DNA of 51,734 bases from Actinomycetales bacterium (GTDB lineage: Bacteria > Actinomycetota > Actinomycetes > Actinomycetales > Microbacteriaceae), in NCBI GenBank assembly GCA_028868975.1, contig JAGWTM010000003.1:1-51734 (forward strand), written 5' to 3'. Positions within the stretch are counted from its first letter, which is position 1; every line of letters begins with the position of its first letter. This document shows, piece by piece, positions 1 to 51,734 of the stretch. Position numbers and translations under genes: made by a program. Under the pieces are notes generated by a model. That model was not told the origin of the DNA. It made no database searches and saw nothing but the letters and a program-made list of their open reading frames with translations.

Positions 1-996
1 CTTCCTCGTCAATTTCAAAAAGTTCAAGACAAAGCGCTGCTCAATGCCATCGAGGCGGGGTTGGAATTAGTCGAGGCTGAACTCGCGATTGCGGTTACCA
101 ACAGCGACCAGATTGTCGACGCGGCATCGCGCCACCTGCTAGAGGCTGGCGGCAAGCGCGTCCGCCCAGTTTTGGTGCTATTGACTGCTCAACTCGGTGA
201 TGCCTCGCGAGAAGAAGTCATCAAGGCGGCCGTGGTCAGTGAACTGACTCACCTCGCGACTCTGTATCACGATGACGTCATGGATGATGCGCCGACTCGA
301 CGCGGGGTTCCGACCGCTCAAAAGATTTACGGCAACTCGGTTGCGATTCTCGCCGGTGATGTCTTGCTAGCCCGAGCATCACAGATCGGAGTCGACCTCG
401 GTGCCGAGTCGTTGAAGCTTCAGGCCGAGACGTTTGAACGGCTCTGCATCGGTCAGTTGCACGAAACGGTAGGACCGCAGGGTGATGAGGATCACCTCGC
501 GCACTACATCCAGGTGATGGCTGATAAGACGGGCTCTCTGCTTGCCTCGAGCGCGCTAATGGGAGTGATTCACTCGGGTGCGCCGGTCGAATATCGCGAA
601 CCAATTTCGCAGTTTGCTGAACGCATCGGCATCGCGTTTCAGCTAATCGATGACGTCATCGACATCAGTGCAGCCGGCCCATCGGGCAAAACTCCGGGCA
701 CCGACCTCCGCGCTGGCGTACCAACTCTGCCAACTTTGCTGTTGCAGAAAGCAGCGGATGCCGGTGATGCTGAGGCCGCCGATTTGCTGCAGTTCATCTC
801 GTCTGGGCTAGAGGAAGACGACAAGCTGGAGGAGGCCTTACGACGCCTTCGGCAACACCCGGTCGCCGCAGCAGCAGAAGCCGAGGCAAAGCGCTGGGCG
901 GCCAGTGCTGTGGAGGCTATTTCGGTGCTTCCTGATTCATCGGTCAAACGTGCTCTAGAGCAGTTTGCCGATGCAGTCGTGAACCGCGACAATTAA
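1..996 (+). CDS. Polyprenyl diphosphate synthase, 5'-truncated by the window edge
   Basis: Frame is open to base 1. DDxxD-type motifs 'YHDDVMDD' and 'LIDDVID' are present, plus 'GGKRVRP'. Confidence 0.93.
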   Translation, partial: LPRQFQKVQDKALLNAIEAGLELVEAELAIAVTNSDQIVDAASRHLLEAGGKRVRPVLVLLTAQLGDASREEVIKAAVVSELTHLATLYHDDVMDDAPTRRGVPTAQKIYGNSVAILAGDVLLARASQIGVDLGAESLKLQAETFERLCIGQLHETVGPQGDEDHLAHYIQVMADKTGSLLASSALMGVIHSGAPVEYREPISQFAERIGIAFQLIDDVIDISAAGPSGKTPGTDLRAGVPTLPTLLLQKAADAGDAEAADLLQFISSGLEEDDKLEEALRRLRQHPVAAAAEAEAKRWAASAVEAISVLPDSSVKRALEQFADAVVNRDN

Positions 997-1029
997 GAAC
1001 TTCAACTCAATTTGAGAGAGGAAGCGCGC

Positions 1030-3138
1030 GTGTCAAACACCGTTCACCTGAAGTCGGATGGCGTCTCGCTAATCATCGACACCTCGGCCGGCACTCCGGT
1101 AATCATCCACTGGGGGCGCGCTGTATCAGACGCTCAGCTCGACATCACATCGCAGCTTGAACCGACTCCGCACTGCGACTTCGATGAGCCTCAGCTGATC
1201 GGAATCTGGCGTGAAAATGCTCGGGGCTTTATTGGTGAACCAGCCCTTCGAGGTTCGCGCCTGGCCAGAGAGTGGTCGCACAAGTTCGATCTTCGTTCGA
1301 CCGAGGTCTCCGGTCAGAAGGCAACCTTCGTTTCGGTCGATGCCGAAGCTGAGCTGGAGGTCGTTGCCAAGTTTGAACTGACTGATCAGGGTGTACTCAA
1401 GGTCTCGCAATCGGTCACAAATCTCGGCCTAACCGAGTTCAACGTAGAAGCGCTCACGGCTTTTTTGCCCGTTCCCGATTACACCAAAGAGGTCCTCGAT
1501 TTTCACGGTCGATGGATGCGCGAACGTCAACCACAGCGCCAACCAATTCATGTTGGGCAGTGGGTGCGCGAGGGTCGCGAAGGTCGAACCGGACATGATT
1601 TCACCCTGATTCAATTCGCTCTGGCCGAAGGCGCGACATACGAACGCGGAGAGGCTTGGGGGCTCAGCTTGGCCTGGTCTGGCAATAACCGTCAGCTGGT
1701 CGAGCGCACTGCCATCGGTCGAACCTTCATGGCTGCCAACGAACTGCTTTTGCCGGGCGAGGTGGTTCTTGCCAGCGGCGAGACCTACCAGGCGCCAACT
1801 GTGGTCGCGGTCTACTCGGCCGCGGGTATCGACGGTGCCAGTGACCGCTTGCACCGCATGGTTCGCGCTCGCGCAACGCATCCGACCAATATTCGACCCA
1901 GACCGATCACCTTGAACGTCTGGGAGGCCGTGTATTTCGACCACAATTACGACAAGCTTGCCGAGTTGGCCGAAGCGGCAGCCAAGATTGGCGTCGAGCG
2001 ATTTGTGCTCGACGATGGCTGGTTCGGCGCCCGCCGTGACGATCGCGCGGGTTTGGGCGACTGGGTTGTCAGCGCCGATGTTTGGCCCGAGGGGCTAGGC
2101 AAGCTGGTCGATAAGGTCAAGTCAGAGGGCATGGAATTTGGTCTTTGGTTTGAAGGCGAGATGGTCAATGCCGACAGCGACCTGTTCCGCGCTCACCCGG
2201 ATTGGATCTTGCACTCCGGTGGTCGCATTCCGCCCGAGTTCCGCACTCAATTGGTGCTCGACTTGGCTCATCCCGGCGCCTACCAGCACGTATTTGATCA
2301 GGTGGATGCGATCCTCAGCAGCTACGACATCGCATACATCAAGTGGGATCACAATCGTGTTTTGACCGAGGCTTCTCACCTGGGGCAGGCCGCGGTGCGA
2401 AAGCAAGTGCTTGCGATCTATCGCATGTTTGACGAACTCAAAGCGGCTCACCCGGGTCTCGAGATTGAAAGTTGCGCCTCGGGCGGTGGCCGAATCGACC
2501 TAGGCATGATCGAGCACGCAGACCGTTTTTGGACCAGTGACAATAACGATGCTCTCGAGCGCCAGAGCATCAACCGCTACACCTCAATCGTCATCCCGCC
2601 CGAATTGCTCGGCACCCACATTGGCCCGACCAAGGCGCACTCAACCGGCCGCACTCACTCCCACACCTTCCGCGCGATCACAGCGCTATGGGGTCACGCG
2701 GGTCTCGAGTGGGACCTCACCGAGGCGAGCGAGGATGAGCTCGCGCTGCTAAAGAGTTGGGCCGATTACTACAAGGCCAACCGCCACCTTTTGCACAGTG
2801 GCCGCACAGTTCGAGGTGACCAAACCGAAACCGAATCGCAAACCTACGGTGTGGTTGCCCGCGACGGCTCCCAAGCGATTTACATGTATGCGGCTCTGCG
2901 ACCCAGCGAATTCAGTCGTCCGGCTAACATTCGGTTGACCGGTCTTGACGCCGAAGCTACCTACGAGGTGAAGCTGGTTGAACCGGCGGGTGCTGCGAAT
3001 GCCATGCAAATGCTGCCACCGAAGTGGTACTCGGGTGTTCGACTTTCGGGTGGGTTGCTCGCCTCGCTGGGTTTGCGAGCTCCTGTGCTTCGTCCTGAGC
3101 AGGCAATTCTGATCGAGGCAAAGCGCATAATCGAATAG
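1030..3138 (+). CDS. Alpha-galactosidase (GH36-like)
   Basis: 'ERFVLDDGWFGARRDD', 'YIKWDHNR' and 'ESCASGGGRIDLGM' match GH36 active-site motifs. GTG at 1030 is preceded by GAGAGG; the ORF track starts at 1012. Confidence 0.9.
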   Translation: MSNTVHLKSDGVSLIIDTSAGTPVIIHWGRAVSDAQLDITSQLEPTPHCDFDEPQLIGIWRENARGFIGEPALRGSRLAREWSHKFDLRSTEVSGQKATFVSVDAEAELEVVAKFELTDQGVLKVSQSVTNLGLTEFNVEALTAFLPVPDYTKEVLDFHGRWMRERQPQRQPIHVGQWVREGREGRTGHDFTLIQFALAEGATYERGEAWGLSLAWSGNNRQLVERTAIGRTFMAANELLLPGEVVLASGETYQAPTVVAVYSAAGIDGASDRLHRMVRARATHPTNIRPRPITLNVWEAVYFDHNYDKLAELAEAAAKIGVERFVLDDGWFGARRDDRAGLGDWVVSADVWPEGLGKLVDKVKSEGMEFGLWFEGEMVNADSDLFRAHPDWILHSGGRIPPEFRTQLVLDLAHPGAYQHVFDQVDAILSSYDIAYIKWDHNRVLTEASHLGQAAVRKQVLAIYRMFDELKAAHPGLEIESCASGGGRIDLGMIEHADRFWTSDNNDALERQSINRYTSIVIPPELLGTHIGPTKAHSTGRTHSHTFRAITALWGHAGLEWDLTEASEDELALLKSWADYYKANRHLLHSGRTVRGDQTETESQTYGVVARDGSQAIYMYAALRPSEFSRPANIRLTGLDAEATYEVKLVEPAGAANAMQMLPPKWYSGVRLSGGLLASLGLRAPVLRPEQAILIEAKRIIE

Positions 3139-4388
3139 TGATTTCTGCAGCGCGGTCGAGTACCGTTCAAAAAGCCCTGTTTGCCATTTTCTTCTCGCAG
3201 GGATTTTTGTTCACCTCGATCATTCCGCGCATTCCAGAATTCATCGAGCGCATCCACGTGGATTTTGCTCAGTGGGGACTGATCACGGGTTTTGCCGGAC
3301 TCGGGTCGCTCCTAGGACTAACTCAGACCACACGTCTGGTTGCGCGTTTCGGCACTCGAAAACTCAATCGACTCACCGCGCTCCTGCTGGCTGCGGTGAC
3401 TTTGACGTTCCCCTACATTCACAGCGGTTGGCTTTGGTTCGTGGCCAACTTCGCCTATGGACTCATCGGTTCGGTTTTCAACATTTCGCTGAATGCGCAA
3501 GCCGTTGCCGTTCAAAAGTTAGTAAATCGCGTCATCCTCGGGCGCTATCACGCTGCCTGGGCCATCGGCGCCGCCAGTTCAGCTGCGTTGAGTGGGCTGT
3601 TTGCTGGCTTCATGCCGCTCGAACTGCACTACCTGATTGTGCCGGTGGCCGTCGCCGCCACTCTGCTCATCGCCGGTCGCAACCTGCTGTTCCCGGCGGA
3701 GGAGGCCTCGGTCGAAACCAAGGTTCACTCGAAACGCATACCGTTCTTTAAATCACCAAAGTATGTGTGGCTGCTAACCGCGGGACTCTTCGCCGGAATG
3801 TTCCCGGAACTTGTAATGATGGATTGGTCAGCCGTCTTCGCGAAGACCACCCTGCACGTCGACCCGACTCTGGGCGCCGTGCCATACACGGTCTTCACCG
3901 CGGCAATGATTGTCGGGCGTCTCAGCATTGGTCGATTGACCAAAGCTTTTCACTTCAGCGATCTTTCGAAGTGGGGCGGAATTATCGGATCTGCGGCCAT
4001 GCTTGCGGGCCTGTTGATTGGCCCACCTATCGCCGAACATCAACCGGTGCTCGCACTGATTGTGACTAGTTCGTTTTGGGCGGTTGCCGGTCTCGGTGTT
4101 GCACCGATGGTGCCGTCGTTCCTGAGCGCTGGCGGTCACGTCAAGGGCATGAATACAGCTGCGGTGCTGTCACGCATGAGTCTGACCAACTCGATAATCG
4201 TGATGCTCGCGAAGTATGTCATGGGTGCGCTCGCCCAAGGGGTTGGCCTGGGAATCGCGCTGATCTTTCCGATCGCATCATTCTTCTGTGCCGGGTTGCT
4301 GGCAGGTGAAGTTGCTAAACGAGCCAAACGAAAGGATGCGCTTGCGAATGCCTTCCCGCCAACCGGTCCGATGGCGGTTGTTGACTAG
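3138..4388 (+). CDS. MFS transporter
   Basis: About 12 hydrophobic segments. GTG start overlaps the TAG of the alpha-galactosidase, suggesting translational coupling. Confidence 0.8.
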
Positions 4389-4873
4389 CGGTAATTAGTG
4401 AACTGAAGGTCGATTTCGAGATCTTTGCCTTTGAGCAGCGCGATCACGTCCTGCAGGTCGTCGCGGCTCTTCGAGCTGACGCGAAGTTCGTCACCCTGAA
4501 TTTGAGCCTTGACACTCTTCGGGCCTTCGTCGCGAATGATCTTCGAGATCTTTTTAGCCTGGTCCTGCTCGATTCCCTGCTTCAGGGTCGCTTCAATCTT
4601 GTAATCCTTGCCGGACGCGTATGGCTTGCCGGCGTCGAGGCTTTTCAACGAGATGCCGCGCTTGACCAGCTTTGACTGGAACACATCCAGCACAGCCTTG
4701 ACTCGATCTTCTGAGTTGGCGGTCATCAGGATCTTCTCGCCAGACCACTCGACCGATGCGCCAACGCCCTTGAAGTCGTAGCGAGATTCGATCTCTTTTT
4801 GAGCCTGGGTGAGGGCGTTAGACGCCTCCATTTTGTCTACTTTGCTAACGATGTCGAATGATGAATCAGCCAT
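4385..4873 (-). CDS. YajQ family nucleotide-binding protein
   Basis: '[36 protein letters not shown]' is the typical YajQ N-terminus. ATG at 4873 is preferred over the longer ORF. Confidence 0.93.
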
Positions 4874-4883
4874 GGCAAAGAGT

Positions 4884-5918
4884 CTAACGCGCGCCCGCGG
4901 CGGGTCGAGCGGTGCTCGAGCGCACGACCAAGTGCACCGGCCACTCAAGATCTTCGGTGACGTTGACGTGCTCTTCGAGTCGCGGGTCCTCTAGTAGCTC
5001 GAGAAGACGTTTGGCGCTTGCGATGCCCTGCTGACGGACCTGCTGGTCAATTGTGCTGAGCTCAAAGAAGGCTGACATGTCGTGATTGTCGATGCCGATG
5101 ACCGAGATGTCTTCGGGAACGCGAAGACCTAAATCTTTGGCGGCCATGATGGCGCCGAAGGCCATTTCGTCGCAGGCGCAGAAGATGGCCGTTGGTGCGT
5201 CTCGAGGGTCGCCGAGAAGCTGCTTTGCCTCGTAATAGCCACTCTGAATCGTGTAGTCGCCGTAGGCAACCCACTGCGTCTTTGAACTGAGACCAGCCGT
5301 GTGCAGAGCCTCAACGTAGCCGTTTTTGCGAAGGTCGTGCTGGCGGAATTCTCGGTCCGAGCCTTCAGTGCCACCGATGAAAGCGATACGGCGGTGACCG
5401 AGCGCAATCAGGTGCTCAGTTGCCAGGCGTGCGGCTTTAGTGTCATCCATCACAAAGGTGCGGGCGCCCTCGAGTTTTCCACCCACGCCAACGATTGGCT
5501 TGCCCATTCGAGTCAGCTGCTCGAGCTCCGACTGTGATGGAGCAACTGCGGCGGTGAACACCGCATCCACTCGCTTGCGCAGCAGAAGGTCATTGAAGAT
5601 CTTGTCGCGCTGGCCCTGGCCGCCACTGAGGTTGTAAAGCGTCAGGTCGTAGCCGGCCTCAATCAGAGTCGTTTCAACCGCTTCCAGAATTGTTGAAAAA
5701 AACCAGCGGTCGATGTAAGGCATTACAACGCCGATGTTGCGATTGCGACCCGTTGCCAGGGTGTATGCGGTGTGCGACGCCACGTAGCCCAACTCGGCGG
5801 CTGCCGCCTCGACTCGAGCTCGCGCTTTTGCAGAAACGTGCTCCTTGCCGCTCAGTGCGCGTGAAACAGTTGCAGTCGAAACGCCTGCAAGTCTTGCAAC
5901 ATCTTCAATTCCGGCCAT
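4884..5918 (-). CDS. LacI family transcriptional regulator
   Basis: N-terminal HTH '[27 protein letters not shown]' followed by a periplasmic-binding-like sensor domain. Confidence 0.93.
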
Positions 5919-5944
5919 GATTTCCTGTAATTTTCTGCAAAAAC

Positions 5945-5958
5945 TGTAAGGGTTTACA
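5945..5958. promoter_or_regulatory. LacI-type operator TGTAAGGGTTTACA
   Basis: Near-palindrome 27 bp upstream of the lacI start. Similar to the sites at 24252, 24413 and 28553. Confidence 0.6.
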
Positions 5959-6068
5959 ACTTACCCCGCTTTTTGCACTGGAACAACGGCCGATACCAAA
6001 GGGTTAACCGGCCAGCGATTTTCGACTAAACTGTTCCGAGTGCCAGAATGCCTTGCGTTCGACACAAT

Positions 6069-6150
6069 GGCTAGTTACCCAAGCGGCCAAAGGGATCTGA
6101 CTGTAAATCAGCCGGCTCAGCCTTCGGGGGTTCGAATCCCTCACTAGCCA
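6069..6150 (+). tRNA. tRNA-Tyr (GTA)
   Basis: Acceptor GGCTAGT/ACTAGCC, anticodon loop ctGTAaa, long variable arm, T-loop ggTTCGAAtcc. Confidence 0.95.
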
Positions 6151-6153
6151 CGA

Positions 6154-6182
6154 AAACCCACCTCTCCACAGGTGGGTTTTTG
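6154..6182 (+). terminator. Rho-independent terminator after tRNA-Tyr
   Basis: AAAACCCACCT ctccac AGGTGGGTTTTT. Confidence 0.85.
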
Positions 6183-6251
6183 CTTAACCTGCCGTAATCT
6201 TTCGCGGGCAAAACATTGGTTTCGCTAACCTCACCGAGGAAAGGTTTCTCA

Positions 6252-7166
6252 ATGAACAAGCTCAAATTTGCCTCGGTCGTCGCGCTGTTTTCTCTAGCTG
6301 CGACCGCCCTCACCGGCTGTGCCCAGTCCCCAAGCTCAAACGCCGCGCCTACCGCTAGCGCATCAAGCAAAGTGGACGCCAAGGCAGCGGCTCTGCTCCC
6401 TGAGAAATACAAGAAAACTGGTTTGACCGCTGGCTCCGAAATTCCTTACGCACCGATGGAATTCTTTGACGAAAACAACCAGCCGATCGGTTTCGAGGTT
6501 GACCTGATCGCTGCCGTCAGCGAAAAACTAGGTGTTCCGATTGCATTCCAGGAACAGTCCTTCGATGCATTGATTCCGGCACTTCAGTCGGGCAAACACG
6601 ATCTTGCTGTGTCCTCGATGAGCGACACCGTCGAGCGGCAGAAAGTGCTTGACTTTGTTGACTACTTCAACGGTGGCGCAAGCCTGATTGTCAATAAGGG
6701 CAATACCGATGGCGTGACCGGTCTAGCTTCACTGTGTGGCAAGCCAGTTGCTGCGGAGGCTGCGAGCTGGGAGGTCGATGTCCTGGCAAGTGCCGCAAAG
6801 GACTGCGTCGCGGCAGGAAAGCCTGAGATCGTGACGAAAGTGTTCCCTAGTAACGTCGCTGCGCAATCGGCCCTCCGTGCCGGCAACGTCGCTGCGTATC
6901 TAAGTGACTCGCAGGCTGCTGCCTACACCGCGAAGGTTGCTGGAGGCGGAAAGTACTTTGACCTCGTCGTCGACCCGGCCAATCCAAACGGCTACGAGTC
7001 TGGACTGATTGGTGTCGGTATCTTGAAGGCCAACACCGGCCTGCGCGACGCGGTTGCTGCGGCCCTGCAGTCAATCTTCGATGATGGCACCTACCAGCGC
7101 CTCCTCACCAAATGGAACCTGAACTCGTTCGCGGTCGCTAGCCCATCCATCAACGGAACCAAGTGA
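6252..7166 (+). CDS. ABC transporter substrate-binding lipoprotein, family 3 (amino acid type)
   Basis: Signal peptide with lipobox 'LTGCAQ'; 'PYAPMEFFDENNQPIGFEVDLIAAVSEKLG' typical of SBP_bac_3. ATG at 6252. Confidence 0.88.
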   Translation: MNKLKFASVVALFSLAATALTGCAQSPSSNAAPTASASSKVDAKAAALLPEKYKKTGLTAGSEIPYAPMEFFDENNQPIGFEVDLIAAVSEKLGVPIAFQEQSFDALIPALQSGKHDLAVSSMSDTVERQKVLDFVDYFNGGASLIVNKGNTDGVTGLASLCGKPVAAEAASWEVDVLASAAKDCVAAGKPEIVTKVFPSNVAAQSALRAGNVAAYLSDSQAAAYTAKVAGGGKYFDLVVDPANPNGYESGLIGVGILKANTGLRDAVAAALQSIFDDGTYQRLLTKWNLNSFAVASPSINGTK

Positions 7167-8044
7167 CTCAAACCAGATTTCACCTCATTGACGGCGGGCT
7201 CTCGACCGAGCTCACTCGATTAGGTGCCGACCTGTCCGGTGAGTTGTGGACCGGGAGGGTGTTGCTCGAGGATGCGAGCCTGGTTGAGCAGGCGCATCGA
7301 AACTTCGCTGAGGCGGGGGCGACCGTGGTGATCAGTTCGAGTTACCAGTTGAGTCGCCAAGGCTTTGAAGAGATCGGTCTGACTGCGAGCGATGCGCGAA
7401 CAGCCTTGCTCAACAGCGTCGCTGTTGCGCGCAGGGCGGTGGCCGGAACGCAGGCAAAGGTCGCGGCAAGTGTTGGCCCTTTCGGAGCGGTCTTGCATGA
7501 CGGCTCGGAATACCGTGGCGATTACGAGGTTGATCAGGCTTTTCTCGAGCACTTCCACGCCGAGCGTCTGGCAGTCCTGCTCGAAGCTGAACCAGACTAT
7601 TTAGCCGTCGAAACTATCCCGAATGTGGTTGAGGCGCGAGCGCTCGCCAAGGTGCTTAGCGAAGTGAAAATCCCTACCTGGGTCTCCTTTACCGCCGCCA
7701 CCGAGGCTGACCTTTGGTCGGGTGAACCAATCGCCGAAGCCGCGGCTGCAGTTGCCCAGCTCGAAAACCTGATCGCAATCGGAGTCAATTGCGTGGCTCC
7801 CGATTTAGTTACGGGACTCCTGCGAAACATCGGCACGGTGACTGACAGCCCAAAGATCGCATACCCGAACGGTGGACGTGTTTGGGATTCGGCGCTTGGT
7901 GAATGGAGTGGGCAGGCACCTAGGCCAGTGATCGAATACTTACCCGAATGGCTGGACGCCGGAGCCGCTTGGATTGGCGGTTGCTGTGAGACTAGTTCGA
8001 CCGACATCCACACGCTCGCCAGCGTCGCTCTGGGCGATGGGTAA
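7163..8044 (+). CDS. mmuM: Homocysteine S-methyltransferase
   Basis: 'DGGLSTELTRLGADL', 'IAIGVNCVAPD' and C-terminal Zn motif 'IGGCCETS'. GTG start overlaps the upstream TGA. Confidence 0.88.
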   Translation: MTQTRFHLIDGGLSTELTRLGADLSGELWTGRVLLEDASLVEQAHRNFAEAGATVVISSSYQLSRQGFEEIGLTASDARTALLNSVAVARRAVAGTQAKVAASVGPFGAVLHDGSEYRGDYEVDQAFLEHFHAERLAVLLEAEPDYLAVETIPNVVEARALAKVLSEVKIPTWVSFTAATEADLWSGEPIAEAAAAVAQLENLIAIGVNCVAPDLVTGLLRNIGTVTDSPKIAYPNGGRVWDSALGEWSGQAPRPVIEYLPEWLDAGAAWIGGCCETSSTDIHTLASVALGDG

Positions 8045-8076
8045 AGCTCGTCGAACTGCCCAAGAAGGTAGGCTGA

Positions 8077-10335
<2,259 letters not shown>

Positions 10336-10349
10336 CTCGCACGAAGTAG

Positions 10350-10376
10350 AAGGGATGCGCCGAGGCGCATCCCTTT
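10350..10376 (+). terminator. Rho-independent terminator after icd
   Basis: AAGGGATGCGCC ga GGCGCATCCCTTTT. Confidence 0.85.
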
Positions 10377-10499
10377 TGCTTTGCGCGTTCGTATCGCGGT
10401 CTGCGCACCCGGCGCTCTTGAAAATTACTTTGCCAAAACGAAATGCCGACGCAAACGCGCGTTCACGCTAGAGCGCTATTTTGCATCTGGAGGAATCGA

Positions 10500-11627
10500 A
10501 TGAAGCAACGGGTCATTATTGTCGGCGGTGGTGTTATCGGCACCATGCATGCCTGGCGGTGCATCGAGCGTGGTCTAGAGGTTGTGCATCTGGAAAGAGA
10601 TCCGATGCCGACGATGGCTTCGGTCCGCAATTTCGGGTTAGTTTGGGTAGGCGGGCGTCGGGCCGGCCATGAGCTAGAGGTAGCGTTACAGGCTCGTCAG
10701 CTTTGGGCTGATTTGGCACAGGCAAACCAGAAACTTAGTTTTCGCGCCAACGGGTCACTAACCATTGCCCGGACTTCTGAGGAACTCAAAGTACTGGAGC
10801 AGAGCATGGACCTGCCCGATGCTGACGCTCGAGGCTGGGAGCTGCTCTCTGCGTCGCAAGCGCGCAAGCTCAACCCAGCGCTTGACGGCGAATTTAGAGC
10901 AGCACTGCACTGCCGTTTGGATGCGGCCGTTGAACCAGGCAGCGTGCTCACCAGCATCCGAGACTACCTCTCGCTCACCGACGCATACACGTGGATGCCA
11001 AGCACCGATGTGCTTGAGGTCAAGGAGACCGCCGAAGGTGTTTCTGCTGTCGCTTCGGATGAGGCCATCATCCACGGCGATTTCGCGATTGTTTGCCCGG
11101 GAGCAGACCACACGGGGCTATTTGCCGGAGAGTTTGAAGCGGCGCCTCTGCGACGAGTGCGTCTGCAAATGTTCAGCACCATGCCACTCGGGGTAGATTT
11201 GACCACCTCGATTGCCGACGGTGATTCTTTGCGTTACTACCCCGCTTATGAGGTTCCAGCACTAGCTGAATTGCCGCCTCAGCATCCGGTTGCCGAGGCC
11301 GCCAAAATGCAACTGCTCATGGTTCAGCGAACCGACGGCAGCCTGACAATCGGAGACACTCACGAATACGATGAACCATTTGACTTTGCTCTTCGCGAGC
11401 CCGAGTATGACTATCTCATCCAAGTGGCGGAGGGAATCCTGGGCAGGCGTTTGCCGAAAGTAGCCCGGCGCTGGTCCGGTGTTTACTCTCAGCGAACCGA
11501 CGGCGCGGTGTGTGAACGGCAATTTGTGGGCAAGAGAATTGCGTTGGTTACCGGGCCCGGTGGCCGAGGCAATTCACTGGCACCGGCAATCGCCGAAAAC
11601 ACTCTCGATGATTGGGGCATCCTTTGA
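10500..11627 (+). CDS. FAD-dependent oxidoreductase, DAO superfamily (TIGR03364-like, aminophosphonate-associated)
   Basis: N-terminal 'VIIVGGGVIGTMHAWRCIERGLEVVHLERD' and C-terminal 'ALVTGPGGRGNSLAPAIAE'. ATG at 10500 with GGAGG upstream. The family call rests on motifs and on the adjacent PhnX-like HAD. Confidence 0.8.
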   Translation: MKQRVIIVGGGVIGTMHAWRCIERGLEVVHLERDPMPTMASVRNFGLVWVGGRRAGHELEVALQARQLWADLAQANQKLSFRANGSLTIARTSEELKVLEQSMDLPDADARGWELLSASQARKLNPALDGEFRAALHCRLDAAVEPGSVLTSIRDYLSLTDAYTWMPSTDVLEVKETAEGVSAVASDEAIIHGDFAIVCPGADHTGLFAGEFEAAPLRRVRLQMFSTMPLGVDLTTSIADGDSLRYYPAYEVPALAELPPQHPVAEAAKMQLLMVQRTDGSLTIGDTHEYDEPFDFALREPEYDYLIQVAEGILGRRLPKVARRWSGVYSQRTDGAVCERQFVGKRIALVTGPGGRGNSLAPAIAENTLDDWGIL

Positions 11628-12295
11628 TTCGTCTCATCGCTTTTGACGTCGCAGGCACTACCGTCTCAGACGGCGGGCTAGTTCTTCGAGCCTTTGAGCG
11701 CGCCTTTTCTGAAGTTGTGCCTAATCGCTGGGCAGCAGAATCCGAGCAGTTCCGGCAGTACGCCATAGCGACGATGGGTCAGTCGAAGATCGAGGTTTTT
11801 TCTTCGATGCTTGGCGATGCCGATGTCGCGGCAGAAGCAAACGTTGCATTCGAGTCGGCGTACCTTTCCTTGGTTCGCGCTGAAGGCATTTCTGAGATCC
11901 AAGGTGCTTCTGATGTCTTTGTGGAACTGAAATCCCGAGGACTGAAAATAGCGCTCACTACTGGATTTAGTCGTGCAACTCTTGACGCCATTCTTGAGTC
12001 GCTGGAATGGACAGAAATTATTGACGCTTCGGCGGTTCCGTCGGAGGCTGGCGCAGGTCGTCCTAATCCAGCCATGCTCGATTTTGTTTCACGGAAGCTT
12101 TCGATAAACCCTGACGAAGTAATTGTTTTGGGCGATACGCAGAGCGATATGCAAGCTGCTGTTCGATTTGGTGCGGCTGAGGTAATTGGTGTCTTGACAG
12201 GAACTCACAGCACCTCAGAGCTGATAGAGGCAGGTGCGAACACCGTGCTTGAGTCAGTTCGTAAGCTTCCTAACCATTTGTTCAATCAGCGTTAG
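11612..12295 (+). CDS. Phosphonatase-like HAD hydrolase (PhnX-like, TIGR03351-like)
   Basis: 'FDVAGTTVSDGG' (DxAGT), 'MGQSKIEVF', 'GAGRPNPAML' (Arg instead of Lys), 'LGDTQSDM'. Alternative TTG start at 11624 overlaps the upstream TGA. Confidence 0.85.
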   Translation: MGHPLIRLIAFDVAGTTVSDGGLVLRAFERAFSEVVPNRWAAESEQFRQYAIATMGQSKIEVFSSMLGDADVAAEANVAFESAYLSLVRAEGISEIQGASDVFVELKSRGLKIALTTGFSRATLDAILESLEWTEIIDASAVPSEAGAGRPNPAMLDFVSRKLSINPDEVIVLGDTQSDMQAAVRFGAAEVIGVLTGTHSTSELIEAGANTVLESVRKLPNHLFNQR

Positions 12296-12414
12296 TCATT
12301 CTTTCGGGTTTGGGTTCATAGCAATTTCCTAGTTAGTGACCTTCTGTTCTCTTTCGAAGTTTTCACTATTGGCGAGCCGAGATTTATCGGCCTCACCCAA
12401 TACAAGGAGAGTAA

Positions 12415-13620
12415 ATGAACCTCAAGCGTGTAATCGCTGCGGCGGCCGTTTCGGCATTCGCAATGAGCGTAGCGGTAACCGTTAGCGCGCCAGCTCAGGC
12501 CGCCGTCAACTACTGCAAGGTCACTGACCTAAAGACCGCGGGTGGCATGGATGCCCTCGTCGCAGCTGCCAAAAAGGAAGGCAAGCTAAACGTCATCACA
12601 CTGCCTCGTGACTGGGCAAACTATGGCGAAGCCATGGACCTATTCAGCAAGGCATTTGGAATCAAGATCACTGACGATAACCCAGATGGCTCATCGGCCT
12701 ACGAAATTCAGACCATCAAGACTGCACCTGCGGCCAAGCAGCCTGACGTTGTTGACATCGGCGTCTCGGCCTTGAACGGTGTTATCGGAGCTGGTCAGGC
12801 AAAGCTTTTTGCGAACTACAAGGTTGCAAACTTCGCCGCAATTCCAAGCAAGTGGAAGTCAGAGACCGGCAACTGGTACGGCGACTACAACGGCATCATC
12901 GGCATCGCATACGACGCCAGCGTTTCGCCTGCCCCGACCAAGATTGCTGACCTAACCAACCCTGCTTACAAGGGCATGGTCGCACTCACCGGTGACCCAA
13001 CCGCTGGTCAGGAGCCTTTCATGTCTGTCTACGCTGCCTCGATTGCAAACGGCGGTTCAGTGAGCAACATCAAGCCAGGCCTTGACTTCTTCAAGAAGCT
13101 CAAGGACAGCGGAAACTTTATCGCAACCAAGGCGACTCCAGAAAACTACATCGCTGGTGCTTACAAGATCTCGCTGACTTGGAACTTCAACGCTCCAGGC
13201 ATGATTGCCGGCGCCAAGGCGGCAGGCAAGAACCTGAAGTTCGTTATTCCATCGGACGCAGTTCTTGCGGGCACTCCGTACATCCAGGCAATCAACGCTA
13301 AGGCTCCACACTGTGCCGCGGCTCGCCTGTGGGAAGAGTTCCTTTACTCAGAGAACAAGGGCAAGACCAGCACTCAGCTGACCGCGGCAGACTTGAAGCT
13401 CTCGGGTTCGAAGTTGTTCAACCTGATTCGTGGCGGTCAGAACATCTTCGTTTCGGGCGGTGCAACCCCAATTCTGCAGGCAGACATGCTCAAGAAGAAG
13501 ACCTTGATCAACGGCCCAGCTGGCTTCAACGTTCCTTCGGGTTCCAAGGTTTACCAGCCAAGCCCAGACCAGCAGGTTGATGGCAAGGCAGTCGTCGCAG
13601 CAACCTGGCCAACTCTCTAG
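12415..13620 (+). CDS. ABC transporter substrate-binding protein, Fe3+/spermidine/2-AEP type
   Basis: Signal peptide 'AAAAVSAFAMSVAVTVSAPAQA'; 'AAKKEGKLNVITLPRDWANYGEAMDLFSKAFGIKI'. RBS AAGGAGAG before the ATG. Confidence 0.82.
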   Translation: MNLKRVIAAAAVSAFAMSVAVTVSAPAQAAVNYCKVTDLKTAGGMDALVAAAKKEGKLNVITLPRDWANYGEAMDLFSKAFGIKITDDNPDGSSAYEIQTIKTAPAAKQPDVVDIGVSALNGVIGAGQAKLFANYKVANFAAIPSKWKSETGNWYGDYNGIIGIAYDASVSPAPTKIADLTNPAYKGMVALTGDPTAGQEPFMSVYAASIANGGSVSNIKPGLDFFKKLKDSGNFIATKATPENYIAGAYKISLTWNFNAPGMIAGAKAAGKNLKFVIPSDAVLAGTPYIQAINAKAPHCAAARLWEEFLYSENKGKTSTQLTAADLKLSGSKLFNLIRGGQNIFVSGGATPILQADMLKKKTLINGPAGFNVPSGSKVYQPSPDQQVDGKAVVAATWPTL

Positions 13621-13623
13621 TCA

Positions 13624-14526
13624 ATGCAAAAAACCAGCAACAACCCTGCCCGTGGAGGTGCCTCAAATTGGGGCGCCTCCATGGGCAAGGCCCTTCGCCC
13701 CGTAATTGCTCTCACGCCTCTGCTGGCCTTCATGGGGATCTTTTTCTTCTCACCAATTGCAGCTGTGATTGTGGATTCATTTCACGACAACTCCGGTGAA
13801 TTCTCGCTGATCAACTACGTCGATGTCTTGAGGGAACCCATCAAGACAGCTCTGATTACCAGTTTTGGTCTCGCACTGGTTTCGGCACTTACCGCTTCAA
13901 TTCCAGGCGCCATATTGGCGTTCCTAATCGAGAGTCGTGGCTCACAGCGACTGCGCCAACTGATTGCTTCAATTGCGGGAGTTCTCGCTAACACCGGTGG
14001 TGTCCCGCTCGCATTCATGTTTATAGCGGCGCTTGGCGCAGAGGGTGCGGCAACCAGTTTTCTCAAAGCCCTCGGCTTCGACCTGTATTCGACAGGTTTT
14101 TCCCTATACAGCTTTTGGGGCCTAGTCGTTGTCTATTCCTACTTCCAGATTCCGATGATGGTCATTGTTTTTTCGCCAGCCATCCACGGTCTCCGACGCG
14201 AGTGGAGTGAAGCTGCGCGCACTCTGGGTGCAACAACTGCACAGTTTTGGACGCGAATCGGCATCCCTCTGCTTTTCCCGAGTTTTTTCTCATCGTTTTT
14301 ATTACTCTTTGCCAGCGCGTTCAGCGCTTATGCCACTGCTAGGGCCATGACCAACGGAACGATCCCACTGGTTCCACTCATGATTGGCAACCTACTTGAT
14401 GGGAATGTCATCTTCGACGAGGTGAACCTAGCCAAAGCCCTGGCGGTCGCTATGGTCCTGGTTACCCTGGCGGCGATGGTTCCGTATTTGGTCATTCAGC
14501 GCCGTGCCGAACGGTGGCAAAAATGA
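13624..14526 (+). CDS. ABC transporter permease
   Basis: Six-TM permease with the EAA-like loop 'EWSEAARTLGATTAQFWTRIGIPLL'. Confidence 0.88.
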   Translation: MQKTSNNPARGGASNWGASMGKALRPVIALTPLLAFMGIFFFSPIAAVIVDSFHDNSGEFSLINYVDVLREPIKTALITSFGLALVSALTASIPGAILAFLIESRGSQRLRQLIASIAGVLANTGGVPLAFMFIAALGAEGAATSFLKALGFDLYSTGFSLYSFWGLVVVYSYFQIPMMVIVFSPAIHGLRREWSEAARTLGATTAQFWTRIGIPLLFPSFFSSFLLLFASAFSAYATARAMTNGTIPLVPLMIGNLLDGNVIFDEVNLAKALAVAMVLVTLAAMVPYLVIQRRAERWQK

Positions 14527-15305
14527 GATTGATACGCACTAGAAAGCTTCCGCTGGCACTCGCGATGTTGCTGGCGGGTGTGTATGTGCTTTTGCCCATC
14601 GTTGCTGCCACGGAATTCTCGCTGCGGCAGCCGGCTAAGGGCGATCACGGATTCGACAATTACGCGTGGTTCATGTCCGATCCAGACTTCGGAAAATACC
14701 TCGGAATTTCTTTCGGTCTAGCGGCCTACTCAGCCATCATTTTGCTAGTCGTGCTTGTTCCAACAGTGGTGTGGCTAAATCTTAATGGCGCAAAGTTCAG
14801 GCCTTTTGTCGAATTCATTTCTTTGATGCCGTTGGTTATTCCAGTAGTTGCGCTAGCCATCGGTGCTCAAACAGCGCTGCCTGAGTTTGCCCAAACCGAC
14901 GAGACAGTTCTCGCTTACATGTTTGCAGTACTCGCGCTGCCATATGCCTATCGAACTATGGACACCGGGCTTCGCTCCGTTCCACTTCGAACACTCGTCG
15001 AGGCTGCGCGTGGGCTTGGAGCAGGCTGGATCCGCACAATATTGCTCGTCATCATCCCTGTGGTCCGCGGATCTGTGTTGAATGCGCTCTTCATGACGCT
15101 CGCCCTTTCGCTGGGTGAATTTACTCTGACCTCTCTTTTGCACTGGGACACGTTCACTACCTGGGTAACAACAATGTCCCAGTCGAACATTTTGGGTGCC
15201 ATTGCACTCTCGATGTTTTCTCTAGGCGCTGTGTTTGCGCTGCTCTTGGGAGTCGGATTGTTTGTGCGACACCCGAAATCAAACGTTGTTTCTGAGGAGG
15301 AATAA
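14514..15305 (+). CDS. ABC transporter permease
   Basis: EAA-like loop 'LVEAARGLGAGWIRTILLVIIPVV'. Overlaps the preceding permease. Confidence 0.88.
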   Translation: MAKMRLIRTRKLPLALAMLLAGVYVLLPIVAATEFSLRQPAKGDHGFDNYAWFMSDPDFGKYLGISFGLAAYSAIILLVVLVPTVVWLNLNGAKFRPFVEFISLMPLVIPVVALAIGAQTALPEFAQTDETVLAYMFAVLALPYAYRTMDTGLRSVPLRTLVEAARGLGAGWIRTILLVIIPVVRGSVLNALFMTLALSLGEFTLTSLLHWDTFTTWVTTMSQSNILGAIALSMFSLGAVFALLLGVGLFVRHPKSNVVSEEE

Positions 15306-16354
15306 TGACTAGCTCAACCTTGAGTTTGAAGGGTGTTACACGCCGGTTCAAAGAAACCCTCGCGCTCGACTCGATTGATCTCCATGTGAACCAGGGCGAA
15401 TTAGTTGCTCTGCTGGGGCCTTCGGGTTGCGGAAAAACTACCGCGCTCAGAATCATTGCTGGATTAGACAGGCCTGACAGTGGTCACGTATCGGTTGGCG
15501 GAGTTGACATTTCTTCTCTGGCGCCGAACAAGCGAAACATGGGCATGGTTTTTCAGTCGTACTCGCTTTTTCCGAACATGACAGCCGTTGAGAACGTCGC
15601 CTTCGGTCTTGAGATGCGTTTTGTTAAGCGACGTGAGAGGCAACTACGTGCTCAAGAATTGCTGGCCATGGTTGGTCTTCCGAACCATGCAAAACGGTAT
15701 CCACACCAGCTTTCGGGAGGGCAGCAACAGCGCGTCGCGCTGGCCCGCGCGCTAGCGTTCGAACCCGATGTGCTTTTGCTAGACGAACCTTTGAGTGCCC
15801 TTGACGCACAGGTTCGATCTAATCTCCGTGATGAAATTCGGCGACTACAGCTAGAAACCGGCACCACCACAATCTTTGTCACCCACGACCAAGAAGAAGC
15901 GATGGCAATGAGCGATCGGGTCGCGGTGATGAACCACGGCAAAATCGCACAAATTGCCGCACCGGCTGAGCTCTATCACTTTCCTGCAGATGCTTTCGTC
16001 GCTGGCTTTGTCGGTCAAATGAATCGCATCCCCGCACAAATCACAGGCGACAAAATGCGCATCCTTAATTCCCTCGTCGATTACCGACCGGCGAACATCC
16101 TCGGCACCGAAGTGGTGGCTTTGGTGCGACCAGAGAATCTTTTAGTTGAGCTCCCCAAAGGTGCGAGGGGAGTAGCGAACGCAATCGTCGAGTCAAAAAC
16201 TTTCTTAGGCGCAATCACCAAAGTATCGCTTCGCGTGTCGGACTCCTTGAGCTTGCTAGCCGCAATGCCGGGGTTGCAATCCACCGGTTTCGAAACAGGT
16301 ACACCGGTTTCGGTGAAGATCCAGGACGGCACCTACCTGGCAGTGGAGGCATAA
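15305..16354 (+). CDS. ABC transporter ATP-binding protein
   Basis: Walker A 'LGPSGCGKTTALR', signature 'LSGGQQQRVALARAL', Walker B 'VLLLDEPLSALD', and a C-terminal TOBE-like region. Confidence 0.93.
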   Translation: MTSSTLSLKGVTRRFKETLALDSIDLHVNQGELVALLGPSGCGKTTALRIIAGLDRPDSGHVSVGGVDISSLAPNKRNMGMVFQSYSLFPNMTAVENVAFGLEMRFVKRRERQLRAQELLAMVGLPNHAKRYPHQLSGGQQQRVALARALAFEPDVLLLDEPLSALDAQVRSNLRDEIRRLQLETGTTTIFVTHDQEEAMAMSDRVAVMNHGKIAQIAAPAELYHFPADAFVAGFVGQMNRIPAQITGDKMRILNSLVDYRPANILGTEVVALVRPENLLVELPKGARGVANAIVESKTFLGAITKVSLRVSDSLSLLAAMPGLQSTGFETGTPVSVKIQDGTYLAVEA

Positions 16355-17947
16355 GTGACCAAACACATTTCATCCCGTTTCGGCTTCAAGCGACACCTTG
16401 CTGAAAATGGATTCACTCGCACAGAACTGGTCCTGGAGCCCGCAGATGCAATGGCTGGGGAAGCTCCCGCAGAGGCCAGTCCGCTTGCTACTTTTATCCA
16501 CCTCAGCGACTTGCACGTCTGTGACGCGAAGTCTCCTGCTCGCATCGAATTTTTAGATCGATACGCAGACCCTGACTACGCGACGCGAGAGATTATCGAC
16601 TACGTAGGAACATACAGACCGCAGGAGTTCCTCACGTTGCAGGTAATCGAAGCCATGGTTCAGGCGGCGAACTCTATCGCCGTCGGCCCTCTGCTCGGAG
16701 CCGAAGTTGACGGCGTTCTCATCACCGGCGACGTCATAGACAACGGACAAGCCAACGAGCTGGAATGGTACCGGCAGCTAATGGAGGGCGGACCAGTCTC
16801 GTCTGCCAGTGGACAGGCTAACCTGATCGAGGCTGCCCATGGCACCCACCCAGCATTTACCGATGATCACTACTACAAGCCCGATACGACGGGCAGCCAG
16901 AGAACCATCGAAAAATGGGGAATGGTTCCCGTTCCTGGCCTCGAGGTCGCGGCTCAGGCGGAGTTTGTTGCAACGGGTTTGACGCACCCATGGTACGCAA
17001 TCCACGGCAATCACGATGCGATGCTCCAAGGAATGGTTCCTCCGACGGATGAGCTCAATTCTCTCGTCACAGGCAGTCAGAAGTTATCGGGTGTTGCGAA
17101 CGGAGTTGACCCACGGGAAGTCTTTGCAGAATTCAGTGAGGTTGGGCCGGCCAACTATCCGAGCACAGAACTGTTGACTCAGACCCCGGTAACGCAAGAT
17201 TCGGCACGTCGATTCGTCGAGATGAATGACTGGGTTTCTTCGCACACAGACTGTGGTCATGACCACGGCCTCAGTGTCGACCAAAAGGTTGCTTATTGGA
17301 CCCGAGACTTTGGTGATGTAAGGGTTATTGCCCTAGACACAGTCAACGTGTGGGGAGGTTGGCAAGGCTGCATTGACCCTCAGCAATTTAGCTGGCTGAC
17401 AGAGCTGCTTAGCCAATCAATTGGTAAATACGTGGTTTTGACTTCACACCACCCGCTGCAAGATCTCTTCAACGGGTACGCCCCTGAGGGAGAGCAGAAA
17501 CCACACCTCAAGGATGAGGTAGCCAACTTGCTGGGCGCATACCCGAATGTGATTGCCTGGATTAGCGGTCACGTTCACGACCACAACATCTCGTTTCAAG
17601 AGTCTCAGTCAGGAGCTTGGGGGTTCTGGCAAATTCGAACGGGTAGTCACATGGATTGGCCGCAGCAGGCCAGGGTGATTGAGATTGCTAAAACGCAGGA
17701 TGGCCGAATTGCCATCGGAACGCAGGTCTTTGATCATTTCGGTAACAGTATTTTGTCATTGCCGGACCTCGCTGATCTGGGTGCGGCAGACCTAGCCGAG
17801 CCTCGCTGCCTTGCGGGAATTTCAAGAGTTCTGGCAGCTAATGACTGGCAACGTTTCGCCGGCTCGAATTCACTCGAAGTTCTGGAAGGCACTCCCGCTG
17901 ACCGCAACGCGTGGCTTTGGTTGCAGGACCCCTTCGCCACAGCCTAG
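16355..17947 (+). CDS. Calcineurin-like metallophosphoesterase (TIGR03767-like), no evident signal peptide
   Basis: 'IHLSDLHVCD', 'GVLITGDVIDNG', 'AIHGNHDA', 'VLTSHHPL', 'WISGHVHDHNI' give the full metal-ligand set. It starts immediately after the ATPase stop. Confidence 0.82.
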   Translation: MTKHISSRFGFKRHLAENGFTRTELVLEPADAMAGEAPAEASPLATFIHLSDLHVCDAKSPARIEFLDRYADPDYATREIIDYVGTYRPQEFLTLQVIEAMVQAANSIAVGPLLGAEVDGVLITGDVIDNGQANELEWYRQLMEGGPVSSASGQANLIEAAHGTHPAFTDDHYYKPDTTGSQRTIEKWGMVPVPGLEVAAQAEFVATGLTHPWYAIHGNHDAMLQGMVPPTDELNSLVTGSQKLSGVANGVDPREVFAEFSEVGPANYPSTELLTQTPVTQDSARRFVEMNDWVSSHTDCGHDHGLSVDQKVAYWTRDFGDVRVIALDTVNVWGGWQGCIDPQQFSWLTELLSQSIGKYVVLTSHHPLQDLFNGYAPEGEQKPHLKDEVANLLGAYPNVIAWISGHVHDHNISFQESQSGAWGFWQIRTGSHMDWPQQARVIEIAKTQDGRIAIGTQVFDHFGNSILSLPDLADLGAADLAEPRCLAGISRVLAANDWQRFAGSNSLEVLEGTPADRNAWLWLQDPFATA

Positions 17948-17948
17948 G

Positions 17949-18413
17949 TCAGTTCGAGTGCTGCGCCTCGTAGGCCTCAAGCATGCGGCGCAGATAATTC
18001 GCGACCGCTTGCTTTTGAGTTTTCGACATCTCAGAAAGCGCTTCCTCGCTGGCCTCGATTAGTGGTCTGATGTGATGCCATGCGGTTCGAACCGAGTCGG
18101 GATTCGGCACGACAATCACACCGCGTCGATCTTCAGGGTTCGCTTCTCGTGTCACGTGACCCACCTCAACCAAACGGTCAATCATCACGGTTGCCGTGCC
18201 CGGGCTCACACCTACGGCTTTTGCTAGCTGACCCGCGGTCATCGGACCGTTTTGAATCAGGTGTTCCATCGCCTCGAAATCGGTGCGGTTCACATCGAGG
18301 TGGTCGCCAACAAACTTGGCGTAGGCAGCGCTCTCTTCAAGGACTTGCCTGAAGAGCATCGTGGCTTCGGATGCCTGTCCGGAGAATTCTCCGGAGTTGG
18401 GAATTTTGTTCAT
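17949..18413 (-). CDS. MarR family transcriptional regulator
   Basis: wHTH region 'GPMTAGQLAKAVGVSPGTATVMIDRLVEVGHVTREANPEDRRGV'. Confidence 0.9.
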   Translation of the reverse strand: MNKIPNSGEFSGQASEATMLFRQVLEESAAYAKFVGDHLDVNRTDFEAMEHLIQNGPMTAGQLAKAVGVSPGTATVMIDRLVEVGHVTREANPEDRRGVIVVPNPDSVRTAWHHIRPLIEASEEALSEMSKTQKQAVANYLRRMLEAYEAQHSN

Positions 18414-18438
18414 TGCTTTTTATTTTAGAGATAAAGTA

Positions 18439-18453
18439 TTTTGAAATTCAAAA
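18439..18453. promoter_or_regulatory. Candidate MarR operator TTTTGAAATTCAAAA
   Basis: Perfect 7-bp arms around a central A, in the marR/MMPL divergent intergenic region. Confidence 0.5.
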
Positions 18454-18496
18454 GACTTTTTATTAGGTACATCAACACCATTTCGATGAGGTCGTA

Positions 18497-20689
18497 ATGA
18501 AACAGCTAGCCAAACTTATTTCCGGTCGAAAGTCTTCACCTCTGGTGATGCTTCTGGCCCTCTTCTTTGCCGTCGGGGCATTCATGATGCCAGCCGAATC
18601 CGAGTCCGCTCCTTCGGTTGGGCTGCCCGCCTCAAACGAAACCATGGTGGTCGCCGATGTCCTGGCAGACTTGCCCGGCCAGGATGGCACCGCGGCCATC
18701 GTTGTGTTCCGTACCAAAGATGGCAAAGCGATGTCAGAAGCTCAGAAGAACTGGATTCTTGGCACACCAACCACGATTAGCCCAGCGCCGGGTGCTCCCG
18801 CAGTAACGACATATGCGGGTGGAGTCAACGAGAAATTCCGTGATTTCAGCAACGTTGAAATCCAAGGTAAGAAAGTCGTCGCCCCGGCAACCTTGAGCGC
18901 CGATTCGACGACCGCCAGCGTTGTCATTTCAATGGACAAGATCGAGAAGCCTGCCCCCTGCACCCCGGTAGGCAAGACCGTAGCGGTCGATGAATGCACC
19001 ACGGTCCAGCTAACCGCTCTTCGAGCGAGTGAAATTCGATCAGCCGCCAAAGATGCAATTCCTGCTGGTTTGAACACTGCCTTGACCGGACCAGAAGGAT
19101 TCCAAGCCGATCTGAACAATGTTTTCGCCGGCGCCAACTTCACGCTTCTCGGCACAACCGCCCTGGTTGTTGTGCTCCTTCTGCTAATCACCTACCGCTC
19201 GCCGATTCTCTGGATCGTGCCACTCGCGGTCATCGGCACCGCTGACGCGATGGCGGGCAGGCTGGCTGCTCAAACCGCTCAGTGGTTTGGCATCGACAAA
19301 CTCGACGGTTCGGTCACGGGCATCCTTTCGGTGTTGGTTTTCGGAGCCGGAACCGACTACGCGCTGCTGCTCATTTCACGTTATCGAGAGGAGCTGTTGA
19401 AGCATGAAAATCGTCGCGATGCCATGTACGCCGCCTGGCGCGGAGCGGCACCCGCGATCTTTGCCTCGGGCCTGACCGTCATCCTTGCTCTTCTAACACT
19501 CGAGCTCGCAGAACTTCAAGGCACCAGGGCTCTCGGTATTGCATGTGCAACCGGTGTAGCCGTAGCCATGATTTCGGCACTGTTCGTCCTCCCCGCTGCA
19601 CTGGTCACCTTCGGTCGCTGGATCTTCTGGCCGGTGGCTCCGAAGTTGGGCGGAATCAACAAGAGCGAAAACGGACTCTGGGCTAAGTTGGGCCGCGGGG
19701 TCAGCAAGCGTCCATTCATCGTTGGTCTCGCCGGCCTGGGAGTGCTTGCCGCTTTGGCGACCAGCGCTACCGGCGTAAAGATCGGCCTCTCAGCCAACGA
19801 CCAATTCGTTTCGAAGCCTGAGGCTGTGATTGGAGCCGAATATCTTTCGGCCGGATTCGGCTCAGAGACGACCGTCGATGTCATCGCGAAGAACGGCACC
19901 GAAGAGGCCGTCCTCGCCGCTGCAAAGACTGTTTCGGGCGTCAAGGATGCGGTCGTCGCAACTCTGCCCGGCACTGGAAAGGTGCTTTCGGGTGACGCGT
20001 ACACCAAGTTAACCGTCACGCTCGAGGCCGAGTCGCTGTCTCAGCAGTCCTTTGACACCATCAAGGCACTCCGAGCCAAGCTGCAGGGTGTGTCCGGTGC
20101 CGACGCAAAAATCGGTGGGCAAGAGGCGCAACAGCTCGAGGTAACCAATGCATACGAGCGTGATCAAAACAAGATCATCCCGATTATTCTCGGGTTGGTT
20201 TTCTTGGTCCTGCTCGTGTTGCTGCGATCGATCGTTGCTCCGGTTCTTCTTATGATCACCGTGGTCGGCTCCTACTTCGCGAGCCTGGGAGCGGGTTGGT
20301 GGATCTTCACAAACATCCTGGGTTACCCCGCACTCGACCTAAGTGTTTACCTGTTCTCGTTCCTGTTCCTCGTGGCTCTGGGCGTCGACTACAACATCTT
20401 CTTGGTGACCCGAGCGCAGGAAGAGAGCGGCAAGCTCGGATTGCGCCAAGGCATGATCAAGGCGCTCGCATCGACTGGCGGTGTAATCACCTCGGCCGGT
20501 GTGCTGTTGGCGGCGGTGTTCGCGGTCCTTGGCGTTCTGCCGCTCATCGCCCTGCTTCAGGTAGGTGTGATTGTCTGCATCGGTGTTCTGCTTGACACCT
20601 TGTTGGTGCGCACCGTCATCGTTCCGGCGCTGGCATTTATCGCCGGTGAGAAGTTCTGGTGGCCTCGCAAACCAGCGATCACCGAATAG
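18497..20689 (+). CDS. MMPL family RND-type transporter
   Basis: 'FGAGTDYALLLISRYREEL' and 'LFLVALGVDYNIFLVTRAQEE'; two repeats of TM segments and extracytoplasmic domains. Confidence 0.92.
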   Translation: MKQLAKLISGRKSSPLVMLLALFFAVGAFMMPAESESAPSVGLPASNETMVVADVLADLPGQDGTAAIVVFRTKDGKAMSEAQKNWILGTPTTISPAPGAPAVTTYAGGVNEKFRDFSNVEIQGKKVVAPATLSADSTTASVVISMDKIEKPAPCTPVGKTVAVDECTTVQLTALRASEIRSAAKDAIPAGLNTALTGPEGFQADLNNVFAGANFTLLGTTALVVVLLLLITYRSPILWIVPLAVIGTADAMAGRLAAQTAQWFGIDKLDGSVTGILSVLVFGAGTDYALLLISRYREELLKHENRRDAMYAAWRGAAPAIFASGLTVILALLTLELAELQGTRALGIACATGVAVAMISALFVLPAALVTFGRWIFWPVAPKLGGINKSENGLWAKLGRGVSKRPFIVGLAGLGVLAALATSATGVKIGLSANDQFVSKPEAVIGAEYLSAGFGSETTVDVIAKNGTEEAVLAAAKTVSGVKDAVVATLPGTGKVLSGDAYTKLTVTLEAESLSQQSFDTIKALRAKLQGVSGADAKIGGQEAQQLEVTNAYERDQNKIIPIILGLVFLVLLVLLRSIVAPVLLMITVVGSYFASLGAGWWIFTNILGYPALDLSVYLFSFLFLVALGVDYNIFLVTRAQEESGKLGLRQGMIKALASTGGVITSAGVLLAAVFAVLGVLPLIALLQVGVIVCIGVLLDTLLVRTVIVPALAFIAGEKFWWPRKPAITE

Positions 20690-20691
20690 CA

Positions 20692-20731
20692 AATTGGAAA
20701 ACCCGCCACTTAGGTGGCGGGTTTTCCAATT
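20692..20731. terminator. Bidirectional terminator
   Basis: Perfect 18-bp stem AATTGGAAAACCCGCCAC ttag GTGGCGGGTTTTCCAATT between convergent genes. Confidence 0.9.
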
Positions 20732-20748
20732 CGTCAGCCGACTCGGGT

Positions 20749-22437
20749 CTAGGCCTGAATCCAAACGGTTTCGTGCGAACCAATCGGATCCGTCGGACCT
20801 GCGCCGGCAACCGACCTCAGCAACACCGAACCTGCTGGCAGCGCGATCGCATCCGCACCGAAATTGTGAATCACAAGAACGTCGCCGTTGCGGTAGCCAA
20901 GCGCGCGCTCGGACACGAATTCGGGGAGCCAATCGAATGAGCCTTCACCGAGTTTCAATTCTTTTCGGATGCGCAGCGCGCTCTTGTAAAGCTCGAGCGT
21001 CGAGCCGGCGACACCCTCCTGTTGGTCGCGTGAGTATTCACGGTAGATCTCTGGTTGCGGCAGCCAACCTGCCCCGGTGGTGTTGAACCCATTCGCGGCA
21101 CCGACGCCGGCCTCCCACGGGAGTGGCACTCGACAACCATCGCGGCCAACTCTCGCGCCGCCCGTGCGTGCAAAAGTCGGATCCTGTCGGAATTCGCCGG
21201 CTAGCGTGGTGTGCTCGGGCAATCCAAGTTCTTCACCCTGGTAGAGGTAGGACGCGCCGGCGAGACCGAGCATGAACATGGTCGCTCCGCGAGCGGTGCG
21301 AAGGCCGAGTTCGCGATCGGGTTGAGGGTCGTTCGGGCCAACCCCATCCGAAGCGGTCGGGCGACCCTTGAGGCCTCCCATGCGCGAAGCGTGGCGAATC
21401 ACGTCGTGGTTGCTGAGCACCCAGGTCGAAGGCGCCCCTACCGAGTCAAATGCATCGAACGATTCGTTAATGCTGTCGAAGAGGTTCTGAGGCTCCCACA
21501 TGGAATCCAAAAAGCGGAAATTGAAAGTCTGGTGGAATTCGTCCGAACGAACCCAGAGGGCCATGAAAGAAAGCGGTAGCACGTAGGCCTCGCCGCACAT
21601 GGCTCGATTGCCCGGGTAGGAATCCAAAATCTTGCGCCAACGACGGAATATCGGGTGCACCTCTTCTTGGAACCACATCGGTGGGTTTTCGCGTCCCTCA
21701 ATAAACCCAGCGCCGGCCTCGTCAACATATGGGTGATCAGGCAAACCGGCAGCCTTCGCCATCGCGTGCGGCTGATCCACACGGAAGCCATCGACCCCGC
21801 GATCTAGCCAAAAACGAAGGATGCGCTCAAACTCATCCTGAACCACTGGGTTGGCCCAGTTCAGGTCAGGTTGTGATGAATCGAATAGGTGGCAGTACCA
21901 CTGGCCCAGCGAACCATCGGCCTCGGTGACGCGAGTCCAAGCCGGGCCGCCAAACATAGACTTCCAGTTGTTAGGAGGCAGTTCTCCGTGCTCCCCGAGG
22001 CCATCTTTGAAGTGGTAGTAGGCCCGCTCGGCCGAACCAGGCGCTGCAGCTAGGGCATCTTTGAACCAGACATGCTCAGAGGATGTGTGGTTCGGGACAA
22101 GGTCAATCAGAACCTTGAGCCCGAGTTCGTGTGCGCGAGCGAGCATGGTGTCGAAGTCGGCCAACGTGCCGAACAGCGGATCGACATCACAGTAATCGGC
22201 GACGTCGTAACCGGCATCCTTCTGCGGGGACCGATAAAAAGGAGACAGCCAAACTGCGTCAACTCCTAGCGAGGCTAGCGAGTTCAAGCGCGCGGTGATG
22301 CCAGGCAGGTCCCCCATGCCGTCGCCGTTAGCGTCGGCAAAACTCCGGGGGTAAATCTGATAAATCGTGCCGGATCGCCACCACTCACCCCCGACTCGAG
22401 CGTCGTGATGAACCATGTTGCCTACCAGAGAAGTCAT
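20749..22437 (-). CDS. GH13 alpha-glucosidase/oligo-1,6-glucosidase-like
   Basis: 'WWRSGTIYQIYPRSFADANGDGMGDLPGI', 'GVDGFRVDQPHAMAK', 'STWVLSNHDVIRH'. Confidence 0.9.
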   Translation of the reverse strand: MTSLVGNMVHHDARVGGEWWRSGTIYQIYPRSFADANGDGMGDLPGITARLNSLASLGVDAVWLSPFYRSPQKDAGYDVADYCDVDPLFGTLADFDTMLARAHELGLKVLIDLVPNHTSSEHVWFKDALAAAPGSAERAYYHFKDGLGEHGELPPNNWKSMFGGPAWTRVTEADGSLGQWYCHLFDSSQPDLNWANPVVQDEFERILRFWLDRGVDGFRVDQPHAMAKAAGLPDHPYVDEAGAGFIEGRENPPMWFQEEVHPIFRRWRKILDSYPGNRAMCGEAYVLPLSFMALWVRSDEFHQTFNFRFLDSMWEPQNLFDSINESFDAFDSVGAPSTWVLSNHDVIRHASRMGGLKGRPTASDGVGPNDPQPDRELGLRTARGATMFMLGLAGASYLYQGEELGLPEHTTLAGEFRQDPTFARTGGARVGRDGCRVPLPWEAGVGAANGFNTTGAGWLPQPEIYREYSRDQQEGVAGSTLELYKSALRIRKELKLGEGSFDWLPEFVSERALGYRNGDVLVIHNFGADAIALPAGSVLLRSVAGAGPTDPIGSHETVWIQA

Positions 22438-22510
22438 CTAAATAAAGTACCGCTTAAGAGCGAAGCGCGAGCCACGTTGCGTGACCCGCGCCTGCTTGCT
22501 GAATGGTTAG

Positions 22511-24214
22511 TTAGAGCTTGATCCAGACGGTTTGATCGTGCTCGAGTTCACCCTCGACCAATAGATCATGCTGAGTGGTTGCAAGAACCTCGCCTGCTGG
22601 AACAACCACGGCATCTGGGCCGAAGTTGCTGAGCACCAGCACCCCGCTGTTGATGTAGGCGAGCGTGTTCTTGTCCTGGTATTCAGGCGCCCAACGGAAG
22701 TCGCCGGCACCTAGACCGAGGTCCTTGCGAACCTTCAAGAGTCGCTTGTAGAGCTCGAGAGTCGAACCGGCAACCCCTTCCTGGAGGTCGCGGGAATACT
22801 TGCGGTAGCTGTCCGGCTGAGGCAACCAGGACTTGCCGGTGCTCGAGAAGCCGTTCGACTCGTTGACGCCAGCTTCCCAAGGAAGGGTTACGCGGCAGCC
22901 ATCGCGTCCGACGCGCTCGCCGTTAGTCCGGAAGTAGGTTGGGTCTTCTCGATACTTGCCTTCCAGGGTCGTGTGCTCGGGCAGACCTAGTTCCTCACCT
23001 TGATAGATGTATGCGCCGCCGGGAAGACCCAGCATGAAAGTGGAGGCTGCACGGGCGATTCGCTGACCCATGGCTTCGTCCGGTTGAGGGTTATTCGGAC
23101 CGATGCCGTCACCCTGCTTCGGCAGTTTGTCCAGCGGGTAAGCCATGCGGGTCGCGTGGCGAATAACGTCGTGGTTGCTGAGCACCCAAGTCGATGGTGC
23201 GCCGACCTTGCCAAACTCCACCAGCGATTCGGTAACGACCTTTTCGAGCTTGTCGCGATCCCAAGGGGTCTCGAGATAGCCGAAGTTAAAGGTCTGGTGG
23301 TACTCGTCAGCGCGAACATAGTTGGCCATGCGACTCAAAGGCATTACCCATGCCTCAGCCGCCATCACGCGGTCGTCATACTCATTGAGGATGCGACGCC
23401 AGCGGCGAATGATCTCGTGACCTCCTGATTGACCCCAGTATGGGTTTGCAATCTCAAGCTCTTCGAGCGTCATTTCGCTTTCGGGCTTTGCCCCACCCAT
23501 CGTGGTGTCGGCAACTTCAATGTCGGGCATGCCTTCGCGCTTGATCAAACCGTGCGCCACGTCAACTCGGAAGCCCGCGGCACCGCGGTCTAGCCAGAAG
23601 CGCAGGACGTCGTCGAAGAAGTCAAGCACCTTCGGGTTCTTCCAGTTCAGGTCAGGCTGCGATGAATCAAAGATGTGCAGGTACCACTGGCCTGGAGTGC
23701 CATCGGCTTCGGTGATGCGGGTCCAAGCGTTCCCGCCGAACACCGAAGGCCAGTTGTTTGGTGGCAGTTCTCCGTTTTCTCCCTTGCCATCGCGGAAGAT
23801 GTACATCTCGCGCTCAGGTGAACCCGGTGCAGCCGCGAGGGCGGCTTTGAACAGCTTGTGCTCGGATGAGGTGTGGTTCGGAACGAGATCCACGATGATG
23901 CGGATTCCGAGGCGCTTGGCCTCCGCAACCAAAGCGTCAAAGTCGTTTAGGTCTCCGAAAAGTGGGTCGATGTCGCAGTAGTCTGCCACGTCATAACCGG
24001 CATCCTTTTGCGGTGACTTCATGAATGGTGAGAACCAAATCGCGTCAATTCCCAATTCGGCAAGCTTGGGCAGGCGCTGGGTTACACCGAGCAGGTCACC
24101 CATGCCATCGCCATTGCCATCGGCAAAGCTTCGCGGGTAAATCTGATAGATGACGGATGAGCGCCACCACTCCGCGTCAGCAGGGGTCTTAAAGAGAAGT
24201 TCTGTATTCGACAT
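22511..24214 (-). CDS. GH13 alpha-glucosidase-like, paralog of the preceding gene
   Basis: 'WWRSSVIYQIYPRSFADGNGDGMGDLLGV', 'GAAGFRVDVAHGL', 'STWVLSNHDVIRH'. Confidence 0.92.
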   Translation of the reverse strand: MSNTELLFKTPADAEWWRSSVIYQIYPRSFADGNGDGMGDLLGVTQRLPKLAELGIDAIWFSPFMKSPQKDAGYDVADYCDIDPLFGDLNDFDALVAEAKRLGIRIIVDLVPNHTSSEHKLFKAALAAAPGSPEREMYIFRDGKGENGELPPNNWPSVFGGNAWTRITEADGTPGQWYLHIFDSSQPDLNWKNPKVLDFFDDVLRFWLDRGAAGFRVDVAHGLIKREGMPDIEVADTTMGGAKPESEMTLEELEIANPYWGQSGGHEIIRRWRRILNEYDDRVMAAEAWVMPLSRMANYVRADEYHQTFNFGYLETPWDRDKLEKVVTESLVEFGKVGAPSTWVLSNHDVIRHATRMAYPLDKLPKQGDGIGPNNPQPDEAMGQRIARAASTFMLGLPGGAYIYQGEELGLPEHTTLEGKYREDPTYFRTNGERVGRDGCRVTLPWEAGVNESNGFSSTGKSWLPQPDSYRKYSRDLQEGVAGSTLELYKRLLKVRKDLGLGAGDFRWAPEYQDKNTLAYINSGVLVLSNFGPDAVVVPAGEVLATTQHDLLVEGELEHDQTVWIKL

Positions 24215-24251
24215 GCTGATTAAGTTACACGCTCGATTTTCAGCATTTTTC

Positions 24252-24265
24252 TGTAAGCGCTTTCA
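24252..24265. promoter_or_regulatory. LacI-type operator TGTAAGCGCTTTCA
   Basis: One mismatch from a perfect palindrome, just upstream of the minus-strand GH13 gene. Confidence 0.6.
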
Positions 24266-24412
24266 AAACGCTCGAAGTTTTACAACGAAATATTCACGAG
24301 ATCCAAACCTCTGGAGGCCGCTATTTTGTTGATAAATAAGACAAATTCCCGATTAACTCAGGGTTTCTTTTTCGTGACCAGAAAGTTATCTACAAATGCG
24401 CGGCTCAGTTTG

Positions 24413-24430
24413 CCTGTAAGCGCTTACAGG
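24413..24430. promoter_or_regulatory. LacI-type operator CCTGTAAGCGCTTACAGG
   Basis: Perfect 18-bp palindrome about 64 bp upstream of the malE-like start. Confidence 0.75.
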
Positions 24431-24442
24431 AGGTTTATTGGT

Positions 24443-24464
24443 CAGGACTTGATTGCAAGTCCTT
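24443..24464 (+). repeat. 22-bp palindromic element, copy A (CAGGACTTGATTGCAAGTCCTT)
   Basis: Perfect 8-bp arms with a 4-nt spacer. Identical, in inverse orientation, to 31464-31485. Confidence 0.8.
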
Positions 24465-24493
24465 CATCTACTACGTAGTTCGAAAGGTTACAA

Positions 24494-25696
24494 ATGAAGA
24501 TCCGCAAGAGCAGCGTCGCAGCTGCAGTTGCGACCGTAGCCGCAGGTGCAATGCTCGCAATGAGCACCCCTGCATACGCCGCAACCACCATCACCGTATG
24601 GGCAGATGACATGGTCGCTAAGTCGTTGACCACCGTCCTCAAGTCATACGAGAAGGCCAACAACGTAAAGGTCAACGTAGTCGTCAAGGACTTCGGCAAG
24701 CTCCGTGACCTTTTCATCACCGCTTCGGGTGCAGGCAACGCTCCTGACATCATGGCTGGTGCACACGACTGGACCGGCAAGCTCGTTGCTTCGGGTGCAG
24801 TTGCGCCAATCAACTTGGGTGCAGCTAAGGCTCAGCTAACTGCTCCTGCAGTTGCAGCATTCCTCTTCCAGGGCAAGAACTACGGTGTGCCAATGGCCAC
24901 CGAGAACATCGCTGTTCTCCGCAACGTAAAGGCAGCTCCGACTGCTCCTAAGACTTGGGCAGAAATGGTCAAGAACGGCGTTGAGATCGGCTTCGACGCA
25001 ACTGGTGGAGACCCATACCACTTCTACCCACTGCAGTCGTCGTTCGGTGCTCCAGTATTCACTTGGAACAACGGTTGGACCACGACTCTAGGCATGGGTG
25101 GCGCAAACGGCGCTAACTACGCTAACTGGCTCGCAGACCAGAAGAACAACCTCAAGGCTGGTATCGGCTGGGACGACCTGATCTGTAACCTCGCCACTGG
25201 TAAGAAGGCTTACTGGATCACCGGTCCATGGGCTACCAACTCAATCCGTGACGGCGTCAAGGGTAAGTGTGATGGTCTCGGCACCACCGGTTACTCAATC
25301 GACCCATTCCCATCAGCTGGTGGCTACCAGGCCAAGCAGTTCCTTGGTGCACGTGGTTTCTACCTAAGCGCAAAGTCAAAGAACAAGGTTGCTGCTACCA
25401 AGCTGCTCACCACCTTCCTGACCTCGCAGGCTGTACAGACCCAGATCTACAAGGACGGCGGACGTATCCCAGCTAACAAGCTGTCGATCAAGGCTGCTGG
25501 CTCAGACAAGAACATTGCAGGCTTTGCTGCTGCCGGTGCAACCGCAGTTCCAATGCCAAACATCGTTGCAATGGACTCGGTCTGGGACAAGTGGGGTAAG
25601 GCTGAGGCTGCCATCGTAACTGGCAAGTCGAAGGACCCTGAAGCTGACTGGGCCTCAATGGTCGCAGCTATCCAGAAGATCGTTGACGCTGGTTAA
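24494..25696 (+). CDS. malE: Maltose/maltodextrin ABC transporter substrate-binding protein
   Basis: Signal peptide; 'TITVWADDMVAKSLTTVLKSYEKANNVKVNVVV', 'PDIMAGAHDWTGKLV'. Context of malF, malG and GH13 genes. Confidence 0.9.
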   Translation: MKIRKSSVAAAVATVAAGAMLAMSTPAYAATTITVWADDMVAKSLTTVLKSYEKANNVKVNVVVKDFGKLRDLFITASGAGNAPDIMAGAHDWTGKLVASGAVAPINLGAAKAQLTAPAVAAFLFQGKNYGVPMATENIAVLRNVKAAPTAPKTWAEMVKNGVEIGFDATGGDPYHFYPLQSSFGAPVFTWNNGWTTTLGMGGANGANYANWLADQKNNLKAGIGWDDLICNLATGKKAYWITGPWATNSIRDGVKGKCDGLGTTGYSIDPFPSAGGYQAKQFLGARGFYLSAKSKNKVAATKLLTTFLTSQAVQTQIYKDGGRIPANKLSIKAAGSDKNIAGFAAAGATAVPMPNIVAMDSVWDKWGKAEAAIVTGKSKDPEADWASMVAAIQKIVDAG

Positions 25697-25718
25697 TAGC
25701 TAGTCAAGACAAATGAGG

Positions 25719-25752
25719 ACCGGGACCCTGGATTACCGGGGTCCCGGTTTTC
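25719..25752 (+). terminator. Hairpin/terminator between malE and malF
   Basis: ACCGGGACCC tggattacc GGGGTCCCGGTTTTC. Confidence 0.75.
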
Positions 25753-25826
25753 ATTTCCAAAAGATTTTCCTCAGCCGCTGATTCAGCAGTCAGCCGGAAC
25801 TGAGTTTCCAAGCTTTCAGACGAAGG

Positions 25827-27647
25827 GTGCAACACGTGAAAGCAGAAAAACAAACTGCCGAGATGAAACAGCTCGACAGAATCAAGCGCAAGAGCATCAA
25901 GGGACTCTATGACGGAGGAACCCCAAGCCTGCGCGGAACCATCATCAAGATTGTGGCTCTAGGCCTGCTTGATGCCTTCGCGGTTTTTACCGCCTACCTA
26001 CTTCTCATGAAGAAACAGTATGTCGGCGTCGCCGGCGTCCTGATTGTCGCCTTGGTTGTCAGCTTCCTCTACCTTCGACGTGGTGGTCTGCCAGCCAAGT
26101 ACCTGACTCCTGGAATTCTCTTTTTGCTGGTGTTCCAGGTTTACGTGGTCGTATTCTCGGGCTACATATCGTTCACTAACTTCGGTTCGATGCACAACAG
26201 CGACCAGGCTTCTGCGGTGAACGCAATTCGTCTGGCCTCGTACAACCAAATTGATACTGACTTCGACAGCTACGCAGACTCGGGGCAAGACAATAACCAA
26301 GATGGTGTCGCCGACTATGTCGACGCAGCGGGCAAGGTCATCGTCGATGCTTCAGGAAATCCTGTCGGCCCGGATGCCTCGGGTGCTGCGCCAGCAGGTG
26401 CAGTCAAGGTTCCTTACTACACGGTCTCGGTAGTTAAGGATCCGGCTGGTGTGCTTGGTTTCATTGCCACCGAAACAAACATGCAGGCCGACGGCAGCAC
26501 CACCTTCGGTAAGACCTTCGTCGGTACGCAAGAAGCACCTCTCACCGTAACCACTGAGGCAACCGATGAAAACGGTGACGGAGTAGCCGACCACCTCAAG
26601 GGCTACACGACCCTTACCGACGATGCCATCGGCAAAATTCAGGAAAAGGTCTTTGACACCAAGGTGCTAATTGCAGAGGGATCGTCGATCTTTATCCGAA
26701 CCGAGGACGGTGCTAGCGCGTTCCAGTACAAGTACCAGATGCTTTGGAACGAAGCGAAGCAAACGTTCACCCGTGTTTCAGATGGCGCAATTTTCAAGCC
26801 ATCAACCGACGGCTTCTTCCACATCAATGGTGACCTAAAGGCCGAAAAGATTGACATCGGTTGGGTAGCCACTATTGGCACTCAAAACTACGAGAAGATT
26901 TTCAGCGACACTCGCCTACGCGGGCCGTTGCTCAAGATCATTTCGTGGACCTTCATCTTCGCGATCAGCTCGGTGGTCTCGACCTTCATCGTCGGTCTGG
27001 CCCTGGCACTTCTTTTCAACCGCGAAGACATGCGAGGCAAGAAGCTATACCGTGCATTCATGATCCTGCCGTATGCGTTCCCGGGATTCCTCTCGGCATA
27101 CGTCTGGAAGGGTCTATTCAACACCGACAACGGCTTCATCAACAACGTGATTCTCAACGGAAATCACATCCCTTGGTTGACCGAGGAGGGCTGGGCAAGA
27201 CTCGCCGTTCTGTTGGCGAACCTGTGGCTGGGCTTCCCGTACATGTTCTTGATTTCGACCGGTGCTCTGCAGGCCATCCCGGCGGAGTTGACTGAGTCGG
27301 CGCTGATCGATGGTGCTACGCCATGGCAGCAAATGCGTTTGATCAAGTTCCCGCTTTTGATGATCACGTTGGCTCCGCTACTCGTGTCGTCATTTGCCTA
27401 TAACTTCAACAACTTCACGCTGATCTATCTTTTGACCGGTGGTGGACCGACCGATATTTCGGCGGGCGACTTGGATGCGGGTGGAACCGACATTCTGATC
27501 ACCTTCGTTTACAAGATTGCGTTCTCGACTGGTCACGGTCGTGACTACGGTCTAGCGAGCGCGTTCTCGGTACTGATCTTCCTCTTCGTTGGAACCATTT
27601 CGTACCTCAGCTTCCGTCGTACTCGAGCTCTGGAGGATCTCGCATAA
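25827..27647 (+). CDS. malF: Maltose ABC transporter permease MalF with a large extracytoplasmic insert
   Basis: TM segments plus 'ELTESALIDGATPWQQMRLIKFPLL' (EAA loop). An insert of more than 200 aa lies between TM segments. GTG at 25836 is an alternative start with a better RBS. Confidence 0.9.
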   Translation: MQHVKAEKQTAEMKQLDRIKRKSIKGLYDGGTPSLRGTIIKIVALGLLDAFAVFTAYLLLMKKQYVGVAGVLIVALVVSFLYLRRGGLPAKYLTPGILFLLVFQVYVVVFSGYISFTNFGSMHNSDQASAVNAIRLASYNQIDTDFDSYADSGQDNNQDGVADYVDAAGKVIVDASGNPVGPDASGAAPAGAVKVPYYTVSVVKDPAGVLGFIATETNMQADGSTTFGKTFVGTQEAPLTVTTEATDENGDGVADHLKGYTTLTDDAIGKIQEKVFDTKVLIAEGSSIFIRTEDGASAFQYKYQMLWNEAKQTFTRVSDGAIFKPSTDGFFHINGDLKAEKIDIGWVATIGTQNYEKIFSDTRLRGPLLKIISWTFIFAISSVVSTFIVGLALALLFNREDMRGKKLYRAFMILPYAFPGFLSAYVWKGLFNTDNGFINNVILNGNHIPWLTEEGWARLAVLLANLWLGFPYMFLISTGALQAIPAELTESALIDGATPWQQMRLIKFPLLMITLAPLLVSSFAYNFNNFTLIYLLTGGGPTDISAGDLDAGGTDILITFVYKIAFSTGHGRDYGLASAFSVLIFLFVGTISYLSFRRTRALEDLA

Positions 27648-28549
27648 TGAGCACCGCTATCGAAGAAAAAGTAATTTTGCCGAAGAAGCGTATGAGCTTT
27701 GGCCAGTGGTTCTTGGCGCTCGGTTGGCGCCACATCATCGGCCTTGCAGTTGTGGTCTACTCGGTGTTCCCGATTCTGTACATCCTCTCGGTTTCATTCG
27801 TTAAGAACTCATCCGTTGAGGGGCAGACCGGACTCTTCCGTTCATTCGACCTGGTGAACTACGTTGCTCTGTTCCAAGACCCGAACCGTCCGTTTGGGCT
27901 TTGGTACATCAACACGCTCACCATCGGTGTGGTGACCGCGCTTGGTTCCGTGTTCCTATCAACCTTGGCGGCCTACTCGTTCTCGCGCTTCCGTTTTCGC
28001 GGTCGTCGCGCGGGTCTGATGTCGCTGATTTTGATCCAGATGTTCCCGTCGGTTCTGGGTCTGGTTGCGATCTTCACAATCCTGAGTGAAGCCGGAAAGG
28101 TGTTTCCGATTTTGGGTCTGTCGAGCTCGGTAGGTCTGATCATGGCCTACATGGGTGGCTCGCTGGGCACGGGAACTTACTTGATGTATGGCTTCTTCAA
28201 CACTGTTCCAAAGGAATTGGATGAAGCCGCGAAGATTGACGGTGCAACGCACACCCAAATCTTCTACACCATCATCCTTCCGCTAGTCACGCCGATTCTG
28301 GCGGTCAACGTGCTGCTGTCGTTCATCGGCATCACGAGCGACTTCGTGCTTGCTTCGGTGGTCTTGAGCACTCCCGAATCCTTGACCCTCGCCGTAGGTC
28401 TGCAGCAGTTTGTTTCAGACCCGTTCTCGAAGGACTGGGCCATGTTCTGTGCTGGTGCAATCCTCTCGGCTATCCCGGTTGTGATCCTGTTTATGTACCT
28501 CCAGCGCTACATCGTTAGCGGTCTAACCGGTGGTGCGGTAAAGGGTTAG
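27647..28549 (+). CDS. malG: Maltose ABC transporter permease MalG
   Basis: EAA loop 'ELDEAAKIDGATHTQIFYTIILPL'. Overlaps the malF stop. Confidence 0.92.
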   Translation: MSTAIEEKVILPKKRMSFGQWFLALGWRHIIGLAVVVYSVFPILYILSVSFVKNSSVEGQTGLFRSFDLVNYVALFQDPNRPFGLWYINTLTIGVVTALGSVFLSTLAAYSFSRFRFRGRRAGLMSLILIQMFPSVLGLVAIFTILSEAGKVFPILGLSSSVGLIMAYMGGSLGTGTYLMYGFFNTVPKELDEAAKIDGATHTQIFYTIILPLVTPILAVNVLLSFIGITSDFVLASVVLSTPESLTLAVGLQQFVSDPFSKDWAMFCAGAILSAIPVVILFMYLQRYIVSGLTGGAVKG

Positions 28550-28552
28550 TAA

Positions 28553-28566
28553 CGTAAGCGTTTACA
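28553..28566. promoter_or_regulatory. LacI-type operator CGTAAGCGTTTACA
   Basis: Between malG and the downstream GH13 gene; close to the TGTAAGCGCTTACA consensus. Confidence 0.55.
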
Positions 28567-28567
28567 G

Positions 28568-28608
28568 AAAATCGAGGGACATACACTTGCTGTATGTCCC
28601 TCGATTTT
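28568..28608 (+). terminator. 18-bp perfect hairpin followed by a T tract; terminator/attenuator overlapping the GH13 start codon
   Basis: AAAATCGAGGGACATACA cttgc TGTATGTCCCTCGATTTT TCTTT. Confidence 0.75.
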
Positions 28609-30450
28609 TCTTTGCAGCCACACCACGACGGTTCCGCTCTGTACATTCCAAATCAGAAACCTAAGCTCTTAGAGCAGGTCAAGGTACGCGTACGGGTCCA
28701 CCCAAAGTTCGAGGCGAAGATAGGCAAGCTGGCCAAAGTTATCGTTCGCCAGAGTGAGAATGGCGAAGCCTTTCTTCAGGCGCCTGCCAAGTTGATCAAG
28801 AGCAACGATGGCTGGCTTTGGTTTGAGGGAACCATCACGATGTACAACCCATCGATTTTCTACCGTTGGTGCTTTGTAACCGAGAATGACGACGTCTTTT
28901 GGTTGAACACACTGGGCTTCAGTGACCTCGAACAACCAGACATCAATGATTTCCGAATCAACGTTTGGTCCTCGGGCCCATCTTGGGGTCCGGGCACGAT
29001 CATGTACCAAATCTTCCCTGATCGCTTTGCTCGCTCCAAGCACGCTGACAAGCACAAGTTACCTGAATGGGCGGTGCCCAAGGCTTGGGGTGAGGAAGTC
29101 ACCGGCACGGGTTACCCAACTAGTGAACAGTTTTTCGGCGGTGATCTTTGGGGCATTATCGAGCACCTTGATCACCTGAAAAAGCTTGGTGTCACGATGC
29201 TGTACCTGACCCCGTTTTTCCCTGCGGGATCCAACCACCGCTATGACGCATCCTCGTTCAGTAAGGTCGACCCGCTTCTGGGCGGAGACAAGGCTCTGGT
29301 GGCTTTAGTCGAAGCCGCGCACAAGATGGGCTTCAAGGTAATCGGTGACCTCACGTCGAACCACTCGGGGGACAAACACGAGTGGTTCCAGGCTGCTTTT
29401 AAGAAGCCAGGAGCGAAAGAAAGCGACTTCTACTACTTCACCGACAAGAACACTAAGTATGAGTCTTGGTGGGGAGTCCCGAGTCTGCCCAAGTTCAACT
29501 GGAAGTCCCAGGAATTGCGCAAGCGATTCATTCAGGGCAAAACCTCGGTCGTCGCAAAGTGGCTCAAGGCACCTTACAATCTCGACGGTTGGCGCATTGA
29601 TGTTGCGAACATGACTGGCCGTATTCGCGACGAAGACATGTCAAAAGAAGTCGCTCGGATTGTTCGCGAAACCATGCACGAAATAAACCCGAATACGATT
29701 TTGCTCGGTGAGTACACGGGCGATCCCGGGTTCGAAATTCAGGGTGATGGCTGGCAGGGTGCGATGACCTATGCAAACTTCACTAAGCCGCTGTGGCGCT
29801 GGATGGCTAACCCGCAAAACAAGGGCTTCATCACTTACATGGGCATCGGTGCGCGTCACCTGAACGGCATGCAATTTGTAGAGACCCACAAACGCTTTAT
29901 TGCGTCGTTCCCCTGGCACGTTCGCCAGCACAACATGAACGCGCTTGACACTCACGACATTCCGCGATTCAAAACCTTCACTCGAAAAGGAGCTCAGCGT
30001 GTAGGTGCTGGACTTCAGTTCACGTTCCCAGGCATCCCCGTGGTTTGGGCAGGTGACGAATTTGGGTTAGACGGATTCAATGGTGAGAATTCACGCACCC
30101 CGCTGCCTTGGAACAATGAGCGGCCTCACGACACTTCGATGATCGAAACCTATGCGCAGCTCGCTGCGATTCGCAAGTCGAACCCAGCGCTAGTCGATGG
30201 CTCAATGCGATTCCTGTATGCCTCTAAGGAGGCCATCGTTTTCATTCGCGAGAGTAAGAAGCAGTCGGTTTTGGTTGCGGCGACCCGAGGTAAGGACGAC
30301 GAAATCAAATTTGATGCAGAGTCAATTTACGGTGCCGACAGAGCGGTTAACCTCTTCGGTGGAGGCAAGCTGAAGGTCGGCAAAAAGATGATCCACCTGC
30401 CGGGCGAGAAGATGTCAATCAACATCTGGAGTTTGCCAGCCGCAAAGTAA
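28594..30450 (+). CDS. GH13 glycosidase (maltodextrin glucosidase/neopullulanase-like)
   Basis: 'IMYQIFPDRFARS', 'LDGWRIDVANMTGR', 'LLGEYTGD', 'ALDTHDIPRF'. The N-terminus is uncertain because the ATG is in the hairpin. Confidence 0.88.
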   Translation: MSLDFSLQPHHDGSALYIPNQKPKLLEQVKVRVRVHPKFEAKIGKLAKVIVRQSENGEAFLQAPAKLIKSNDGWLWFEGTITMYNPSIFYRWCFVTENDDVFWLNTLGFSDLEQPDINDFRINVWSSGPSWGPGTIMYQIFPDRFARSKHADKHKLPEWAVPKAWGEEVTGTGYPTSEQFFGGDLWGIIEHLDHLKKLGVTMLYLTPFFPAGSNHRYDASSFSKVDPLLGGDKALVALVEAAHKMGFKVIGDLTSNHSGDKHEWFQAAFKKPGAKESDFYYFTDKNTKYESWWGVPSLPKFNWKSQELRKRFIQGKTSVVAKWLKAPYNLDGWRIDVANMTGRIRDEDMSKEVARIVRETMHEINPNTILLGEYTGDPGFEIQGDGWQGAMTYANFTKPLWRWMANPQNKGFITYMGIGARHLNGMQFVETHKRFIASFPWHVRQHNMNALDTHDIPRFKTFTRKGAQRVGAGLQFTFPGIPVVWAGDEFGLDGFNGENSRTPLPWNNERPHDTSMIETYAQLAAIRKSNPALVDGSMRFLYASKEAIVFIRESKKQSVLVAATRGKDDEIKFDAESIYGADRAVNLFGGGKLKVGKKMIHLPGEKMSINIWSLPAAK

Positions 30451-30498
30451 ACGTGCTACTCTTCTCTGGTTGCTTTTTTCGATTCTGAAAAGAGCTTC

Positions 30499-30570
<72 letters not shown>

Positions 30571-30571
30571 C

Positions 30572-30597
30572 AAGGTGGGCCTAGCGCCCACTTTTTT
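30572..30597 (+). terminator. Hairpin plus T tract after tRNA-Thr
   Basis: AAGGTGGGC ctagc GCCCACTTTTTT. Confidence 0.75.
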
Positions 30598-30604
30598 GTA
30601 TCGC

Positions 30605-30678
30605 GGCTGGGTAGCTCAGTTGGTTAGAGCACACGACTCATAATCGTGGGGTCGCGGGTTCAAGTCCCGCTCCAGCTA
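30605..30678 (+). tRNA. tRNA-Met (CAT)
   Basis: GGCTGGGTAGCTCAG...cgactCATaatcg...gggTTCAAGTccc...TCCAGCTA. Confidence 0.93.
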
Positions 30679-31380
30679 CTCGGTTTGAAGCAGCACTTCG
30701 GTGCTGCTTTTTTGTTTTGACCGCCAAACTCTTGCGCGTGGCGATTTCAAGATTCCCTGAATCGTCCCTGCTGCCCATCTGCCTCCTCGTGCCGTTGATA
30801 CGCATTTTTCTTCAAGCATTCGAGCAATTCTTGACGCGCCATAGCCTTCATCGTTCAATCGAAATATCTCATCCACGACATTTTTAGGCAGTTCCGTAAC
30901 TGGCCCAGAATTCACACCCCAAATTTCGCCTCTATTTCGTCGAGCGGCATGTTGCCTCAGCACCCGCTCGCTGATCATCCGCGATTCGTATTGCGCGAAG
31001 GCTGCGGCCAGAGTGAAAAACATCTCGCCAGCTGGTGTGCTCGTGTCAACGTCAGCGCTTACCACTACAAGGCGCCAACCCTGGTTCTTGGAAAGATTCG
31101 CTAACTCGAGGAGGTGCAGAGTGCTTCGGGCCAGTCGGTCAATGTCCAAGGCGTATAGAGCATGGGCCTTGCCCTCCGCCAACATCTGGAGTGCTGACGA
31201 TAATTGTGGCCTAGCGGCTTTCCGGCCCGAAGCGGTCTCGCGGATGATTTTTACCGTATAACCATCTTTTTGAGCAGCTGCGCTGAGAATTTTGGGTTGG
31301 CTCTCCAGGCTATGGCCTGTTGTTGCCTGCCGTCCGGTTGAAACGCGTACGTAAATTAGGGCAATCGGACGGTTGTTCAT
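30676..31380 (-). CDS. Serine recombinase/resolvase family protein
   Basis: 'ALIYVRVSTGRQATTGHSLESQ', 'ALDIDRLARS', 'FFTLAAAFAQYESRMISERV', then a short Recombinase-domain-like region. The stop codon lies at the 3' end of tRNA-Met. Confidence 0.88.
   Translation of the reverse strand: MNNRPIALIYVRVSTGRQATTGHSLESQPKILSAAAQKDGYTVKIIRETASGRKAARPQLSSALQMLAEGKAHALYALDIDRLARSTLHLLELANLSKNQGWRLVVVSADVDTSTPAGEMFFTLAAAFAQYESRMISERVLRQHAARRNRGEIWGVNSGPVTELPKNVVDEIFRLNDEGYGASRIARMLEEKCVSTARGGRWAAGTIQGILKSPRARVWRSKQKSSTEVLLQTE
30687..30713 (+). terminator. tRNA-Met terminator hairpin inside the recombinase 3' coding end
   Basis: GAAGCAGCAC ttcg GTGCTGCTTTTTT. Confidence 0.8.
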
Positions 31381-31463
31381 TTGGGCAGCCTAGAAACTAG
31401 GCCTCACCTTCTCTCTGGGTAAAAAGAGCTTGTGGATAGCTTGCAGTTTTTTGGTCGATTTGT

Positions 31464-31485
31464 AAGGACTTGCAATCAAGTCCTG
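31464..31485 (-). repeat. 22-bp palindromic element, copy B
   Basis: Reverse complement identical to 24443-24464; the core is AGGACTTGCAATCAAGTCCT. Confidence 0.8.
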
Positions 31486-31543
31486 CAGCCCCGAAAAGCG
31501 CGCCGCCACTGCCTACCACCTCGGGTTCTGATTAACTAGAGCC

Positions 31544-31987
31544 GTGGTAAATCCAAACGTTCAGGGCAAGACCTATCCGGCCACCAACCCATACCTGGTT
31601 GGTCGCGAGAAGATCCGCGAATTCGCCCACGCGGTCAAGTCAACTTCTGCAGTGAACCTAGATCTGCTCTCTGCCCAGGCTGCCGGTTACACCGACCTGG
31701 TTGCTCCGCCAACTTTCGCGGTGGTTATTCAGGAGCGCTCGCTCGCGACTGTGCTTGCAGATCCAGAAGCCGATATTGATTTCAGCCGAGTCGTTCACGG
31801 CGACCAGCGTTTCGTCTACAACCGCCCTATCGTGGCCGGCGATGAGCTCACGAGTGAATTAACCGTTGCATCAGTTAAGTCGCTGGGGGCTCACTCGATG
31901 GTGACATTTGAAACCAAGATTTTTGACATCAGCCGAGATCTGGTTTGCACAGCTATCTCGACTCTCGTTGTGCGAGGTGAAGACTAA
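31544..31987 (+). CDS. MaoC-like dehydratase, HadA-like (FAS1-like domain)
   Basis: 'YPATNPYLVGREKIREFAHAV', 'VAPPTFAVVIQ', 'VHGDQRFVYNRPIVAGDELT'; upstream of HadB-like and near secE/nusG. Confidence 0.85.
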   Translation: MVNPNVQGKTYPATNPYLVGREKIREFAHAVKSTSAVNLDLLSAQAAGYTDLVAPPTFAVVIQERSLATVLADPEADIDFSRVVHGDQRFVYNRPIVAGDELTSELTVASVKSLGAHSMVTFETKIFDISRDLVCTAISTLVVRGED

Positions 31988-32409
31988 TGACTCACATCAA
32001 CATCGCTTCACTTGAGATTGGCCAGCAAATTGGTTCGAGCGAGTATCTGCTCACGCGTGACTCGCTGGTTCGCTATGCCGGTGCCTCTGGAGACTTCAAC
32101 CCAATCCACTATCGGGATGATTTTGCTAAGTCGGTCGGCTTGGATGGTGTTCTGGCTCACGGCATGCTGACCATGGGCGTTGCTGCACAGGTAGCTGCAG
32201 ATTGGGTTGGTGACGCGGGCCGAATCATCGACTACGGCGTTCGATTCACCAAACCTGTCTGGGTGGATGCGGTCGACGGCGCAGTCTTGGTCGTAACCGG
32301 AAAGATTGGCGAAATCGACCTTGAGAATCACAAGGTCCGCATCGACATATCTGCAACTTTCAATGAGACTGGCGTTCTAGGCAAGGCGCAGGCTTGGGTA
32401 CGCCTCTAA
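31987..32409 (+). CDS. MaoC-like dehydratase, HadB-like
   Basis: 'YAGASGDFNPIHYRDDFAKSVGLDGVLAHGMLTMG' hydratase motif. Confidence 0.88.
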   Translation: MTHINIASLEIGQQIGSSEYLLTRDSLVRYAGASGDFNPIHYRDDFAKSVGLDGVLAHGMLTMGVAAQVAADWVGDAGRIIDYGVRFTKPVWVDAVDGAVLVVTGKIGEIDLENHKVRIDISATFNETGVLGKAQAWVRL

Positions 32410-33380
32410 GTGAACTGACGACAATCGGTGTTGGTGGTGTGCCCGCCAACCTGATTGAGTGTGCATCGCGAGACGACCTCATCGAGAACACTCTTGCAGT
32501 TTGGCGCACGGGCGATCCATGGCTCATCTTGGGCGGTGGCAGCAACGTTGTAGTAGCCGATGAGGTGCCCGACCTTCAGGTGATTCTGGTCGCGAACAAG
32601 GGCATCGAAAAACTAGGTGATGGGCATGTTCGCGTTCAGGCCGGTGAAAATTGGGATGCGCTCGTCGAATTGGCTGTGAACAGCGGCTGGGGTGGCATCG
32701 AGTCTCTCAGTGGCATTCCCGGGACTGTAGGCGCGGCTCCAATACAAAACATCGGCGCATACGGCCAAGAAGTCGCAAATGTGATTACTCGAGTCGAGTT
32801 TGTTGACTACCTGACCCGCGAGACCGTGATTTTGAATTCTGCAGACATGCAGTTCGGGTATCGAGACAGTATTTTCAAACGCGGTCGCCTTGGCCTAATC
32901 ACCTGGGTCGAGTTCCAATTCGCGACGGACCTGCCGGCTGGCAGCACCGAGCTCATGAAGCAGCGTCGAGCCGAAGTGCTCGACCAGCGCCGCGCCAAGG
33001 GGATGGTTCTTGATGCCAGCGATCCCGACACCAGAAGTTGTGGAAGTTTCTTCATGAACCCTGTCGTGCCCGATCGCATCGCGCGCACGCTTCCTTTTGA
33101 TGCTCCGCGCTGGGAATCCGAGGCGGACGATGGACTGACCGTGAAATTATCTGCGGCCTGGCTAATAGAAAACGCGGGGATCCCCAAAGGCTTTCAAATT
33201 GCCGGCTCTGGGGCTGCCATCTCAAGCAAGCACTGCCTGGCCATCACCAATCGCGGGGGAGCAACCGCCATGGATGTGCTGCAGCTCAAAACGTTTGTGC
33301 AGGAGCGAGTCGCTGCGCGCTGGGCCATCCAGCTCTTTCCGGAGCCAAATTTGGTTGGCTTCGAACAAGAACTCGATTGA
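32394..33380 (+). CDS. murB: UDP-N-acetylmuramate dehydrogenase
   Basis: 'LTTIGVGGVPANLIEC', 'ILGGGSNVVVADE', 'SGIPGTVGAAPIQNIGAYGQEV', 'SCGSFFMNPVV'. Start is TTG. Confidence 0.93.
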   Translation: MGTPLSELTTIGVGGVPANLIECASRDDLIENTLAVWRTGDPWLILGGGSNVVVADEVPDLQVILVANKGIEKLGDGHVRVQAGENWDALVELAVNSGWGGIESLSGIPGTVGAAPIQNIGAYGQEVANVITRVEFVDYLTRETVILNSADMQFGYRDSIFKRGRLGLITWVEFQFATDLPAGSTELMKQRRAEVLDQRRAKGMVLDASDPDTRSCGSFFMNPVVPDRIARTLPFDAPRWESEADDGLTVKLSAAWLIENAGIPKGFQIAGSGAAISSKHCLAITNRGGATAMDVLQLKTFVQERVAARWAIQLFPEPNLVGFEQELD

Positions 33381-33423
33381 CTGGCAGCTAGCGAGAGCTG
33401 AATCTTTCGACCAGTTGAAACAA

Positions 33424-33452
33424 AAAAGGACCCCGCTGAATCGGGGTCCTTT
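33424..33452. terminator. Terminator between murB and the aminotransferase
   Basis: AAAGGACCCCG ctgaat CGGGGTCCTTT cttttt. Confidence 0.85.
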
Positions 33453-33462
33453 CTTTTTCAAA

Positions 33463-34662
33463 TTAGCTGAACAGTTTTTGCAGGCGCTGGATGCCTTCGA
33501 GCAGCGGAGCGTCGCCGAGCGCGTACGACAGGCGAACATAACCCGAAGGGCCAAAGGCTTCACCAGGAACCAAGGCGACCTCAGCCGCATCAAGGATGTA
33601 GTCACACAGTTCGAGCGAGGTGTTGATCTGCTTTCCGCCCCATTCGCGTCCGAGTAAACCGGTGACATCTGAGTAGACATAAAAGGCACCCTGCGGGGTC
33701 GGTGCAACCCAACCAGGAATCTTGTTCAACTCGGCAACCGCGAGCTGTCGGCGACGGTCGAATGCCTCACGCATTGCAAGAACCTCGTCCTGGGGTCCGG
33801 TCAGAGCAGCGATCGCGGCGCGCTGCGAGATGTTCGACACGTTTGAGGTCAAGTGAGACTGCAGGTTTCCTGCCGCCTTCATCGCGTCAAGCGGGCCGGT
33901 CATCCAGCCAAGTCGCCAACCGGTCATCGCGTACGACTTTGCAACTCCGTTGACCAAGATGGTGCGGTCGGCCAGTTCAGGAACAGCTTCGGTGATCGAA
34001 ACAGCGCGGATGCCGTCGTAGACCAGGTTCTGGTAAATCTCGTCCGTGATGACCCACATTCCGTTTTCGTAGGCCCAGCGTCCGATGGCCTCGACCTCAT
34101 CGCGCGAGTAGACCGAGCCGGTCGGGTTTGAAGGCGAGCAGAACAGCAAGACTTTGCTGCGTGCGGTGCGGGCAGCCTCAAGCTGGTCGACGGTGACCTT
34201 GTAGTTCTGGTCTGATCCGGCGAATACCTCAACGGTTTTTCCGCCAGCTAGGGCGATCGCTTCAGGATAGGTAGTCCAGTAAGGCGCTGGCAGGAGTACC
34301 TCATCACCCGGGTCGAGCAGCGTGGCGAAAGCCTGGTATACGGCCTGCTTGCCACCATTCGTCACGACTACCTGTGCCGCAGAGACCTCGGTGCCCGAGT
34401 CCTGCTTGGTCTTGGCAGCAATCGCTTCGCGCAAATCGGGTAGACCAATTGCCGGGGTGTACCGGTGGTTCTTCGGGTCACGCACCGCAAGAACTGCGGC
34501 CTCGACAATGTGCTGCGGGGTCGCAAAATCTGGTTCGCCGGCGGCGTAGCTGATCACCGGACGACCAGCGGCCTGCAGGGCCTTGGCCTTGGCATCAACC
34601 TTCAGGGTTGCCGACTCGGCGATAGAACCAATGCGCTTTGAGATACGAGGAAAGTCAGTCAC
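33463..34662 (-). CDS. Pyridoxal phosphate-dependent aminotransferase (aspartate aminotransferase-like)
   Basis: '[22 protein letters not shown]', '[18 protein letters not shown]'. Internal GTG at about 34662 is preferred; the ORF track extends to 34722. Confidence 0.9.
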
Positions 34663-34860
34663 AACTTCAACCCTACTAAAACCAGCGGATGCGCCCGCGT
34701 CCAACAAAGTTTGCCTTTGCATTTCAGGGAACTGGCTTGTAAACTCCTAGGAGGTAGTTTGACAACTTCCGGAGCCTAATCTGGCAAAACAATCACCCTA
34801 GAAATTCAATCTAGAAGTGTGTCTGTCGGCAGGTATCGGTCTGAGTCAATCTTCTTGCAG

Positions 34861-34933
34861 AGGGCAGTGGCGCAATTGGTAGCGCAACGGTCTCCAAAAC
34901 CGTCGGTTGCAGGTTCGAGTCCTGTCTGCCCTG
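34861..34933 (+). tRNA. tRNA-Trp (CCA)
   Basis: Acceptor AGGGCAG/CTGCCCT, anticodon loop ctCCAaa; directly upstream of secE. Confidence 0.95.
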
Positions 34934-34976
34934 CAAAAGTTTTTTGCACTTCGCTGCTAAAGAAAAGGAACCACCG

Positions 34977-35246
34977 ATGTCAGAAGAACTCGAGCAAGCC
35001 TCAGAGGATCTGGTCGAGCAGGCTAAGGCCGACAAGGCTGCCAAGCGCGGCCTCGTTGGACGCACCTCACTTTTCTTCAAGCAGGTAGTGCTTGAACTCA
35101 AGAAGGTCACCCGCCCAACCTGGGCTGAGCTTCGCAACTACACCGGTGTCGTCATGGCATTCGTTGCAGTGGTCATGGTCATCATTTATGGCCTCGACTG
35201 GCTGTTCTACCAGGGCGTGAGCTTCGCGTTCACCCCAACCAAGTAG
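34977..35246 (+). CDS. secE: Preprotein translocase subunit SecE
   Basis: 'FFKQVVLELKKVTRPTWAELRNYTGVVMAFV' and position between tRNA-Trp and nusG. Confidence 0.95.
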   Translation: MSEELEQASEDLVEQAKADKAAKRGLVGRTSLFFKQVVLELKKVTRPTWAELRNYTGVVMAFVAVVMVIIYGLDWLFYQGVSFAFTPTK

Positions 35247-35292
35247 TCGGCAAAAGTCAACGAAAACGTAACGGAACGAAGAGGAATAACAA

Positions 35293-36129
35293 GTGAGTGA
35301 AAACGAGCTAGAGCTAGAGGCAATCGCCGAGGTTCAGGATGCCGCCGCGGACGAGGTAATCGCTGAGGCTGACGCCGACCTTGCCGACCTCGCGCTAGAC
35401 GCAGCCGAAGTTGCTCGCGAAGACCACGAAGTTGCAGAGGCGATCGAAGAGTCAACCGAGCTTGAGGCGGCCGTAGCAGACGCCGAAGAAGAAGGCGCTC
35501 CGGTTGACCCATACCAGGAATTCAAGGCCGAACTCCGTCGTCAGCCTGGCAAGTGGTACGTCGTGCACAGCTATGCCGGCTACGAGAAGCGCGTCAAGCA
35601 GAACATCGAAAACCGCAAGCTGAGCATCGAAGGCGGAGACTCGATTTTCCAGGTTGAGGTTCCGATGGAAGACACCATCGAAATCAAGAATGGACAGCGC
35701 AAGCTAGTTACCAAGGTTCGCATTCCTGGCTATGTACTGGTTCGCATGGACATGAACGAGGACTCATGGTCACTCGTGCGCCACACTCCTGCGGTGACCG
35801 GCTTCGTCGGTAACTCTCAGGCTCCAACCCCGCTGCGCGCAGACGAGGCTTTCAACATGTTGAAGACCCTGTTCGTGCTACCAGAAGAGGCCGAGGCGAA
35901 GGCTGCGGTCAAGGGTGTGGCTGTCAAGGGCAAGGCCAAGAACGTTCCAGTTGTCGTCGACTACAAGCTCGGCGAGAGCATCATGATCAAGGATGGCTCA
36001 TTCGCCGGCCTGCCAGGCACCATCAGCGAGATCAAGCCAGAGAGCGGCAAGCTCACTGTCCTCGTCTCGCTATTCGAACGTGAGACCCCGGTCGAGCTCG
36101 GTTTCGAGCAGGTCGGTTCGCTGGCGTAA
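35293..36129 (+). CDS. nusG: Transcription termination/antitermination protein NusG with acidic N-terminal extension
   Basis: '[22 protein letters not shown]', '[30 protein letters not shown]', and a KOW-like C-terminus. Confidence 0.96.
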
Positions 36130-36174
36130 CCAAAGTTTTTTAGAGTTCCACATCAAACCAAAGGAATAAACAAA

Positions 36175-36606
36175 ATGGCACCGAAGAAAAAGATCACCGG
36201 CATGATCAAGCTTCAGATCAATGCAGGCGCTGCTAACCCAGCTCCTCCAATTGGTCCAGCTCTTGGTCAGCACGGTGTGAACATCATGGAATTCTGCACC
36301 GCGTACAACAACGCAACCGCAGACCAGAAGGGCAACGTCGTACCGGTTGAAATCACCGTTTACGAAGACCGCTCATTCACCTTCGTTCTGAAGACCCCAC
36401 CAGCAGCTGAGCTAATCAAGAAGGCAGCCGGTGTTCAGAAGGGTTCATCGACTCCTCACACCGTGAAGGTCGCTCAGCTCTCGAAGGACGCTCTCTACAA
36501 GATCGCCGAGCAGAAGATGTCAGACCTCAACGCAAACGACGTTGACGCTGCTGCAAAGATCATCGCCGGTACTGCCCGCAGCATGGGCATCACCGTAGAG
36601 GCATAA
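36175..36606 (+). CDS. rplK: 50S ribosomal protein L11
   Basis: '[30 protein letters not shown]'. Confidence 0.98.
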
Positions 36607-36683
36607 CAAACCCAAAAGTAGTCGTGGGAGTGCCGCGCGCGGCACGTTGACCACAACTGTGACCAAAGAAAAGGAAAAACAGC

Positions 36684-37385
36684 ATGGCAAAGCGCTCAAA
36701 GGCATACAACGCCGCAGCAGCTCTCATCCAAGAGGGCAAGCTTTACACCCCAGCCGAGGCCGTAACTCTCATCAAGGAGACCGGCTCGAAGAAGTTCGAC
36801 TCAACCGTTGAGGTTGCATTCAAGCTCGGCGTAGACCCTCGCAAGGCCGACCAGATGATCCGTGGCACCGTTTCGCTGCCTCACGGAACTGGTAAGACCG
36901 CCCGCGTTATCGTCTTTGCAACCGGTGCCGCAGCTGACGCTGCAGTTGCAGCAGGCGCTGACGAGGTTGGCGGCGACGAGCTCATCGAGAAGGTTGCTGC
37001 AGGCTGGACCGACTTCGACTCAGCAGTATCGACCCCAGAACTCATGGGCAAGGTCGGTCGTCTGGGTAAGGTCCTAGGTCCTCGTAACCTGATGCCAAAC
37101 CCTAAGACCGGAACCGTAACCCCAGATGTGGCAAAGGCCGTTACCGACATCAAGGGTGGAAAGATCGAGTTCCGCGTCGACAAGCAGGCTAACCTGCACT
37201 TCATCATCGGCAAGGCTTCGTTCACCAAGGAGCAGCTCGGCGAGAACCTCGCAGCGGCTCTGGACGAAATCCTTCGCTTGAAGCCTTCGAGCTCAAAGGG
37301 ACGCTACCTAATCAAGGGTGCCGTTTCGACCACCTTCGGCCCAGGTGTTCCACTGGACACCAACGTGACCAAGGTCGAGTTCTAA
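36684..37385 (+). CDS. rplA: 50S ribosomal protein L1
   Basis: '[35 protein letters not shown]'; '[16 protein letters not shown]'. Confidence 0.98.
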
Positions 37386-37408
37386 GAATTCACTAAACCT
37401 TAACGACG

Positions 37409-37440
37409 AGGGGATCGGGTCTCATTGACCCGGTCCCTTT
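37409..37440 (+). terminator. Terminator after rplA
   Basis: GGGGATCGGGTC tcatt GACCCGGTCCC tttgt. Confidence 0.75.
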
Positions 37441-37500
37441 GTCATCCTTAGACTTTTCAAGCCCGACGCCATCAGCGGCGCGAGTCGATTTCGGGCAGGG

Positions 37501-38997
37501 ATGAGCTCGGCGAACGACCGAGACCTAACGTTAGGCGGGATATTGCCACAGCACGCGTTTGGCGCAGCCACACTCCTAGACACCAAAGACCCAATGGGTC
37601 TGCGCTCCTCAGCACCCTTGCTGGATGCCTGGATTCGAGACATGGAGACCGATCGGTCACCGTTCCAGATTCCCGGACATAAGGGGCGTACGGACTTGAC
37701 TGGCGCCATCGTAGACGGAGACATCCCCGTGCTACCAGGCAATCATCCCCATCGAATTTCGCCCAGCCTGATTCTCGAAGCTGAGGCAATCGCCGCGAAC
37801 CTCTGGGGTGCGGATCTCTGCCGCTTCGGAGTCAATGGTTCGTCCGGCTCGAACCACGCCGCTGTGATGGCCGTTGCTGGCCCCGGCGACAAAGTGATTG
37901 TTTCGCGCACGCTGCACAAGTCGGTGCTAGTAGGGATGGTCTACTCGGGAGTCATTCCGGTGTGGATTCGACCAGAGATTAACCCAGCCACTGGACTGCC
38001 TGAGTACCTACCTTCGAGTCGCCTGGCCGAGACCTTGGCCGAGCACCCCGATGCCAAGGCCGTGCTAATCGGTGAACCCTCATACGTCGGCACCATGTCA
38101 AACATTCCTAGGCTCGCGAAGGTCACGCACGAATACGGCATCCCGCTGGTGGTGGATGCGGCTTGGGCTGCGCACTACGGTTTTCACCCAGATTTGCCAC
38201 AGCACCCGCTCGCTGAAGGCGCAGACATTGTTGTGACCTCAGCCCACAAAACCTTGCCGAGCTACTCTCAGGCATCTTTTGTTTTGGTCAAGGGTGACTA
38301 CGTTGACCTGCCACGGTTCAACAAAATGTTTGACTCAACCCAGACCACTTCAATGTCGGGACGCATCCTGGCATCGATTGACGCTGCTCGGGCGCTACTG
38401 CAGCGCCACGGCGAGGAGCTGATTGGTCCGGTAATCGAGGCCACCGCGCGAGGTCGTCAGGCGTTGCGCGATGCGGGCATCGACGTGATCGACGGCGAAT
38501 ACATCGACCCACTCAAACTGGTAATTCTGCTGAGCTCGATTGGCGCAGACGGCAATGCGATCGAGGCTGAGCTGCTGAACGCCAACATCGATGTCGAGAT
38601 GGCAAATCGAGACATGATCATCCCGATGATTACGTTCGCTGATACGCCCGAGCGCATTAACGACCTGATTCGTCGAATCATCGATGCAGTCAATCGACAC
38701 CGCGGTGAATTGCGACCCATTTCGGTTGCGGCCTCGTTTTCGATTCAACCCGAGGTTGTTGTTTCGCCCCGCGAAGCGTTCTTCTCCAAATACGAGGTCG
38801 TTCCGGCTGCCGAGGCCGTTGGACGCGTAAGTGCCGAAATGATTTGCCCTTACCCGCCAGGTGTGCCGGTCTTGAGCCCAGGGGAACGCATCACTCAAGC
38901 GGCCCTCGACGCACTGTTCTCGGCGCGCGACAGCGGAGTGCGGATTGCTTTTGTTGCCGATCCCACTTTGGCAACGCTCAAAGTTTTGCCAGACTAG
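37501..38997 (+). CDS. Orn/Lys/Arg decarboxylase-family PLP enzyme
   Basis: 'FQIPGHKGRTDLTGAI', 'FGVNGSSGSNHAAVMAVAGPGDKVIVSRTLHKS', PLP lysine region 'VTSAHKTLPSYSQASF'. Confidence 0.9.
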   Translation: MSSANDRDLTLGGILPQHAFGAATLLDTKDPMGLRSSAPLLDAWIRDMETDRSPFQIPGHKGRTDLTGAIVDGDIPVLPGNHPHRISPSLILEAEAIAANLWGADLCRFGVNGSSGSNHAAVMAVAGPGDKVIVSRTLHKSVLVGMVYSGVIPVWIRPEINPATGLPEYLPSSRLAETLAEHPDAKAVLIGEPSYVGTMSNIPRLAKVTHEYGIPLVVDAAWAAHYGFHPDLPQHPLAEGADIVVTSAHKTLPSYSQASFVLVKGDYVDLPRFNKMFDSTQTTSMSGRILASIDAARALLQRHGEELIGPVIEATARGRQALRDAGIDVIDGEYIDPLKLVILLSSIGADGNAIEAELLNANIDVEMANRDMIIPMITFADTPERINDLIRRIIDAVNRHRGELRPISVAASFSIQPEVVVSPREAFFSKYEVVPAAEAVGRVSAEMICPYPPGVPVLSPGERITQAALDALFSARDSGVRIAFVADPTLATLKVLPD

Positions 38998-39001
38998 TCA
39001 C

Positions 39002-39655
39002 ATGTTCCGCAGACAGATAGTCGTCATTGAGAATGAGTCGCTTTTGCGCGACCTTCTTGCCAAGGCACTCGAGAACGCTGGCTTCGCTGTTACGACAGCG
39101 GCTAACGCATCCGATGCTCGTCGAGCAGTGGCGGCGGTGGACCCAGATGCGCTTGTGGTGGACATCGAATTGGGGCCGGGCCCATCGGGCTTTGATTTGG
39201 TCGAAGCCCTTGAGAACGAGGGCGAAGATGTTGCGGTTGTGTTCCTGACAAACCTCCCTGATCCGCGCTTCGCTGGCCGCGACGGCCTCTCGAATCGCAA
39301 GAACATCGGCTACTTGAGAAAGTCGCAACTCGTCGATGCGAGCGAGCTCGTCCTCGCTTTGGAGGCTGTGTTGAAGGAGCGCGTTGGCCGCGAATTTCGT
39401 CACGATCTAGCCGACGGGCGCCCGCTCGGCAACTTGTCTCGCAAGCAAATCGGCGTGCTCAAAATGGTTTCCGAGGGTATGACCAATTCGCAAATTGCCG
39501 AAGTGCGCGGCACGACCATCCGTGCCGTGGAAGGCATCATTAGCCGCATCTTCGACGCATTAGGAATCGATCCGGCAGCCGAGGGCAATGCGCGTGTCGA
39601 AGCCAGCAGACGCTACCTCCAGGCGACCTCGCAAGATCAATACGCCATTCACTAG
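39002..39655 (+). CDS. Response regulator with LuxR-type HTH
   Basis: 'IVVIENESLLRDLLAKALENAGF', phospho-Asp 'LVVDIEL', C-terminal 'LSRKQIGVLKMVSEGMTNSQIAEVRGTTIRAVE'. ATG at 39002. Confidence 0.85.
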   Translation: MFRRQIVVIENESLLRDLLAKALENAGFAVTTAANASDARRAVAAVDPDALVVDIELGPGPSGFDLVEALENEGEDVAVVFLTNLPDPRFAGRDGLSNRKNIGYLRKSQLVDASELVLALEAVLKERVGREFRHDLADGRPLGNLSRKQIGVLKMVSEGMTNSQIAEVRGTTIRAVEGIISRIFDALGIDPAAEGNARVEASRRYLQATSQDQYAIH

Positions 39656-39667
39656 GTAACGCTTGCC

Positions 39668-41443
39668 ATGACTAAAGCGCAAGCGGTTGAGAGCCAACCC
39701 GGCTCTCGGATTAACGCACATCGACTATTTGGCGGATTGGGATCTGCCGAGGGCTTCAATCGCATCGGAATTCTGCTCTACGCCATACCGGGAATTCTGA
39801 GCACCTTTATTTTTGATCGCAATCGCTTCGGTGGCGACTTCAGGCTCTGGCTCATCATGGGCACCCTCGGGTATGCCGTAGCGGCCGTGATGTATTTCGC
39901 GGGTGGAGCGATTTATCGAAGATTGATTCCCAAATACGGCGAACATCCTTTCTGGGTTCAGGGTTATTTTGCAGTCATCGGTTTGGCTCGGGCGCTGGTA
40001 ATTTTCTGGTTTGGCACCGAGTGGCAGTTAATCCCACCGGGCGATTGGCTGTTCCGTTTGGTGGGTGGGCCAATCTTCACCGGCGCGACCCTGGGTATTG
40101 CCGTGATCCTCGGTATCAACTTCAGCCGAAGTGCCGCCGAGGGGCGCCGTCTAAACTCTGAGCGGCTGCGACTTCGCGAGCTTCAGCAAAACATGAACCA
40201 GCGGATTGAAAACCAGCGTGCCGAGCTTGCTGGTCGCGTTCAGGGAATTCTCGCTCCCGCCATCGCGGCCGTTCGTTCGCAACTTGCTAATGCCGCCGAA
40301 TCAAAAGAGGTCTTGAACACGCTCAACCACACGGTTGATGAGGTTGTGCGGCCACTAAGTCACAGCATCGCAAACTCGGATGCGGTCGACATCGATTCGG
40401 GCCAGGGTGCCAAAAAAGCCAAGCGCTGGGCTATCTCAATCTGGCACCCGGTTGAGGCCAAGCGAGTCGTGATTCCGCAGCTGAGCGCGATTCTCATCAC
40501 GGTCTCATCGCTGCCTGCGGCCGTGGCAATCAAACCCGGCCCCGGTGGCTTCTCAATCGCATTGGTTCAGGGCGTCACCACGTTAGTCGTCCTCAGTCTG
40601 CTGCGACTAATTCTGACCAGAGCTGTTCTTCCACTCGTGGTTGCAGGCCTGATCGTCACGGCCACATTCGTGCTATCGGAAGTTATCGTGGTGGGCATCC
40701 TGGCAGAGTTGGGTTTGCACATCACTCGCGCGCAAGCGATTGACGTCTGCTGGTTCGGCTTTATCTTCGGATTGTTTTTTGCCATCGGGCAGTCGGTGCA
40801 AACCGCCAGGGGAGTGGCGCTGGTTGAACTTGAAAAGACCACGGAATCGCTGGCCATTTTGGTTTCAAGATTGAGACAGGAAATCTGGCTAAACAATCGC
40901 CGAATGGCGGGAGTTCTGCACGGTCCGGTTCAAGCGGCACTCTACGCGGCCGGTATGAAACTCAGCGGGGCCAAGACGGTCAACGTCGAGCTAATTGCCG
41001 AGGTCGAGCGCGACATCACCTCGGCCCTGGAACGACTTGATTCGGAACATCGACTCGAGAGCGACGACTTCGCCGAGACGCTCAACCAAATTGTGTCGCT
41101 GTGGCGCGGCAGTTGCGAGATCTCGGTGTTCACCAGCGAGGAATGTTCCAAGGCGCTGTATGCGGACAAGAACGCATCCGCTTGCGTAGTCGAGGTCGTG
41201 CAAGAGGCGATCAGCAACGCGATCAAGCATGGGCGGGCGAGCAACGCATCCGTAATGATTTCTCTGGCAGGCCCCAAGCTGGCCGAGGTGCGGGTTCGAA
41301 ACGACGGTCAGTCGATTGCTGAACTGTCTGGCGAAGGCACGGGCTTGGGCACTCAGATTTTGGATGAAATATGCCACAGCTGGCGCATTGAAAACACCGC
41401 GAGCGGTGTTCTGCTCGTGGCCCAGATTGCGCTCGCTGGTTAG
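39668..41443 (+). CDS. Membrane sensor histidine kinase-like protein
   Basis: Multiple TM segments, 'MAGVLHGPVQAALYAAGMKL' (putative phospho-His) and HATPase 'VVQEAISNAIKHGRASNASV...GTGLGTQIL'. Confidence 0.82.
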   Translation: MTKAQAVESQPGSRINAHRLFGGLGSAEGFNRIGILLYAIPGILSTFIFDRNRFGGDFRLWLIMGTLGYAVAAVMYFAGGAIYRRLIPKYGEHPFWVQGYFAVIGLARALVIFWFGTEWQLIPPGDWLFRLVGGPIFTGATLGIAVILGINFSRSAAEGRRLNSERLRLRELQQNMNQRIENQRAELAGRVQGILAPAIAAVRSQLANAAESKEVLNTLNHTVDEVVRPLSHSIANSDAVDIDSGQGAKKAKRWAISIWHPVEAKRVVIPQLSAILITVSSLPAAVAIKPGPGGFSIALVQGVTTLVVLSLLRLILTRAVLPLVVAGLIVTATFVLSEVIVVGILAELGLHITRAQAIDVCWFGFIFGLFFAIGQSVQTARGVALVELEKTTESLAILVSRLRQEIWLNNRRMAGVLHGPVQAALYAAGMKLSGAKTVNVELIAEVERDITSALERLDSEHRLESDDFAETLNQIVSLWRGSCEISVFTSEECSKALYADKNASACVVEVVQEAISNAIKHGRASNASVMISLAGPKLAEVRVRNDGQSIAELSGEGTGLGTQILDEICHSWRIENTASGVLLVAQIALAG

Positions 41444-41490
41444 GCGCGGCCGAGCTGACGGATTGCCCGAATGCGCCCCAGCCCAGGCGG

Positions 41491-42477
41491 CTAAAGCGCC
41501 GACAAAACCTCGTTCAGATCGGCGCTGGTTGGTGGCTCGCAACCCGCGCGCTCACAGGTAATGGACGCGGCGACGCCGGCAATTCGAACGAATTCGGCAA
41601 GGTCAGCATCGCTCAGGTTAGTGAGGCGATCAAACGGGTCGCTCCCCAATGCACCGACATCGCTCAGCTGACCCAACAGGTTCGCACAGAAAGTGTCGCC
41701 CGCGCCAACGGTGTCGACGACGTTGATCTTGCGTGAAGCCACATCGAAGCGGCTTACCGTGCCGTTGTTTAGTCGGTAAACCGAGACTCCGTCGCCACCG
41801 CGAGTGACAAACACCTGGCGCCCGGTCTCACCAATCCACTTGGCGACAATTTCGTCAATGTTCGAACCCTCGTCGAGCCCGTAGAGCCAGTAGATGTCCT
41901 CGTCTGAGGCCTTGATGATGTGCGAGAACTCGTTAACCCGTTCGACACGTACCCGCTCGGTTTCGCGGTCGAAGCCGAGGGCTGGGCGCATGTTGATGTC
42001 GTGGCTAATCGTCACCGATTTTTGGTCGAAGTGCTCTTTGGCCCAGGCCTCGATGACCAAGTTGCCTGGCTCCATAGCCATGGTTAGGCAACCGAACTGA
42101 ATCGCGGTCGCGTGCATGTTTTCGAGGTCCACGTCGGTTGGCAACTCATCGCGTGTCCAGCCCCAGTCTGCAGTGCCATTCACATAGAAGCTGTAGCTCG
42201 GGACGCCGTTGGAATCGATGCTGACGACCGCAAGCGTGGTCAGCTCGCTGGCGCTGATGCTGTGCTCGAGGTGGACGTTGTTGGTTTCGAGACGTTCGCG
42301 AATGATTTTTCCGAAACGGTCATTACTGATGCGACCCAAGAACTGGTGTTTGGTGCCGCGGCGGGCTAGGGCTAGCGCCACGTTGGCATTGGCGCCACCG
42401 ACCACAGCCGTGAAGGCGCCAGGCTGGTAGCGATTTTCAATGAGGTCGATTAGTGCTTCGCCGATTACGAGAATCAT
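41491..42477 (-). CDS. PfkB family carbohydrate kinase (fructokinase-like)
   Basis: 'VVGGANANVALALARRG' and C-terminal 'DTVGAGDTFCANLL'. Confidence 0.92.
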   Translation of the reverse strand: MILVIGEALIDLIENRYQPGAFTAVVGGANANVALALARRGTKHQFLGRISNDRFGKIIRERLETNNVHLEHSISASELTTLAVVSIDSNGVPSYSFYVNGTADWGWTRDELPTDVDLENMHATAIQFGCLTMAMEPGNLVIEAWAKEHFDQKSVTISHDINMRPALGFDRETERVRVERVNEFSHIIKASDEDIYWLYGLDEGSNIDEIVAKWIGETGRQVFVTRGGDGVSVYRLNNGTVSRFDVASRKINVVDTVGAGDTFCANLLGQLSDVGALGSDPFDRLTNLSDADLAEFVRIAGVAASITCERAGCEPPTSADLNEVLSAL

Positions 42478-42496
42478 GAGTCTTGGGCCTGCCGAT

Positions 42497-43618
42497 CTAT
42501 TCCTGGTCTCGATATTTAGTCTGTGAGCTCGGGTCTAGCTCGGGACGCAACTTTAGATTAGCCACTGATTCGCGAGCCAAAAGTTCAGTTGGCAAAACAA
42601 ACTTCTCTCTTTTTGTGCTTGGGTCGCTAATTTGGGCCACTAGGTTTTCAACCGCGATGCGACCAACGTCTTCAACCGGCCGAGCAACCACCGTGATGCC
42701 CGGCACCATCGCCGCCGCCCACTCGCTGTCGTCCACGGTCATGACCGAAATATCGGTTCCGATTCGCAAGCGCCGGTTTCCAGCCACTTTCAGCACGGCA
42801 AGCAGCATGTCGTTGTTTGAGGTGAAGATGACCGTGGGTGCCTTGGGTCGGTCGAGCAGCGCAGCCACCGCAGCCTGCGAAGAAAGTGGATTGTCTTCGC
42901 AGAACAGCCAGGTTTGCTGTTTTGGTTTAACTCCGGATTCGATTGCTCCGTGAGCAAAGCCGTTCACACGGTCTTCAATCGGAGAAATCATCAGGGCTGG
43001 CCGATCTTCAGTGAAGCCCTTGATGCCAGGCACGGCGATGAGAAACCCAAAGCGGCTGTGCCCGAGGGATGCGGCGTGACGCACGGCTTGTTCGGCTCCG
43101 CTGAAGTCATCCGTGGTGACTGATGACAAACGCACCGAATCAAGTCTTCGGTCGATGAGTACGACCGGGGTCCCTCGGAGTGCGCGCTCACTCAGATGGT
43201 CGTGTGTCGCAACTGTTGCCGGCGTAACGATAAGGCCGTCAACTTTTTTCTCGAGCAGGTTCTCAATTGCCTGACGCTCAACCTCGATGTCTTCGTCGGT
43301 ATTCGAGATCAGCACCTGGTAACCCTCGCGTTTTGCGGTGTCAACAACCGCCTTGGTTACGCGGTCGAAAAATGCGTTGGTGAAGTCGGCGATGATTACC
43401 AGACCGATGGTTTTAGTGCGGCCGGCGCGCATGGCTTGGGCGACTTGATTCGGCCGGTACCCGATTCGCTCGGCCGCGGCTCGGACCCGCTCAACGGTCT
43501 CTTCCGCGATGCGACCATAGTTGCTGAGTGCCCGCGAAGCGGTGGCGCGGCTCACCCCGGCCTCGGCGGCGACATCGTTGATCGTGGGCTGACCCGACTT
43601 GCTCATTTCACCATCCAA
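42497..43618 (-). CDS. LacI family transcriptional regulator
   Basis: 'TINDVAAEAGVSRATASRALSNYGRIAEETVERV'; divergent from the sugar ABC operon. Confidence 0.93.
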   Translation of the reverse strand: MDGEMSKSGQPTINDVAAEAGVSRATASRALSNYGRIAEETVERVRAAAERIGYRPNQVAQAMRAGRTKTIGLVIIADFTNAFFDRVTKAVVDTAKREGYQVLISNTDEDIEVERQAIENLLEKKVDGLIVTPATVATHDHLSERALRGTPVVLIDRRLDSVRLSSVTTDDFSGAEQAVRHAASLGHSRFGFLIAVPGIKGFTEDRPALMISPIEDRVNGFAHGAIESGVKPKQQTWLFCEDNPLSSQAAVAALLDRPKAPTVIFTSNNDMLLAVLKVAGNRRLRIGTDISVMTVDDSEWAAAMVPGITVVARPVEDVGRIAVENLVAQISDPSTKREKFVLPTELLARESVANLKLRPELDPSSQTKYRDQE

Positions 43619-43712
43619 GCGCTTCGTTACATTTCGTGTTTTATTCGTGACTCAACTGTTATCGCGAAAAGTTGCTACTCGGTTTTCGCAACTGCTTTGA
43701 TTATATCAAGAT

Positions 43713-43732
43713 TTGCGAGAACGTTCTCGCAA
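43713..43732. promoter_or_regulatory. LacI-type operator TTGCGAGAACGTTCTCGCAA
   Basis: Perfect 20-bp palindrome upstream of the SBP gene and between divergent genes. Confidence 0.75.
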
Positions 43733-43762
43733 TTCTCACAAAAAACCACTAAGGAGACACAA

Positions 43763-44764
43763 ATGAAGCGTTCGGTACGCGCATTCGCAGGTCTAGGTGC
43801 TTTGGCAGCAGTCGCGCTGCTCGCAACTGGCTGCTCAAGCTCGGCTAACACCGCGGCCACCACTGACAAGAAGCTCAACATCGCTTTTGTGATGGGTGCA
43901 GAGTCGGACCCGTTCTTCCAGGCCATGAAGGTCGGCGCTGAAGAAGAGGCAAAGGCTCAGGGCGTTAACCTCATCTGGCAGGGTGACCCAAAGAACTACT
44001 CACCAGAGACTCAGATTCCAATCGTCGACACCGTACTTGCAGGCAAGCCTGACGGTCTTGTTCTGATCCCGACCGACCCAACCGCTCTTCAGGCTTCGGC
44101 TGACAAGGCAATCGCTCAGGGCATCGCAGTTGCAAACGTTGACACCCACGTAAACGACCTTTCAAAGATCGTTACCTTCATCACCGGTGACAACAAGGAC
44201 GGCGGCGCTAAGGCTGCTGACGCACTTGCAGCCAAGATCGGCTACAAGGATGGCTCGAAGTACCAGGTCGTTGTCGGTCTGACCTCAGCTACCGCTACCA
44301 CCAACGTTGCACGTCTCGAGGGCTTCAAGGCTCAGGTTGCTGCTAAGTACCCTGGCATCGAGATCAAGGATGTTGCTTACTCGGAGTCAAACCCAGAGAA
44401 GGCTGCTACCAACGTCAACAACTGGCTAACCAAGTACCCAAACCTGAACGGTATCTTCGCAATTGACGGCACCAACGCATCGGGCGCTGCATCGGCTCTT
44501 GAGGCTAAGAAGCTAACCGGCAAGGTTGCCCTTGTTGGTTACGACGCTTACCCAGACAACGTTGCCAAGGTTAAGTCAGGCATCTTCACCGCTCTGATCG
44601 CTCAGGTTCCAGCTGAAGAAGCTCGCCAGGCAATCAAGGCTCTCGTTGAGTACATCAAGACCGGCAAGACCAGCATCGCTCACGAAGTTGTTATCCCTAA
44701 CTTCACCATCGATGCAAACACCACCGACGCCGACTTGGCTAAGTACACCTACGTAGCGAACTAA
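43763..44764 (+). CDS. Sugar ABC transporter substrate-binding lipoprotein (ribose/fructose type)
   Basis: Lipobox 'LLATGCSS'; 'AFVMGAESDPFFQAMKVGAEEEAKAQGV', 'LIPTDPTALQASADKAIAQGI'. ATG at 43763 after AAGGAG. Confidence 0.92.
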   Translation: MKRSVRAFAGLGALAAVALLATGCSSSANTAATTDKKLNIAFVMGAESDPFFQAMKVGAEEEAKAQGVNLIWQGDPKNYSPETQIPIVDTVLAGKPDGLVLIPTDPTALQASADKAIAQGIAVANVDTHVNDLSKIVTFITGDNKDGGAKAADALAAKIGYKDGSKYQVVVGLTSATATTNVARLEGFKAQVAAKYPGIEIKDVAYSESNPEKAATNVNNWLTKYPNLNGIFAIDGTNASGAASALEAKKLTGKVALVGYDAYPDNVAKVKSGIFTALIAQVPAEEARQAIKALVEYIKTGKTSIAHEVVIPNFTIDANTTDADLAKYTYVAN

Positions 44765-44813
44765 TCGATTTCGACCAGTTCAATACGCAAGCAATAAGCA
44801 ACAAAGGAATCAA

Positions 44814-45824
44814 ATGACCGACAGCAATCAGCTAGTCGCGAAGGTGCGAGGCCTGGTTTCAAACCAGGCCTCAATCCTCCTCGGCGTCCTCGCCGTGTTG
44901 ACCATCGTCTTCACTGCACTAGAACCAAAGTTTTTCAGCATCGCAACCGCGAACAACATCCTGACCGACTGGGGTTCAGTGGTGCTGATTGCTGTCGGTC
45001 AAACCTTCGTCGTGATCAGTGGTGGAATCGACCTTTCGGTCGGTGCCATCATCGGTCTCAGCGGAGTCGTATCGGCCTACTTCATGGCCAACATTCTCGG
45101 CAAGACCTCAGCCACCCCTGCAGATCAGGCATACGGCCCGCTGCTCCTCGGGGCACTTGTGTCGGTTGCCGTCGGCGCTTTCGTGGGCCTTATCAACGCC
45201 GTCCTAATCAACAAGGCCCGCATCGTTCCGTTTATCGCCACGCTGGCAACCATGGGCGCAGCTCTGGGTCTTTCGGTCATCTTCTCATCGGGTATGCCGA
45301 TTAGTGGACCAAACGACTTCAACCTCATTGGTGCCCTGGACTACAACTGGAACCCGTTCTCGGTTGCCGTCATCATCGTCGCCTTAGTGGTTGCCGTCAC
45401 AGGTCTCTTCCTGCACAAGTCGCGCTTCGGCCTCTACACCTACGCGATCGGTTCGAACGCGTTCGCAGCCCGCGCCGCCGGTATCAACGTTGAACGACAC
45501 ATCACCAAGATTTATGTCCTGTCGGGAGCCCTCTCTGGCCTCGCCGGCATCTACGTGTACATGCGTCTCGGTTCGGGCTCACCCTCTTCGGGAACTGGCC
45601 GCGAGCTCGATGCAATCGCAGCGGTTGTCATCGGTGGAGCAAGCCTCATGGGCGGCATCGGGCGCATGTGGGGCACCGTGCTGGGCACCCTAATTCTCTT
45701 CACCGTGCAGTCAGGCCTCATCATGATCGGTGTCGCACCTGACTGGAAGAAGGTAGTAGTAGCGATTCTGATCGCAGCCGCAGTTGCTGCCCAGACTCTG
45801 CAGAACAAGAACGGACGACGCTAA
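44814..45824 (+). CDS. Sugar ABC transporter permease (FrcC/RbsC-like)
   Basis: 'VISGGIDLSVGAIIGLSGVVSA', 'YAIGSNAFAARAAGINVERH'. Confidence 0.93.
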   Translation: MTDSNQLVAKVRGLVSNQASILLGVLAVLTIVFTALEPKFFSIATANNILTDWGSVVLIAVGQTFVVISGGIDLSVGAIIGLSGVVSAYFMANILGKTSATPADQAYGPLLLGALVSVAVGAFVGLINAVLINKARIVPFIATLATMGAALGLSVIFSSGMPISGPNDFNLIGALDYNWNPFSVAVIIVALVVAVTGLFLHKSRFGLYTYAIGSNAFAARAAGINVERHITKIYVLSGALSGLAGIYVYMRLGSGSPSSGTGRELDAIAAVVIGGASLMGGIGRMWGTVLGTLILFTVQSGLIMIGVAPDWKKVVVAILIAAAVAAQTLQNKNGRR

Positions 45825-46597
45825 TGGCCGGCGAAGTAATTTACGAAGTCAAGAATGTTTCAAAGCGCTACGGCTCGGTCGTAGCACTCGATGGCGCGAG
45901 CCTGAAACTACACGCAGGTGAGGTGATCGGTCTCGTTGGCGACAACGGTGCCGGAAAGTCAACCCTGGTTAAGGTTTTATCTGGTGCACACAAGCCAGAT
46001 GGCGGCCAGATTTTCCTCGACGGAGCCGAGCGCAGCTGGGACTCACCTCGCGACGCCCTCGAAGCCGGTATCGAGACCCTTTACCAGGATTCAGGTTTGG
46101 CTCCGCACCTAACCGTTTCGCAAAACGTGTTCCTCGGCCGCGAGCGAGTCAAAAAGGGAATCCTTGGCTGGTTCGGTTTCTTGGCGAAGAAGGACATGGA
46201 GCACGAAGCGCACCGAAACCTAGAAGAGGTCGGTATCGCCGTTCCCGCATCCAATCGTTCGGTATCGCAGCTGTCGGGTGGTCAGCGCCAGGCAGTGGCA
46301 ATCGGCCGCTCGGTTGCCTGGGCTCGCAAGGTCATCATTCTGGATGAGCCGACCAACCACCTCGGTGCCCGTCAGGCCGGAGAGGTCTTGCAGATCATCA
46401 AGGCTGCCAAGAAGAAGGGTCTCGGCGTTATCTTCATCTCGCACACCCTGCCTCACGTTCTCGAAGTTACCGACCGTATCGTCGTGCTTCGCCTCGGTCG
46501 CATTGTGAAGGATGCGCCGACCTCAGAATTCGACGGAGACACTCTGGTTGGCACCATTACCGGAACCATCCAGACCATCAAAGTCGAAGGTGACTAA
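45824..46597 (+). CDS. Sugar ABC transporter ATPase, single-domain (FrcA-like)
   Basis: 'GLVGDNGAGKSTLVKVLSGAHKPD', 'QLSGGQRQAVAIGRSVAWARKVIILDEPTNHLG'. Confidence 0.93.
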   Translation: MAGEVIYEVKNVSKRYGSVVALDGASLKLHAGEVIGLVGDNGAGKSTLVKVLSGAHKPDGGQIFLDGAERSWDSPRDALEAGIETLYQDSGLAPHLTVSQNVFLGRERVKKGILGWFGFLAKKDMEHEAHRNLEEVGIAVPASNRSVSQLSGGQRQAVAIGRSVAWARKVIILDEPTNHLGARQAGEVLQIIKAAKKKGLGVIFISHTLPHVLEVTDRIVVLRLGRIVKDAPTSEFDGDTLVGTITGTIQTIKVEGD

Positions 46598-46612
46598 CAC
46601 CTCCTGTTAGCG

Positions 46613-46642
46613 AAACCCCGCGACCACAAGTCGCGGGGTTTT
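46613..46642 (+). terminator. Terminator after the sugar ABC operon
   Basis: AAACCCCGCGAC cacaa GTCGCGGGGTTTT. Confidence 0.88.
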
Positions 46643-46722
46643 CACTTTTCGCGATTGCGATCAGGTTTCGATTTGCTACCTTCCCGTTGTTGCAATCTGG
46701 CCCGTGGGCCTAATCTGAAGCC

Positions 46723-47820
46723 ATGAAGAAGGTTTCGAAACCAAAACTGGCTCTGATTGTCCCGCTGGCATCGATGGTGTTGGCCTGGGCGCTACTCGCT
46801 ATCGCTATGTACGTCTCGTTGTTCGAACGTGACTACGAGTACATGAATGTGGTGCTGCGGCCCGTCCAGGTGAACTGGAGTGTTTACGCCTTCCTCGCAG
46901 CCATCGTCTCAATCAGTTTGGGCTCGCTCTGGGGTCAGCGAACCGCACTGCGCGCGCGCCACGCGCTCGGTCAAGATCACGCTCTCGCGCGGGCCGTGCA
47001 CCGATTCAACAACCTTCTGCTCTGGGTCAGCATCGGTTTCGGCGTTGTGTTTGTGTTCGGAAACTTCATGTCGGCGTTCAGCATCTTCGGGGCGCGCAAC
47101 TCGTTGCTCGGTGCGCGCATCCTCGGTGTTTATCTGCCGATTGTTCTGGCAACCGCCCTCGTAGTTTTGGTGATCCTGCGGGCCTTTGTTTTCAGGGCCG
47201 ACGGCGTTGATATTGACGAACAGGATGAGCAGGCGAAACAGGCGGCTCGAGCACGCCGACGCAATCTCGGCCTGGGTTACGCGGTGCCCATTCTGACCAC
47301 CGCTTTCGCGATTGTCCTCGGGTTGCTGATCTATGACGCGACCAAGACTCCGCTGCAAACCTGGGTTTGGGTTTTGATCCAGGCCATCGTGATTCTCGGA
47401 ATCATCGGCGGAACCAGATTCGCGAATCGCGCCAAGCAGGGCGAGAGCGTCATCGCAAAGCCACGTGCCGTGTTCGCCTCGCTGGCCGCGGGTGCCGCGA
47501 ACCTCAATCTGGTGCTTAGCATCGCATTCGGTGGCGTCGTTAGCATCATTGCCATCAGTAGCACCGCCGGAGCAATTGACAAGCTCTACCGCTACGGCCA
47601 GTTTGACGACATGGGCAAGCCAATCACCGATTCCACCGTCACAGCATTGAGTTGGAATTGGTACATCGAAGATCTAGCTCCTGCCAAGGTCCTTGTCTTG
47701 CTAGTTGCGGTGGGCACCTATCTCACGATCACAATTCGCAACAGGGATGCGTCTGCGCAGGCCTCGCAGGCTTCTGGCGCTGCAGAGCCAGCGGCCGAGT
47801 CGGCAACCGACCAAAACTAA
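46723..47820 (+). CDS. Hypothetical multi-TM membrane protein
   Basis: Long ORF with several hydrophobic segments; family not recognised. Confidence 0.75.
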   Translation: MKKVSKPKLALIVPLASMVLAWALLAIAMYVSLFERDYEYMNVVLRPVQVNWSVYAFLAAIVSISLGSLWGQRTALRARHALGQDHALARAVHRFNNLLLWVSIGFGVVFVFGNFMSAFSIFGARNSLLGARILGVYLPIVLATALVVLVILRAFVFRADGVDIDEQDEQAKQAARARRRNLGLGYAVPILTTAFAIVLGLLIYDATKTPLQTWVWVLIQAIVILGIIGGTRFANRAKQGESVIAKPRAVFASLAAGAANLNLVLSIAFGGVVSIIAISSTAGAIDKLYRYGQFDDMGKPITDSTVTALSWNWYIEDLAPAKVLVLLVAVGTYLTITIRNRDASAQASQASGAAEPAAESATDQN

Positions 47821-47830
47821 ACTGGACCGC

Positions 47831-48475
47831 GTGAAGTTTTACGCCAGCGCCCTACTGTTCGACAATGACGGCGTCCTCGTCGATTCTCACCAAGCGGCAG
47901 CGGAGGCTTGGGCACAATGGGCGACGGAGTTTGCCCCGCATTTTGAATGGGATGTGCCCGAGAACGCCGGTCGGCGAGCGGAGGATAAGGTTCGCGAACA
48001 GGTTGCGCCTGAATTGTTTGAACAGGCTAACGCCCGCATCAATGAACTCGAGCAATTGACGGCTGGCTCAACCGTGGCGCTACCCGGCGCGGTCGAGTTG
48101 CTGCGGTCGCTCAAGGCCGGCACGTGGACGGTCTGCACCTCGGCGAATCCAAACCTGGGTCGGGCACGATTGATTGCCGCAGGCCTCATCGTGCCGGATG
48201 AACTTGTCACCGGCGATGACGTTGAGCGCGGCAAGCCGCATCCTGACCCTTATTTGCTCGGGGCAAAGCGCCTGGGTTTTGAACCAGAGGACTGTGTTGT
48301 CTTTGAGGATGCCCCAGCGGGCGCCGAGGCTGCGCTCGAGGCGGGCGTTGGGCTCGTGGTTGGGGTGAGCGAACGTGCTTTGGACACCGAGGCAGACATC
48401 GTTGTGCGTGATCTCAGGGGAATCACGTTCGACGGTGAAGTGTTAGTTATTCCAGACAAGAATCGATTGAGATAG
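47831..48475 (+). CDS. HAD-superfamily hydrolase (beta-phosphoglucomutase/sugar phosphatase-like)
   Basis: 'ALLFDNDGVLVDSHQAA', 'VCTSANP', 'GKPHPDPYLLGAKRLG', 'VFEDAPAGAEAALEAG'. GTG at 47831. Confidence 0.88.
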   Translation: MKFYASALLFDNDGVLVDSHQAAAEAWAQWATEFAPHFEWDVPENAGRRAEDKVREQVAPELFEQANARINELEQLTAGSTVALPGAVELLRSLKAGTWTVCTSANPNLGRARLIAAGLIVPDELVTGDDVERGKPHPDPYLLGAKRLGFEPEDCVVFEDAPAGAEAALEAGVGLVVGVSERALDTEADIVVRDLRGITFDGEVLVIPDKNRLR

Positions 48476-48483
48476 GAGCAAAC

Positions 48484-48735
48484 ATGTCGGAAGTTGTTTA
48501 TTACGGGGCTGACTGGTGCAGCGACTGCCGTCGCGCCAAGGCTGTATTCGCGGCCGAGGGTGTTGAATTCGAGGAGCGAAATGTTGAACACAGCGTTGAG
48601 TTCACCGCTGAAGCCGAGGCGATTTCGGGCCGCAAGAACATTCCGGTGATCAAGTTTGCCGACGGTGCTTTTTTGGTTGAGCCAACCGATGAGGCGCTTC
48701 GCACCGCGCTGCGCGAGCGTAACCTGATCGGCTAA
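48484..48735 (+). CDS. Glutaredoxin/mycoredoxin-like protein
   Basis: 'VVYYGADWCSDCRRAKAVFAAEGVEFEERNVE', 'IPVIKFADG'. Confidence 0.85.
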   Translation: MSEVVYYGADWCSDCRRAKAVFAAEGVEFEERNVEHSVEFTAEAEAISGRKNIPVIKFADGAFLVEPTDEALRTALRERNLIG

Positions 48736-48773
48736 CGTATCGAAGCTATGACTTTGAATAAGGTTCAAAAACT

Positions 48774-48808
48774 GAAACCGGAGTGACTCGATTCACTCCG
48801 GTTTTGTT
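48774..48808 (+). terminator. Terminator after the mycoredoxin-like gene
   Basis: AAACCGGAGTGA ctcga TTCACTCCGGTTTT gtttt. Confidence 0.88.
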
Positions 48809-48879
48809 TTGTCCGCGAAGTTTTCCTAGCCAAAGCGCCAGTTCTCGGCTAGGCTGACGATGTTACGTTTTCGTGACAG

Positions 48880-49079
48880 TAGTCGTTTGCAATGCATCGA
48901 TAAAAACAAGTGGCCACCGAAGCGCCACCGCTGTGATGCATGAGTCTTTTCCTTTAGATGAGAACCGCCTTGGTTAGCGGAGTTTTCTCGTGTGTGGGTT
49001 TAGCGCTGTTCGACTAGCCCACTGGCCCAAGCAGCTACTCCCTGCAAGAGCCGCATAATTCAAAAGGAAAAGCACAACT
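48880..49079 (+). promoter_or_regulatory. Long structured 5' leader of the DEAD-box helicase (candidate cis-regulatory RNA)
   Basis: ATGCATC(48892-48898)/GATGCAT(48935-48941) encloses GTGGC(48910-48914)/GCCAC(48924-48928). A second hairpin is GAGAACCGC...GCGGagttTTCTC (48960-48989). Confidence 0.5.
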
Positions 49080-51365
49080 ATGCCTAATTTCGGCAAGTCA
49101 TCGTCGCGCGCGCCTCATGGCGCGGGTCGCGGCAGTAATTTCAAGCCTCGCGAAGACGGCCGCGGTGGTCGCGCACCACACCGTCAGTCTCGCGATGAAG
49201 CCCCTCGCGGCAAGCGCACCCCGTTTTTTGAGCAGGGTCCCGCTCGCAGTGAGCGTCCAGCTCGCGACGACCGTGGTTTTGACCGCGGTAACGATCGCGT
49301 AGAAAAGGGATACCGCGAAGGCCGTGGTTCACGCCCGGTTGATCGCGAAATGCGTGGCGGCCGTGAAGACCGCGGACGCGATTGGACCCCATCAAGCCCT
49401 ACCGCCGGTGGCCGCAAGCCTCGTTACAACGCGGATGACCGCGCTCGCCGTGCCGGTGGTTTCAACGACCGTGACGAGCGTCCAGCTCGCGAAGGTCGCT
49501 CATACGGCGATCGCGATTCACGACCTCAGCGCAGCTTTGGCGACCGTGACCGTAACTTTGGCGACCGCCCAGCGCGCGGAAACTTCGGTGACCGCGATGC
49601 TCGTCCGAAGCGCGACTTCGGTGACCGCGACTCGCGTCCACAACGCAGCTTTGGCGACCGTGACCGTAACTTCGGTGACCGTGACCGCAACCGTGACGAG
49701 CGTCCGGCCCGCGGTGGTTTTGGTGATCGTGACCGCAACTTTGGCGACCGCCCAGCCCGCGGAAACTTCGGTGACCGCGATGCTCGTCCGAAGCGTGATT
49801 TTGGTGACCGTGATCGCAGCCGTGACGAGCGTCCAGCCCGCCGCGACTTCGATCGCCCGGATCGCGCTGACCGCGTGGCACGTGACCGCTCACGCGATGA
49901 CTCGTTCCGCGGCGCTCGCGACAAGAACCCCAACAAGAAGGCCTTCTTTGAAGACAAGGTGCTCGAGCGCCTCGAATCAGTCGAGGCCTCGGATGCGGTG
50001 ATTGTCAACAGCTTTGCCGAGATGGATCTTCACCCACGACTCATCGAAGCCCTGAGCGCGATGGGCGCCGAGAGTCCGTTCCCGATTCAGGCCGCAACTA
50101 TTCCTGCCGCTATCGGTGGCCAGGATGTACTCGGTCGCGGAAAGACCGGTTCGGGCAAAACCATCGCTTTTAGCATTCCTCTGATCACCAAGCTGATCGC
50201 TGGCGGATCGCAGCCTCGTGCCGCTGGAAAGCCACGCGCTCTGATTCTTGCGCCAACTCGTGAGCTGGCCGACCAGATTGACCGCACCGTCCACGCCTTG
50301 GCGAAGCCGGTCGGCTTCTACAGCGTCTGCATCTACGGTGGTGTTCCACAGCGCAAGCAGGAGCACGCCATGAGCCGCGGTGTAGACATCGTCGTCGCAA
50401 CTCCGGGACGCCTCGAAGACCTGATGGCCCAGGGCATCATCGACCTGAGCGCGGTTGAGACTCTAGTTGTCGATGAAGCTGACCACATGTGTGACCTTGG
50501 CTTCATCGAGGGAGTTCGTCGCATCATGCGTGCCGCTGGCGACAGCCAGAAGTTGCTGTTCTCGGCAACTCTCGACCGCGAGGTTGACTCGCTCGTCAAG
50601 GAATTCCTGCCAAACCCATACGTTTACGAAGTTCCTAATGAAGAGAACGACACCGCAAACATCACTCACCGTGTCTTAACCGTTGAGCCTGATGACCGCA
50701 GTGCTGTTCTGCTTCGCCTGGTTCAGGGTGAAGGCAAGTCGCTGATCTTCACGCGCACCAAAATGACTGCAGAACGTCTGGCCGAGAGCCTGACCGAAGC
50801 CGGTGTGCCAGCAGCCCGTCTTCACGGCGACCTAAACCAGAATCAGCGCAACCGCAACCTTGAGCGTTTCACCAAGGGGCAGGTACGCGTGCTCGTCGCA
50901 ACAGACGTTGCCGCCCGAGGAATCCACGTTGATGACGTCAAGCTGGTCATCCAGGTTGACCCGCCAGAGGAGTACAAGACCTACCTGCACCGCGCAGGCC
51001 GCACCGGTCGTGGTCACGCCTCGGGCACAGTTGTGACCCTGATCTTCCGTTCGCGATTCCGTCGCATGGAAGACCTACTGCGTCGCGCCGACCGAGACGG
51101 CATCTTCAGTGACGTTCGCCCGAGCAGTGCTCTGCTTGAGGAACTAGCCGGTCCAATCGCTCCACCACCTGTCCAGGACATTCTTGACTTTGGTGACAGC
51201 CGCGGTGGTCGCGGTGGTCACGGTGGTTCACGTGGCGATCGCCAGGGTGGCGGCAAGCGCAGCAACTACGGTGGCAATGGACGCGGTCGCTGGTCAGATC
51301 GACCAGAGGGATCACCTCGTCCGCGTGACAAGAAGAAGTTCGAGTCTCGCGCCGCTCGCGACTAA
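49080..51365 (+). CDS. DEAD-box RNA helicase with repetitive Arg/Asp/Gly-rich N-terminal region
   Basis: 'FPIQAATIPAAIGGQDVLGRGKTGSGKT', 'VVDEADHM' (DEAD), 'LFSATLDRE' (SAT), 'HRAGRTGRG'. Confidence 0.95.
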   Translation: MPNFGKSSSRAPHGAGRGSNFKPREDGRGGRAPHRQSRDEAPRGKRTPFFEQGPARSERPARDDRGFDRGNDRVEKGYREGRGSRPVDREMRGGREDRGRDWTPSSPTAGGRKPRYNADDRARRAGGFNDRDERPAREGRSYGDRDSRPQRSFGDRDRNFGDRPARGNFGDRDARPKRDFGDRDSRPQRSFGDRDRNFGDRDRNRDERPARGGFGDRDRNFGDRPARGNFGDRDARPKRDFGDRDRSRDERPARRDFDRPDRADRVARDRSRDDSFRGARDKNPNKKAFFEDKVLERLESVEASDAVIVNSFAEMDLHPRLIEALSAMGAESPFPIQAATIPAAIGGQDVLGRGKTGSGKTIAFSIPLITKLIAGGSQPRAAGKPRALILAPTRELADQIDRTVHALAKPVGFYSVCIYGGVPQRKQEHAMSRGVDIVVATPGRLEDLMAQGIIDLSAVETLVVDEADHMCDLGFIEGVRRIMRAAGDSQKLLFSATLDREVDSLVKEFLPNPYVYEVPNEENDTANITHRVLTVEPDDRSAVLLRLVQGEGKSLIFTRTKMTAERLAESLTEAGVPAARLHGDLNQNQRNRNLERFTKGQVRVLVATDVAARGIHVDDVKLVIQVDPPEEYKTYLHRAGRTGRGHASGTVVTLIFRSRFRRMEDLLRRADRDGIFSDVRPSSALLEELAGPIAPPPVQDILDFGDSRGGRGGHGGSRGDRQGGGKRSNYGGNGRGRWSDRPEGSPRPRDKKKFESRAARD
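49530..49830 (+). repeat. Tandem/direct repeats encoding (R/N)FGDRD-type units
   Basis: A segment beginning cgtaactttggcgaccgcccagc at 49551 recurs as cgcaactttggcgaccgcccagc at 49734, a 183-bp (61-codon) offset, with shorter GDRDRN/S units inside. Confidence 0.8.
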
Positions 51366-51378
51366 GCATTTCTGATTA

Positions 51379-51420
51379 GAAACCCCTGACATAGGCTGAT
51401 GGTCTAGGTCAGGGGTTTCT
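51379..51420 (+). terminator. Terminator after the DEAD-box helicase
   Basis: GAAACCCCTGAC ... GTCAGGGGTTTC tctttt. Confidence 0.8.
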
Positions 51421-51459
51421 CTTTTCATGGTGAAGGAGCAGCCTGGGGTTGCGCCGAAA

Positions 51460-51662
51460 GGTTCCTGCCGTCTAGACTTTAGGGAGCCAAAGACCGTCGG
51501 TTTTGCAATTCGTAAGATGCGCAACGAAGGAACACGAAAGTGTCATCCAACGCAGGTGTGTGAAACAGTTTTGATTCCTAGCGAATTTTCTCTGCTCCGT
51601 GCGTCTGCGCCGGAGCATTTTTTGTTTCCCGGGGCTACCGACATAAGAAATCAAGGAGCGCC
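51460..51662 (+). ncRNA. Ribosomal protein L10 leader
   Basis: 'GGTTCCTGCCGTCTAGACTTTAGGGAGCCAAAGACCGTCGG' resembles the actinobacterial L10 leader core; it is followed by hairpin TGCTCCG...CGGAGCA-TTTTTT and rplJ. Confidence 0.8.
51593..51624 (+). terminator. Attenuator hairpin in the L10 leader
   Basis: TGCTCCG tgcgtctgcgc CGGAGCA TTTTTTG. Confidence 0.7.
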
Positions 51663-51734
51663 ATGGCGAACAAGGTCGAGAAGGTAGCTGAGCTAACTGG
51701 TCTATTCCAGAACTCAAACGCCGTCTTTCTAACC
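51663..51734 (+). CDS. rplJ: 50S ribosomal protein L10, truncated by the window edge
   Basis: ATG after AAGGAGCGCC; 'MANKVEKVAELTGLFQNSNAVFLT'. Confidence 0.93.
   Translation, partial: MANKVEKVAELTGLFQNSNAVFLT

Follow-up and report, generated by a model that had tools for sequence, protein, structure and literature searches.

The locus described here raises the question of whether a small-genome actinobacterium could take up and degrade aminophosphonates with neither the transaminase PhnW nor a C-P lyase. It lies in a window of 51,734 nucleotides, the whole stretch of DNA that was analysed, from a bacterium of the Microbacteriaceae whose assembly of 1.39 Mb is 90.6% complete. The initial annotation described a same-strand, nearly contiguous set of seven genes and proposed that they import and catabolize an aminophosphonate. 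ORF calls on the window bear out this arrangement, with seven near-contiguous ORFs on the + strand spanning positions 10500-17947:

10500..11627, + strand: FAD-dependent (DAO fold) oxidoreductase, TIGR03364/PbfD-type (TIGR03364, 299.7 bits; PF01266)
11624..12295, + strand: HAD-superfamily phosphonatase-like hydrolase (TIGR03351, 184 bits; D-x-A-G-T-T and cap lysine)
12415..13620, + strand: ABC substrate-binding protein (SBP), SBP_bac_6 class, distantly PhnS-like (PF13343, 49.5 bits)
13624..14526, + strand: ABC permease A (PF00528; top NCBIfam match PRK15050, AEP permease)
14514..15305, + strand: ABC permease B (PF00528; top NCBIfam match PhnV)
15305..16354, + strand: ABC ATPase (top NCBIfam match TIGR03265, PhnT2)
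16355..17947, + strand: calcineurin-like metallophosphoesterase (MPE), TIGR03767-like, proposed phosphodiesterase (TIGR03767, 313.8 bits; metal motifs)

The oxidase gene probably starts at the ATG at 10500, which has a GGAGG ribosome-binding site. The HAD gene has an alternative TTG start at 11612 besides the TTG at 11624, and its overlap with the oxidase gene is accordingly 16 nt or 4 nt (TTGA). The two permease genes overlap by 13 nt and permease B and the ATPase gene by 1 nt; 3 nt separate the SBP gene from permease A, and the ATPase and MPE genes abut with 0 nt between them. The earlier description of start/stop overlaps at most junctions is a fair one, the sole real gap being the 119 nt (12296-12414) between the HAD and SBP genes. 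This gap measures 88-130 nt in related loci and possibly holds an internal promoter. An Rfam scan of the window returned four tRNAs only, with no riboswitch in the gap. PHO-box-like GTTCACC repeats 5′ of the oxidase gene and in the same gap were rejected for the window, where they are not significant (p 0.09 and 0.13). They look good in some loci (e.g., L140 and L103), but the test used related sequences and a motif picked post hoc, and the repeats serve as a lead only.

Upstream of the cluster, an NADP-isocitrate dehydrogenase gene (TIGR00178) ends at 10335. A strong hairpin with a T run (GGGATGCGCCGAGGCGCATCCCTTTT) lies 3′ of this gene, in window positions 10336-10500; it appears to terminate the upstream gene, and the operon therefore likely has its own promoter. 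Downstream, a MarR-type gene (17949-18413, − strand) is convergent with the operon. This regulator is divergent from a gene for a 730-aa RND/MMPL-like transporter (window 17949-20689), and the two are probably an unrelated efflux pair. Elsewhere in the window, a 365-aa ORF at 46723-47820 has no Pfam match at E 0.001.

The first enzyme carries the strongest family assignment. Its score of 299.7 bits exceeds the curated TIGR03364 cutoff of 285.1 bits, and the score against ThiO is 82.8 bits. The PbfC and PbfD enzymes have been shown to oxidize N-methyl-AEP, a derivative of 2-aminoethylphosphonate (AEP), to phosphonoacetaldehyde (Zangelmi et al. 2023, PMC10590968). This reaction has been proven for PbfD1 of A. 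baumannii, which is annotated as TIGR03364, whereas PbfD2 accepts AEP too and can replace PhnW, and a pathway of PbfD2 and PhnX has been described (PMC10590968). In many Terrabacteria the PbfD homologues sit outside phnWX/WYA clusters (PMC10590968). The window oxidase shares 29-34% identity with TIGR03364 proteins of Acinetobacter, Comamonas, Gloeocapsa and others, and in the tree the actinobacterial clade sits on a very long branch, apart from the Acinetobacter, Comamonas and Gloeocapsa references. Low identity and a long branch suggest that the substrate could have shifted, for example to 1-hydroxy-AEP.

The adjacent hydrolase has TIGR03351 as its best NCBIfam match, at 184 bits under a cutoff of 218.9 bits; against the PhnX model TIGR01422 it scores 70.1 bits, also under the cutoff (220 bits). 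Typical HAD phosphatases carry a DxD motif where phosphonatase-like HADs have DxA. The PhnX-type motifs reported earlier are present by alignment: in an alignment of 13 HADs, the cap lysine and the motif 1 residues D, A, G, T and T do not vary. A profile of these proteins searched against solved structures placed the phosphonoacetaldehyde hydrolase of B. cereus first (E 2.9e-33). The cap lysine aligns with the Schiff-base lysine of this PhnX (K53), and chain 2ioh, which we take to be the K53R mutant, has arginine at this column. The PhnX proteins of Acinetobacter and Comamonas have the lysine in common with window-type HADs, which lack the His56 that follows it in PhnX and have GDT in place of the Acinetobacter/Comamonas DDT.

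The importer is divergent. It has the same components as the AEP importer PhnSTUV, namely an SBP, two permeases and an ATPase, the last being closest to PhnT2. Unlike PhnSTUV, all of its components fall under the AEP model cutoffs: permease A at 51.8 bits for PRK15050 (cutoff 247), permease B at 35.7 bits for PhnV (cutoff 358.7) and the ATPase at 412.7 bits for TIGR03265 (cutoff 457.7). The SBP carries an N-terminal export signal and matches PRK15046 and PhnS weakly (34.9 and 30.1 bits, AEP cutoff 310), whereas the SBPs that accompany relatives of the enzyme pair are of the PhnS type. In its predicted structure (pLDDT 87) the nearest solved entry is 5t1p, a protein with no known ligand, and the fold neighbours, which include polyamine, citrate and iron binders, indicate no ligand. 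Searches with TIGR03364, TIGR03351 and TIGR03767 thus returned each family proposed in the initial annotation as the best match, with TIGR03351 and TIGR03767 below cutoff; as the other components fall under their cutoffs, membership is strict for TIGR03364 only.

The link to aminophosphonates is drawn from relatives of the enzyme pair. A scan of genome contigs gave 422 oxidase relatives. Of the best 80, nearly all actinobacterial, 78 carry the HAD gene immediately after the oxidase gene. Loci sampled from Rhodococcus, Nocardia, Mycobacterium and Amycolatopsis numbered 14, and in every one the SBP next to the pair matches both AEP binding-protein models, with that of Rhodococcus erythropolis reaching 488.6 bits against the cutoff of 310. 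The R. erythropolis locus (L172), the one scanned further, also has a PhnF-like GntR regulator and PhnT- and PhnV-like genes. The TIGR03364 gene adjoins phnW, phnX and an AEP transporter in Acinetobacter, phnX in Comamonas, and a phosphonatase-like HAD and an AEP transporter in Tsukamurella. AEP transporters beside the pair in relatives thus connect it with aminophosphonates without recourse to the divergent transporter in the window.

A survey of gene neighbourhoods found the complete order FAD-HAD-SBP-permease-permease-ATPase-MPE in ten named actinobacterial loci besides the window. These belong to Microbacteriaceae, Nanopelagicaceae (including a Ca. Planktophila MAG) and other uncultured actinobacteria, and other loci are interrupted solely by contig ends. 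Such recurrence of one order means that the grouping of these genes is not accidental. The locus counts rest on the homology table, as ORF calls in GC-rich loci merged or missed genes. The oxidases of the seven-gene loci form one clade with 99/92 support, counting loci whose contigs end before the last genes. Within the genus the cluster is accessory, the oxidase being found in 6 of 67 genomes, one of them with a contig-end fragment. A GMC/cholesterol-oxidase-like gene near several seven-gene loci was set aside as a shared chromosomal neighbourhood and is not in the window. Directly 3′ of the MPE gene in locus L114 (17414-17986) is a gene for a PhnZ-like HD-domain oxygenase (TIGR03276, 204 bits), and similar genes adjoin the oxidase gene in L124 and L163. 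The L114 gene suggests that a second putative C-P cleaving route was added to that operon.

The absence of phnW noted in the window extends to the genome: phnW was not above cutoff in the host genome or in five sister genomes, the best score being 29 bits against 400.8. As for the claimed lack of a C-P lyase, phnJ was likewise not found in any of these six genomes. Family matches, motifs, conservation and these absences support the proposal of AEP-type import, an oxidase in place of PhnW and a HAD that would cleave the C-P bond, and uptake with oxidase-plus-HAD catabolism is judged very probable.

We infer every reaction and substrate, together with the ester step, which is the weakest of them. 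The seven genes would act as an operon-like unit for scavenging phosphorus, and perhaps nitrogen, from 2-aminoethylphosphonate-type compounds. The ABC importer would take up the aminophosphonate, probably also in N-methylated or esterified form, and the signal-less MPE would cleave the ester bond to leave free aminophosphonate in the cytosol. The PbfD-type flavoenzyme would then oxidize the C-N bond, yielding phosphonoacetaldehyde and ammonia or methylamine, with H2O2 as a further product if O2 is the acceptor. Finally, the TIGR03351-type HAD would bind the aldehyde as a Schiff base on its lysine and break the C-P bond to give phosphate and acetaldehyde.

A rival to this scheme is that the operon encodes an amino acid oxidase of the glycine/sarcosine type along with a generic phosphatase of the HAD superfamily and a transporter of the polyamine or iron type, with no link to phosphonates. 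PF01266 is indeed a broad family, and the SBP fold has polyamine, citrate and iron binders as neighbours. The oxidase nevertheless scores 300 bits for TIGR03364 against 83 for ThiO and its relatives adjoin AEP transporters, the HAD has DxAGT and the lysine rather than DxD, and a PhnF-like regulator and a PhnZ-like gene also occur beside relatives, which makes this explanation very improbable. Another rival is a pathway dedicated to 1-hydroxy-2-aminoethylphosphonate or a close AEP analogue, in which the oxidase would produce a hydroxy-phosphonoacetaldehyde and the HAD, of the TIGR03351 type rather than a PhnX, would split it into glycolaldehyde and phosphate. PMC10590968 quotes the TIGR03364 description as proposing a route of this type, and the distance of the oxidase clade from the PbfD1-type reference, a HAD family distinct from PhnX and the loss of PhnX His56 are consistent with it. 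The PbfD enzymes tested so far act on AEP and N-methyl-AEP (PMC10590968), however, and the actinobacterial pairs adjoin AEP transporter genes; such a specialization is considered unlikely.

The greatest doubt concerns the seventh gene. The MPE falls just under the TIGR03767 cutoff (313.8 against 330.75 bits), this family being its best match, and all five metal motifs are intact (DxH, GDxxDN, GNHD, HH and GHxH). Its structural model (mean pLDDT 76, low at residues ~220-269) has the phosphodiesterases SMPDL3A/B and GpdQ as nearest solved folds; these share the calcineurin-like metal motifs, although identity is ~12-16%, the MPE is larger and the TM-scores are moderate. No export signal was found in the window protein, whereas several relatives have Tat-like leaders. 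TIGR03767 proteins of Actinomycetia, such as the Cutibacterium MPP (PMC9723661), are of the same family by best match; the window protein differs in lying just under the cutoff, in lacking the Tat-like signal of some relatives and in being operon-bound. No relative was found in viral contigs. We know of no enzyme dedicated to an aminophosphonate ester step.

Alternatively, the MPE could just travel with the operon and work independently of it, as a phosphoesterase that scavenges phosphorus or acts on nucleotides; the imported compound would then not be its substrate. Genes of the TIGR03767 family are found outside this cluster (above cutoff in 11 of 149 genomes of the order), FAD-HAD pairs elsewhere lack an MPE, and 12 loci have a window-type SBP nearby and no MPE (e.g., in Actinospica and Kitasatospora), so that the importer can do without an ester and the MPE is an add-on. 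On the other hand, every one of the 11 actinobacterial loci with a long enough contig has the gene in this position, and full-length TIGR03767 matches in the 67 genomes of the genus occur in exactly the 5 with a complete oxidase gene, a coincidence of ~1e-7 if the genes were independent, although they are physically linked. The phosphodiesterase-like fold and the missing signal peptide also speak against an independent role, which is a serious contender just short of probable. Given the importer encoded beside it, the simplest function for the MPE is to split an ester inside the cell, and we tentatively favour a role in freeing the aminophosphonate from an ester that has been taken up. A tentative and more doubtful extension is that the whole operon may serve esterified aminophosphonates specifically, for example glyceryl-AEP from phosphonolipids: a specialized importer would bring in the diester, the MPE would act in the cytosol as the phosphodiesterase that frees AEP, and the PbfD-like and TIGR03351-like enzymes would release phosphate.

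The core idea is published: experiments reported in 2023 established that TIGR03364/PbfD enzymes can take the place of PhnW (PMC10590968), which makes the initial proposal less new. The window shares with the PbfD2 and PhnX pathway an FAD oxidase standing in for PhnW, none being present in the genome, and, as the next enzyme, a HAD that hydrolyses the C-P bond with the help of a lysine. It differs in that the oxidase belongs to a deeply diverged actinobacterial clade, the HAD is TIGR03351-like rather than PhnX, and there is an extra MPE and a different transporter. What is new is the actinobacterial TIGR03364/TIGR03351-like pair as a separate clade, along with a divergent importer and an MPE that is conserved. 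The open-licence papers searched contained nothing that names TIGR03351 or treats the seven-gene set, which is weak evidence of novelty, and TIGR03767 appears there in one paper, on phosphate solubilization.

If the aminophosphonate scheme is true, small-genome actinobacteria, including the lineage Ca. Planktophila, one of those whose names point to a lake habitat, would use aminophosphonates with neither PhnW nor C-P lyase, and surveys by phnW, phnX or phnJ would miss such a route. It also offers, for one branch of the TIGR03767 phosphoesterases, a hypothesis of function that can be tested directly, and, as judged from sequence, would extend the established PbfD idea to a large and mainly actinobacterial clade, with 422 relatives in one scan.
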